DNA of 64,000 nt, from positions 8,303,180 to 8,367,179 of the forward strand of contig CM067532.1 of NCBI GenBank assembly GCA_034509925.1, in the 5' to 3' direction. This document shows, piece by piece, positions 1 through 64,000 of the stretch. The notes under the pieces were generated by a model that ran no database searches, was not told the origin of the DNA, and saw only the letters and a list, made by a program, of their open reading frames with translations. This stretch comes from Hirudinaria manillensis (lineage: Eukaryota > Annelida > Clitellata > Hirudinida > Hirudinidae). The position numbers were made by a program, and so were the translations under genes. How positions within the stretch are numbered: the first letter of the stretch is position 1; the number at the start of each line of letters is the position of its first letter.

Positions 1-996
1 TGTTTTTATCATTATTAACTGCGATCGATTAACTTGTGACGTGGTGTACTTGTTTTAGAAGTTTTCGTCTGCCCTTGTAATGTGAGTTAATACGTGCTTC
101 TTGGCATACGACATGGGTGTGTTTTACTGAGTGGTGAGGAACAATTAAATAGCATTAGCGGCCAGGTCAAGTCTGTCTTGCTTCTTGACAAAATTATTGG
201 AAAAGTTGGGACTTTTATTTTCTATCTTGAGTCACTTATTGATTATTATTATTTATATTAATAAATCAATAATTATTAAGATTAGCATTTTGCTCCTGCA
301 CTCCACAGCAAAATGAATGTTGTGGCTAATGCAGTTTCTCATCCACCTCCACTGAGGTCACAGGTCAAGGGGCCAATTTGTTTTGGCCCCTTTTCTGAAC
401 TGATTTGAAGAGGTAATTTATTGCCATATTTTCTTGTGATATAGAAAATATGATATGATATGAAAGCAGTCAGGGTTCATGCCTCCTGAGGGGCAATTTG
501 AAATTCTGTACTTTTATTGGGACCAAGAGAAAAAAAATATTATATTTAAACATTTGAATTTTAAACTCCATATAACTTGACATAAAACTTTTTCCTGTAT
601 CTTGGAGATGGACTGGATCGTCCCAAACCAAAATCACAAAAAGCTAGTAATGGATTGATGATGACTGATGACTTTAAAATTACTAAATCGGATGCCCCTT
701 GGTTTTTGGAGCTCAGTGAGGTCAACACAGAAGAAAGTATGTTTTGACCGTAAAGGTAAGTTTTTAATAAAGGAATTCATTCACACGTAGACATGATGGG
801 CCTAATGGAGTGCATTTGGGAATGCAAAAGAGGCTGAGGGGTACTCCAGGATAGAATTATGGAGACTCCTTTGCCCCAAGTATTCTGGACAAATGGAGTG
901 GAACCCACTGCACCTGGTACGTCTGTTACATTTTAGGGTTGGATTAAATATCGAGGCAAGTCATTAAAGGATTATTGAACAAACTTTATTTCAAAT
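1..996. other. Downstream flank of PRDM9-like gene
   Basis: No coding sequence is supported here. The part next to 996 is probably 3' UTR of the minus-strand PRDM9-like gene: AT-rich, with possible reversed polyadenylation signals. The only structured element seen is a perfect 10-bp stem hairpin at 367-392 (reported separately). Confidence 0.5.
367..392. repeat. Perfect 10-bp stem hairpin
   Basis: AAGGGGCCAA (367-376) is followed after a six-base loop by its exact reverse complement TTGGCCCCTT (383-392). The stem is G+C-rich in an AT-rich setting, so it would fold stably in RNA or as a cruciform. It is too short for a microRNA precursor, and its role is unknown. Confidence 0.6.
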
Positions 997-3863
997 TTAT
1001 TTAAAAGATTCCATCTCAAGTCGGTGAACAACTTTGGAGCAAGGTGTTCCAGAGTTTACGTGGATTTTCACATGAGTTTCCAAGTCACTATTCTGTGCAA
1101 ATGTAGATCCACAAACATCACATCTGTATAGTTTCTCACCTGTGTGGGTCCTCATGTGTCTTTTTAAATGACCATTCCGTGCAAATGTAGATCCACAAAC
1201 ATCACATTTGTATGGTTTCTCACCCGTGTGGATCCTCATGTGGCTTTTTAAATGACCACTCTGTGCAAATGTAGATCCACAAACATCACATTTGTATGGT
1301 TTCTCACCTGTGTGGACCCTCACATGTATTTTGAAATCTCCATTCTGTGCAAATGTAGATCCACAAACATCACATTTGTATGGTTTCTCACCCGTGTGAA
1401 CCCTCATATGGCTTTTTAAATGACCATTCTGTGCAAATGTAGATCCACAAACATCACATTTGTATGGTTTCTCACCTGTGTGGACCCTCATGTGGCTTTT
1501 CAAGCCATAGTTGCACGTAAATGTAGAACCCCAAGCACCTCTCTCTTGACATTCTTCAGCCAAAAAAACTTTTTCGAAACTCTTAGCTTTTGACCAGGCT
1601 TTATTAGCATCTTCAGTGGAAGACGTGATAGCAATGATGGGTTCAGAATCAATATTTTCCACGTTTAAAGTTTGGACGTTGAGAACATGTCCAAAGGGAA
1701 AACGTTTTTCGGAGTTGTCAACTTTTGGCTTCTGAATATATGCTGCTTCTGAAACACAAATATTAATTAAAAGGTGTACTAAAATAAGCTTAAAAGTTAT
1801 GAAATGAAATTACTGAATGCCAAATAAATAAAGGAAATACGTAATTGTCAACACCCTATGACACTTAAGGAGGGCAAGAAAAAACGCAGAAAGAAGGTCG
1901 ACCCGGATGAGGCCAAAGATCCGTCTCTTAAGACTGAGGCTGCACTCTAAAGTGCTATTATTTATTGTTGAAGGAGAAATATTTCTCCCATAATAATAAT
2001 TTGTCATAATAAGAATGTATTTCTCAATAACAACAATCCATACTTTTAGTAATCTTTTGAGATTCATCACAGTCTTGATTATAATCTTTTGAATACCATA
2101 CCAGCAGCTCAGTGTCAGCAGCAATGTCCTTTATAGTTCTGTAATAAACCTTGTACCGATACTGAAAAGATTCCAAATTTTGAACTTCAGGAGAATTGGC
2201 ATGGTTGACGTATCTCATCCAATTCGATTGTTGTGGATCATCACCATCAATGTAATGGTGTAGAGAGCCATCAACAAAAATCTGTCCGCATTACAACGCA
2301 AAATAAGCCATAAAAATTACAATATTTGGCAAAAGCGAATGCTTACTTCCCAGCCCATACCAGAAATCTTGGTTATGTCATCAAATACTCTCACCCCAAC
2401 ATAAGGACCAAATATGGTGTCACTTTTTAGTTCTCTACTTGTAAAAATTCCCACAACTGCATTAGGCAAATTGGAACATTTGAGAACGAGTCCGTCCGGT
2501 ATGGTCTTTGCTGCGAACGATTGTGGAATATTCCAACTAAGTGAAACAGGACTTTCTCTGGAAGCAGATGAACATGAATCATTTTGGTAATCATTGTCTC
2601 TAGGTACTCTGAGGTCTTGTGCACTTGGAAGTAACTTATCCTCAGTTAGTGAATCGCTATCTGATGAACGAAGCAAAGAGTGAGGGATTTTAATGGCATA
2701 GTTGAACAATTTTCATACTTTGAAACACTAAATGATTTTAAAACAAACAGTTAAAATGCTAGTGATGCTAAACTAAATGCTATAATTTTTAATATTTCAA
2801 CTTATGTATGAATGGGTTATTTATTAACAGTATCATTGAAACAACAAACATTCTATAACATATAATTGACAACGATTTCACAAAGTTTCACCAGATTCAT
2901 CAGATTCCACTTCACAATAATCTTTTTTGGCCACCATTCTAAATGCATATCTTCGTTCATTGCACTTTTTGTCCTTCTGCAGAGAAAGGTTATCTATAGC
3001 TTTTTCCAGCAATTCAAGACCTTTAATAAAACATGATATATATCAGAATCCAGGTACTGTAAAATTTATTTCAGATGCAAATAGAAATTTCATTGTGACT
3101 AGTTTCTTCACTAACTATTTGGGAAAAACAGTTGCAATTCATTTGCTCCCAATTTATGGTTTTTAAACAGTTCCAGTGCCTTCTTTCTCATTTTGTAATC
3201 TTCTTCCATTGCTTTAAATGCAACTGGTGCTATATTGCATAAATTGTCCCATATTTGCTTGATAAAATCCTTGTTTTTGCAAAGTGGCAAATCTAAATTT
3301 CCCCCGATAAAGTTATCCTAGGAACATTAGTAAAGCAGTTTATATTGCAATTAGCATCAACATAATGCCATGCAAAAGCGAAACGAAATATGTAATGTTT
3401 ACTCCAGCAGGTCTTGCTTTAGTGTAATATGACAATGGTATATCCGTACATAACAGCATCTTTTTCGCTTCTTCTGTTAATTGAGTTGAATCATTCTGAC
3501 CAGTTTTTTGAACAGCTAGTAAAGTCACAAAAGGACATTACTTAAACTTTAATTTCGACATGGAATTCGATAACAAAAAAAATTAACCTTCCTTTTCATG
3601 TAGAGTTATTTTCATAAACTCCGGTAAATCGCACGGCAAATCTAAAAAATCGTAAATATTTTGAATATCAATGACCAGGTTTTATTTTAGCTGAACATCC
3701 TACTTAGCGATTGGCATACGAAGTAGTTCTTCATTTTGTTAAACTTAATCACTTTTTCAAAAATCGGCATTTCGTTCAACTGGTCTTGAGTGAAATATCT
3801 ACTCAGATCGCAACAAGACATGCCCGAACTAAACAAATCGGACTCATCGGACACATCGGCCAT
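997..3863 (-). CDS. PRDM9: PRDM9/Meisetz-like histone methyltransferase with zinc-finger array
   Basis: Eight exons: complement(join(997..1748, 2044..2281, 2347..2660, 2892..3020, 3116..3317, 3403..3515, 3588..3641, 3704..3863)), 653 residues, all phases consistent. Residues about 18-65 resemble the KRAB-like box of PRDM9 (YFTQDQLNEM, then FEKV, KNYF and PEFM). Residues about 198-219 align without gaps with SSXRD (RRYAFR...Y.EV). Residues about 255-395 form a PR/SET domain: FGPYVG, NWMRYVNHA, YYRT and ELLVWY are present, so the tyrosines equivalent to human Y276, Y341 and Y357 are kept. Residues about 455-620 hold one degenerate and five intact C2H2 fingers with TGEKPYKC linkers. Family members trimethylate H3K4 and direct meiotic recombination; that role is inferred here. 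The zinc knuckle after SSXRD and the lone finger before the array in human PRDM9 were not found. The donor at 3116 is the weakest junction. The ATG at 3863 is the first Met of the open frame. Confidence 0.85.
1060..1550 (-). repeat. 84-bp tandem zinc-finger repeat array
   Basis: Within the last PRDM9-like exon, near-identical 84-bp units each encode one 28-residue C2H2 finger. The same backbone word recurs at about 1095, 1179, 1263, 1347 and 1431. Differences between units cluster at helix positions -1, 2, 3 and 6. The N-terminal unit lacks both cysteines (R and W instead), so it should not bind zinc. Confidence 0.9.
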
Positions 3864-6265
3864 ATCGCAGCAGGAAAGCAAATTAACGCGCCTTATCAAT
3901 GCATCGTCTGCCTTAGACTGGTAAAAGTTCCAATTTATGAGAGTTTAAATTATATAATAATTTTTAAAAAAATTAAATAACTAAGTTGTATTAATAAAAA
4001 GCAATTAAAAATCCTCTCAAATCTTCTTAACCAGACGATGAGAAGTTAAATATACTATACTTACGTTGATTTTTAAAGTAAAAAATTAAAATCGTTTGTG
4101 CATATTTTCTGGTTAAATATAGAAAATGTTTAATTGCCATAAAATATCATCAGAAAGTTGGAAAAGCCAAGAACTCCTTTGCTGAGAGATTATTTGATTT
4201 CAATGCTTTCAACAAAAACCACGAAAATTGTGAAACGCTCGCAAATCGATGATTCTTTCAAAATATAGAGGGGAGAGTGGGAATTTAATAGTTGGTTGCA
4301 TAAAAGAAAACCGAGGACGATTCAATGGACGGTGAAAAGCGTCAGTTACTTTTCAAATAATAAAAGGTTCATTTTCAAAAGGAAAATCAAATCAGTTTCT
4401 TCTCGTTCTCGAGGAATTTCCCAGATTTGTGTCTTGAAACAAGGAAGAGAAACACCGCATAGTGATTTAAGAATAACATCATCAAAATCATTTGCAAAAA
4501 ATCTAATCATTTAATGAAAATCAAACACTGTCATTGAATGTTAGGTTATGTAGTTGTGCTACCGAGAAAACATCATTTTATTTAATAAACGAAGGATCTC
4601 CTTCAGACGACAAAAAGTAACCATATTATATAAGTTACACTTTTGAATTACATTTGAACTTTAAGTAGGAAAAGCATCCGCAAAGACATCGTTTGTCATA
4701 TCTGACATTTTTTTGTTCACTACTGCTATTCTAACATTGGACTAATGACTAATCAGCCTCATTCATTCAAATTCTCACCCTTTTTATCAAATATATTTTC
4801 ATTTTGTTACCTCATTCGATTCTATAGACATTATTTCCTTAAGCAATATCTGATGAGGACAATAAGCCAGAATATTTCCCTTTAATTATACCTATAGTTT
4901 TTGATCTGAGTGAACTTTTAGTTCACCAAAGCATCAGCGACGTAATTACTGCACTAACTTTCAGAACGCCCATGGAGGGATCCGAAATGAGTCGGACAAA
5001 TCAATTAAGCATTATGTTATATTGAATATTATGTTGGTGCAAAATTCAAGAAGATATTATACATATTTAACAATCTGAATAAAATGAGCATTACTTATTC
5101 AGTGAAATTCAAATGTGCTTAATATATGATTTAATATCAATTAAATTATTTCCCGTAAGTTTGAAACAATTGTAAATATAGATAAATTTAAAGGAATTTG
5201 AACGGATAAATAAAAACAGAATGATTTTCATGAAATTATTATCCTGTCATTTGGTGATCATGGTACATATTTCGAATCATATCTTTCTTCCATATTTGTA
5301 ATTGACTATTTTACTCGGCCATTGAGTAAATATAAGATTTATCCAGTTGATAGTTTTACAATAAGCTTGTAGATATTTTGCGCACAAATCGTTCTTTTAA
5401 TTAAATATTTTCTACTTATTAATTAACAATATTTCTCGATAAAAAGTTTTTTGGATAATCATAAGTGAAATAATGCGAGGGGAGTTACAACATTTCGTCG
5501 ATATCGTACGCATTGTCTGGGCTTTGATATAGAATGATTTCTCTATACAACACGATTTTGATTAAGGGCTTGGCCGGCAATTTAAATACTGCTTAAAATA
5601 GACGGCTTGAAAATAGCACCGAATGTCCCAGATTATTTTTAGCAAGGAGGATGCTTGCTAAACTTTTCCGGTTCAAAGTGTCAGAAGCGTAAATGAAAGT
5701 CTTTACTAGGAATCGTGGATCGTCTAAAGAATTTACTAACACTCTGATTAACATGTTTGTGGAAGAAACCAAAATGGCTGTTGTATTAAAAGAGCCAGTG
5801 ATGTTTGAAGGCCGATAAGATAATAATTGGTCTTGGTTTTATAAACATCACATAAAAACATTTTTCTGGCTGTCACTCGGTCATTACTTCTTCAAATCAC
5901 TCAAGAAACTATGAATGGCAATAACGGCAACTAGAGTAACAATAACAACAATAACAGTAGCTCCAATCGTTTCAGAAGGTTACCATAAAAAGCTCTTCTT
6001 CGGATTGCTGGCAACGACTTATTTGGGTTTTAAAATGAAAGTTAAATCGAATTGATTGAAAGTCATTCTTATTTAAGATAATTTTCAGTCGGATATCAAA
6101 TAAGGGTGCATTTTAATCTAGCTGTAACTGTAATTATAAGCCGAGGAGAGAGAAATCCTTATAAGGCCCAAATTACGTCCAAACCAAGGCAAAACTATCA
6201 TAAACTTTCTCGAGGGACTCATTTCGTCTAATTGTTCGTCAAACTCCGAAGAGATTTTAAGGAAA
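3864..6265. other. Intergenic, no gene seen
   Basis: A 2.4-kb AT-rich stretch between the divergently transcribed PRDM9-like and ETS genes. It should hold both promoters. Open frames here are short, lack similarity to anything recognised and lack splice context. No repeat array or RNA gene was recognised. Confidence 0.6.
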
Positions 6266-9200
6266 ATGTTGGCCAACAATTTCAAGTTCGCAACTGAATA
6301 CGACTCTCCCGACAGTGATACTTCTTCGATAGTAAACTACGAACCCTCATTCGTCCACACACACCCGTGCGGCTACCATTTTTATCCCTACGACGACTCA
6401 GGTGCGTTCATGGAAAGGCACCTGTTCTATCAGGAACACCAGGATCGTGGTACCTACGCTATGCGTAATCTCCACGACAGCGGTATTTTCCCCGATCCTT
6501 ACACGTTGACTTTGGAAGACAGAGACTTTCTGAGTGATGATCCTGCGTGCTTCAAACCGATCAACCATTTCGTCCAAAGTATTCCACAAATAAACGAAGG
6601 CTTTCTAAGTGAGTTTTCAATTTATTTATTTTTTTTAGTTAATGGAATTAGAAACTGAATTATCAAATTTTGAAAATTCTATGTGATTTAGACTAATTGC
6701 ATGTAATGTAAAAGAAAAACCTCAAAAATCGATGGTAACCAATTCGTGGTATTTTAAATGCAAAAGAAAAGTATTACATAAGGAATTCTTTCGTCACAAA
6801 ATTTCGACTTAAAACAAAATAGTGGTTATAATTTGGAAAAACTCAAAAAAATCTGATTAGTGGTGGTATGTTGGAAGAGTATCGGAGAAGTGACTGGCTA
6901 AAGCCAACTCACCGGTGAAAATCTTTGATTCCTAAATGATAGTCCAGTCCTTAATCTAATACTGTCAAAACCGTATTCTAAACTTCTCTAATTTCGTCCT
7001 ACCCCTGCCTTAAGTCGTAAGTCTAAAAATCCAGAGAAAACTAATATAACTCGTATATTTTAATTTCTATTAATTTTCTAGGTTTATGATTATTTAACAC
7101 AGAAGCAGACGGTTTCGATCTGAAGTCTTGGAGATCGACGCATCCAGAAAGTTGGAACTCCGACGACGTCTTAAATTTCATTTATTCCTTGGCTTTTGAG
7201 AGCCGTCTGCCATTGGAAGAGATAAAGGGGGAAGCTTTCCAGAACCTCAGTGGTTCCCAATTGTCCAAGATGTCCGTCTATGACTTCGTTCAAAAAGACC
7301 AGAAATATGGAGGATTTTACTACGAAGCTTTTCATAAACTCCTAAAAGAAGGTAAATCGTGTTCTCTAGAAAGCATTTACAGATGATTTGTTTTTATTAA
7401 ACCGGAGAAGTTAGGAAATTATGAAGAGTTTATAATTGATTGAATTTAAAACGAGAAACTTTAATGCCATTGCAGGAACTTCTGTAAATTACTCGTATGG
7501 CGATTACCACCCAAGAGACTACCCCATTACGGTTCCGACAGTTGTGGCAAACATCGTTGGAGAAGATGGTTCGAATCGATTGTTTATTTGTTTGTATTTT
7601 TTCATTTTTTTTTACTTCCTCAAACTCGAGTGACCTAAAATTTAGGCATTTTGTAAAGAATGGAGAAGCTGTGAATACAATTAATGGGAATTCGAATATA
7701 AATAGACCATTTGCAAACGCGCTGAGTAACGTACATTGTAAGCGTACAATGTATTCAGTAAGCGTTCAGAAAGTTACTCGAAATAGTAACGAGCTGATAA
7801 CACGAAGTTGGAAGGGATGTGTTAGATGACCTTCGACTTAGCTCAAGAGATTAATCTTTTTATTTCTAGATTTCAATTTCCACGACAATTCCAATCAAAA
7901 TGAAAACGGACAGACGACGAACAACTTTCCAGGTTAAAATTTTGAATTACTTTCCGTCGACCAATCACCTTTCATATCGTCAAATATCAAAGGGGAATCC
8001 CGGACATAAGAAAGTTCTTATTTAAGCCCCACTCAAGCAGGCAATGAATTTAACTGAGAAATTTTAAATGATCGCTTTCGTAGGCTTTCAATGGGCTTTC
8101 ACAGACTGCAGCGCTTTCGATTATTTGCTTTTGAAGCGTCACTTTTTTTTTCCGCCAACTATTTGTCATCCATCTATAGCAAATAAACAAATAAACGAAT
8201 AAACAAATAAATAAATAAATGATAATCTGCCTTTTCAGACAACCCGAATTTATCTCCCGCTCAATCTGTTCCGAAGTATGTATCGTGTGGTATTGATTTC
8301 TGATCTTTCATGTTTAACAATCCAACTTTTGAGAACCTAGGATTTGCATAAGATTCAACCACGTAAATAAACCACCGTCCAACTGAATACTTAGCTTGGC
8401 TTAGCAAATGTAAACCACAAGGGAAGCAACGAGATCTAAAATCCCCTATCAAAGAAGAACGATTAAGCTATTTACAAGCAATTATAACCTTAAAGGATCG
8501 ATCCGATTTGTGCACAAATAAAAGCAAATTTAAATATTATTTTTTATAATTACTAATAATTGCAGCTGTTATGTTTAATGAGAAAATTAAACCTGCAGTG
8601 GTTTTTGGTTATTTCGAAGATTTAAAAAAAATTAGTTTAAATTAATTTATAATTCAGGGACCGTCTTATTTCGCGGTCGGTCAAGCGAGGAAGGCCTCCG
8701 AAGAGCCACTTTTCCATAGCGGATGTGGAACAAGCACCTTGCAAAAAGGCTCACGATTGTAAGCCGCCTACTATTTAATCAATCAATGATAATCAATCAG
8801 CTGTAATCAATCATCCAGTCAATCAATCAACAGATTGGCATCTCGAAACCTTCTTACTTTTCGATAGTGAAACGAATCTTATTTTATAGGAAGTAATGTC
8901 CTATAATGTCTGACGAGATTGAAGTTATTGTCTGAGTAATGTAGCACAAACACAGTTGACTTCAAAATCCGAGCAATTGATCGGTGCTCGATCCTTGCTT
9001 CTGAAAAGCAATATTTGTTTGAGCAACGGCCTTGGAACAGCTAAGCAAACATAATGCTGATTTGATCTGACCTTAGAAATTTGATTATTTAGCTTATTTT
9101 AAAACTAAGCTTGTGAACGAGTCCATTTTAAAGGTCGCTGAAATGTATATAATAAAACAGGAAATGCTTTTCATATTATTGTCGTATCTACCTGAAAGAT

Positions 9201-10456
9201 TTCCTTGAAGTTTGCTTAGTCATGAATCTCCATTTTTATTAATATTATTATTATTATGTTCCTTTGTATGCTGCGCGACACATTCTTGTGACGTCGTCAT
9301 CGAATGTTTTCGTACCGACATTGTTACAACATTAGAGAGAGAGAGGTAGAGAGCACCGTCACTATCACCGGTGATGGATCTTCATTTCTGCTAGAATCGA
9401 TCGATTGTCACCGATTACGATGATTTTCTCAGCAACAAAAGCCAAACATCTGTGGGAGTTTATCTGCCATCTTCTGAAGAACAGCAAAGGCATGGGAAAG
9501 GATAAGATCATACAGTGGGAGAACAAAGAACTGGGAGTGTTCAGGATAGTCAACTCGAAAGAAGTTGCCTTTCTCTGGGGTCAGCACAAGTCGAGCAACA
9601 AGATGACCTTTGAAAAGCTGAGTAGAGCCCTCAGGTTAAGCAACATTTTTCGACGCTTGTAATGCTTTTAATGTACAACGTAATTGACATTTTATATACT
9701 TAGACCGCTGATCTTTAACGTGACATTTTCATAGCGTGTAACAATCAAAATGTAAGAAATGTATTTCGATGACTTTGTGGTACTCTTTGCGACGATTGTA
9801 ATAGTTTCCTGTTTGTAATGCTAAGTCGATGCCAAGCAGCCTCTGTTGCCTTGGTAACGGCATGTATTTCAATGTTTGCCATATCGGTTACTGGTTAAAA
9901 AGAAAAGCATTATGGCCGCAAAGCACTGAACTCCTACCTGCCTGCTTTCACTCTTCTGTAAAAACAAATTTAAATGAATTAAAAGACATAAACATGTCAG
10001 CAATTATTACTTTTTTTTCGACTTAACGATTATAAAGTAACAAACAACAATGAATGACAGTAACGTTCCGATGGCGAGATAATGTTATCTGCAATAAATG
10101 TCTGCTTGTAAACAGAGGCATAGTGGCATGTTGTGTTTCTGAAACGTGTTGATGTGTCAAAAGATTTGTTACGTAATCCGTACGAGTGCCGTATGCTTTC
10201 AGATGAATTAAAATGTGTTTAAATGATTTTAACAAATTGGTATTAATCAAATTAGTATTAATTTTACAATTATTTTTATTCGCCGTTGAATTTCGAGCGA
10301 ATTCACTAGAAAAAATGAAAATGTTTTTTTCCATTCGACAGATGGTGCAAGACTTCTGGATCAATGGCAGACCTTCCAGGCGATGGAAAATACCCGAAAA
10401 GGTTGTGTTTCAGATTTGGACCGAGGGCTGTGAATTGGAAGACTTTGGCTTTTTGA
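6266..10456 (+). CDS. ESE/ELF3-type ETS transcription factor (PNT, AT-hook, ETS)
   Basis: Eight exons: join(6266..6608, 7103..7351, 7476..7568, 7870..7932, 8239..8275, 8658..8758, 9433..9634, 10342..10456), 400 residues. Exon 2 encodes a Pointed (PNT/SAM) domain (SWNSDDVLNFIYSLAF ... LSGSQLSKMSVYDF). Exon 6 carries an AT-hook, KRGRPPK. Exon 7 carries the first part of the ETS domain (KHLWEFI, FLWGQHK, KLSRALR with both recognition-helix arginines). PNT plus AT-hook plus ETS is the ELF3/ESE-1 combination of epithelial transcription factors. The last exon joins in phase and ends RLCFRFG, matching the RLVYKFG end of ETS domains, but the usual YYYK segment before it is replaced by WCKTSGSMADLPGDG, about five residues longer. 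Whether this protein still binds GGAA sites normally is open. Confidence 0.88.
9845..9858 (+). promoter_or_regulatory. X-box-like (RFX) motif in ETS intron
   Basis: GTTGCCTTGGTAAC fits the RFX X-box consensus GTNRCC(0-3 bases)RGYAAC without a mismatch. It lies in the last intron of the ETS gene. A single motif may be chance; function is not shown. Confidence 0.3.
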
Positions 10457-12255
10457 AGCGTTTCACAAAAGGATTGTTGTTGTTGTTGCTGTTGATGGTG
10501 ATGTTGTTTGTTAATTTAATTAATTTATTTTACGTAATAACAAAAAAAAAGGCCAGAAATCAACTTTGTGCGTGTGGCTTAAAAAATTAAACGGAACCAC
10601 AACTTTTTTTAAACCTTCAATTAACGAATAAAGTACAAAAAAGTTAATTAATTAATTTCACGAAATGAGGTTAATTTTTCAAAAAAAAAGGCGTTTAATT
10701 TTTTGTTTTATGTCTGGTTCTATTAAACCGCAAAAAAAAACAAATTTGTTTGCAAATGGAAATGCCTGGAAATGTCTGGAAATGCCTCTTGTAATGCGAC
10801 ATGCTCAAAGACAAAAGAATTGTAACAAAGCCTTAAAAAAACAACTTATTTCTCTAACTAGCAGACAACGACAGAATGTTTTTGAAAGTATTCCAGTTCG
10901 TTGATAGATAGATAAATAAATAAATAAAAATTGCAATTTATTTTTAGAATTCTTTCACTGCAGACGTGAACCTGAATAAATTGTTCGGCCATCAACTCCT
11001 CTCACTTCAGTCACTTCTCAAAGCATTCAATTTCAATTCATTTCTCAAACACACGCTGCGTCTTCGTTGAGAACACGTTTTACGAACTCAACAAACGACT
11101 TCCTAGAAACAAGGCACATAGGAGCTCGTAAGACATGAAACTACAAATTAATTAATTGATTTATTCATGAATTTCAATAAATTATTATCAATTAATTAAT
11201 TACTTAATCAATTGAGGATCCACTAAATGATTATCAAAGAGATGACAACATCACAACAACAGCTTCTGCAATTATTTGAATGTATAAACTTTCTCCCTTC
11301 AAGTTCCCTATGAAACCCATCTGCGGCCTTTCAAAGATCTTCTTGTTTTGAATACTAATTGGCAATTATAGTCCATAATAATAATAATAACAATAATAGC
11401 TTTAAAATATTAAATTTAGCATTGATTATAAAAATAAAAATAATAATAATAATTTCCGAAACGAACGATATTGATTAAAAACATGCTTATTACCTCTGGG
11501 TAGGATGTGATTATGAATTACAAATTTCTTAAAAAAAAAAATATACCCTCTCCATGATCGATTTTCTCCAACCGTGGAATAACAAATTGATTGAACTTTG
11601 AACTAGAAATCCTGTACGGGACATAAGACCTCCGCTTACTGTTAGGGTCCAATTAGGAAGCATGTAATCATTCTAATTAGTCAGGTGCCAAAACATCCTT
11701 AAGGGCACTGTTACGTTGCGTCATCGAATCCCGCGGGCATCCTTCGTCCGTCCCGACGGGGTACGAGGTATATAAGATGTCTTTTGGTGCCCACGAAGTC
11801 TGTATAATCTGCTCCGTGCTCATGCATTGTGGAACGCTCTTCTTAAATAAGGTGAGAGCGTCTTGCTTGAACTGTCGGCAATTTGTTAGGATCGAGCGTT
11901 GAGGCAAGTCGGAACAAGTTGGTTCAAGGAGTTTGTGTGATTTTAGAGATAGCATTATCTATTTATTCGTCTAATCTTTTGTCGAACGAAGATTTCAACT
12001 TTCTTTGGGAGTTAAATTCGCCTTAATTTGTGTGACTGTTTGTCAAATATTGGTCTGTCTTTCGAGATTTTAATTATATTCGAACATTAGCGATTAATGT
12101 CGTGTATATTTTTATTTTCACCATCCTATTCTCGAGGATAATGTTATTTACAATTTAGTAATTCTATTTATAAATGTTTTATTTGTTTTGCTTTTCGTTT
12201 AATTTTAAAACAACTTTGTCACCAGGAAAACTAAAAGAAAGACAAAAAGTCAGGA
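10457..12255. other. Intergenic between ETS factor and SFRP genes
   Basis: AT-rich spacer. Short open frames at 10665-10904 (+) and 11677-11955 (-) have no recognisable domain. The stretch from about 11640 onward is less AT-rich, contains a TATA-like element and probably holds the SFRP promoter and 5' UTR. Confidence 0.55.
11769..11776 (+). promoter_or_regulatory. TATA-like element upstream of SFRP
   Basis: TATATAAG at this site lies about 490 bp before the SFRP start codon in a locally G+C-richer block. It would place transcription start near 11800. This is a motif match only. Confidence 0.35.
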
Positions 12256-15106
12256 ATGAAACTGCTGGCTGGCCTCATTTTATTCTCCATGTTCGCCTGG
12301 ATGTTCGGCTCAAATGGAATTCCATCCGTGACGGCAACACCGAGCGTTGAAAAACGTCATCTCAAAACAAGTCAAGTGAAACTAAAGAGGAGAGAAATCA
12401 TTGATTACGTGGATTCTTCCAAGCCAATCCTGTTCGGAGGGAGTTACAACCTCGTCTCCGAGTGGACGGGGAAAAAGGATCCACTAAATTCTGATCAGTC
12501 CTTCGTCTATCGTCACTCAACGGATCTCAAGAATAGGAAAAGAAAGCGTGAAGGCGGCCCCAAATCCGACGGTAAGACAAAAACCGGGAGATCTCCAAAG
12601 AACAAGACGTCTTCGAACAAGCAAAAGGAGAATAAGAAGCACTTGAAAAAAGGAAAAACCTTCGACAACAACTTGAGCGGAAAAGCCAAGAGCGTCGCGT
12701 CGAAGGAGGGGGATTACAGATCGCCTTGGAACTACAATGCCTGGAACGGGGGGGTTTTCAGGAAGGCAGCGAGGTGCGTGGATATTCCAAGTAACATGTC
12801 ACTGTGCAGAGGAGTCGGTTACGATCGCATGAGAGTTCCGAACCTGCTTGATCATGACAGCGAATTAGAGGCAGTGGTTCAATGTGGGTTTGTTTGCTTC
12901 TCCTGAAATTATCAATCGTTTATTTGTATGGCTGTGTTTGTTTGTAAACAACTTTAATTGTTGTTTTTGAGGCGTTTTGTTGTGAAGTCATGCATTTGCT
13001 CCGCTATGGTCTTTATATCTTCCGATTATTATTCCCTGTCAAAATCAAAAAGGTGAAAGTTGAGCGATTCAAATTTTAAGGCGTTTGCACTTTACTCTAG
13101 TAACCAACTTAACAATAGCCTAAACACATTATCCCTAAATCACATTATCATGTGCGTACCTTCCAAACGCCTAACCCAACCATGACCCGTAGGCTTAAGA
13201 GTTGAAAATCTATTATTTGAATTAATGATGTTTAGTGCAGACTCCAACAGTATTAACAAACTAAATAATATATTTTTGACGGCGACGTTGACGACGATGA
13301 TGATAATAGTAATAGTAATAATAAATATTTTAATATATTTTCAGCATCCTACTGGGTTCCTCTGTGGTCGTCTAAATGTCACAGAGACACGAGAATATTC
13401 CTCTGTTCCATGTTTGCACCGGTCTGCATGGAACAGCCCATCTACCCTTGCAAGAGTCTCTGCGAGGCAGTGAAAAACTCGTGCGTCGAACGGATGAACA
13501 AGCACGGCTTTCCATGGCCAGAATTCTTGGAATGCGACCAATTTCCAGACGACACCCAACTCTGCATCGGGATCAGAGATGAGAAAGAACTGGATAGCAG
13601 TGAGTTCGATGAGTATTCTTGTTGTTGCTGTTGTTGTTGTTGTTTTGTCGATGTTGCTTTATGTTGTAAGCGTTTTCCTCCCTCAAAAAATTAGCGAGAA
13701 ATGCGTTACTCTGGGTTACTCTGAGTAATATTACTCTGTGCTTAATTAGCCTTTGCTCTGTAGTGTCAGGTGATTATATTCCCGAGAGGAATGAATTTTA
13801 AATGAAAGCACCGAGAAAGCTATTTATATGCCTTTTGCGAACAATTCAATAGATCCTATTCAATGGGTTCTACAAATTTTTCTTGCAAATTGCTTGCTTT
13901 TGCTCCTCGTTGATTCGAAGTGGCAAAGTCCAGAAGCTATTGTTGGGCATCTTTACGAAAAGGATGAAATGTAACGACGCTCGACCGCGCTTGTTCGACC
14001 CAACAACTCGAATAATTGGCGGATTATTTCGGAGGACAGAGCAATCAAGCACGAAACCCGTTGAGAAGTATTGCTGAGAGGCTGTTCCATGAAAAGGGGG
14101 TTTCAAAGCTCGAGAGTTCACGCGGTGTAAACTGGCTCCTAGACAAACTTCCACGTCGTCGCTGCAAATCCCTTGTAATGGGATTCAAGTTGAAATAATC
14201 AGGGCTAAGAGCTCTGTTTATTTGATTGCAAATCGAACTGACAGCTGTTTATTTTCAATTTGACGGCTCTCCCTCTGCATTAACTGAAATGTACCCAAAT
14301 GCATGGATTCATGCCGCAGCGAGGAGAAATGGAGAGCTTAATGTACACATATTTCGGCACGTTCGGTTTGTTTTCTTACGACCACCATAGCCACGTGCCG
14401 ATGAAAAATCGCTGGCAGAAGTAATCAGAGACAGAAAATGGATTCCACAAGATGTCGTTGGCCGCCTCATTTCTGATAATGACATTTTCACGCTTCAAAT
14501 GACAATTTTTCCATTTTCCAGGCGACAAATGTTCCGTCTGTTCTCCGGCCGATTCGATGGAAAACGTCATTGACAATTTTTGCAACGCGGAATTCGGTGA
14601 GGAATCGCAATTTATTGCACTCGAATCGTCAAATCTTAAGACTCAACCATACAATCGTTTACTAATCCGATAATTGTCATTCAGTGGCTAAGATCACAGT
14701 GGAGCGTTCAGAAGCCGTCAATGGGGATTTGAAGCTCATCTCAAACATCAAAAAGAAGATCTACAAGAAACCACAAGAGAACAGGAGACAATTGGCAATG
14801 GCCAGAGAATGGATGATCCAAGATTACGCCAAATGCGATTGTCCTTTTGCCACTAGTCTACGAGTTCACAAAGGCAGAGAACCACGCTCCACTGACGCCG
14901 CCGAGCAGCAAAAGACGCAGCCAGCAGAGTCAAGAAAGAAGCCTTTCAAGGAAAATCAGTTTCTCGTCATGGGGAGCAGAAAGAAAGGACACAGGTTTGT
15001 CCTGTCCTTCATTCAACCGATCAAACGGGGTCAGTCGGTTCTGAACAAGGCCATGAAGATGCTGACAGCCGATAACAAGAAGATGTGTAGTACGATGAGC
15101 GGCTAA
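12256..15106 (+). CDS. Secreted frizzled-related protein (SFRP1/2/5 type)
   Basis: Four exons: join(12256..12883, 13345..13599, 14522..14596, 14685..15106), 459 residues. A signal peptide (MKLLAGLILFSMFAWMF) is followed by an unusual lysine/arginine-rich stretch of about 130 residues. Then comes a Frizzled cysteine-rich domain with ten cysteines (CVDIPSNMSLC, MRVPNLLDHDSELE, WVPLWSSKCH, FLCSMFAPVC, PIYPCKSLCEAV). After a short CSVC exon the last exon encodes a netrin-like (NTR) domain, including CDCPF. SFRPs are secreted proteins that bind Wnt ligands and modulate Frizzled signalling. The PNLLxHxS and PIYPC signatures fit the SFRP1/2/5 group better than SFRP3/4. A 25-residue polar insert interrupts the NTR domain. 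Splice phases are all 1, typical for extracellular modules. Confidence 0.93.
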
Positions 15107-17144
15107 AGAAAAAGATGGAGAATGTTGTTTTGAAAGATGAATGAGCTTCGACAATACGAGACGTTTTTTTTATTCATTTCTCATCGAATGACGACGCTAG
15201 TCCTGAAGGCTTGTTTGTTTGTTAGATATTTCCATTTTTTCGCCCACTTTCATTTATTGCAGGGTAGATTTTTTTTTCTAGGAATATTTCTTGAACTTTT
15301 GTCATTGACTTTTTTATATTTTAAATGGCGCTTTTAATCCCCCAATTAATCTCTTAAATAAATCAACTCAAATGCAAATTCGAAATTAAAAGTTTGATCG
15401 GCTCGCCATAAGCAAGTGCTACGATAATTATGCGTATTTTCTCGAAAGAAAGTTGGCGTTGTAGTTTCTGTCAAGTTTGTTGTCATATTTTATCGATTAT
15501 TGGAGTGAAATTAAGGCGTGCATTTTCTTTTGTATTACTTTTCAATTGTATGAGCGTGTTTCGTGGAAATCATATAATGAGGCAGACAGCGGCGGTTTAT
15601 GTGACGTTTAAGTTGGTTGAAATTAATCCTTTGACGATGTAAAATTTCGCCGTAACTTTGCTTCTTAACTCCTTGGTAAGATGTTAGTAAATATCAGTTT
15701 TCCTCAAACGAGATATGCGTGAATGAAAATAACACCATCAAGAGAAAGGTAAAGACAATAAAATTGACAATTTTAAATTGTGACACTGCCACATTTCACG
15801 TGAAAGGAGTAAAACTTAAGTTCTGGAAAGAAAATTCTCCTCATTATGTGATTCATTATCAAGCCATCACGATACCTGATTCGATTTTCTCTTTAATAAA
15901 CGACGGATGGTGAACTATTATGAAATATATTCATAGTTTAAGCAAAGGAAGAAGGAATTGTAATAAAATCTAGTGACTGGAGAAATCTTGCCTGACTTTG
16001 AAATGTTCGTAAAATGCATATCTGAGAATCATTCGATCCGCCAAATCGAAAGTTGTATGGGGAAGAAAATTAATTAGCTACCATACGCTTGGAAAAGTTT
16101 TTTATATTTGACAGACCGGTCTGGATATTAAAATTTATTTAATTTATGATACATATTTGTTTTATATTTTTTTATTTTCAAGCTGTTTTAAATTATATAA
16201 AAATAAACCTTTACTTATTGAGGTTAAATAATTTACATATTACATATTTACTTTTTGTGGCTTTGGCTTTACTTTTTGGGGTATACCAAAAGTTAATTAT
16301 TTTTAACTTAAAAAATATTACGTTTAAAACTTGATATTTATTCATATAAAATAAAAATATATACATAAATATTTAATGTGTCACTTACTAAAAAAAATAA
16401 TGATCCGGTAGTCTGAGTGGTATAAATTTATAATCGTTCATAAATATGTTTTAAAAAAATTGTTAAAATTATTAAAAAAATAGTTGTTTAATTTCAAAAT
16501 AATTTTATTTCTGAATTTTGAATACAATAATGGTGGAATATTTTTAGTCAGCTCATTAACCATCATTCGAAGGCATCTTATCGTAATGGTACCTGGTAGT
16601 GCTGCCCTGGTAAGGCCCGTTGTAATTTACATGTATGTTTTTATTGCAGTCGACATTCTTTTTATTAACTTATTTTATTTCTGAATTGCTGGAGGCGCGG
16701 ATCAATCGTTTATCAATTTGTTCTCGATTAAGTTGTTTATGTTGTTAAGATTCTGATCCTTCTAATATTTTGTTTCGATCATTGACATCGGGCCTCGCTT
16801 TACAGCGTTTGGAACATGTATGTAGGTGTTATTTGAAAATTTTTATTCAACTCATTGGATAGTTCGCTTGTATTGGGTTTAACTTGTTTTCCTGTTTCGT
16901 GATGAAATACCACAATATGTAGCAGACATCTACTACCATAATTACCTTCTACTATCGTTAGTAGGTGTAGAAGAAAATAATTACGTTTGGTGTTAACTGA
17001 TTTCAGGATCCATTCCCTTATTAAGAGTTAATGCCAAAAGATTCATTGAATTGAAAAGGATCTGATCTGAATGTTGAGTAATTCCAAATGTTATCGTAAA
17101 CTCTCTAGCTTAAATATCAATCACCAAAATTTAGTTCTCAAGTT
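15107..17144. other. Intergenic between SFRP and SHOC2
   Basis: A 2-kb AT-rich spacer. The first few hundred bases are probably SFRP 3' UTR. No domain-bearing reading frame, RNA gene or tandem array was recognised. Confidence 0.6.
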
Positions 17145-20100
17145 ATGAATCGTAAGGGTAGTACGAAGCTACCTCAAGAGCAAGACAAGGAGAAAGGGGC
17201 GCGTCTTGCGGATTATAACGGTACCCAGTATACACCCGTTCCAAAAAACATGTCCCTCGGCAATGTGGATTCTGAGCCCGCCGCGATAAACCTACAGGAT
17301 TTGAATAGGGAACTCCAAAATGTTCAATGTCCCGTCGAGGAAGCAATGGCATGTCAAAGCGATTCAACTTCTTCGACTCCATCATCCAACATACGAACTG
17401 AAGTCAAAGTAAACGATCGCTTGCATTTTCTCATGGTTGAGTGCTTCCAGGTGATATTCGAATTTGCCTTGCAATAGAGCCGGTCTGCCGTTGAGCCTGG
17501 ACAGAAGCACGTCGTCATTCAAGAATCGGGAACAAAAATTAGGAAGCAAAACAAAAGGAAGAAGACTGAAGTGGTCAGTATTTCTTTGCTTCGTCTAGTT
17601 TTATAGTTTTTTGCAGCTTGAGAGGCTCCCTACAACTTTTTTCTTAACAGCAGTGATTTGGATTAAGTTTCATCTTATTTATTTGCTGTCTTTCCCCTAA
17701 GAGTGCTAAATTTTTAAATGCAATTTGAAAATATTTTTTGACTGGAGCTTCAAAATTTGACTTTCAAACCAATGGGAAGTCATAAAAGCCCATGCTACAG
17801 TTTCGAATAATTTATTTTCTGATATTGAGATTTAAGATGTATGGGATTGAAATGCTTATGTAAATGAGCTAATTGGATGCATGCATTAAATGATTTCCTA
17901 CCAGGATGTCTCAAAAATTCTCCAAAAGTGTAAGGATGATCCTTGCAGCATCAGACTCGACTTGAGCAGACAGCAGGTCAGGAGCTCCTATTTTTATTAT
18001 AAAATAACAAAAAAATAATTTTATTCATTTAGATATCAAGTTTTATTCTAAAACATGTTTTCCCTTGCTTTCAGTTGACAACATTGCCTTCTACCATAAA
18101 AGATGTTAGTAAATAGCTGATATAAACCTAAAAATTATAGAAAGTTTGTCATGGTTTTGAATAATTTTTATGCTTTTTTAGCTTTCCCAGTTGAAGGAAC
18201 TTTATTGCTATGGCAACAAGTTGGTTTCGCTGCCCAATGAGATGGGGTGCCTCCACAACCTGGAAACTCTGGCTTTCAGCGAGAATTCCCTCACAAGTCT
18301 TCCTGATTCGATGGAGAACCTGACGAAGCTCAAACTTCTCGATTTGAGGCACAACAAACTGAATGAGGTAGTTTTTTTCTAGTTTCTATTTTTTTTATAC
18401 AGAAATTGTTATTTTAAGTGATATTTAAGGCCATTTTTATGGACTATATTGGTCTATAAGTGTTGAAGGATGATATTTTGGAATACAAAATTACATGGAG
18501 GTCATTATTATCATTTTATTCTTTAAGATACCTCCAGTCGTTTATAAACTGACATCCCTGACTCAATTATTCCTGAGGTTTAATCGCATTAGAGTCGTTG
18601 ATGACAGAATCAGGCATTTGAAGGTAGGATGATATTGGATGGTCTTGGGTGATGTTGGATGATGTTGGATGGTCTTGGGTGATGTTGGATGATGTTAGAT
18701 GGTCTTGGGTGATGTTGGATGATGTTGGATGGTCTTGGGTGATGTTGGATGGTCTTGGGTGATGTTGGATGATGTTGGATGGTCTTGGGTGATGTTGGAT
18801 GGTCTTGGATGGTCTTGGGTGATGTTGGATGGTCTTGGGTGATGTTGGATGGTCTTGGGTGATGTTGGATGGTCTTGGGTGATGTTGGATGATGTTGGAT
18901 GGTCTTGGGTGATGTTGGATGGTCTTGGGTGATGTTGGATGGTCTTGGATGATATTGGATGGTCTTGGGTGATCTTGGATTTATATATTTATATATTTAT
19001 TTATTGATATTTCATTTAAAATGTTTACTTCTTACGGATGTTCAGCGATTAGTTCCCGTTAATGCCTTCAAGAAATCATTGGATGATTACTTTGGAGACA
19101 GGAAATTTTGTTAAATATAGTTAATTTTAGTTTAGAAGTGTTTTGTTTATGGAGAGTTTTTGTTTCGTTTGTGATTTTTTCTTTGGTGACTTTATTGCTA
19201 TGGGGCTATGTCCTTGCAGTTTTTCTAATAATAATAATGATAATTAATAATAATAATAATAATAATGTGGTAACATTGAAGTTTGATTGGAATCTTTTTT
19301 CACTTGTGATTCTTGCTTCTCCCTTTAAAGAACCTAATAAGCCTGAGTCTGCGAGAAAACAAGATCAAAGAATTGCCTCATGCCATCGGAGAACTGGTCC
19401 ACCTCACCACGTTTGACGTCTCCCATAACCACCTGGAACACCTTCCTGAAGGTTGGAAATGGCAGCCGACGTTGTTGCTTTATTCTTTTCCGACGAACGA
19501 GCTTTGCTTTCTAAATCCGTTCGTTCGACTTTTTAAAATTTTGATCGTCTGCCGTTTATTTATTTATTTATTTAGTCTCGGCTTCGTGCGACGGGCTGTG
19601 AATTATTCGAATAAAAATCATTGATTTATTTCGTGTTACCTTCACACTTTGCTACTAGCTGGATTTTTAAACAGCTGTCCTTGTCAGGGCGCACGTCCTA
19701 ATAAATCTTCTCTTAGTCTCGTGCCAAAAAGCCATTTTCTTTTTCGTCAGTTTTCGGCTGATCAAAACCCCCGCGCGTGTTTCTTCTTCAGAGATCGGAA
19801 ACTGCAGGTCTATCACCAACCTCGACTTGCAGCACAACGAACTCCTGGACGTCCCCGAATCCATCGGCAACCTCTGCAACATCACCCGACTCGGGGTCAG
19901 GTAGGGTTCCGGTTCGTTGCCTCGGCGACGTCTTTTGATGACGACGACGATGATGACGACGACAAACTCCGTACAGGTACAACAGACTGTCCAGCATCCC
20001 CCACTCGATGAGCAGTTGCACTCTTTTGGAGGAGTTCAACGTCGAGGGCAACAACATCTCCCAGCTGCCGGTCGGTCATTCGTCTGCTTTTTTAAAGATC

Positions 20101-23100
20101 ATTGGCGTTGACGTCTGCTTCTCTTTTGCCTTTTTTAGGAGGGTCTGCTTTCGAACCTGACGAGACTGAACAACATTGTCCTGTCGAGGAATGCTTTTTC
20201 CTCCTACCCATCCGGGGGGCCTGCCCAGTTCTGCAGCGTCGTTGTGAGTTTGCGTCGTAAACTCGGCGCCATCTTTTTTTATGGTTCCAGTGCTTAGATG
20301 GCAGATGTTTTATAGAAAACCTCCTGTTTATTTTTTATATATTTTAGTTTTATTTTTACGGGCAATGAATTTATTTGCGAATTCGTTTAATATTTGCCTT
20401 ATCTGAGTATTTATTTTTCATAAGTGGTTGTTTAGATTACAGAGAACCGTTTATACAATAAATTGATAATTGTTTGCAACGAGAGGACTTGTTTTGCCTT
20501 TGGAAGATGCAAGTCGTGCTGAGAATCACTGATACGATGCAATGCGATTTGGCAACTTGCAGCTTTAAAGTAAGCCATAAAAATGTTTTCGTATCCATAC
20601 AGACGATCAACATGGAACACAACCAGATCAACAAAATACCATACGGGATCTTCTCACAGGCTCAAAATCTCACCAAGTTGAACATGAAGGATAACCAGTT
20701 GACTGCTCTTCCATTAGGTTATTAAACCAATATTAATAATAATAATGACATTAACGACATGATTATGATGATGACATTGATAACAATCCATACTGACAAA
20801 CTATTTGCTTGAGGTGGATCTCATAATAAAATAATAGGCACCCATCTTAATAATAGTTTGTGGTCACTGGGTTTGAGGTTTCTTGGTTTGAGGGTGGAAT
20901 GCTAAATAGGAACGACTATTTATTTTTCCATCTCTGTTGCTGCTACAATTGACCAATCAACAGCTTTATAAGTTTAACAAATAGAAAAAGATCTGAACAT
21001 GGAGATGATTTTGAGGTCAATAAATACTTTACAGAAATTTTTCTTTGCTTTGGAAATTTAGTTTCGTTGTAGATGATGATCGGGATAACCAGTTGTCCTC
21101 CCTTGCACTATTTCAGCTATTTCAGTCACATGCTCACACACACTCACAAACATGCACACACACTCACACAAACATGCATGCATGCATTTGTACATACAAC
21201 CAGGCACTCACTTGATCATTGTTAAAGTTGTACTTTAAAGAAGATCAGCATTCTTCCTGAATCCTGCATTGAAATTCTTTTTTCAATGGGACTTTTTCAG
21301 AAGTAAACGACTCGACTCGTGAACCGAGCGCTATCAGTCGTTTAAATTCTTTAAAGTCTTTTGCCAGGGTCGTGTGCACTCGTGTGAATGATTTGATGTT
21401 TTGTTGTTGTTTTTACTGAACTATGTTGTTGTTATTATTTACAAATCTTAGGAGGGTCTGCTTTTGTTATTGTTGTTGTTGTTTAGTTATTGTTGGTGTT
21501 GACGGTGTTATTGTTGTGGTTGCTTGTTTTTGGTGGCAATGTTTTTCAAATCATCTTTTTTCCTGTGCTTTTTTTTGCTGTTGTTGGATGGATGGATGGA
21601 TGGATGGATGGATCTAATCGAAGTGCGATTAAAACTCGTCTGCAGACACAGGCACCTGGATTAACATGGTGGAATTGAACCTTGGCACAAACCAAATCAA
21701 CAGGATCCCCGATGACGTCGACAAGATGGAAAACCTTGAGGTCCTCATACTCAGCAACAACCTACTGAGGGTTGGTGGTGCCCAACAAATCTTCTAATTA
21801 TTATTATTGATATTAAATCATAAACTAATTATTATTATTATAATATTAAATAATAATAATTATTATTATATTATTTATCCATTTGTTTATTAATTTGTTA
21901 TTTATTAATTATTTATTAATAATTGTTGATTCAGAGACTGCCTTCGACTATCAGCAACCTGAAGAAGCTGAGGGTATTGGACGTGGAAGAAAACAAACTG
22001 GAGGCTCTGCCGGGAGAGATAGGTCACTTATTAATATTAATTAATTATTAAAAAGCATTATTAATTCGGTCTTGGATTGAAGAACAGAAATTAAAGTTAA
22101 AACGTTGTTGCCTGCTCGTCATTCTAGGCTTAATAAATTAATAAATATTAATTAATTAATTATTGTTAATTACCAAGTAGTTAATTAATGATGCTTAATT
22201 TGAAGTTGATTAGGGGCTTTTTGCCGAATCGTTCGTGCTGATACTACATTTCAGAGTTCTCAATGTTGTTGTCATTTTAGGCTAGTTGTTGTTCTTGTTA
22301 TTGATGTTGTATGCTCTCTGTTTACCATCCAGGTTACCTGAGCGAGTTGAAGAAGCTGATTGTGCAGTCCAACCAACTGACCAGCTTGCCCAGACAGATC
22401 GGGTGAGAAATAATAAATATTTAACTATTATTACTATTTAATAACTTGTGAAATGAATATATACGACGTATAAGTTTAATTTAAATTTAAAAGATCGGCA
22501 GTCTTCAAAAATTGTGTTAAGTGTCAGGAATGAACATGCCTCATGTGGATTCTTAATTGTTACAATCGATTGATGACTTTGTGATTCACCGATTGATTCG
22601 TTCTATTGATCGACTGCATCGATTGCTTGCAGATTGTTGAGCAAGTTGACATACCTCAGTGCTGGTGAGAACCAACTCACCTCTCTTCCAAGGGAAATTG
22701 GTTTGTTGACCCAAAAGTCTTTAATTAATTAATTAATTATTCTCTCACAAAGTATCTGTTATAACATTCATTATTATTATTATTATCATTATCATCACCA
22801 TCATCATCCTAACCAGGCAACTTGGAAAACCTTGAGTCCCTGTATATCAACGACAATCCGACCTTGAACAGCCTACCCTACGAACTTTCCTATTGCTCGA
22901 ACCTTCAGATCATGAGCATCGAAAACTGTCCCTTGAATCAAATTCCCAATGAAATCGTGGTGGAAGGGCCATCCCTCGTCATCCAGGTTGGAAAATCTTA
23001 GCGGATGTCGGAAGTAGTCGGTTGTTAATCAATCAGCTGATGTTATGCTAATGAGACGTAGAATAATAAAATACTATTGGCTTGGTTTAAAGATTTCTTG

Positions 23101-23276
23101 TTAAGTAATTAGTTAGTTAGTTACTTAGTTATCTATTTTAAATCTTAAAATGTATCTTCTTTTTTTTTTTCTACTTTAAGATTTGCAGATTTTTATGGAT
23201 ACGTGTTGTTTAATGTGTTCTAATTTGTTTCATTCAGTTCCTGAAGATGAAAAGCACTTTCGGGGCCAGCATGTGA
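17145..23276 (+). CDS. SHOC2: Leucine-rich repeat protein SHOC2
   Basis: Seventeen exons: join(17145..17408, 17478..17573, 17905..17976, 18075..18104, 18182..18367, 18528..18623, 19331..19451, 19792..19900, 19977..20070, 20139..20243, 20603..20717, 21646..21770, 21935..22022, 22333..22402, 22633..22700, 22817..22986, 23238..23276), 615 residues, phases consistent. A divergent polar N-terminus is followed by about 20 leucine-rich repeats nearly collinear with SHOC2. Diagnostic blocks include [71 protein letters not shown] and [16 protein letters not shown]2 is a RAS scaffold that, with MRAS and PP1C, dephosphorylates RAF and promotes MAPK signalling. Exons mostly break inside single repeats. 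The predicted C-terminus [12 protein letters not shown] matches the usual SHOC2 ending. Confidence 0.96.
18627..18981 (+). repeat. Minisatellite in SHOC2 intron 6
   Basis: About 355 bp built from two alternating modules, GGATGATGTT (10 bp) and GGATGGTCTTGGGTGATGTT (20 bp), in 20- and 30-bp combinations. It starts within a few bases of the splice donor at 18624. Units are nearly identical, which points to recent or ongoing homogenisation. Confidence 0.95.
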
Positions 23277-25341
23277 TCGGGCGACGGAGAAGTTCTCGTA
23301 GATCGGACGACGCGCGTCACTCGCCGGAGGCCTCTCCCCGTCGTGCTCTGTCGCGCGCGCTTCTCCTCCCCTCTTCTAAATAGTCAGTCGACTCGCGAAT
23401 GATTTGTCGTCGTCGTGGAGACCGCGGGTCGCGCACGGTCGGATCGTAATTTTTATCCTCGATGTCGCTGCTTTTCGGACACATTTCGGCTGTACGTGGC
23501 TTAAAACTATTCGTACCTTTCGGGATTTCCCGCCCCCGGGGCAGACGACGAAGAGCGGATTTTTGTATTTAAGACGTCGAACGCGTCCTCACTTTTTTAC
23601 CAAGGAAGATCGTTTCGGTTGCAGTTCGTGGCGGGAGAGGCGGCAAACGTTCAGTCTGTTTCCTATGCCCCCCCCTACCCAGCCTGTCTATCTTCCCCCT
23701 CCCCTCCTCGACGGAGCGATGTCCACCCCTTATAATCTCGCTTCCTCTCTGTCTCCAAGTGCATGAACTTAAGTTGCTATTTTTTTTTTTTCATTGAAGT
23801 TTCGTCGTCTAAAAGTTTTGACGTTTTTCTATAACGAGTGAGTTGCAAACAGTGATCATGCTTAGATATTTACTAAACTACTACTACTACTGCTACTACC
23901 ACTACTACGGAGGCGGCCGATTGAACCGTCAGGTTTTAGTTTGTCGTCGTTTTTGATCTTAAATTTATTTTTTCCGATCACGATTTTCCCGTGCAGTTCT
24001 GCTGCCGTCGATGCGAGCGAGTGAATCGATCGAACTCGATCGATCGGATAATTACAAAAGCTTCCCCCCTTTTTAGGAATCAACTAAGGCTCCCTGTCGT
24101 TTTTGAATGCCGCCTGCCCGACGTTTTATCATTTCCCTCCTCGTAAATTATATTTTCCACGTTTTTATCAAAATACTTTTAAAATATTTCTCACTCTTTT
24201 GTTTTGACCGGAAGAAAATTTATTGCAGCCACGACTCGGTCTCCAGATGCGGTCGTTCTTTGCTTCTCTGCGAAAACCTCTGATTTGTCATCACGAAAGA
24301 CGGGCTGCCTTCCTTCATCCTTACAAAGTTTCAAAGTTGTCTTGTCGATCTCTTTTGACAGCAGGAAGTGAAGACCATTTCAAAGGAATTCCTTGCCTCT
24401 AATAATACTTGCAATGCGACTGACACGAAGCTAGGAGCTGGGAGGAGGTGTTTGATTGAGATAATTTACAACAATTGCTGGGCTTGGGCTGTGCACGTAA
24501 GTTGTAAATAAAAAGTGAGTTTTATGGCTTGGAAGTTGGACATGTTTCAAGTGGAGGAAAATCAAAGAAGAGATGGCTTGGATGATATTGGTGTAAGTTA
24601 TTTTTGTGGGAACTCAAAATAAGATTTCGTATCATTGCTTCGCGATGTCTGCAGAGAGAACATTAATGTCAGGTGGCGGGGAGAATTTGTTGCAATTACT
24701 TAACTAATTAGCGTTTAATTAATGGGGGCTGATTTAAAAGCTGGAAGGATTCTGTCATTTGACGCCAATTATTATGATTGCTAGAGGGGATTTATGAATC
24801 TGGTCCCAATATTTTAATGTTTGTTAAAATCCGTCCTTCTAAAAATAGAATTCACTCTTTAAGAATTCTATTCAGTAAAATTCCTTACTAACAGACAAAG
24901 GCCGCCTAGCGTTGCGAAAATATTTCACCTTGGGAGCGAATTAATACTTTTGAGAATAAAAAAATAAAAAGATATCTGAATAGGAAAACAACATTTACTT
25001 CGTTTGACTCACACTTTTGTGAACCTAGTCCCTTTTTAGTTACAATCATAACCGGGTTAGCAAGAGAGAATACAGGTTTAGTTTATCTTATATACAAAGA
25101 AAGAATCTTATACAATTGTTTTAACTGAGGTGGCATCGATAGTGCATCATGGGAAACGGTATGAAGAGATAAAAATTGAATTATCAATCATACATAAAAG
25201 CAAATATATTTTAATTTAATAAAAACGCATTTTGATGATATATTTATTTTATAAAATTGAATAAAGATTTGTTTTGGAAAAATGTTGCATAAATCGAAAA
25301 ATAAACTGCTAAGCCAACAACTTCAATAAATGCTAGAGAAA
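23277..25341. other. SHOC2 3' flank and spacer, with a CpG-rich block
   Basis: Directly after the SHOC2 stop, about 23270-23740 is clearly richer in G+C and CpG than the surrounding DNA (for example GACGACGCGCG at about 23306). The rest is ordinary AT-rich spacer. Open frames at 23183-23383, 23404-23766 and 23862-24083 show no domain and look like products of the base composition. About 25100-25341 is probably 3' UTR of the minus-strand gene that follows. Confidence 0.5.
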
Positions 25342-25662
25342 CTAGTCTACCTCCATCTTCACCGCTTCAACTCCTTTTGATTTTGCGCCATATTTGGCCA
25401 AAGTTTCATTAAATCTGTCATGCAGTCTCTTCATGTAATACAATTTGGCAGCGCGATCTTCATCGTCCATTTTTCGCTGGATTTCGTTCATCTCTTCTTC
25501 AGTCACTACTTCTCCCTCGTCATTCTTACATTGGGATCTTACCCGCTTTGCCTGCAACACCTTGCGTTGGACGGGGCCAATTTTTAGATTAAGTTTCAGA
25601 TCATCTGGAACGATTTCCATTGTTTCATTGTGTACTGATGTTATTGTCTGCTGGTCTGCCAT
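25342..25662 (-). CDS. Unidentified small charged protein, 106 residues
   Basis: A single uninterrupted frame from ATG (25662) to stop encodes a hydrophilic protein rich in Glu, Lys, Asp and Arg with no signal peptide or membrane segment. Notable segments are PDDLKLNLKIGPVQRKVLQAK, cut short here to the block before KRVRSQ, and a C-terminal part likely to be helical (EEEMNEIQRKMDDEDRAAK, LHDRFNETLAKYG). It is recognised as coding by its balanced codon usage and lack of low-complexity sequence, unlike the surrounding DNA. It is intronless, unlike all its neighbours, so it could be a small nuclear or complex-subunit gene or a retrocopy. I do not recognise the family. Confidence 0.6.
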   Translation of the reverse strand: MADQQTITSVHNETMEIVPDDLKLNLKIGPVQRKVLQAKRVRSQCKNDEGEVVTEEEMNEIQRKMDDEDRAAKLYYMKRLHDRFNETLAKYGAKSKGVEAVKMEVD

Positions 25663-27676
25663 CTGTTGAATGTTTGTTCGATGAATGAATTTGTTTGTTG
25701 TCGTTGCCTTTTTAAACTGTGAATTCTGTTATATCTCTGGTAATTCTTGTGCTAGAAGAATTAGTAGAAGTATTTGCTGTGGGAAAACAACGATCTTTAT
25801 TTCAAAATAAGAACTACGAGCTTCTAGCAACATTCATAAAAGAGATTACGAATATTAATTATTACTAAATAATAATCTAATTAATTAAATTTATAAATAA
25901 TAAATTTATAATAATATTTATATAATTCGGGCTCATAACAAATTCCAACATTTTTTAGAACAATTGATCAAAAGATCCTAAACACGAATCGGCTCGAGTT
26001 TCTGGAATAATTTTGCTTTTAATTTTATTCATATTTATTATTAACTCTTTTATTATTTAATAAATTTTTAATTCCTTTTATTCTTCGGTGAGCCAAGCGA
26101 ACAAAGTGCTTTGTTTCTTGCTGGGTGATCTGTCGCAGGCCGAGGTCAACTCTGCTTAGGAATTTTTACGGTCAACATACTGGCTGATGCATTAAATTAC
26201 AATAAATTATGATAATCACCTTAATTAGCATAACTGCAACTTATACGTTATGCCAGCAATTTATAGCGTAGAGGTACAAGCTTAAAAGCGACCTGCTTTC
26301 GAATGATATTTGTTAAACATTGGAATTGTTATTCTGTGATTTAGTTTTAAAAATCATTTGCGCGAATAAAAGTAAGGGTGAACAAAAATGCTCAAACCAT
26401 CAAATGATACCGTGGACAGGCCACCCGCCTCATCCACCCACTCACCCAACCACCCACCAGCAACCCCCAAAATAAGAGGTTGATATGACTTCCCCAGATG
26501 AAAGAGTGGAATCTTCGAAGGTCGAGATAAATAAGGAAACTGTGCTCCTAATAAATCAAGGAATTCTCCATTTTCGAATGCTGGGAAAACTCTCAACGCC
26601 TAAAAGTAGACGATGCGAGTAAAAACACTAACGTGGCCTAACCTCTTATAATTATATTAGTAATTACATTAATGATAATAATATCATTATTATTAATTAT
26701 TAGAGGTGAGAAGTGAATTATTAATGATAATTATTTTTTATTTAATAAATTTCTTTGTTACAACCTGACGACGATGCAGTTTTGCATATTTTATAATAAG
26801 TTCATTTAAAATTATGTTCTCTGAGAGCCATATTAAGTTAACTTGATTGTGGTTATTATTGTTGTCGTCGTTATTATTATTATTAATATTATTATTATTA
26901 TTATCATTATCATTATTATTATTATTACTGTTATTGTTGCTGTTTTCCGGTCCAAGAACCCTCGTGCTGAAAAAGAGCCTTTGCTTGGGAGAAGTACGTT
27001 TTCCAAAAAAAAAAGTATTTCTTCGCGAATAAACTAAAAAAAACTGGCTAAAACCCCTCTTATCAACCACATCGTTGCGCGTTGTTGGTGTCAGAACCCA
27101 CAACATCGAGAAGACGTTCAACATCGCTTCAACCACCTCAGTTGCAATCATCTCCAACATCACTTTACCAAGCTCGGGTCAGAACTCACTACAATCATCA
27201 TCATCATCATCATCGTCATCATATTTTCGTCATCGTCGTCAGCGTCACAATAATTAGAATAATTGCCTTCCTTCAATCCATCTTCGAGATATCTGCTTGA
27301 ATAGCAAATCATCATCATCAATAATAACAACTTCGCCGTTATCATCTTATGATAATGAACATAATCATCATCATCATCATTTCTCGATCTCTTAAATCCG
27401 CCGTCAGTTATTTTTCCCCTTGTAAATTCACGGCCGACAAGTTGAGTAGTGAACAGATTCCACTCAACCTCAAAGCAACAAACTCCCCTTCTGGTGGTGG
27501 TGGTGGTGGCGATGGTAGTAGTAGTAGTAGTAGAAAAGAGGAAGAAAAAAGAAGATAACTATCATCATCATCATCATCTCAACCACTTTTTCCGTCCGTC
27601 CGTCCATCCATCCATCCATCCATCCATCCCTACCTCACTTGGTTGAGTCATTGTTCATTCTCTTCGAGGAGTGGCA

Positions 27677-27823
27677 TCACGTGACTCCACAGGAGCGGTT
27701 GTGGAGCGGTGGCTTTAAAAGGAGCACTTGCCTATCCCTCTCTCTCGCGCGCGCTCACTCGCCAGAGGCCGCAGTTTTGTTGCGGTCGCTTAAGCGGATA
27801 TACCCACTGGTTGCTATGGCTAC
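27677..27823 (+). promoter_or_regulatory. Promoter-like cluster: E-box, TATA-like, X-box-like motifs
   Basis: Within 150 bp are a palindromic E-box TCACGTGA (27677-27684), a TATA-like TTTAAAAG (27714-27721), a CpG-rich TCTCGCGCGCGC run after 27740, and GTTGCTATGGCTAC (27810-27823), one base off a symmetrical RFX X-box. No gene starting just downstream was recognised. It could be a distal septin promoter or an enhancer. Confidence 0.35.
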
Positions 27824-28070
27824 CACCAGACTATCCCGTCTAAAGACACCTAAAGGTTGGCGTTGCTTGGAATGATTGAACGAATGGGTTGAAATCAACC
27901 GACAATTGGTTGGTTGGTTGGTTGATCGATTGATTGGCTGTTTGTTTGATTGATTCAATCAATCAATCAATAAGTACTTAAGTAATGTTCGGAGATTGAA
28001 GTATTCGTGCCTCTAGGCTGGCATTCTTTTGAATGGTGATGATGACTGGAATGTTACCGATTAAACGCTT

Positions 28071-28450
28071 GTGTTATATTAAACATTACGTCAATAATCC
28101 TCTTGTATTAAACATGTTTTGTATGGAATACATCAACGTGTATTGTAATAAACATGTTTATCATAAGTTGTATAAGTATATGTGTTATATTAAACATGCT
28201 TACGTCAATAAGCGTGTTGTATTAAACATGTTTTGTATGGAATACATCAACGTGTATTGTAATAAACATGTTTATCATAAGTTGTATAAGTATATGTGTT
28301 ATATTAAACATTACGTCAATAAGCGTCTTGTATTAAGCATGTTTTGTATGGAATACATCAGTATGTATTGTAATAAACATGTTTATCATAAGTTGTATAA
28401 GTATATGTGTTATATTAAGCCTGTTTTATACGGGTTGTGTCAGTATATGT
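28071..28450 (+). repeat. 111/114-bp tandem repeat with open reading frame
   Basis: Three full units and a partial fourth start at about 28070, 28181, 28295 and 28406 (spacings 111, 114, 111). Each unit is itself made of three diverged 34-42-bp modules sharing a core like TGTATTAAACATG. All spacings are multiples of three, and one frame stays open from 28033 to 28455 (140 codons) with 37-38-residue repeats. Confidence 0.85.
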
Positions 28451-30224
28451 TATAATAAAGGCGTTAATGTTGCGTACTTAGTGCAAATAGTTTTGACCAA
28501 TAGGGAGCAGAATATGGCTTCACATAAAAAGCCTTGTTCATGTATACTTGTATATGTGTTTTTGGATCTTATTAATAATCAGGTTAAAAGTTCATAAATT
28601 TTACACTACAAAAAATTATGATTAGTTTCTTAAAAGAAATCGAAAATAAAAAGAATTCTAACACTTTATTATGACATTATATCGAGATAATTAATTAATT
28701 AATTATCCATTAATTGAGTTCATTATAAATCTTTCTTAACCGATCATTTAAAAAGAGTTACGTGCCTTAAGGGAACCACATCATCAGAAACAATCCACTT
28801 CGTAATAAGTAAGCAACAGCTCTTTCAATGAATAGGTTTGTGCAAGTCTAACCAGTCCTAACCAATAACAACACTGGAACTAATGCGTTGGGTGTCTGAT
28901 CCGTGATAAGCCCGAGGGTATGTTCTTAGCACTTCGGAGGTTTCAATGAGAGTATTTCTAGATCATCATCATCATCATCATCGTCGTCGTCGTCGTCATC
29001 ATCAACAACAACAACGAATTTTTTTTGACTTTACGAGTTTATTCAATCCAATAACGAAAATAAAGTTAAAGTCAGAAAGTTAGGAAAACAATTTTGAAAC
29101 GCAAAAAGAAGCAAATAGAATTATATACCAGCATTAAAGAAAAAAAAATTCAAGCACCATCATCATTATCATCATCATCATCGTCATCATCATCATCATC
29201 ATCATCGGCTTCACCCACTTCCAACCGCTTTAATTCTTTCCTTCCATCAACCCTCCACAACTTTCACGATCTCTCGTTCTTGGGTTCGTTTGAAAATTGA
29301 AGCTCTTCAAACCGCTTGTAATGAGTTCGGGGAGCTTTTTCTGTGCCGGACACGTGGGCGGCCGCCGGTCGCTCGTCATTATCATCACCGCCGACGTTGC
29401 GTCATCGTCGCCGTTATCATCATCATTATCACCATCGTCATCATCATCATCATCATCATCATTATTATTATTATCGCTGCGATGTTGCGTCATCGTTGTT
29501 GTCGTCATCATCATCACATTATCATCTCCATCAGTTATATATTACGATTTAAGAAAACTAAAAATTGTAATTAAACATTAAAATTCGTAATTATTTTAGA
29601 GTTTATTAATGATTAAGTGAAGTAACAAATAAAATAATAATATTAATATTAATATTATTAATTAATAACAATTATTATAATTTTTTTTGCCTAAATTACT
29701 TAAATCCGATTGGACGGCTACATTTCCATCGTAAATTATCGCCATTGACTGGTCTCAAGATGTTCTTTTAAAAATCTCAGCAACCGAACTCCATGTCCTC
29801 TCCTCACCGGCACTCACCATCTCTCCCAGTACGAACGTAGCATTCAAATTCGAGCTCAGAATGCAGATTGCCCGAAAGGACTCTAGTCCGTCGAGTGTCA
29901 ATTAGCGGATGGCCGGCGGTCTAAATAGGGGGGTGGACTAGGAAATTCATTAGTAACGCATACCTCTGTCGATAGAGGGGAGACCGTCGTTGTCGTTTGT
30001 CTATTCAGATAATCTATTGTAAGTCCCGTCTACTTTTAGAAAGAAAGGTTCAATAGGAATAACGTCTTTCAGAGATTGCCTTCAGGGAGCGTGACTTGAT
30101 GCATTTGAGTGCACAATAAGCGTTTCGTTTTTAAAGGATAACAGATTATTCGGAGCTCATTCTTTACTACAATACAGGTGACGTCTTTTTAGATTTTGAC
30201 CAAACATCGAGAAATACTTCGGCC

Positions 30225-31987
30225 ATGTCCCCGGTCAACGGAAGTTCTAAATCGCCTTTCAAAAGGATCGGACTATCCGAGTACACCTCGCAAAGGCTGG
30301 CCGAACTGAAGGCCAGAAGGGCAGAGGCAGACGAGGAAACGAAATCTTCCCCGAAATCGAAAGGAACAGAACTGGACGAGGACCCTCTTACTCCAAACTG
30401 CTCGCCGACGAAACATCCGGAATCTATTCAGGATTCTTGCGGCCACCAGCAGCATGACGGTCATGCAAATGAGGTACGCCCCATCGAGATCAAAGTCCTG
30501 CCCTCTTTGCCGGAGGTGGAGAGCCGAATCTGGACCGACCATTCACAGCTCTCCTCCGACGAGTGTTCCACTCCAGCAGAGTCCAAACTCCCTGAAAGAG
30601 TTGCTCCGACTTTTGTCGAGGAAGTGACGTCTGAATTAGTCGACGACGATGGGGTCTCTCAGGGGTTCGTTGAAGGTGCAAAGTACCAGACAACAGATAA
30701 CGTTTCATCGCCACCACAATCCCAGGACAACTGCTTCGCTAGCAACAACAACTACAACGCTAACGGCAATCAAATAATTTCCAATTCCTGCTCCAATCAG
30801 ATGGTGAGTTGAATTTTTAGCGCTCTAGCTGAATAAAAATCTTTGAATTTGAAATATTAATCATAAATAATTATAGTAATGATATATTAATAATAAAACA
30901 CATTATTTATTTCTGTAGTCATCTATCTTGATGATCCAGAACATTAACAACAGTCACATTCAGTGTCCAAACAATTATTCTTATAAACAGTGTATGTCAA
31001 ACATTTTGATTTCGTCTCAAAGAAGATTTCAAAAGATTTCAAAGTGCCAAACATACGGACATACATATGCAAATGCATACAGACATACAAAGAAACAAAA
31101 CATCAACCGAGAAGACAAACAATTAATTAGGCAAATAAATAAACAAACAAACAATTACACAATACAACTTCTTCGGCACCAATTAAACCCTTGCCAGGCG
31201 TCAGAAAGCAGTGCCAACGACGGGGACTTTGTTGGATTTGCCAGTCTTCCTGACCAGGTGCACAGAAAGGCTGTCAAGAAAGGCTTTGACTTCACTCTCA
31301 TGGTTGTAGGTAAGTGGTTGATTGATTGATTGATTGATTGATTGACTGATGTTGATTGATCGGTCCTTTGTATTTAACGAGATATGACTGTTATTATTAA
31401 ATAATGACAATTATCGCAAAGGGTTAGTCTAATTTATTTATTATATTGAGTTAAATTAACTATGTCTAGTTTTTATAATAAATTAATCTGATCTAATCTG
31501 TTACTGTCTAATAGCATTTATTAAAACTAGTTATTTCAATTAAAATATGTGGAATTTAATAATTAGTTATTATTATTATCGTTATTATAATGATTATTAT
31601 TTATAATTATTACAAATAAAGGGGAGTCCGGCCTCGGCAAATCGACCCTGGTCAGCTGCCTGTTCCAGAATTCCAACTTGTACAAGAATAGAGTTCATGA
31701 CCACGCACAGGGTAAAACAACAACAACAACAACAACAACAACGACGACGACGACGATGACAACGACGACTGACCATAATTGTTGACGATTTAATATTGGT
31801 ATTAAATAGGGATTAGACTGTTCATTACTTAACTTGTCGGACTTAAATTTGTGCTAAAAAATTAAATAAAAGTTTGCTTTTTAATTTTTCTGAATATTAA
31901 AATATTTTGAAATAGTAAATAATAATAATTTATGCTTAATAATAAGTCATGTATTATGTATAATAATTGTTATTTATTATAATTATC

Positions 31988-32021
<34 letters not shown>

Positions 32022-35000
32022 TTATGTTATGTTATGTTATGTTATGTTATGTTATGTTAATATGAACCACGTTAAATTAACAGAGTTGACGAATAAGACG
32101 GTGAGAATAGAAAAGAAAGTTCTTGAAATCGAGGAGAAGGGAGTCCGACTGAAGCTGACCATCATCGATACTCCAGGCTTCAACGACTCCCTGGACAACA
32201 CGGAGAGGTGATGAATATTCATGAGACGTTAATTGGACATTAATTATGTTAATCGCAATCCTCTGTGACGCAATTGTTTGTTTAATTATCTGCATTTAAT
32301 TATATACTTTTTTGCTCCTTAATCGAGGTTAAGTGCGTTTAAACTTGAATTCGCTAAAAAGATAATTATGTTTATTAACATTTATTATAATGAGAATAAG
32401 TTATTATTATTATAACTTAATTGATAAAAAACTGAAAATGTAACCACTATAACTCCTCCCTCTTCTCAGTCGTCTTTGTTTGGAAGGGAGGAAAAATAAA
32501 ACAATTTCAGTTGCTCAATGATTGATGACGACGACGATGATGAGGATCATCATCATCATCACCATCATCATCATCATCTAATGCTTAAAAACTCGTGGCG
32601 GTTGATCGATGTGAAAACGATAGTGATGATTAATGTTGTTGCTGTTGTTGTTGTTGATACAATACTTGTATATAGTTATAATTTAATAATAGTCACATGT
32701 CGTTGTTTTAACTTTTGCCATCCAAATTTTATGAATTTTGCTTAATTCAATCTGTTTTCATTCAAAACAACTACCCCACGATTAAGCTATAATTAGAATT
32801 ATCAGGGATAATAATAATAATAATAATAAATAATAATAATAATTAATGAATTAAATGCTTTAAAAAATGATCACGACATTTAAAATGTTTAATTATTAAC
32901 TAGCTATTGTACATAATAACACTATTTTATAGATATTCTAAAACATTATTATTATTATTATAAAAGTGAAATAATATGATGTTATAATATAATAATAATA
33001 TTATTGTATGTTATTTTATAAATATTTTATATAACAATATCATCAGCTGGAAGGCCATCTGTGATTACATTGACGATCAGTATCAGAAGTACTTCTTAGA
33101 CGAGAATGGGCTCAACAGGCGTTCAATCAACGACACCAGGGTTCACTGCTGTCTTGTGTTTCTGTCTCCACTGGGCAGAGGGTAAACCATTGGTTGATTG
33201 ATTGACTGACTGACTGATTGATTGATTGAAATGCTATTTGGCTCGTAGGATGGATGGATGGTGGTGATTATGATATGGGGGCGACTTAATTGGGATTACT
33301 TAAGTCTACATTCGACTTAGTAATGCTTACTTGCAAGACAATAATTAAAATGTCAGCGATCCTGATACTTTGTTCGGCATCTGTAAAATTTAAAAATACA
33401 GGATCCGACAGGCAGAGATAACTTTGATGAAGAAACTTCAAAGCAGAGTCAACCTCATTCCCGTTATAGCCAAATCAGACACATTGACGACCTCGGAGAT
33501 TAAAAAGTTGAAAGATAAGGTTGAAACAAATCGATTGCAACTTAAAAGATACCGTACAGAAATCGTGATCTTTGATTTGTACTTTGATTAGATTTTGGAA
33601 GACGCCAGAAAACATGATATTAAATTCTACGAACTTCCTGATTGCGACAGTGATGAAGATGAAGATTTCGTGGCACAGGACAGAGAGCTGAAGGTTTGAA
33701 CGGGTCATTGTATTTAGTGTCACTGATGTATCAATGACTATCATCAGTGTACTACCCTCGCATCAGTATCATTAGTGTATCACTATCATTAGTGCATAAG
33801 CATTTCAAGTGATCTGAACGGCGGAAGCGAGAATTAATGCCTAGCGATGTCAATTGAATGATCGAACGGCACCCAATAGTTTTCGTTTGGTTCCTAATTC
33901 CATAGAGAAACTTTTCAATCCACTCCGAGGTTTGATCTTTTCTGGCAACTGTTGATCCCAATTTATCCTAATAATACTTGCATTGTTCTGCTAATCTTTC
34001 TTTGATGCTCTGATGTTTCAATTGCTTACCGAGACTACCATCCTTAACCAATTAATCGACTTAAACATTTAATAGGCCGCCATACCCTTCGCAATCATCG
34101 GCAGCAATACTGTTGTTGACATCGGCGGAAAGAAAATACGTGCCAGGATGTATCCTTGGGGTATCGTAGATGGTGAGAAGTCGAGGATTGCTAATGGCAA
34201 TGATGATGATTATGATGATGTTAATAATAATAATGATGATGATGATATTGACGACGACGATGGTGATGATGTCAATAATGGCTAATTAAATAACAATTAA
34301 AATATTTTCCTAGTCGACAATCCGACGCACTGCGACTTTTCGAAATTGCGACAGTTTCTCATCGGGTGAGTTGCCTTTAATGAGCCAAGCAGAACATCAT
34401 CTTTCAGTTGACTTGATGATCTGTTAAGTCATTACATCATGATTCCATAGTCATGTGCTCGCCTCATCGTCGTCAATTATCATCTCGTTCGATTCAGGAC
34501 CCACATGCAAGATCTGAAGGACGTCACACACGAAATTCATTACGAGAACTACAGAGCTTCCCATCTCCAAGAACAGATGAACAAAACAAAAAAGGAGAGG
34601 AAGTAAGCAGATAATCAGCCATTCGTAGAAAGAAATTAGGTCCAACGCGAATCATATATCTCTGTTTTCGGAAAATTGGTTACTTATGAGTCTAGTGATG
34701 CCAATGAGTGCAGGGAATCAACTGCAGGATCTCCAGTTACGAATTCGCTTCTTAGATAAAAATCAGATTCCCCTTCTTTTCCCATTGCTAAAAATAACCG
34801 AGCAAAATATCTTTACCCGTCTTTGTCTTTAAGTTAACCGTAATCTCGCGGTTTCAAACTTGCGCCGATGCTGACGAAAGGAAAATATTCTCAATTACCC
34901 TTATTATTCAGCTCATGAATAACGAAGCCAATTACTTTGCTAAAAATTGCTACTCATTAGAGTCGAACTCGTAATATTAGATTAAATCATCCATGTCAGA

Positions 35001-35611
35001 TAACATCACAACAAATCAGTCATGTATCTCTGCAAAGTAGATTTGCAAGCATCCTCTTTTCGAAATAAACTCTCTTGATTGTATAATATTCTTTTGCCTG
35101 ATACTTCATTCTGAGAAACTTTGATACCCCCCAATAACGCTGTGCAGTCCCAGCCGAGAACCTACACGATTATGGATGGGCGGACTAATTACATCCATGT
35201 GATGGTGCCGTGGTAGCTTGGCACTCCGGTTGTAACGCTACCTCGTTAAAATACGACCATTTGGTTTCGTTACGTTAGAATATTTCCAAACAAAAATTGC
35301 GAAGGAAAAATTGTCCAATAATGATTCCATTACCATTTACAATTTCTGTTTCCCATTCAGATTGAAAAGATGCTCAGATTCCACTGAAGCTTCAGTCAAA
35401 ATCCTGGATGCTGATCATCTCATCAGACAGAAAGAGGAGGAGGTTAACCAAAAGATATAATATAAAAAAACCTATAAAATTTCAATAATTACCAATTACC
35501 CTTAAAATTTGAAATTGTCTCCAAAATCAACAGATTGAAAGAATGAAGGAAGTGCTGAAAACCATGCAGAACAAGTTAGCAAGCAACAAAACAACACCAT
35601 CATCAGTGTGA
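30225..35611 (+). CDS. Septin GTPase, SEPT2 subgroup
   Basis: Twelve exons: join(30225..30803, 31198..31309, 31622..31711, 32084..32207, 33047..33181, 33402..33519, 33592..33693, 34076..34172, 34314..34365, 34498..34602, 35361..35442, 35534..35611), 557 residues. The first exon encodes a 193-residue acidic, Ser/Pro/Asn-rich extension. The GTPase core follows: [21 protein letters not shown]1 [10 protein letters not shown]3 DTPGF, G4 AKSD, the acidic DSDEDEDF, and the septin unique element ending in YPWGIVDVDNP ... HYENYRA. The C-terminus ([20 protein letters not shown]) is a predicted coiled coil. Septins form hetero-oligomeric filaments at membranes and the cytokinetic ring. Core signatures fit the SEPT1/2/4/5 group; the long N-terminus recalls SEPT4 but is not alignable. 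A second promoter giving a shorter form is possible. Confidence 0.93.
31720..32060. repeat. Simple-repeat intron of septin gene
   Basis: The intron between 31712 and 32083 starts with (AAC)n running into (GAC)n, continues through AT-rich DNA to (AAT)n at about 31988-32018, and then a pentanucleotide array (GTTAT)n at about 32021-32060. The latter ends 24 bp before the next exon. Confidence 0.85.
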
Positions 35612-35776
35612 CAATGGGACATCAGAGGCCATTTTGTTATGAATGATTATATCAGTTACTGTCTGTTTCCAAATATAATTTTTTAACCCAAGCAATTAAT
35701 CACTTAATCCAAACCACTCGAGCAAATGTTCATGGCTATTCATGTGTATCAATTGAAAAGGCAAGTGAGGCAAGAA

Positions 35777-38086
35777 TTACTTGGAATTACTCAGATATTC
35801 CTCCACCTCGATCCTTTTAAATTTCCTTGAGTCGTTGAGTGCAGTCGAACCCCACCTGGAAAATTGAGTGGAAGGTACAGACCAGCTCGTTTGAGCCGAT
35901 TGCTACGAGCGACTTACTTATCCTTGATGTTAACGTCCACGCTGCACTTTTCCACGAGGAACTTCACGGCTTCCAGCTTTCCTTCCGACGCCGCGATGTG
36001 AAGTGGCGTGCGACCGTCGTGATCCACGGCGTTCATGTCGTGATCGGCCAAGTACAAAGTCCTTAAGGCCGTTATGTCGTTGTAATTGGCAGCAAAGATG
36101 GCTTGCATCGTCCTCACTCTCGCATCGGCGTGCGGGGTTCGGATTCTGCTCGACACCTTTGCTTCCTGGTATCTCAGACGTTTCGGATGAGATCTTTCTA
36201 TTTCTAAAACCTTCTCGTTGCTGTGTCCTGAAATCCTACGAAATTTTACCAGAATTTTAAATAATTGTCAAATAGATCAAATTGAAAACAAATCAGTTTG
36301 AGTGGCACCTACTAACTTATCGCTAAAGTAATGAAGGTCCAAACTTTTTGAAAGTTTCTCGCAGAACTGGAGTGCCCTCACACTGATGCCTTCAGAGCCA
36401 AGCAAAGGTGACCACAAAAACAATCCCATGATACCTGGAACAACTGCCATCAGTCCTCCAGAAATGCCAGATGCCCCTGGAATTCCAACTTCTAAGGCAA
36501 ATTCTCCAGAAATTCCACAAGTGAACATGATGGAAACTGCAGCGTCGGTCGATTCCAAGCTCAGTAAGCGCTCTCCGGACGTCGGGCAGATGCCACCGTT
36601 GGCGAGGGTGGCTGCCAACACCGACAGGTCCTCCGAGGTTAGCTGGAGCGATCGCAACTTAATATGCAAATCTACTAATTCGTCCAAATCTGTACCGGCT
36701 GGAAAACAGAGATTGTTGCTAAGGTGGTAGGCATTTGCCCAGATGTGATCGCAAGCTCCTTTCTGATGCTTGTAAAACATTTGATTCAAATCAACATCAC
36801 CATCTCCTGAGAAATGCTTGTACCTGAGTCAAAAAATGAACTTACTAGAAAGCCAATAGTTTATTTGGTTAATTCAATATAATTTTAAAATCAGAAAATC
36901 AACATTTAAATATCCAAAAGCATTTATTTAGCTTAGAGGTATAAGTTCTCCAACTTTTCCAACTCAAAGGATGAACCAAAAATCATAGAAAATGATTAGT
37001 AATAATGCAAGTTAGCCAAACAAGTAATTAGTAAATTGAGTGATCAGTTACATTTGCATAATCTTTTTCAGCTTATCCTGGTAATTAGTTCTGGTGAAGA
37101 GCAGTGATGTTGTGACAAGGACACCAGTATCACTGAGAGGATTATGAGGAATACCTGACTGACTGAGAGTGAGACTCTGCAAAAGCAGTCACAATTTGAT
37201 AAATACCGACACTCACATAGAAATTAATGAACAAATTGAAACTCTATTTCTAAATAAAAATAAATAATTACGCAATAATCAACCTTGTTTCTGTCTTCCC
37301 TTTTAGAGAGAGGTTCATTTGCAACATATTGTTTGATGGTCTGCTCTCCATGCTCCTCAACAGCAAGAGCAAAACTTATGGGATCCGAGCAGGAATGTAA
37401 AACAACAGGGATGTTTGAACATCCGATACTGTGCCTCTGACCATCGACGGTGCAGACTGAAACACTCCACTTGTCGAGTGTTTCAGAGGACAGAACTTTC
37501 GAATAAGATGTAACCTTTATTTTGGAATAAGAAAGTCTGATGCACTGGCATATCCACTATTATGTTGAAGGTTTGCAAAGTTACTTACAGTACCTGAGAT
37601 ATTCTTTAGGCACTTCCAGTAAAGGTCATTGACCAGTGAGACAAGTTCATCAAACTGAGGTACAACCAAATTGTTTGTGAATGTTTTGTAGATCAAAATG
37701 TTGTTGCATTTTAACATGTCCCGGAACTGCTCCAATTTGATCTCAATGTCATCAGGGCTAGCATTATTGATACGCTTGAGATAATTTATTTTTTGTATAA
37801 GTGTATTCAAACGTCGATCGTCGAGGAGAAGACCAGATTGCTTTATCTTCGTAGTGAGGCAAGATAAGGGCAGAACATCACTGCCTCCGCTCAGCTGTCG
37901 AAAAACATCGTCTTCGAGAGTAAAATAGGTAGAACTCTCGGCATTGTCCTGTCTTAGTTCAGCATCTCGATTATAAAGTCTGAATGCGAGCCAATTTGGC
38001 CTTATTCCCGCTTGATGAGCTAGAAGACCGTTGAGGCCCGCCAATGGGAAGGGGCGTCTCGACAATAAATAGGTTACTCTACTCAT
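35777..38086 (-). CDS. Glutaminase-like protein, predicted catalytically dead
   Basis: Six exons: complement(join(35777..35855, 35918..36235, 36317..36823, 37052..37176, 37284..37514, 37589..38086)), 585 residues, phases consistent. Layout follows GLS: arginine-rich N-terminus like a mitochondrial presequence, helical region, serine-beta-lactamase-like glutaminase domain (VSVCTVDGQRHS, AATLANGG, FPAGTD), then C-terminal ankyrin repeats (GRTPLHIAASEGKLEAVKFL). Against human GLS, Y249 and S286 are kept, but K289 is Asp (HSCSD), N335 is Asp (PHNPLSD), E381 is Gln, N388 is Ile, Y414 is His, Y466 falls in a three-residue deletion (CGISGEF), and V484 is Ile. The stretch holding E381 to Y414 aligns without gaps. 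The frame is intact and shows no pseudogene signs. It converges on the septin gene, 165 bp away. GLS normally converts glutamine to glutamate in mitochondria; this protein probably does not. Confidence 0.9.
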
Positions 38087-38613
38087 TTTTGTAATGTAAC
38101 TCGAATATATTGAACACGGTCACCACCATCAAAAACTCGTCAAACGTCCAGATTCGGATCGGTCTCCTCATCTGTTCCGATACAAGAATCCTCAATAGGA
38201 CGACCAGCACAGATAAAAGTTAACTTATATTAATCTCGATCTAAGAATATTTTAAAAAACTGGCTTTAGTCACGTCATACTCAGAAGAATTTTCACCAAT
38301 TTGAGCGTACAGTCCTAGCACAATTTCATAATGAGCGCCATTCTAATTATCTCATGGAGAGAGGGTGACTGCGACCCATGGGGAACTGTCGATTCCACCC
38401 ACCAGTCGGACTTTCCGACGCCTTAAAACCCTTCAAAATCGTCTCCCAAAAGACGGCATTGTTGGCATAGAAAATCATAAAAGCTGCTCAGAATTAAGCT
38501 AGAATTAGAGCAGCATGAATCAATATTGCAACATGGGTAAGTGAGAACATGTCAAACTGCAAAGCAAATAAAATCGTAAGGAGACAATGTAAATCAATAT
38601 CCACAAAACAATT
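38087..38613. other. Spacer between glutaminase-like and RagA genes
   Basis: A 527-bp gap between two minus-strand genes. It should contain the glutaminase-like promoter and the RagA 3' UTR. Nothing else was recognised. Confidence 0.6.
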
Positions 38614-40354
38614 TTAATGATTTTCTTTTGGAGTTCCAAGCAACAATGATTTCGTTCCAAGCTTTTCAAGGTTTTCAAAGCACTTCCTCCCACTTCTTAT
38701 ATTCATCAGTGTTGCAGCAGATGCTGAAAACGTAAAGTTTTCATGAAAGTAATGGCAACAAAATTGTAAAATTATATTGAGAAATGTAGCGAAAAGTTTA
38801 TAATCCTTTATGAGAACATTTCTGCCTAATCTAAGATACAGTATGGTTTGAACCACAAATAAGGATATAAACATAACACATATTTAATAAAATGCTAGAG
38901 TGGCCACATCACAATGAATTACAGTTCAAAGCTAATGGAATTAATGATTTCACTAAAAAGTGCTCCAAACCAAATTCAAAAATCCTTCAAAAAAAAAGCT
39001 TAACCATATGATCCATAAAATCAATCATGTACAATAACAGAATCTCTTGCATACTTATTTCAGGATCTGATGTTACAACCAAGATGAAGGTATTTGGTGT
39101 GAAGCTCTCAATGTAAGCAGCAAACTTTGAATTTCTGACTTCAATGCTTTTAAAAGTGGCCATAACTTTGCTACAACTGATCCTGAATTGTTTTATGATG
39201 TTGCTGATCTTTTCAAATCTCTGAGAATCAGGATGAACCCTTCTTTCACAATGGCTGATTACCTGAAACCAGAAATGCCAATATAAATACTGAAATGTAT
39301 TTTCAGGAAACAGACCAACCAAAAACGTGGATCTCTCGAAAATCATAATTTCATCAGCCTCCAATAGTTCAGCAAACTTAGCCAGGTTGGTCTCAATAGG
39401 TTGTATATTTGGAATGAGTCCTTTGGTGATATCGGACCACGCCTTAAAAAGCGTCTCATCCCAAATCGAAGTGGCAAAGAAATTGCATTTTGTGCCATTG
39501 GACACTTTCAAAACACTGGCAATCCTATCCTCGTAAAGCTGAAAATTAACATTAACATTAAAATTTCTCTTTTTAAGTCACCTGACAAGTCATTAGATCG
39601 GGCACGTGACGTACAAAGTGAAATCACCAGCATCCAATAGAATGCCGCAAAGGCTAAAAATAGCTCATTCACATTCTGCATTGACAGCAATTTATGTTGA
39701 ATCATTCGAGCTTAAAGATCTTTCAACTAAATTTATAATCAAAAGTTTCAGTGCAAATAAGTAAAATAAACCAATAATTACTAACTGCTTGTTGTTCAGA
39801 AAGTTGAATCAAATCCATTTTGTGAATTAGACAGAAAACTTCTGCTTCTGGTGAAAACTCCTTTAAAGAGTCAAGACAAGAGGCATAGTTCTCTAGATCA
39901 TTCTTGAATTCTACACTCTCCACATTAAAGACATAAACAAAAACATCCACACACTTAAAAACAGTCTCTTTCTGATATGACAAATAATTCTTCATAAAAG
40001 CACCTTGACCCCCACAATCCCATATGTTGAGGACCAAGTTTCCAAGAAATCTAACATGAGAATGTTCCACCTCAACTGAAATAACAACACAGGTCATAGA
40101 AGAGCTGCCTGAACAAAAAAGTTTCCAAATCATCTCACGAATAAAACATACTTGTGGGGGAGATTGTTTTGGTATCTTCTGCAATATAATTTGCAAAAAT
40201 TACGCATCTTATGCTGGTTTTCCCAGCTCCACTCTTTCCCATTAGCAAAACCTTAACAAGCAAAAATAATTGTAATTCAGGACAGTAAACATTTAATTAG
40301 AATATGATATTTTAGATAAATAAGCTGAAATGTAACCTTTCTCTTCGTAGCCAT
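38614..40354 (-). CDS. RRAGA: Ras-related GTP-binding protein RagA/B
   Basis: Six exons: complement(join(38614..38723, 39055..39262, 39320..39538, 39786..40075, 40152..40251, 40337..40354)), 314 residues, the usual RagA length. The first exon holds only MATKRK. Visible motifs are G1 GKSGAGKTS, switch I with ISPT, the RagA block [24 protein letters not shown]4 HKMD, then the C-terminal roadblock-fold part ([52 protein letters not shown]). RagA or RagB pairs with RagC or RagD on lysosomes and recruits mTORC1 when amino acids are plentiful. The G4-to-insert part (LIQLSEQQ then [15 protein letters not shown]) is more divergent than the rest. The next gene upstream, selenoprotein K, is divergent. 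Confidence 0.95.
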
Positions 40355-41218
40355 GGCCTCTGCTAAATATGTTCATCAAAATACTTGGTAGATTTGTGTC
40401 CGGTATGTTACGATCCTGCATTTATAAGCAAATACTTGCATTTAAAACACGCATATGACGGTACACAAATGGGCCGAACTAACGAGTTATATTAACACTT
40501 AACAATCGGCTCAAAGGGTATTACGGACCAAGGTAAACAGCGATCGCGAAGTGAGAACGCTCATTAAAAATATCAGCGAGACTTGAAATCCCGAGAAAGT
40601 TATTTACATTGAAAGTAACATTTTCATTTTTTTACACAGCTTCTTAATTGTAAATAAATTTTATTGTGTAATAATCATATATGCCTTATAATCAACAATC
40701 ACTTACAATTTAAACAGGTAACAGATAGTTTATTAAATTAAACTATACACAATGAAAGACTCTTCATAGAAGCGATAAGAGGCAACGTATTAGAACAAGT
40801 TTAACCTAATGTTACTATACATCAAATAATTATAAGTGCTTCTTGCAAAAAAATCTTCATATCTTATCAATTTTTGGAACGCAGTAAGCTATGAGCTTAA
40901 ATTGTGTTTACCAAATTAATTTTATAAAGTTTAATTAACAAGTGTAAAAGCTCTCATTTCTAAGGGGAACTTAGTCTTACATTAACAGTGAAAGTAGGAG
41001 CAGTTTCTTATGCTTATATTCTCTGTAATTTATGAAATCATTAACAAAATGAACTCTTTTAAATTTTTTAGTTTTAAAATATGTTTTATTAAATTGAATT
41101 ATTTCGCTACCACTCGCTGAATCCTAAAAAGTGTTTGTTGTGATCGTAATCAAATCTGATTCGTCATGATACGGTGTCGTTGACAAGACGTTTTGGTTGG
41201 GTATACACTGCATCGGAA
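40355..41218. other. Divergent promoter region, RagA / selenoprotein K
   Basis: An 864-bp gap between two start codons pointing apart. It must hold promoters for both genes. It is AT-rich, with no TATA box clearly placed and no reading frame of note. Confidence 0.55.
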
Positions 41219-41848
41219 ATGCCTTATTTAGCATCAGGTATATATATTTTTGATATATTAATTTCTAATCAAGCATAGAAATAATTTTCTAAAATTGTTT
41301 GATAGGTACTCGTCTTGATTCCCCCTCAGCATGGACAACTATATGCTCCTCAGTTTCGCGATTCTTATGGGGAATAATAAATGTTGTTGTTCTGTTGTAA
41401 GTAATTTAATTATTTCGTCTAATTGACAATAAAATAACAAGTTTTTAAACCGTATTTCAGCCTTAAGACCATGGCAGAGGTATGGAATAATACTAATAGT
41501 AAATTGGCATTGGTTCATTTTTTACTTATGATTATTTTTTAGCCATTCTTTGGACCATCATCCCATTTCAACGAGTACAGACTTTCTGGGTAAGTCAAGT
41601 CAACTTAATCAAAAGTTATATCTGGCTCCTCAGCTTAATGCTCTGATTCATATCAGGAGGGGTGTAGATCCGTTCGGACCCGGAGGTGGGGGCCCAAGGA
41701 GAAGAATGGGTGGCTTCAGGGGTGGACCAGGTAATTTTCTCTATCAGATTAGAATATATTTAATCAAGCTTAAATCATGCAAATTCATTTACTACTTTTA
41801 GGAGCCCCAGCGGCACCACCAATGGCTGGAGGTGGATGAGGAAGTTAG
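41219..41848 (+). CDS. SELENOK: Selenoprotein K (Sec encoded by TGA at 41837)
   Basis: Six exons: join(41219..41237, 41306..41396, 41461..41479, 41543..41589, 41657..41730, 41802..41848), 98 residues counting selenocysteine. An extended N-terminus (RLDSPSAWTTICSS) leads into one membrane helix, FLWGIINVVVLFYLKTM. A Gly/Pro/Arg-rich cytosolic tail follows (DPFGPGGGGPRRRMG) and ends PPMAGGG-U-GS. The in-frame TGA at 41837-41839 is followed by two codons and TAG, exactly where SELENOK carries its Sec (PPMAGGUGR in human). A SECIS-like hairpin lies about 100 bp downstream. SELENOK sits in the ER membrane and works in ER-associated degradation and, with DHHC6, in protein palmitoylation. A standard ORF caller would end the protein at the TGA and miss the small exons. 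Confidence 0.94.
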
Positions 41849-41948
41849 AGGCTTTGACCAACATCAGGTCAAAGTCTCGAAACAGAGCGTCTTAAGAAGA
41901 AGATTTGCCAAAAAGTTCTTCTGAGACACAATTATACTTCTACCCAGC

Positions 41949-42005
41949 CTTTGGTTGGTTTATGACGTCGGTCTGAGGAAACCTTCGAGTCTTGACTGGC
42001 AGAAG
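41949..42005 (+). promoter_or_regulatory. SECIS-like element in SELENOK 3' UTR
   Basis: Lower stem CTTTGGTTGG (41949-41958) pairs with CTGGCAGAAG (41996-42005) over ten positions with one mismatch, allowing G-U pairs. A TTTA internal loop leads to the core ATGAC (41962-41966) facing TTGAC (41992-41996), the expected tandem G-A quartet. The upper helix is bulged, and AAA at 41979-41981 sits in the apical loop. This is the layout recognised by SBP2 for selenocysteine insertion. Confidence 0.75.
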
Positions 42006-42056
42006 AATGGAGTACAATCGTGTCACTTTTTTTAGTTATGGTGGAGAGTTTTACTT

Positions 42057-42062
42057 AATAAA
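42057..42062 (+). terminator. Polyadenylation signal of SELENOK
   Basis: AATAAA about 210 bp after the SELENOK stop and about 50 bp after the SECIS-like hairpin; an overlapping second copy follows at about 42069. It fits a 3' end near 42080, before the convergent GPATCH4 gene. Confidence 0.55.
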
Positions 42063-42279
42063 TGTCCAAATAAAAGTAATATCAATACTGGGTGCAGCTC
42101 ATTGTTCTAATTGACAAATATATAGTAATAAAAGAGTCACAAATAGCGTCAGAGAATCCCTCAAAACTAGTCAAATTGAGTGTTAATATCAGCTAAAAGA
42201 GTGGTTTTTAAAAAATTTTATTCACTTGGATTTTTTATGTTTTTTTGTTTTTACAAATGTTTCTGTGTTGGCCACATTG

Positions 42280-43871
42280 TCATCTTCTGTTTTTTTCAGT
42301 TTTGCTCTTTTTAACCTTTTTCTTGGAATCATCACTCGTCTCCTCTACACCATTTTGTAACTCGGTAAGTTCTTTACTTCGTTTTGATTTTTTCTTTTTG
42401 GTCTCACCTGATTCACCATTTTCTTGTAATTGCTCAGATCTCATCTTCTTGGAAGGAACTTCAGGTTCGGAAAGATCATGGTTTCTTTTCCTCTTTTTAG
42501 ACTTAATTGTGTTTTCAGAATCTTCAGACTTAACAGATCGTCCATCCTCTGGTTCTCCACTTTCTTCCTGTAGAATTTCAGATTTTTCTTTCTTCTTGGA
42601 CTTTTTCTTTTTTTGTTTTAGTGTATCATCATCATCATCATTCGATGCCTGAATAATCTCCTGTATTGGTTCTTCCAAATTATCTTGGACATCTGTCTGT
42701 TTAGCTTTCTTGTTTTCCTTATGTTTTTTTGGCTTTAATTCATTTTCCTGAGGAATGTTCTCTTCCTGAAGGACATTAGGTACATCAACTTTTTGCTCCT
42801 CTTTTAAATTCAAAATATTTTTGGCTGCCAGTTCATCTTGTTCCCTAATTCTGGCTAACTTTGCAGCTTTGCTGATTCCAAATTTTCCAGCCCTAAAATG
42901 GATAAATTTGCAATAATTCTTACTAAAACTTATTGAAACTGAGCCCATTTCAGATGATTTGAATGGAAAGTGTTTGGTCAAAGTGCATACCTGTGGCCAG
43001 TCATTCCTCCACATTTCTTAAATAATTCCTCATCTGTGTATCTGTAAATGCCAATGTACATAGCTTAACCAGAAATTATGTGTTAATTTTTGATTGGTGG
43101 GGAATTAATTAAGCAACCAATAATGGTCATCCAATAAGAAGTTGCAAACTTTTTAATGGTTGTCGCATTTTCTGCCTCAGAGTCGGAACTGTCTCCACTT
43201 GATGTGTCAGCCAGTTCACCATTGTTTAGTCGAGTAGACTGCCAGAATAAAATTTTCAAAATGTATTTATGGGGAAATTTGATAATATTTAGATTAATAC
43301 TCAATGAGTCCCATGTAATTCATACCTTTACAAAGTTTCCAACAGATTTTGTCCTGACTTGTTTCTCCTTTGGAGCTTCGTATATGAGCTTTACACCTCC
43401 CTAATTTGTAAAACAAGTAATCTGTAAATCCTCATGTAATTCTAATATCTATGAATGTGTGGGTGGTTCTAATGAACAAAGTAAAACAAAGTTGTTACAT
43501 CTTCAGTTGGCACCACTTTTAAATTCTGGAGGGTGTTGTTGGAAGGCAAGTTAAATGCTGTATGAGCATCGTAATCTTTCCCAAAATCATGTCCCAACTA
43601 AAAATAATTAAATGATACAATGTTGAGCTTCAACAAAAGAGCTTATTAAAATCATAACATCATATAAGCCGACACACAGCTTACCCCTGTTTTATCAAAT
43701 TTGTAAGTGACTTTAATCGGATCTTTGTTCCCTTGATTATTTCTCCCTAAGCCTAGACCTACAGAATATTAGATCATTTGTCAACATGGCATTCTTTAAT
43801 TTAATAACTTTTGAGTATAGACCTTCAGACCATCCTTGCTTTGCTAAAATTGCTTTAGGGTCAAACTTCAT
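42280..43871 (-). CDS. GPATCH4: G-patch domain-containing protein 4
   Basis: Seven exons: complement(join(42280..42892, 42991..43041, 43150..43238, 43326..43400, 43499..43597, 43685..43758, 43823..43871)), 349 residues. The N-terminus is a G-patch (AILAKQGWSEGLGLGRNNQG, then KTGLGHDFGKDY), the short glycine-rich module that activates DEAH-box RNA helicases. A second conserved block (DEELFKKCGGMTGHRAGKFGISKAAKLARI) matches GPATCH4 specifically. The remainder is a long Lys/Glu-rich tail with repeated KKKKSKK clusters, typical of nucleolar proteins. GPATCH4 acts with DHX15 in ribosomal and spliceosomal RNA processing. It shares a 294-bp gap with the divergent COPS7 gene. Confidence 0.92.
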
Positions 43872-44165
43872 GGTTGCGTGGCCTCGCGATGCTATTCCAA
43901 TGTTTATGAGCGACAAATGGTAACTCGTGTCACACACAAAGAATTATATATGTTTACAATAAATATGTAAAAATTTATGTAATTGCTTTAGTTTTCTTTA
44001 GTATTAATTTGTCATTTATTTTATATAAGCAATATTTATAGTTTTTTATTTTGTTTAACGTTATTAAAGTAACATCGGAAAGCTCTTTGTTGATGCTATA
44101 GTTGAGCGCCCGTATACATAACTATATTGAAACGTCGTATTGTAGAAGCTTCGCAATAATTTGAA
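43872..44165. promoter_or_regulatory. Bidirectional promoter GPATCH4 / COPS7
   Basis: Only 294 bp separate the start codons of the minus-strand GPATCH4 gene and the plus-strand COPS7 gene. Both are housekeeping-type genes. No TATA box is evident. A shared promoter is inferred from spacing alone. Confidence 0.55.
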
Positions 44166-46086
44166 ATGGACAAAGTGGGCGGCAATCCGATAGAACAGTT
44201 TCTCATTCTTTCGAAGAATACAAAGGGCGCCGCAGCTGTAGAACTAATTAAGCAAGTTCTGGAGACCCCTGGTGTATATGTTTTTGGAGAGTTGCTTGAT
44301 GTCCCTAATATTAAGGAGGTGCCTGACAATTGAGTAGTTGTGTATTAATTTATGAAGTTATAATTAGCCTTTTTAATTTGAAGCTGGCAAATGGCCCCCA
44401 TTCTCAATATTACAATCTATTGGAACTTTTTGCATATGGAAAACTTATTGATTACACAGGTAATTTCTGAGTTTGATGGATAAAATCTAAGTGACGTCAG
44501 TGATAGTTTATGTTATTTAAAAAACTATTGCATAATGTAGTTTCATTTCATAGAATATTTTATAGTAATATATGCGTGTTTAAAGAAAGAGGATGTTTAA
44601 TGAAATTTATGATTTGCATTTGTAGCTAATCCAGCTAAATATCCACAATTAACAAATGTTCAGTTAGAAAAACTGAGGCATTTAACCATCATGTCTTTGG
44701 CAACTGACAATAAAGTAAGATTATCAACGTTTGTTTTATGTTCTTAAATGATTTCTTATATAGCCCTCAATTTGGATTGCCTCTCTCAGTAAGATTGTGT
44801 TGACATTTCTGACTTGTACTTTCTATCTTGTATTCCCTGAGTGGCCTTTGCGATGGGTCATGTGTTGCAGAATTTCTCTTAAATGCCAGTTCCATTTGAT
44901 CTGTTTCAGTGTCTTCCCTACACACTCCTCCTCAAAGAACTCCAGTTCAACAATCTCAGAGAACTTGAGGTAATTTTCTAAAATGTACAACATTTATTTG
45001 CAGTGATTGTTTAATTAGTTTTTAATTATTAATGTTAGTTGGTGAATTATGCATCATCTTTGAATGTGTTTTCTAGGATCTTATAATTTCTGTCATCTGT
45101 GCTGACATCATAAGAGGGAAATTGGATCAGAAGCAGCAACAACTTCAGGTGGAGTATGCCATCGGAAGAGATGTCAGGATCGAAGACATTCGACAGACAG
45201 TTGACATCCTCCAGTCTTGGTAGCGTTTACTTTTAACCACATTACAATTACTGATGATTACCGATTGGCTGACATGGTGGTAAAGTTGAACTCTTTTCAA
45301 GGTGCTTGGGTTGTGAGTCTGTTCTCAACAACATAGAGATGCTGGCAAGACAGGCAAACTATAGGAAGGACTCTCATGCCAGACATTTGCAGAGCCTCGA
45401 TGAGGAGGTATGTAATGATGATAATGATGGTCGATAGGGGGGTGATACTGAGACATCTTAATCCATAAGATATTTATTTTGCATTGTGTTCAATAGTATT
45501 CATTGTTTTGTGATCTGTTTCAATGAGTGAATTACAAGTTAATCATTTTACAAAAAGAAAAACATATATTTCTTTTCCTACAATACCTAGCTGAGCAATC
45601 TGAAGAAATCATTGAAGCTTATCCAACAACAAGAAATGGAGGATCAGCTGGCAATGGATTTGACTAGCAGCACTGACAAGTCAGCCACGAGCAAGAAGAC
45701 AAAATACCGAGGAGTGTGGGTATCCAGTTGAATGACTTCTTTGGCCAGTTCCTGAGTTGGAACATTAGCGCTTAACTGTTTCGTTTCAATTATGTTATTA
45801 CTTAACTGCAGTTATGTTATTGGTTAACGATTTATTTTTTAAAATCACATTAGTGCAAAATTATAAAGGAATATTATTTACTTGAAAGTTTCATATGAAT
45901 GCAGGGATATTTTCATAATTTAAGTCATATTATTTTGGATTTGATTTGTGGTAATTTAAGATTGTGGCAGTTCTTGATGAAATTTACAGGACTAATTATT
46001 TCATATTGTATTAATTCTTATTTCAGGATGAAGACTTCCATTCCAAGCTTCTCATCACCCAAGACATCCACAAAATGAACAAATAG
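44166..46086 (+). CDS. COPS7: COP9 signalosome subunit 7
   Basis: Eight exons: join(44166..44318, 44384..44459, 44626..44714, 44910..44969, 45077..45219, 45302..45407, 45591..45719, 46027..46086), 271 residues, the usual CSN7 length. Conserved blocks are [64 protein letters not shown] (PCI/winged-helix part), [29 protein letters not shown] and a C-terminal helix. CSN7 is a PCI-domain scaffold subunit of the COP9 signalosome, which removes NEDD8 from cullins and so controls ubiquitin ligases. Invertebrates usually have one gene in place of vertebrate COPS7A and COPS7B. AATAAA at 46135-46140 marks the likely 3' end, about 310 bp before MCM8. Confidence 0.94.
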
Positions 46087-46134
46087 AAGATAATCACTTA
46101 ATCAAATGGGTGTTAACCATGTTTTTGTATAAGG

Positions 46135-46140
46135 AATAAA
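46135..46140 (+). terminator. Polyadenylation signal of COPS7
   Basis: AATAAA 48 bp after the COPS7 stop codon. The following DNA to 46448 (about 310 bp) should contain the MCM8 promoter. Confidence 0.55.
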
Positions 46141-46448
46141 TTGAACCAAGTTTGGTTATGGAGTTTGGGTTCTGCAAAGTTTGGGGATTGAGTTATCTGG
46201 TCGCCGCCATTGAGTGCCGGCTTGAAGCGTAAGGCTACGTCATTGTAAATTTAATATCTTAAGCGAAGAAATTAAAATTGTATCATATCCAATTTGATCG
46301 GGTTGAAGAAAAATTCGATTTTTGGAATATTTTTAAAAATTAAAAGGGGACTCGAAACGAATATCAACTTTTAAAATAGTTTCATCGCGGGACCCGGGTA
46401 TTTTTGACTCCTTTAATGCTCCGTTCTCCCGATATCATCTGGTAATAA

Positions 46449-49400
46449 ATGGCTCAAAATAACGGATACAGTGGGAAGTGGAGAGGAGCAGGATGGAGAG
46501 GAGGATCAAATTTTAGGGGGAATTGGAGGGGCAGGGGCGGCAATTGGAGAGGGGGTTATCAGAAAAAGGCAGACGTTTCAGGCAAAAACAATCGGGACGC
46601 GCACAACGACAGTTTCAGCAGTTCACCCTGTAACATTTTTGTGAAGATTTATGTTACATAAAAATGCATCATTGATGTTTTGTTTATTTCTAGTTAGCAG
46701 CAGTTGCGAATCGTTAAATCTTTTGCCACTGCCACAAAAAACTCGCCATGTCCAAAAAACTTTAGGCACGCCGGCGCCTTATACAGGATGGAAGATTTAT
46801 TTACCAGACGAAGGTTGGTTTTAAATGATGCAACATTAAAAAAGACCTCATAGTTTGAAGATTAGCACTTACATGTTCTGCCTGATGAATGTTGGTAGCA
46901 GATTGAAAGTTTTAACTTAGTGGTATCTTACTTAGATTTAGTCTCTTTAATAAAAAAAGTTTAATAAAACGTTTCTTGTAGATTATTCTCCAAATTCAAA
47001 CCTTGCCAGCAATGTTGAGGCTTTCTTAAAGTATATGAAAAGTTCCAAGCAAAAGTGGAATTTGGTAGACCAGCTTTTAATAACATTTTAACCAATACAT
47101 AACAGATTTCTACACACTTTCTAAAACAATTTACAATATAAAATCTTTGTAATAAGTTGATGTAATTATTGCATCGATGTCAATAGAACAACATAGAAGA
47201 AAAGGGATGTATGATAATTGACTTTAAAGAATTGGCAGCCAATGGAGGTTTGTTCAGCTTTGGTTCAAAATTAATTAGAATTCATGTGGTGAATTAAAAA
47301 ATTGTCGGCATTATTGCTCAAGCGACTTCTTACAGATGTTTCAGAATTAGTGCCAAATTTGAATCAAGTACTGCTTACTGATCCAGCAAAAATTATCAAC
47401 TGTCTTTGCATAGCAGGACACCAGGTAAAACAATTCTGCTTCTTCAAATAATATTATGTCCATTCATATTTTATCAAATTGAATTATTTTCCATTAATAA
47501 TTTTCATAACATTAGCTGGCATTTTGATATTAATGTAGTTCCTTTATGAAGAGTTGGGTCCCAACAACCTCTTGTGTGAATCAAAGATTCCATACACCAT
47601 ACTTAGATTGAACTGCAGAATTATAAACTTTGGAGTTGTAACCTCCTTAAAAAATGTCAAAGCCAATTATTATGGTTAGTCAGAGCACCTTATCTTCCTT
47701 GCTTGTGTCATGCTAATCTTTTTTTTATTTAAATTTGATCTAAGAATTAAAAAATGATTTCTGAATATTTCCTGAGCAAATGCATCTTTATTATTATTAA
47801 TATTATTATTATTTGTTAATTATATACCATAATTTATACCTGTTTAGGAAAATTCATATCAGTGAAGGGAACAGTCATCAGGGTAGGAAGCATAAAACCA
47901 TTGTGTATGCAAATGGCTTATCAGTGCAATCTGTGCCATGATGTTCAGGTATTAATTTAGTTGTGATGATGATGATGATGATGAGGTTGACCGCAGTGGT
48001 GGTGGTGATGATGATGACAATGAGGTTGACTGCAGTGTTGGTGGTGATGATGATCTTTTTAATGACATCATCTTTCTCAAATTCCAGTCGGCTCCCTGGA
48101 TCAATGGAAAATATTGCATCCCGACTAAGGTCAGCCCCTTTCATATTTATTGCGATATTTAGACAAATTTAGATTTGCTATTATTTGTTAATTGAAATTA
48201 AACATTATTATTTGTTAGATCTGCAATTTCGATTTGTTAATTAAAATTAAACTTATTATTATTATAATTATTTGACCTTTTAATGAGATGAATAATTCAT
48301 TGTCATTATTATTAAATAAATTTTATGGTAATCCTTGGGATAAACCATTGATGAATTTGTGATTTTTTTTTTTGGGCATGATCTGTTTATATTTCAAATT
48401 TTTTTTTTGAATAAACGAATTCATAACCGTAAAAAAAAAAAAAAAAATCCTAACCACAAGCTTAAAAAACTCGACAGTGTTCCGATGCAACCCATTGCAG
48501 GAGCAGAACGTTCGTACCTTTACGAGGACACCCTCTCACCTGTACTGTTGACTATCAGAGCATAAGGTGAGTCCATTTAAAACTGGGATCATTTTATTTT
48601 TTATTTAAATTTTTAAATTTAATTTACATCATTTTCCTCCAAAAATGAATTTGATCATTATAATATTTAATTTAATCTGATAATTGGTTAATTTTTTTTT
48701 TAACAACAGACTGTACATTTTGTTAAATTTTCTGTTATCACATATTACAAATATTCTCTTAAAATCAAATTAATTAACGTGATTATTTAAGTGAATAATA
48801 TTAATAATAACATTAATAATGATAATAAATTAATGTTGACCAATGCTTTGCAAGGCTTCAGGAACAAATGAACGACGAGAACAGGGAACCCGGTAGAATC
48901 CCCCGGACCATTGACTGCGAACTCACCCATGACCTTGGTGAGTCAGCTTTGTTTTTGACAATGATGATGATGGTGATTATGATAGTGATAATGATAATGA
49001 TAGATTGATGGAATGATAATCATGATAATGTATTTGAAATCATTGGTTTTGTAAAATGTTTGGCGATGAATTGGAATCCAAATGAATCCATTTTTGTTAC
49101 TTTCAGTGGATTCTTGTGTTCCCGGAGATGTTGTCACAGTCAGTGGAATCGTCAAGGTCACTGGCTCCATCGAAGGTCAGATCTGAGTTAATTTTGTTGT
49201 GCCTTTGATGAATTGAAGTAAAGGATGATAGTGTTTGAATGATGAAATGAGGGGTGCTAAACTTGCAGTCATTCATTTGGCATTCTTTCATTCGTTCCTC
49301 CAGATGGATACGTCAAGCAAAAGGATCAGTGCCTCTTCCTGCCTTATGTTGAAGTCAACAGTATCATCAGCAGTAGGCCGATGTCATCGTGCGACGATGC

Positions 49401-52400
49401 GGAGAAGAAGGAATACTCCGGTCTCGGGAATGGAGGCGTGAGTTTGTACGATTGATTTTCCAGAAAAATTTCTGAATGGAATTGTGGCAGACGATCTTTT
49501 GAACGGTTAATTATGAATTTCAGATAATTAATTAATTTGTAATTGTTTAATAATTAATTCTCATTAATTAACGAGAGTTAATTAATTCCAGATAATTAAT
49601 TAATTTTTAATTAATGAGAGTTAATTAATTAATATTAATATTACCTGTTGTCTAATTTATTACGTCAGATAAATCATGCCAGTCAGAGCAATCTTTCAAT
49701 GGAGTTCAGCGTGAAGGAATTGTATGCGATCGAGGAAATACATTCGGACAGGCAGCTCTTCAAACTGGTTGTTGGGTTGGCAGTCGATTCTTCTCGATTG
49801 AGTCCTTGAAAATATTAATTTAATTAATTTTAATTTTAAATGTTCTTGGAAATATTTAATAATTAATAATATTTAATAATATTTAATAATTAATATTATT
49901 TGATAATATTTAATCGTTGAAAATCTATGAAAATGTTGTTTCAATTTTAATTTTGAATTTATCGAGCAAATTTTTATTTTATATAATTTAAATGACGTTT
50001 TCAACTGATTTTCAATTAATCTTAAGGTCCCTGTGTCCAACCATTTATGGTCACGAGGTTTGTTTTATTAAAACTTTATATTGAATTAATTTCTTTTTTA
50101 ACAGTTAAATTAGTTAAAGTTAATGGATTAGCTATTCAGACAGGCACTAAATTAGAATTATTATTATAATTATATATAATAATAATAATTGTTAAAAATA
50201 ATTTTATATAATGAAATAAAATCAAGGTTATTGTTTTAATAATATTTAATATTGCTATGAAAAATCATGTCTTGAAGATGGTCAAAGCAGGTCTGGTGTT
50301 GGCCTTGTTTGGCGGAAGTCAAAGATTTGTGGATGACAAGGTACTTGCTTCTGATGTCCTTCTGTTTGTTATCCAATGACAGCCTTTGTTTATTTATTTA
50401 CGAATATAAGTTTTCGTTAATTAGTATGCACGTACTTGGTTAATATTAATTAATTAATTAATTAATGTTCCCATCCAATCAGAATGGAGTACCTATAAGG
50501 GGCGATCCTCATCTGCTTATAGTTGGAGATCCTGGTTTGGGGAAAAGCCAGGTGAGGATTTGATGTTATTATTATTAGTTATGTCATGCAAGTGATGTTA
50601 TGTCATGTATTTCAGATTATTTTATAACAATTTAGTGTTTTATTAATTTAAAGTAGATTTTAATATATTTTTGTTATTATTATTGATAATATGAAATAAT
50701 AAAATCGTCGTCAAGTTAATGTTTTAAAATTTAATTTCCCGATCGAACCAGATGCTCCAATGCGTTTCAAACCTCGCTCCGAGAGGTGTTTACGTCTGCG
50801 CGCACACGTCCACCACTTCCGGTCTCACCGTGAGATTTTCTTGTTAAAATTAATTAAAATTAAATTAATATTTAATTATTGGCTCCACTATCAAATGGAA
50901 AAAAAATTCAAATTAGACAAATGGCTAATATGTAACAATTGATGGTCAATACTTTTTTTTCTTGGTTGAGGTTGATTCATGATTGATTCTTGGTTTGATT
51001 GATTCATGATTTGATTGGTTAATGATTGATTCAATCAATGGTTGCTCCACTCCAGGTGACCCTGACAAGAGAATCAGGTGGAGGAGGCAACGTCCTTGAA
51101 GCAGGAGCCTTGGTGCTGGCAGATCAGGGATGCTGTTGTATTGATGAGTTCGATAAACTGGGGAGCAATTATCAGGCACTGCTTGAGGCCATGGTTTGTG
51201 TTTTATTAATAATTAAAGTATAAATAGTATAATAATTATTAATTATAATAATAATATAATAATAATAGTTAAATATAGTAGTATAATATAAATTATTATT
51301 AATATTATTTTTCACTTAATTGGGTAGTGTCATCATCAACCAAAGGATAATCTGATATCCTGACATTGAAACTTGAATAAGTTTGAGGAGTTTGAATTGT
51401 TTGAATTAAACATCGTCTTGTTTATAATTTAGGAGCAACAAACTCTGAGCATCGCAAAGGCAGGTGTCGTTTGCAGGTTTGTTGGGATGTTTTCATGAAA
51501 TGTTTTGTATTGTTTTCATTAAGTGTATTGTATTTTGTTTTGTATTTTGTATTGTTTTCATTAAGTGTATTGTATTTTGTTTTGTATTTTGTATTGTTTT
51601 ATTGTCATAGGTGGTGTAGTTTCAGCTGTAATTGGCTGGCATAATATACTGCACATAATTAAATTTGTATTCTTTATTATAGTGAAGGAGTTAACCTAAT
51701 AACCATTTATATTTAATTAATTTATTATGCGATTAATAATTATTAGTTAATTATGCGATTAATAATTATTAGTTAATTATGCGATTAATAATTATTAGTT
51801 AATTATGCGATTAATAATTATTAGTTAATTATGCAGTCTCCCGGCAAGAACGTCGATCATAGCAGCAGCGAATCCTTCTGGAGGTCATTACAACAAAGCC
51901 AAGACGGTTGCAGAGAATCTGAGGTTTTGAATCGGTTGACTTTTCAATCGCATTTTTGATCCGATTGAAGCTGTTGTGACTTGAATCGATTGATTGCATT
52001 GTTGTTATGATATTTTAAGTTATTAATTAATGAATTATTATATTATTAGTCGTTAAGTTGTTTAATATTCAAGTATTTAATCCAAATCATGAGAATGTCC
52101 TTTGGTTTTTTTTTAGGATGGGGAGTGCTCTACTTTCGAGGTTTGATCTGGTCTTCATACTTCTTGACCGGCCTGATGAGGTAGGATGATGATGATGATG
52201 ATGACGATGATGATGATGGCGATGGCGATGATGATGATGATGACGATGATGATGGTGATGATAACGATTACAATAATAACAATTATAATGCTAATGACAA
52301 TTGATGACCTCAGGACATGGATAGCAAGCTCTCAGAATATGTCATGTCACTCCATGCTGGAAAGTCGAGGTAATTATTTGTATTAAGAAATTATTTAAAA

Positions 52401-53374
52401 AATAATAAAACAACAAATATTAAACTTCATAATTTCTCCAGATCAACATCATCCTCAAAACTTTCGAGGGTGAGTAATTGATTCGGAATTTTATTTCTAA
52501 TTAATTAATTAATAATTAATCTAATGTAATCTAATTAATTAATAATTAATCTAATGAAATCTAATTAATTAATAATTATTCTAATGTAATATAATTAATT
52601 AATAATTAACCTAATGTAATCTAATTAATTAATTAATAAGTGACCTAATCTAATTAATTACTAATTAATCCAATGTAATCTAATTAATTAATAAATAATT
52701 AATCTGGTTAATTAATCTAACTAATTAAGAATTAAAATTCACAACTTTTATTAATGACTTTAGTCCTGTCCATGAGTTAATTTCTTTTTGTTCAATTTTC
52801 TTTGCTCACAGCTTTGCGGGAAAATGTCAGACGCCTCTTACATGGATCAACAGTCCGATGTTCCGCTCAGCGAACGACTGAAAGTTTCGAAAAATGAAAA
52901 CTTTGACCCGATTCCACCAGTTCTGCTCAGAAAAGTAGGTTAAGTTTTCAGCTTTCTGGTTCTGATTGGGCATTATATGTTTTATGTTGCTTTATGTGCT
53001 TGGATCAAATTCATGACCTGAAGGGTTGTATAGATTTATTGGTTTTTTTTACTAGTGGTTGTTTTATGTTGTGATTTCAAAATCATTTGGAATTCTTCTT
53101 GTAAAGTTTAAATTTAATCAAAGAATATGTTAAATAATTAGGCTAATAATTAGGTGAAATAAATTATGTAAATTATTGATGAATAAATTATTCACCCTTT
53201 GCAGTACATAGGTTATGCCAGGATGTACGTCCAGCCAAAGCTGAGTTCCAGTGCTGCTAACACTATAAAGGTAGATTTATAGCATCAGATTAAGGACATT
53301 TAAGCAGACTATTGTTTAACAATGATAAATTGCACGACCAACAATAACAAGGACAGTTATATGGTGCTGATGAC

Positions 53375-53406
<32 letters not shown>

Positions 53407-54712
53407 CGACGATGATGACGATTGCTTTGCCAGGAGTTCTACCTGGAATTAAGAAGGAAGCATCAGACGAGAGATTCGACCCCCATAACGACCCGACAGC
53501 TGGAGTCGCTCATCCGTCTAACGGAGGTGAACATGAATTAATAAATTAATTTATTCACGTTAAACATACGTTTGCTCAAGTAATTGAAGCTATTTAATAT
53601 TTATTTATGTTTAATATTTATTTTTGTGTTTGTGCTGTGGCAGCAATTGTCGACTCTCATGAATATTTAAATGTTTTCCAGGCCAGGGCGAGGGTGGAGC
53701 TTCGGGAGGAGGCTACGGAGCAGGATGCGAGGGAGGTCATCGAGATTATGAAGCACAGGTCATTGGACAAATACCACTGCAAATCACCATCATTAGCATA
53801 ATCTATGATAATTTATGTTTACATTATAAATTAATATAAGTATTATTGAAATATACTGCATTGATTTTTTTTAAATGGATTTACAAAGAAGAATAATTGC
53901 TAATGCCAAAGAATGACATGTGATTGAGCATAAGTGACTTTATGATTGCACTCATGACTTAAAAGAACGTCATCAAGTCTGACATGATTTTTGTCCTGAC
54001 AGCATGGTTGACACTTTTTCGGATGAGTTGGGGATCCTGGATTTTCAAAGATCCCAGCACGGATCGGGAAGCAGCAGCAAGTCTCAGGTGAGCTGAGTGG
54101 AAAATGGCTCGTTTAAGTTTTTCATTCTGAATCTGGAAAGTTTCTGATTTTTCCAAGAATTAAAATTAAATTATTTAATTTTGAGATTTCTGAAATATTC
54201 TTTTTATCTATTTATTTATTTATTTTTTATTTCGTTATATTTTTATCTATTTATTCATTTATTTTTTATTTTGTTAAAGGCCAAGAAATTTATTTCTCTC
54301 CTGCAAAGATCGTCGAAAATGAATTCCAACAACTGCCTCTTCAACATGCAAGAGTTGAAAGAAATAATGAAGGTTTGTTGCTTGTTGTTGTGTTTCCTTT
54401 GTGATTCGTGAGTCACTGTTATATTTAAATAAAGATAATAAAGTTAAATTATAATATAAAATATTAAATTATTTTTAATTCAATCAGTTTCAAAATATTA
54501 AGAATTAAAGTTATATTTCACATATTTAAAAGTCCCTGAAGTAATTATTTTAAAAGTTAATGTGGAAAATTAAAATAAAAACCAAAGTTTGTGTTTAGGT
54601 CGGAGGGATAGTAGTTAAAGATTTCGAGACTTTTATCACTTCACTCAACGATCAGGGATTCCTGCTCAAGAAAGGACCCAAGTTGTATCAGTTGCAAACC
54701 ACTGATTATTAG
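46449..54712 (+). CDS. MCM8: DNA helicase MCM8
   Basis: Thirty exons: join(46449..46629, 46694..46813, 46982..47064, 47187..47247, 47336..47424, 47539..47674, 47848..47948, 48088..48129, 48478..48566, 48855..48937, 49107..49175, 49304..49437, 49669..49775, 50027..50057, 50278..50340, 50483..50551, 50752..50829, 51056..51193, 51433..51476, 51837..51923, 52117..52180, 52314..52369, 52442..52469, 52812..52934, 53205..53270, 53434..53526, 53682..53758, 54003..54087, 54280..54372, 54599..54712), 867 residues, all phases consistent. The Gly/Arg-rich N-terminus is typical of MCM8. Zinc-binding cysteines (CNLCHDV, CSDATHC), Walker [10 protein letters not shown], Walker [10 protein letters not shown], arginine finger LLSRFDLVF and the C-terminal winged helix ([20 protein letters not shown]) are present. 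MCM8 works with MCM9 in homologous recombination, crosslink repair and meiosis. Confidence 0.95.
51727..51836 (+). repeat. 26-bp tandem repeat ending in an MCM8 splice acceptor
   Basis: Four units of TTAATTATGCGATTAATAAT plus six bases have ATGCGA at 51727, 51753, 51779 and 51805, exactly 26 bp apart. In the fifth position, 51831, the word becomes ATGCAG, which is the acceptor of exon 20 (starts 51837). Confidence 0.9.
52186..52265 (+). repeat. (GATGAT)n array in MCM8 intron 21
   Basis: ATG-type triplet repeat with GAC and GGC interruptions, starting six bases after the splice donor at 52181. Confidence 0.8.
52498..52735 (+). repeat. Imperfect TTAATTAATAATTAATCTAA array in MCM8 intron 23
   Basis: Degenerate tandem copies of about 30-36 bp built on CTAATTAATTAATAATTAAT and CTAATGTAAT. 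It fills most of the intron between 52470 and 52811. Confidence 0.8.
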
Positions 54713-54735
54713 CTTCAATTGTTTCGAATTGTTGA

Positions 54736-54741
54736 AATAAA
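54736..54741 (+). terminator. Polyadenylation signal of MCM8
   Basis: AATAAA 24 bp after the MCM8 stop codon, followed by further overlapping AATAAA words. The convergent neurophysin gene ends about 240 bp downstream. Confidence 0.5.
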
Positions 54742-54984
54742 TAAAAAAATAAAAAATAAATAAAAGAAATTGATGTCTTGTTCTTGCAAGAGCGAACCAA
54801 ATAGTGACAAAGTGGTTTATTATTTAAGAATTTTAAGTGGTTTCCTAAGACAATATTGTTCGTAAGTGAATTTTATGCCTTTAGTTCAATAATTATTTAG
54901 TAAATCCAATAATTAATTTAAGTCAATTATTGTGGCTGCAAGTTTGAAAATTGTTCGCATCTTCGCTCCAATAATTTCCAGGGT

Positions 54985-55884
54985 TCACTGATTCATTGAG
55001 CAGTCTCTGTCCAGGTGGCACGATCCTGCATTGGTGAGTAACGAGTTACAATTGCGAGTTACGACGAGAGTTACAATTCTTATCTTCGCTAATTAGCCAA
55101 TAAGAGGGCTAAGATGCTTGACAATTTATAAGGTTTTGTTAAGTTTAAGGTTCAAATGTCACCGCTAAATTGGCGGAAAAAGTTGTACCGAGAGGTCCAA
55201 CCCACCTTTGTCCTCGCAACAGACTCCTCGTGTCACGCAGATTCCTGATCCATTGTCTCCACAAGTTTTTCCTCTGACGAAGCACGGAGTCGGAATGAGA
55301 TTCTCATCGCGGCACGAGCTCGTAATTTCTCGATCAGAGAAGCATCCGTAGTTTTCCAGGCAACACAAGTCCGCAGATACGCAGGTGCCCGTAAAGTGTT
55401 CCCCCGACAGTTCCAGAGTGCACGTAGGGCACTGGAATTTCAATTTTACAATTCAGGATTAAAGTCTTATTGAGTATTAAGTTATTGACGGAATAAGAAT
55501 AACTCGTGGCTTAGGCTCATGCATAATCATTATATAGGTTTATTAATATTTATGGTATAAAATGCATGATGCAATCGTTATGTTTATTTCGTAGCTGGCA
55601 GGTAACATTATAATATTTTTTTTCTTTAAACAAATCTGTAACATTTAGTCAGGGTCATGCAGTCAAGGTCAGTTGATTAATTAATTAGTTAATTAATCGG
55701 TTATTCTCATTGACTGAGTTCACTCGAGACTCCTTACCTTACGAGGTCCACTGGTGAAATACTCGACGAGGGATCTTTTCTTTCCGCCGAGAGGACAATT
55801 CCTTATGAAGCAGGCCTCAAAGGCCACCATGGAAACTGCCATCAGGAACAGAGTGCTATACGAGAAGAGGCTGATCACATGCAT
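54985..55884 (-). CDS. Vasopressin/oxytocin-type (conopressin-like) preprohormone-neurophysin
   Basis: Three exons: complement(join(54985..55025, 55206..55431, 55738..55884)), 137 residues. The start at 55884 is ATG (the frame opens earlier only with GTG). A hydrophobic signal peptide (SLFSYSTLFLMAVSMVAFEA) precedes the nonapeptide CFIRNCPLG, then G and KKR for amidation and cleavage, as in all family members. A 12-residue spacer precedes the neurophysin domain, which has the canonical 14 cysteines: CPTC, GTC, LCC, YGC, SSC, TPC, KTC, GIC, VCC, GSC, RDC. The tiny last exon supplies the final two. Position 4 is Arg, as in conopressin, while position 8 is Leu, as in oxytocin. The peptide would act through a rhodopsin-family GPCR; its physiological role cannot be told. 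Confidence 0.95.
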
Positions 55885-55986
55885 ATCGTTGCTTTTGGTC
55901 ACTAGACTTAGTTGAACCTTTGAACTTGCCCAGACCAGAGATTGGCTATGGATATGCTAAGCGACATCCTCGGGAGAGTTGGAATG

Positions 55987-55994
55987 TATTTATA
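55987..55994 (-). promoter_or_regulatory. TATA box of the neurophysin gene
   Basis: TATAAATA on the minus strand, about 105 bp before the start codon. It would place transcription start near 55960 and give a 5' UTR of about 75 bases. Neuropeptide genes commonly have such strong core promoters. Confidence 0.65.
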
Positions 55995-56365
55995 GAGGAG
56001 TTTTATCTCATCTGACGATCATATTGAAAAGGCAAAAGTTTTTTTCCTTAATTGATACTTATCAATTTATTGGACTTGTGACAGGAAGGTAACTCCTTCT
56101 CAAGTCACGAGTGATTGCAAAGGATTTTCGCCGCATTTTTCACCACAAGAAAAAGCTAAAAATACGACCGTCAGCCAATGATCTGAGCAATTTCGTGAGG
56201 ACTTTAAAGACATTCAACGAAGCGTGTAGCATACCTGAACCGAGCAGCTGTTGAAGGCATTTCAATGCTCGACACGATTTTTGCAGTCCTCGCAGAATTG
56301 TATCTCGCTCGATTGTAGAATATTTTCTCACTTTTTAATAAATTTATTTTAGTTGACAAAGTCGA

Positions 56366-59300
56366 ATGTATTCAAATTTAGAACTTTTAAGAATCAACCA
56401 GACGGGTCTACCGAGCCAGCCGCATCTAGGGCAGAATCTGACTTACCACTCGGCCACTCCGAATGCATATCCTTTGGGAGGAATCTTCCAGCCGATCCAG
56501 CAGACCGCTCAACCGGTCTCGGCTTTAGTCCACGTTGGAAGAAATCCGGAGAACCACGGGAGAAGCATCTTTTGCCACAGCCATGCCACCGTCGTGAATG
56601 CAAACGATTCTCGCAGGAATGGAAAGTACTTGACCCCGAGCGAAGCTCAAAATCTCTACTCGGCGAATACCTTTCCTCGCTTGAGCGAACCTAGAATCAG
56701 TTACGACATGTCTCCGGTGGCGACCTACAGTGGCCTGCCCACCGTAACCAGAGTTGGGTGCAACCTCAATGGAGACTGTGGCTCTACCTTACCCACTGTA
56801 AACCATCAGAACCACTCACTGCCGACTCAGGGGAAATCCATTCAGAATTCTCGAAAATTCGTTTTTCCACACATCACCCTGAGACGGGATAGCTCTCCAT
56901 CCGTGGTTAACAAAGCTGCAATAAATCAGATCCATATCAAAGAAGCTGGAAAAATAAAGAAGGTAAACTAAATACTATTTATGGTATTAATGTAAGCATA
57001 GAATAATTATTTAAATAACTTTTATTATAATAAATTTTATTATAATATTGTTTTATTGCACGTAATTATTTAATGTTAACATGTTATTAATTGTGTTATT
57101 ATTATTATTATTATTGAAGAATAAGGAATTATTAATGAATTTACAAATAGCTCAAATGAAATTATTTTTTTAAATCTTTTGCTAAGAACTCCTTAAGATG
57201 TATTCGATCAATATTCTTTTCTAATTGCTATAGTTAGATATATTTATTATTATGAATACATTATAATAATTTATCATGTTATATTCATTTCAGCAAGCTG
57301 TCAAACTACCTCCTGGTTGTACTGGCCTAATAAACCTCGGTAACACGGTGAGTGGGAGTTTTTGATTGGCAAATGAGGATGTTGAATTATTCATGACTCT
57401 GAATTATACACGAGGGTAAAGTAGGTGCTAATAACCCCCTAAACGCGGAAGAAGGGAATGTTTTAAAAAGAGTTAGAGAGAGAGAGAATAGGACGACTTG
57501 AGCGTTAATTAGCCCCATAGTATCACATCTATAGTATCACACCCCTTAGTATCACATCCACAGTGGATATCCACTGTGAATCCACACTATCACATCCGCA
57601 CTATCATCACAGGGCATTATGAAATGAAATGAAATTTAATTTTCAAAGTTTTTGGTCAAAGGGTATCATTACTTGTTTAGTAAGAAATTGGGACACTGGA
57701 TTATATCATTGCGATAGGTCATTAAAAATTTGTCTTTAAATTATGGATAATTTATAAAATAATATTAAAAATTATGAATTAAATTATAACAAGGGATATT
57801 ACAGTTGCCATAAATTCACAAAATTCATCTTAATACTAAACAACTTAAACAACAATATCCGAAGCACTTAAAGAAATACATTCGACAGGATGGCTAAGAC
57901 AGACATACAATGATACAATGGCCACAATGACGCTTCAATGCCTTCATTTAAAAATCGTATTTTTTTTACTTCAAATGACTTCAAATGATTTATGATTGAA
58001 TTTATGTCCGTATCGAGGCTTTTCACAAAGCTTTCACCTCTCTAAAGACAGGGCAATCAAACAAAAATTAAAAAAAAAATTAAAGCAAATAAACTTAATA
58101 TTAATTATAATCTCGTTAATAATTCATTAAAATCATGAATAAATTAATGAAAAAATGTTCTCAAACCGTCGAAACAGTGCTACATGAACAGCGTCCTCCA
58201 ATGTCTGAGCCACACAAAAGTCCTGCTGGAATATTGTTACCGTCAGAAATCAAAGACGAACAAAGGCAGACTGGCCAACGGTTGGATTGTGTTTTCGGTG
58301 TGGCTTGGATGTTGGACAAGCGACAGGCGCTAGACAACTCAAAGGAGATCTTTAGTATCTTACCCACCCTAATCTCACTCATTCCCCAACCTGTTCTTAC
58401 CAAGACACTGCCATAATCCTATTCACCCCAACCTAGAACCACCCAAGACCCTACTCTATTTCCTATCCGAGTGGTCTTTTGCCTGTCACTTGTCCATGTA
58501 CCGCGTACTATCGTATCACTACCTTACCATGGTTGATTCGTTAGTTGGCTGATGTTCATTAGCATATCGTGAATATTGATGTCATGTTATTGTTATGCTA
58601 TCTACAGTTAGTTACTTTGGTCTGGTGTGTGAGTCATATTTCGTATTCTGGTTTTTTTGTGGATCACACAAGAACCGAAGGTAAACAAGTTTAAGGAGAA
58701 TGCTTGAGAATTTGATAGAGTAGGACTGACATAGTTATTGTTGTTGAACTTGTATTTGTTGGTGTTGCATGTTGTTGGTGCTGTATGTTTGTGTCGGTGT
58801 TGTTGTATTTGGTAGTGTTGTACTTGTTGTTGACAACTCACAGCATGTTGTTGTTATTTGATAATATTGTAATGTATGGTTTGTTGTGTCTGCGCTCGGA
58901 GCGGCCTCTTTAAGTATCGTGATTCATTATTTGGTCGCCAAAGCGCTGAATGCCATTCATTCAAATTCATTCACTTGAAATAAATTTGTTAATTAATTCT
59001 TTTTTTATACAGAATTAATTAACGATTTTGTAACAATGTTTCATGTCTTATTTTTAAAACTTATTATTACCATCATGTTGCGATTCAAGTTATTAAGATT
59101 ATAATACGTAATTATAAAATAACAATATTTTCATTTAAAACTAATTAATAATAATTATAATAAATAAATAAATAAATTTATTTAACTTATCTTAATAATT
59201 AATTAATTAATTAATTGGTCATGAAATAAACATTTCGACAAATATTTCCAGCCTTGGCCGACGTGTTCAAGCAGATGTGGTCAGGTGCAAAAGCATTCGA

Positions 59301-59640
59301 TCCTTCAGAATTCAGAAAGAAAATGCTGTCCACTATCAGTGGTTTTGATGACGATGCCTGGTTAGAGGGCATTAGCATAATATTATGCTAAATAAGTTAA
59401 ATTAAATATAATAATTTTAATAATAATAATAATAATAATGATAATAATAAAAAAATGGAGGAGAAGAAAACGAATAATGATAATAATAATAAAAATAAGA
59501 AAACAAATAATGATAATAATAATATAATATATAAATGTAATAATAAAAAAACATTATTAATGGTAATGATGATGGCAATGACACCGACTAACAATAGTAA
59601 TAATAATAATAATAAAAAAAATAACAGCGATAATAATAAT

Positions 59641-59723
<83 letters not shown>

Positions 59724-61176
59724 TAATAATAATAATAATCATCGCCTTTTTCTATTCGACGCAAACAACTTTCCAAAACAATGTCGCTTCCTTGGAAACG
59801 ACGGACTGATTCCACCGGATGTGGAAATCAATAAAAAGACATTTTATTAGCAACCTTGAAATTTAATTTATTATCTTATTTTTGTAATTGTTTTCAATGA
59901 AACACTAAACCGCATTTAAGCTCCTTAACCCGATCAACATCGACGGTAACAGTTATTATTATTATTATTATTGTCATTATTATTATTATTTTTATTGTTA
60001 TTATTATTAAAAACTAAACGATAAAATTAATTAAATATTACATACCGACTCATCTTCCCTCCAGCCAAGAAGATGCTCAGGAGTTCTTGTTGTTGTTGTT
60101 GGAAGGTTTGCAGAGCGATTTGAAGAAGAAAAACTGCAAATCAAAGAATATTTCAATCAGACTCTACCCTCAGTGGTTCGTACCTCTGCGACGATAATAT
60201 TAATTGTTTAACAATAAAGTTAATAATATTTATAATAATAATAATAATAATCTTTTAACTAATAAATAGTAATAATAATTGTTCTGAAACGTTTAAAAAA
60301 AAACAATTTAGAACGAATTGAACTGCGCTCTTTTGACTTTTTTTATTCGAGAAAGAAGAGAACATCAAATATTTATCCTATTTTAAATATTTTTAATAAA
60401 TATCAAATTTATTCTTTTTAAAATAAATTTTGTTTTATTAAATTAAATTAATTAAATTAAATTTCATTACATTAGCGACGAAGTGGCCGATTCTGCCTGG
60501 AGCTTATTCCTACGCGCCGAAAATGGAATTGTTGTTGGTAAATAAATTATGATAATTATTATGCTTAAAACTATTTATAATGCATTTAGAGATCCATTTA
60601 GATTATCCAAATGCAATTAACATACAACATTAACATAATTAATCCTAATTAACATACAATTAATATTCAAATATTTTTTAAAACCAAATTAACATCGAAA
60701 TGATTAACATATTCAGACATCTTCATGGGTCAACAGAGAAGTTCGTTGACCTGTAGTTCATGCAACCACGTGTCCCACACCTTTGAACCTTCTCAAGGAC
60801 TGTCTCTGCCCATCCCTGTTTGTTCATGACGCCATCGATGACGTCGTCTATGTCATTACGTTGAAAAAAACTAAAATGAAGCCGTTGAGAATTAGTGAAT
60901 GATTTATTAATGAATTAATGGCTTAATTAGGCTTTAATAATGAAACTTAATGATGTTAAATAAGATTTTGATTTTAATATAAGCAAATAGAAGAATATTT
61001 AAGATTTAATTTTAATATAAACAAATGCAAACAAATAGAAACAAATACAAAACAATGTATGAAAACAAATTTCTCAACAGAAAGCCGAGAACGGCACCAA
61101 AGTGACCCTGTTGGACTGCCTGAGGCACTACTTTCATAAGGAAACTCTTGGAGGAGATGAAAAACCGGTTTTAATT

Positions 61177-61246
<70 letters not shown>

Positions 61247-61892
61247 TAATAATAACAATAATAATAATAATAATATTTAGGCATAATAATAATAAATTAA
61301 ATAGCAATAATAAATTATTTTGTAAATTATCATAACTGTAAACTATTTGAATAATCTTACAAATCAAAAATATTTTGGCAGCATTTCAATTTCTCCTAAA
61401 ACCCAAATACCTAATTAATAGTTAACTTAATAAACTAATTAATTATTCATGAGATGATGTTTATTAATTACGTCAGGCCTGCAGCAACTGCAAGAACAAA
61501 AGCGACGCCACGAAGCGATTGTCGATGCAAAAGTTTCCGAAAATATTCATCATTCGTATCCTTATTTGATTTGATTTAAGAATAAATTTAATATTATTAT
61601 ATTTAATATTGTTATATTTAATATTATTATATTTAATATTGTTATATTTAATATTATTATATTTAATATTGTTATATTTAATATTATTACATTTAATATT
61701 GTTATATTTAATATTGCTATATTTAATATTATTATATTTAATGTTATTATATTTAATGGTCACTGGAACCTATTTTAAGAGTAACTGATTCGTAATTTCA
61801 AATTAATAATTTATTAATAAATAAATAAGAATTTCATTACGAACTTTTCTCTTTTTTATAAACTTTTTGGCACAATCAATTGCAAATGTATT

Positions 61893-61960
<68 letters not shown>

Positions 61961-62195
61961 TATAATTATAATAATAATTATAATAATTATAATAATAATA
62001 ATAATAATAATTATTATTATTATTAATAAATATTTTCTTCATCTCCATATTTTCGACTTAACTTTGGAACCAAAGAACTGAAAAGATTTTCCAGCAATTC
62101 CGAAGGTATGACGAAAATGACGACACCTGTTCATTATCCTGTTCATAACTTGAACTTTAAAGAATTCGCCTATGTCAACGGTAGGTTGGCAAGTG

Positions 62196-62244
<49 letters not shown>

Positions 62245-62832
62245 ATTGTATTGTTATTATATTGTAATATTATAACAATAATAATATTATTATTATATTG
62301 TAATATTAGTTACTATAATAATAGTTACTATTAATTGGTAACAGCTGATTGATGTTACCATTTATTATGTTAATCATATTAATTATTCATTAAATGAGTG
62401 AATTATAAAACAAAACAATTTGTGACAATTATATATAATATAATTTGTGAAAATTTATTAATTCATTGTTAATTTGTATCGTAAACGCCAACATCAACAT
62501 CAACAACAACAACATTCATAACAACAACAACGTCAACAATAAACAACATTCATAACAACAACAACAACAACAGGGGCCTTAAGCGGATGTGAATAGATTA
62601 ACGTTTTTTTTAAAGGCCTGTCTTCATTGAATATCCGTGGCATTGTTATTGGCAAATATTTATTTAATTAATCATTAACAATTAAAATGCAAATAAATAA
62701 ATAAATAAATAAATAAGTAAATAAACAATAAACGAACAAATGAACAAAATTGTTAAATCTAAAAGCTCTACATAATAATTTATTAATTTATGAAATAAAT
62801 AAGGTATTTATTACTAGTAATAATAATAATAA

Positions 62833-62863
<31 letters not shown>

Positions 62864-63520
62864 AGCAATAATAACAATAATAATAATAATAATAATAACA
62901 ATAATAATAATAAATTTTGATTGGATCCAGCAAACGTAATCTACAACTTGTACGCAGTCGTGGAACACGTGGGCAGATTGGACAATGGACATTACATGGC
63001 AACCATTAGGAACGGCATGGATGGCAACTGGTATCATTACGATGACGACTTGTTAGTTCTGAACTTAAAAATTGAATTAATTAATTAATTAAATAATAAT
63101 TAATTATGCGATTGATGTTATTGGTTTGAATGAATTATGTTAATTATTAGTTCGTACTTGCTATTAAGGAAGTGGTTTAAGTCCAGGCATTGTGCAATAA
63201 TAAGCAAAATAATCGGACTGTATATGATGATGATGTTGATAATGATATTGATGTTGGTATGATTGTAATGATATCTGACGTAAATATAAATATTTGGTTA
63301 AGTAATTGATTAATTAATTATAATAAATGCAGAATATTTAATTTGATTAATTTAAAACTTATTCAGAGTTAACCAGGTGCCTGAAAACCATGTCGTGACT
63401 CAAAGTGCCTACATCTTGTTTTACGAACTATTCTCAGCTGAGGCGGAAAAACCCGAGAAAAACGATTCGGTTTCGAATTTAAACTTGAAAAATCTTTTCA
63501 TCGAAAAATCAATAAATTAA
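56366..63520 (+). CDS. Ubiquitin-specific protease, USP2/USP21 type
   Basis: Twelve exons: join(56366..56962, 57294..57347, 58178..58280, 59252..59360, 60065..60175, 60476..60537, 60717..60817, 61081..61167, 61477..61555, 62076..62180, 62931..63051, 63367..63520), 560 residues. A 200-residue Ser/Asn/Pro-rich N-terminus is followed by a compact USP core. The Cys box is split by an intron: GLINLGNT ends exon 2 and CYMNSVLQCLSHT opens exon 3, with the catalytic Cys as its first codon. QEDAQEFLLLLL, zinc-ribbon cysteines (CSSC and CSNC), LKRF, the His box NLYAVVEHVG...NGHYMA and the third catalytic residue in WYHYDDD are all present. USP2 and USP21 remove ubiquitin from regulatory proteins. The core resembles both; the choice is open. 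All catalytic residues are kept, so it should be active. It is divergent from the neurophysin gene. Confidence 0.93.
57559..57578. repeat. Perfect 20-bp palindrome in USP intron 2
   Basis: CACAGTGGATATCCACTGTG equals its own reverse complement. It lies in a short region of repeated TAGTATCACATC-like words (about 57528-57610). Confidence 0.85.
59404..59740 (+). repeat. (AAT)n microsatellite in USP intron 4
   Basis: Interrupted AAT/AAC/AAA triplets from about 59404, with an almost pure (AAT)n tract at about 59637-59740. It produces spurious poly-Asn and poly-Ile frames on the two strands. Confidence 0.9.
61180..61275 (+). repeat. (AAT)n microsatellite in USP intron 8
   Basis: Nearly pure (AAT)n beginning about 12 bp after the exon 8 donor at 61168. 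Confidence 0.9.
61590..61757 (+). repeat. 15-bp minisatellite in USP intron 9
   Basis: About eleven units of TTATATTTAATATTR with the last base alternating between A and G, so a 30-bp higher-order period is also visible. It starts within 40 bp of the donor at 61556. Confidence 0.9.
61896..62022 (+). repeat. (AAT)n / (ATT)n microsatellite in USP intron 9
   Basis: Long (AAT)n tract turning into TAATTATAATAATTATAAT and ending in (ATT)n, hence partly self-complementary. It lies about 55 bp upstream of the exon 10 acceptor. Confidence 0.9.
62195..62312 (+). repeat. (AAT)n-(ATT)n inverted microsatellite in USP intron 10
   Basis: (AAT)n starts about 15 bp after the donor at 62181 and turns into (ATT)n, forming a potential long AT hairpin. 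Farther on, (CAA)n occurs at about 62500-62572. Confidence 0.85.
62818..62914 (+). repeat. (AAT)n microsatellite before USP exon 11
   Basis: (AAT)n with AAC, AGC and AAA interruptions, ending about 16 bp before the exon 11 acceptor at 62930. Confidence 0.9.
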
Positions 63521-64000
63521 TTATTTTTGTTCATTAATTTAAAGTAAAAAGAAACAATTTTATGACTCTTTGAGGTCTTTTTTTTAAATAAATAAATAAA
63601 ATTTATAAACAAATTAATAAATTTTTGTGAAATAAAAGTTAAAATGCGTTAAATTGATGTTTATGATGTTTTCGTAATTCGGCTGTTGCACACATTTATC
63701 AGGTATATAATATCATTTATAACATTCCGTGTACGAATTTAATTTATTTTTAAATTTAATCTTAAATAAATTATTTTTAATTAATTCTTAAAAACTTAAC
63801 GCAGATATGACAAATTAATTAAAAAAAAATTTTTATATAAAATAAAATTTTATTGCCTAATTTCAAATTAAATTCCGCAATATTTATAATCTTTTGCAAA
63901 TAAGCAGAAGGCCTTAATAACTAATGGGACGATAATTAAAAAGACAGGCCGTAATTTATCGAAATATTTTTGGAAAAAAAAAGGAATTTGACCAGAGGGA
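63521..64000. other. 3' flank of USP gene
   Basis: AT-rich DNA after the USP stop, with AATAAA words from about 63589 that could serve as polyadenylation signals. No gene was recognised up to the window edge. Confidence 0.6.

Follow-up and report, generated by a model that had tools for sequence, protein, structure and literature searches.

What is kept, and for what use, when a gene with the complete layout of an animal glutaminase carries an altered catalytic pocket? This question is raised by a locus of the leech Hirudinaria manillensis, contained in a window (the whole stretch of DNA analysed) of 64,000 nucleotides that corresponds to C7:8303180-8367179 of a 148.4 Mb assembly with 23 contigs. 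The gene occupies positions 38086-35777 of the window, on the minus strand, and comprises six exons and five GT-AG introns. It encodes 585 amino acids from ATG to TAA, with no internal stops. The coordinates, the exon count and the open frame had been given by an earlier interpretation of the same DNA (the sequence-only reading) and are right.

Exon 1 (38086-37589) contains the ATG start, a presequence-like N-terminus (first 40 residues, 38086-37967) and an EF-hand_14 domain (37915-37658). The glutaminase domain begins in exon 2 (37514-37284), continues through the activation-loop region in exon 3 (37176-37052) and has its second half in exon 4 (36823-36309). Exon 5 (36227-35918) encodes the linker and the ankyrin repeats, which extend over 36096-35789 and run into exon 6 (35855-35777), where the end of the ankyrin domain and the TAA stop codon are placed. 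By eye, the junction between exons 4 and 5 admits an alternative in-frame choice that affects only a few linker residues.

The spliced protein matches the Pfam family Glutaminase (PF04960) with 236.1 bits, for a cut-off of 27, over 286/286 profile positions. EF-hand_14 is matched with 40.8 bits, and ankyrin families are also found. The resulting order (EF-hand_14, glutaminase, ankyrin repeats) is the one that characterizes GLS-type animal glutaminases and is the same as in GLS and GLS2 (KGA-type; 5uqe, 8gwr). The first 40 residues contain 6 K/R and 0 D/E, with a largest helical moment of 0.44, the features by which a mitochondrial presequence was judged. The fold-defining blocks, the presequence-like N-terminus and the ankyrin repeats noticed in the sequence-only reading are all present. 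The best solved relative by sequence is the kidney-type glutaminase 5uqe_A (E 9.5e-99), which we take to be the human protein, and the glutaminase domain is identical to that of human GLS at 114 of 284 residues (40%).

The active site was examined in an alignment of the window protein, human GLS, human GLS2, the leech canonical GLS and 80 bacterial homologues, with the numbering of 8gwr_B, which was verified at Y249, S286, K289 and Y466. The human GLS2 row has an Ala at 320 that is absent from the 8szl row and corresponds to the engineered K253A form, as described in the available portion of PMC10912226. The window protein keeps Y249 (37505-37503) and S286 (37394-37392). K289 is replaced by Asp (37385-37383), N335 by Asp (37131-37129), E381 by Gln (36765-36763), N388 by Ile (36744-36742), Y414 by His (36666-36664) and V484 by Ile (36465-36463), and Y466 is deleted together with D467 and F468, the three residues missing between 36511 and 36510 of exon 4. 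The Phe318 of the GLS activation loop aligns to Glu. The HMMER and MAFFT alignments concur at the changed pocket sites, and the seven changes listed in the sequence-only reading are all confirmed. Consequently, the Ser-Lys pair of an active glutaminase (EC 3.5.1.2) is incomplete, with S286 kept and Asp in the place of K289, and the rest of the pocket (Y249, N335, E381, N388, Y414, Y466 and V484) is kept at 1/7 sites, Y249. Among the bacterial homologues, K289, N335, E381, N388 and Y466 are kept in 80/80, Y414 in 79/80 and V484 in 78/80; the patterns used to fetch these sequences select for the regions of Y249 and Y466 and not for the other pocket sites. V484I alone is weak evidence. The remaining changes, judged by this comparison, are not ordinary variation.

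The search of the assembly with PF04960 yielded five exon matches that correspond to three genes, both counts being lower bounds. A canonical GLS, the second gene that the sequence-only reading had proposed to look for, is found at C4:8473044-8473970 (L006) and keeps 9/9 pocket residues. It is identical to the window copy at 106/284 domain residues (37%) and differs from it by this full pocket and by its intron positions. The third gene, L007, is also placed on C4 and is, from its residues, a second non-catalytic paralogue. It keeps 1/9 pocket residues, S286, and carries K289W, N335I, E381A, N388T, Y414Q, V484S and a deletion across Y466, while Y249 aligns to Trp in a stretch of uncertain alignment. 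L007 and the window copy, both predicted to be non-catalytic, have in common the loss of K289 and the deletion of the Y466 segment. On the other hand, L007 has another residue at every substituted pocket site, a bigger deletion, a short modelled linker ahead of the ankyrin repeats and 0 intron positions in common with the window copy. L007 was also considered as a broken gene, given an in-frame stop. This was rejected: the stop lies within a 60-base GT-AG stretch, the removal of this stretch keeps the frame and the domain has there a normal length. The 60-base intron is deduced from the sequence, and the junction before the ankyrin exon of L007 is uncertain.

Whether the pocket was lost PREFERENTIALLY can be assessed from the 51 near-invariant sites, defined over 83 catalytic-type sequences with a threshold of at least 95%. 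At these sites, the window copy keeps 2/9 in the pocket vs 28/42 elsewhere (Fisher one-sided P 0.019), and L007 keeps 1/9 vs 21/42 (Fisher one-sided P 0.034). The sites lost in both non-catalytic copies amount to 7/9 in the pocket vs 11/42 elsewhere (P 0.006). With a threshold of 90%, P becomes 0.031 for the window copy and 0.052 for L007; with sites invariant in all 83 sequences (100%), it becomes 0.044 and 0.136, respectively. Preferential loss of the pocket thus holds for the window copy, with a modest effect. The sites of the lid, the activation loop and the Y466 loop are kept at 9/17 in the window copy and 5/17 in L007, and the scaffold sites outside the pocket and the loops at 19/25 and 16/25. 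Positions that are hydrophobic in at least 95% of the 83 sequences are still hydrophobic at 48/57 in the window copy and 42/57 in L007.

The structure prediction suggested by the sequence-only reading covers exon 4 (36822-36310), one contiguous exon, which is predicted to fold as a glutaminase with a mean pLDDT of 90.6 (77 in the block that bears the deletion), from an alignment otherwise made of 53 bacterial glutaminases, which favours this fold. The best 50 of 257 PDB matches to the model are all glutaminases, with TM-scores to the query of 0.80-0.83. A kept fold, predicted for exon 4 only, lost catalytic residues and an intact gene are together the marks of a pseudoenzyme. The assignment of the window protein as a pseudoenzyme is well supported by the residue comparison and the predicted model. 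The pseudoenzyme with a kept fold proposed in the sequence-only reading is therefore borne out by the intact gene, the loss of the pocket, the predicted fold of exon 4 and the rejection of omega = 1 described below. Given that the catalytic pocket is gone while the fold remains, the two non-catalytic leech copies probably perform a job other than glutamine breakdown.

A pseudogene in early decay would be in line with the long branch of the window copy (2.46 changes per column). However, the 585 codons hold 0 stops or frameshifts, the splice sites are intact and omega = 1 is rejected, so that such decay is highly unlikely. In a pairwise codon model, omega = 1 is rejected in 6/6 fits among the three leech paralogue pairs, with 2 delta lnL of 71.9 (445 codons) and 38.5 (277 codons) for the window copy vs L007. 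Only the rejection of 1 and not the omega value is usable, because dS is saturated in all three pairs and the branch length ran away in 3/6 fits, one of them the fit of the window copy vs L007 over 277 codons; the similarity-based alignment also favours the omega result. Nevertheless, the domains of these two copies are 37.5% identical in a separate pairwise alignment and 33.9% in MAFFT, above the shuffle maximum of 29.5% (n=200). Part of the constraint on the window copy may predate the loss of catalysis. The proposal that selection keeps a non-catalytic role hence stands in part: constraint rather than decay is indicated by the rejection of omega = 1 in saturated paralogue pairs, and the specific roles named with it are not upheld.

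The origin of the duplicates was addressed by phylogeny. One group (100/100) unites the two human proteins with the three leech copies, and within it the window copy and L007 pair at 97/95. This pair and the 23 states common to both copies, and different from the canonical leech and human GLS, suggest a single loss of catalysis before the two copies split. The join may also be false, as the two copies have the longest branches and treekit warns of long branches meeting. When L007 is left out, the window copy joins the human pair (92/60), and when the window copy is left out, L007 joins the leech canonical copy (35/0). The grouping of all three leech copies is not rejected (p-AU 0.48), and the value for the canonical copy with the human proteins is 0.30. 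Lower values are obtained for the window copy with the canonical copy (0.056), L007 with the canonical copy (0.069) and the window copy with the human proteins (0.066). The intron positions common to different leech GLS genes are 0/11 mapped.

The window copy could join the canonical GLS in a filament or a hetero-tetramer and thereby cap or tune the polymer. The layout common to GLS and the presence of a canonical GLS for pairing are consistent with such a partner, and a capping subunit would need just one good face. The lateral, tetramer-tetramer contacts of the filament involve F355, F373, N375, F378, Q379, D412 and Q416, and the phosphate site involves R317, K320, R387, Y394 and K398, as far as the accessible portions of PMC10912226 and PMC10770349 name them. 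Of the residues so named, the window copy keeps 1/7 at the lateral contacts (D412 only), for 4/7 in the leech canonical enzyme. At the phosphate site it matches 1/5 (R317 only, at a position where HMMER and MAFFT differ in gap placement), for 2/5 in the canonical enzyme. By this residue set, the window copy does not resemble a phosphate-activated, filament-forming GLS. Besides the loss of Lys289, Asn335, Glu381, Asn388, Tyr414 and Tyr466, it is the loss of most of these phosphate and filament residues that separates it from animal GLS and GLS2. The dimer-dimer helix 386-399 is identical at 3/14 residues between the window copy and the leech canonical enzyme vs 10/14 between the latter and the human one, and the filament helices at 9/42 vs 17/42. 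The filament partner advanced in the sequence-only reading is consequently unlikely.

In the leech canonical GLS, Arg317 and Lys320 are both replaced by Ser and Lys398 by His. The human GAC variant Lys320Ala is constitutively active, according to the part of PMC10912226 at hand; with Ser at 320, the leech canonical enzyme may, for this reason, not need phosphate.

A glutamine sensor, also advanced for the window copy, would make use of the remaining Y249 and S286. Nevertheless, 7/9 pocket residues are changed or missing, and with E381, N335, N388, Y414 and Y466 all gone, the protein is unlikely to bind glutamine as known glutaminases do; the sensor is extremely improbable and finds no backing in the residues. 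The pocket could otherwise have been rebuilt instead of lost, with S286, His 414 and Asp 289 or Asp 335 forming a site of the Ser-His-Asp type. Both non-catalytic copies still have S286, the window copy does hold D289, D335 and H414, and K289, Y414 and Y466 lie on one plane of the known active pocket in the portion of PMC10770349 consulted. Against this, Y466 is deleted in the window copy, and L007 has Trp 289, Ile 335 and Gln 414, which leaves no common new site, so that new chemistry is very unlikely.

The window gene is probably a pseudo-glutaminase, derived from an old GLS duplicate, that serves as a mitochondrial non-catalytic scaffold or regulator through its flanking domains. This reading is preferred since the N-terminal domain and the ankyrin repeats are the plausible interfaces that remain. 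The mitochondrial GLS gene of animals would have duplicated long ago, and this duplicate would have lost glutamine hydrolysis and been kept for its shape. The protein would enter mitochondria and contact other proteins via its EF-hand-like N-terminal domain and its ankyrin repeats, whereas the glutaminase domain would be a rigid non-catalytic core. The scaffold or regulator might then operate near glutaminase or other matrix proteins.

The domains diverged to different extents. From the comparison of the canonical leech GLS with the human one to that of the window copy with the canonical leech GLS, identity changes from 62.7% to 37.3% in the glutaminase domain, from 32.7% to 31.6% in the N-terminal domain and from 57.9% to 44.7% in the ankyrin domain. 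The drop in identity is larger for the glutaminase domain than for both flanks together, in the window copy (P 0.005) and in L007 (P 0.0009). Compared with the ankyrin domain alone, there is no difference in the window copy (P 0.17), and for L007 P is 0.011. The contrast is partly a floor effect because the N-terminal identity of 31.6% lies fairly close to the shuffle level (mean 22.8%, maximum 38.8%, n=200), with alignment scores well clear of it.

A special case that overlaps with the scaffold reading is a structural role in specialised mitochondria, for example those of sperm. The Drosophila S-LAP sperm aminopeptidases are a published family of duplicated enzymes in which one cluster has lost active-site residues and been retained, with a structural role proposed, as far as the available text of PMC3078892 goes. 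The two fast-evolving non-catalytic leech copies match this pattern, in a comparison of how the proteins would work only. The S-LAPs differ in that they are M17 aminopeptidases with a known sperm location, while the leech copy belongs to the glutaminase family. By this analogy, a sperm-type structural role is conceivable and rather improbable.

Pseudoenzymes are a known kind of protein, and a GLS-family glutaminase in such a state was not found described in titles and the openings of abstracts; subscription papers fall mostly outside this literature, and absence from it is not proof. On glutaminase in leeches and on loss of catalysis, the titles among the matches listed include nothing on GLS paralogues, and no match was found on a catalytically inactive invertebrate paralogue or on glutaminase in a leech genome. 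Papers that link glutaminase with pseudoenzymes treat other subjects, mostly vitamin B6, and those that name an inactive glutaminase all deal with CPS1, as judged by title. An oyster glutaminase study reportedly concerned immunity, and the term 'glutamin' occurs once in the H. manillensis genome paper. Little is understood of what the ankyrin repeats do in GLS. With a canonical copy and two apparently dead ones in the same animal, the leech set shows which parts of the protein persist once catalysis is gone, and it could separate the chemical role of glutaminase from the roles of its fold and ankyrin repeats. Glutaminase is a drug target, with an activity tied to filament assembly in the accessible part of PMC10912226.

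Domain matches place a RagA-type GTPase gene just upstream of the window gene, at about 39.3-40.3 kb on the minus strand. It diverges more than another RagA copy on C7 (7551495-7552780), which scores higher; the two are 67% identical over 99 residues. Both neighbours, RagA and the glutaminase-like gene, are divergent duplicates. Elsewhere in the window, an ORF with a neurohypophysial hormone C-terminal (neurophysin) domain (PF00184, 56 bits) is found at 55168-55452 (minus), a Frizzled-type Fz domain at 13269-13691 (plus) and a C2H2 zinc-finger ORF at 1000-1809 (minus). The mitochondrial contig C23 (15,581 bases, partly N) contains COX1 and tRNA-Gln, in the order COX1-COX2-ATP8-COX3-Q-ND6 (COX2, ATP8, COX3 and ND6 by eye), presumably the annelid order. 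A further COX1 match at C9:3026446-3027786 (G000), in a 9.9 Mb contig, equals the mitochondrial contig in score and number of TGA codons and reflects either an assembly artefact or mitochondrial DNA that was recently inserted into the nuclear genome.
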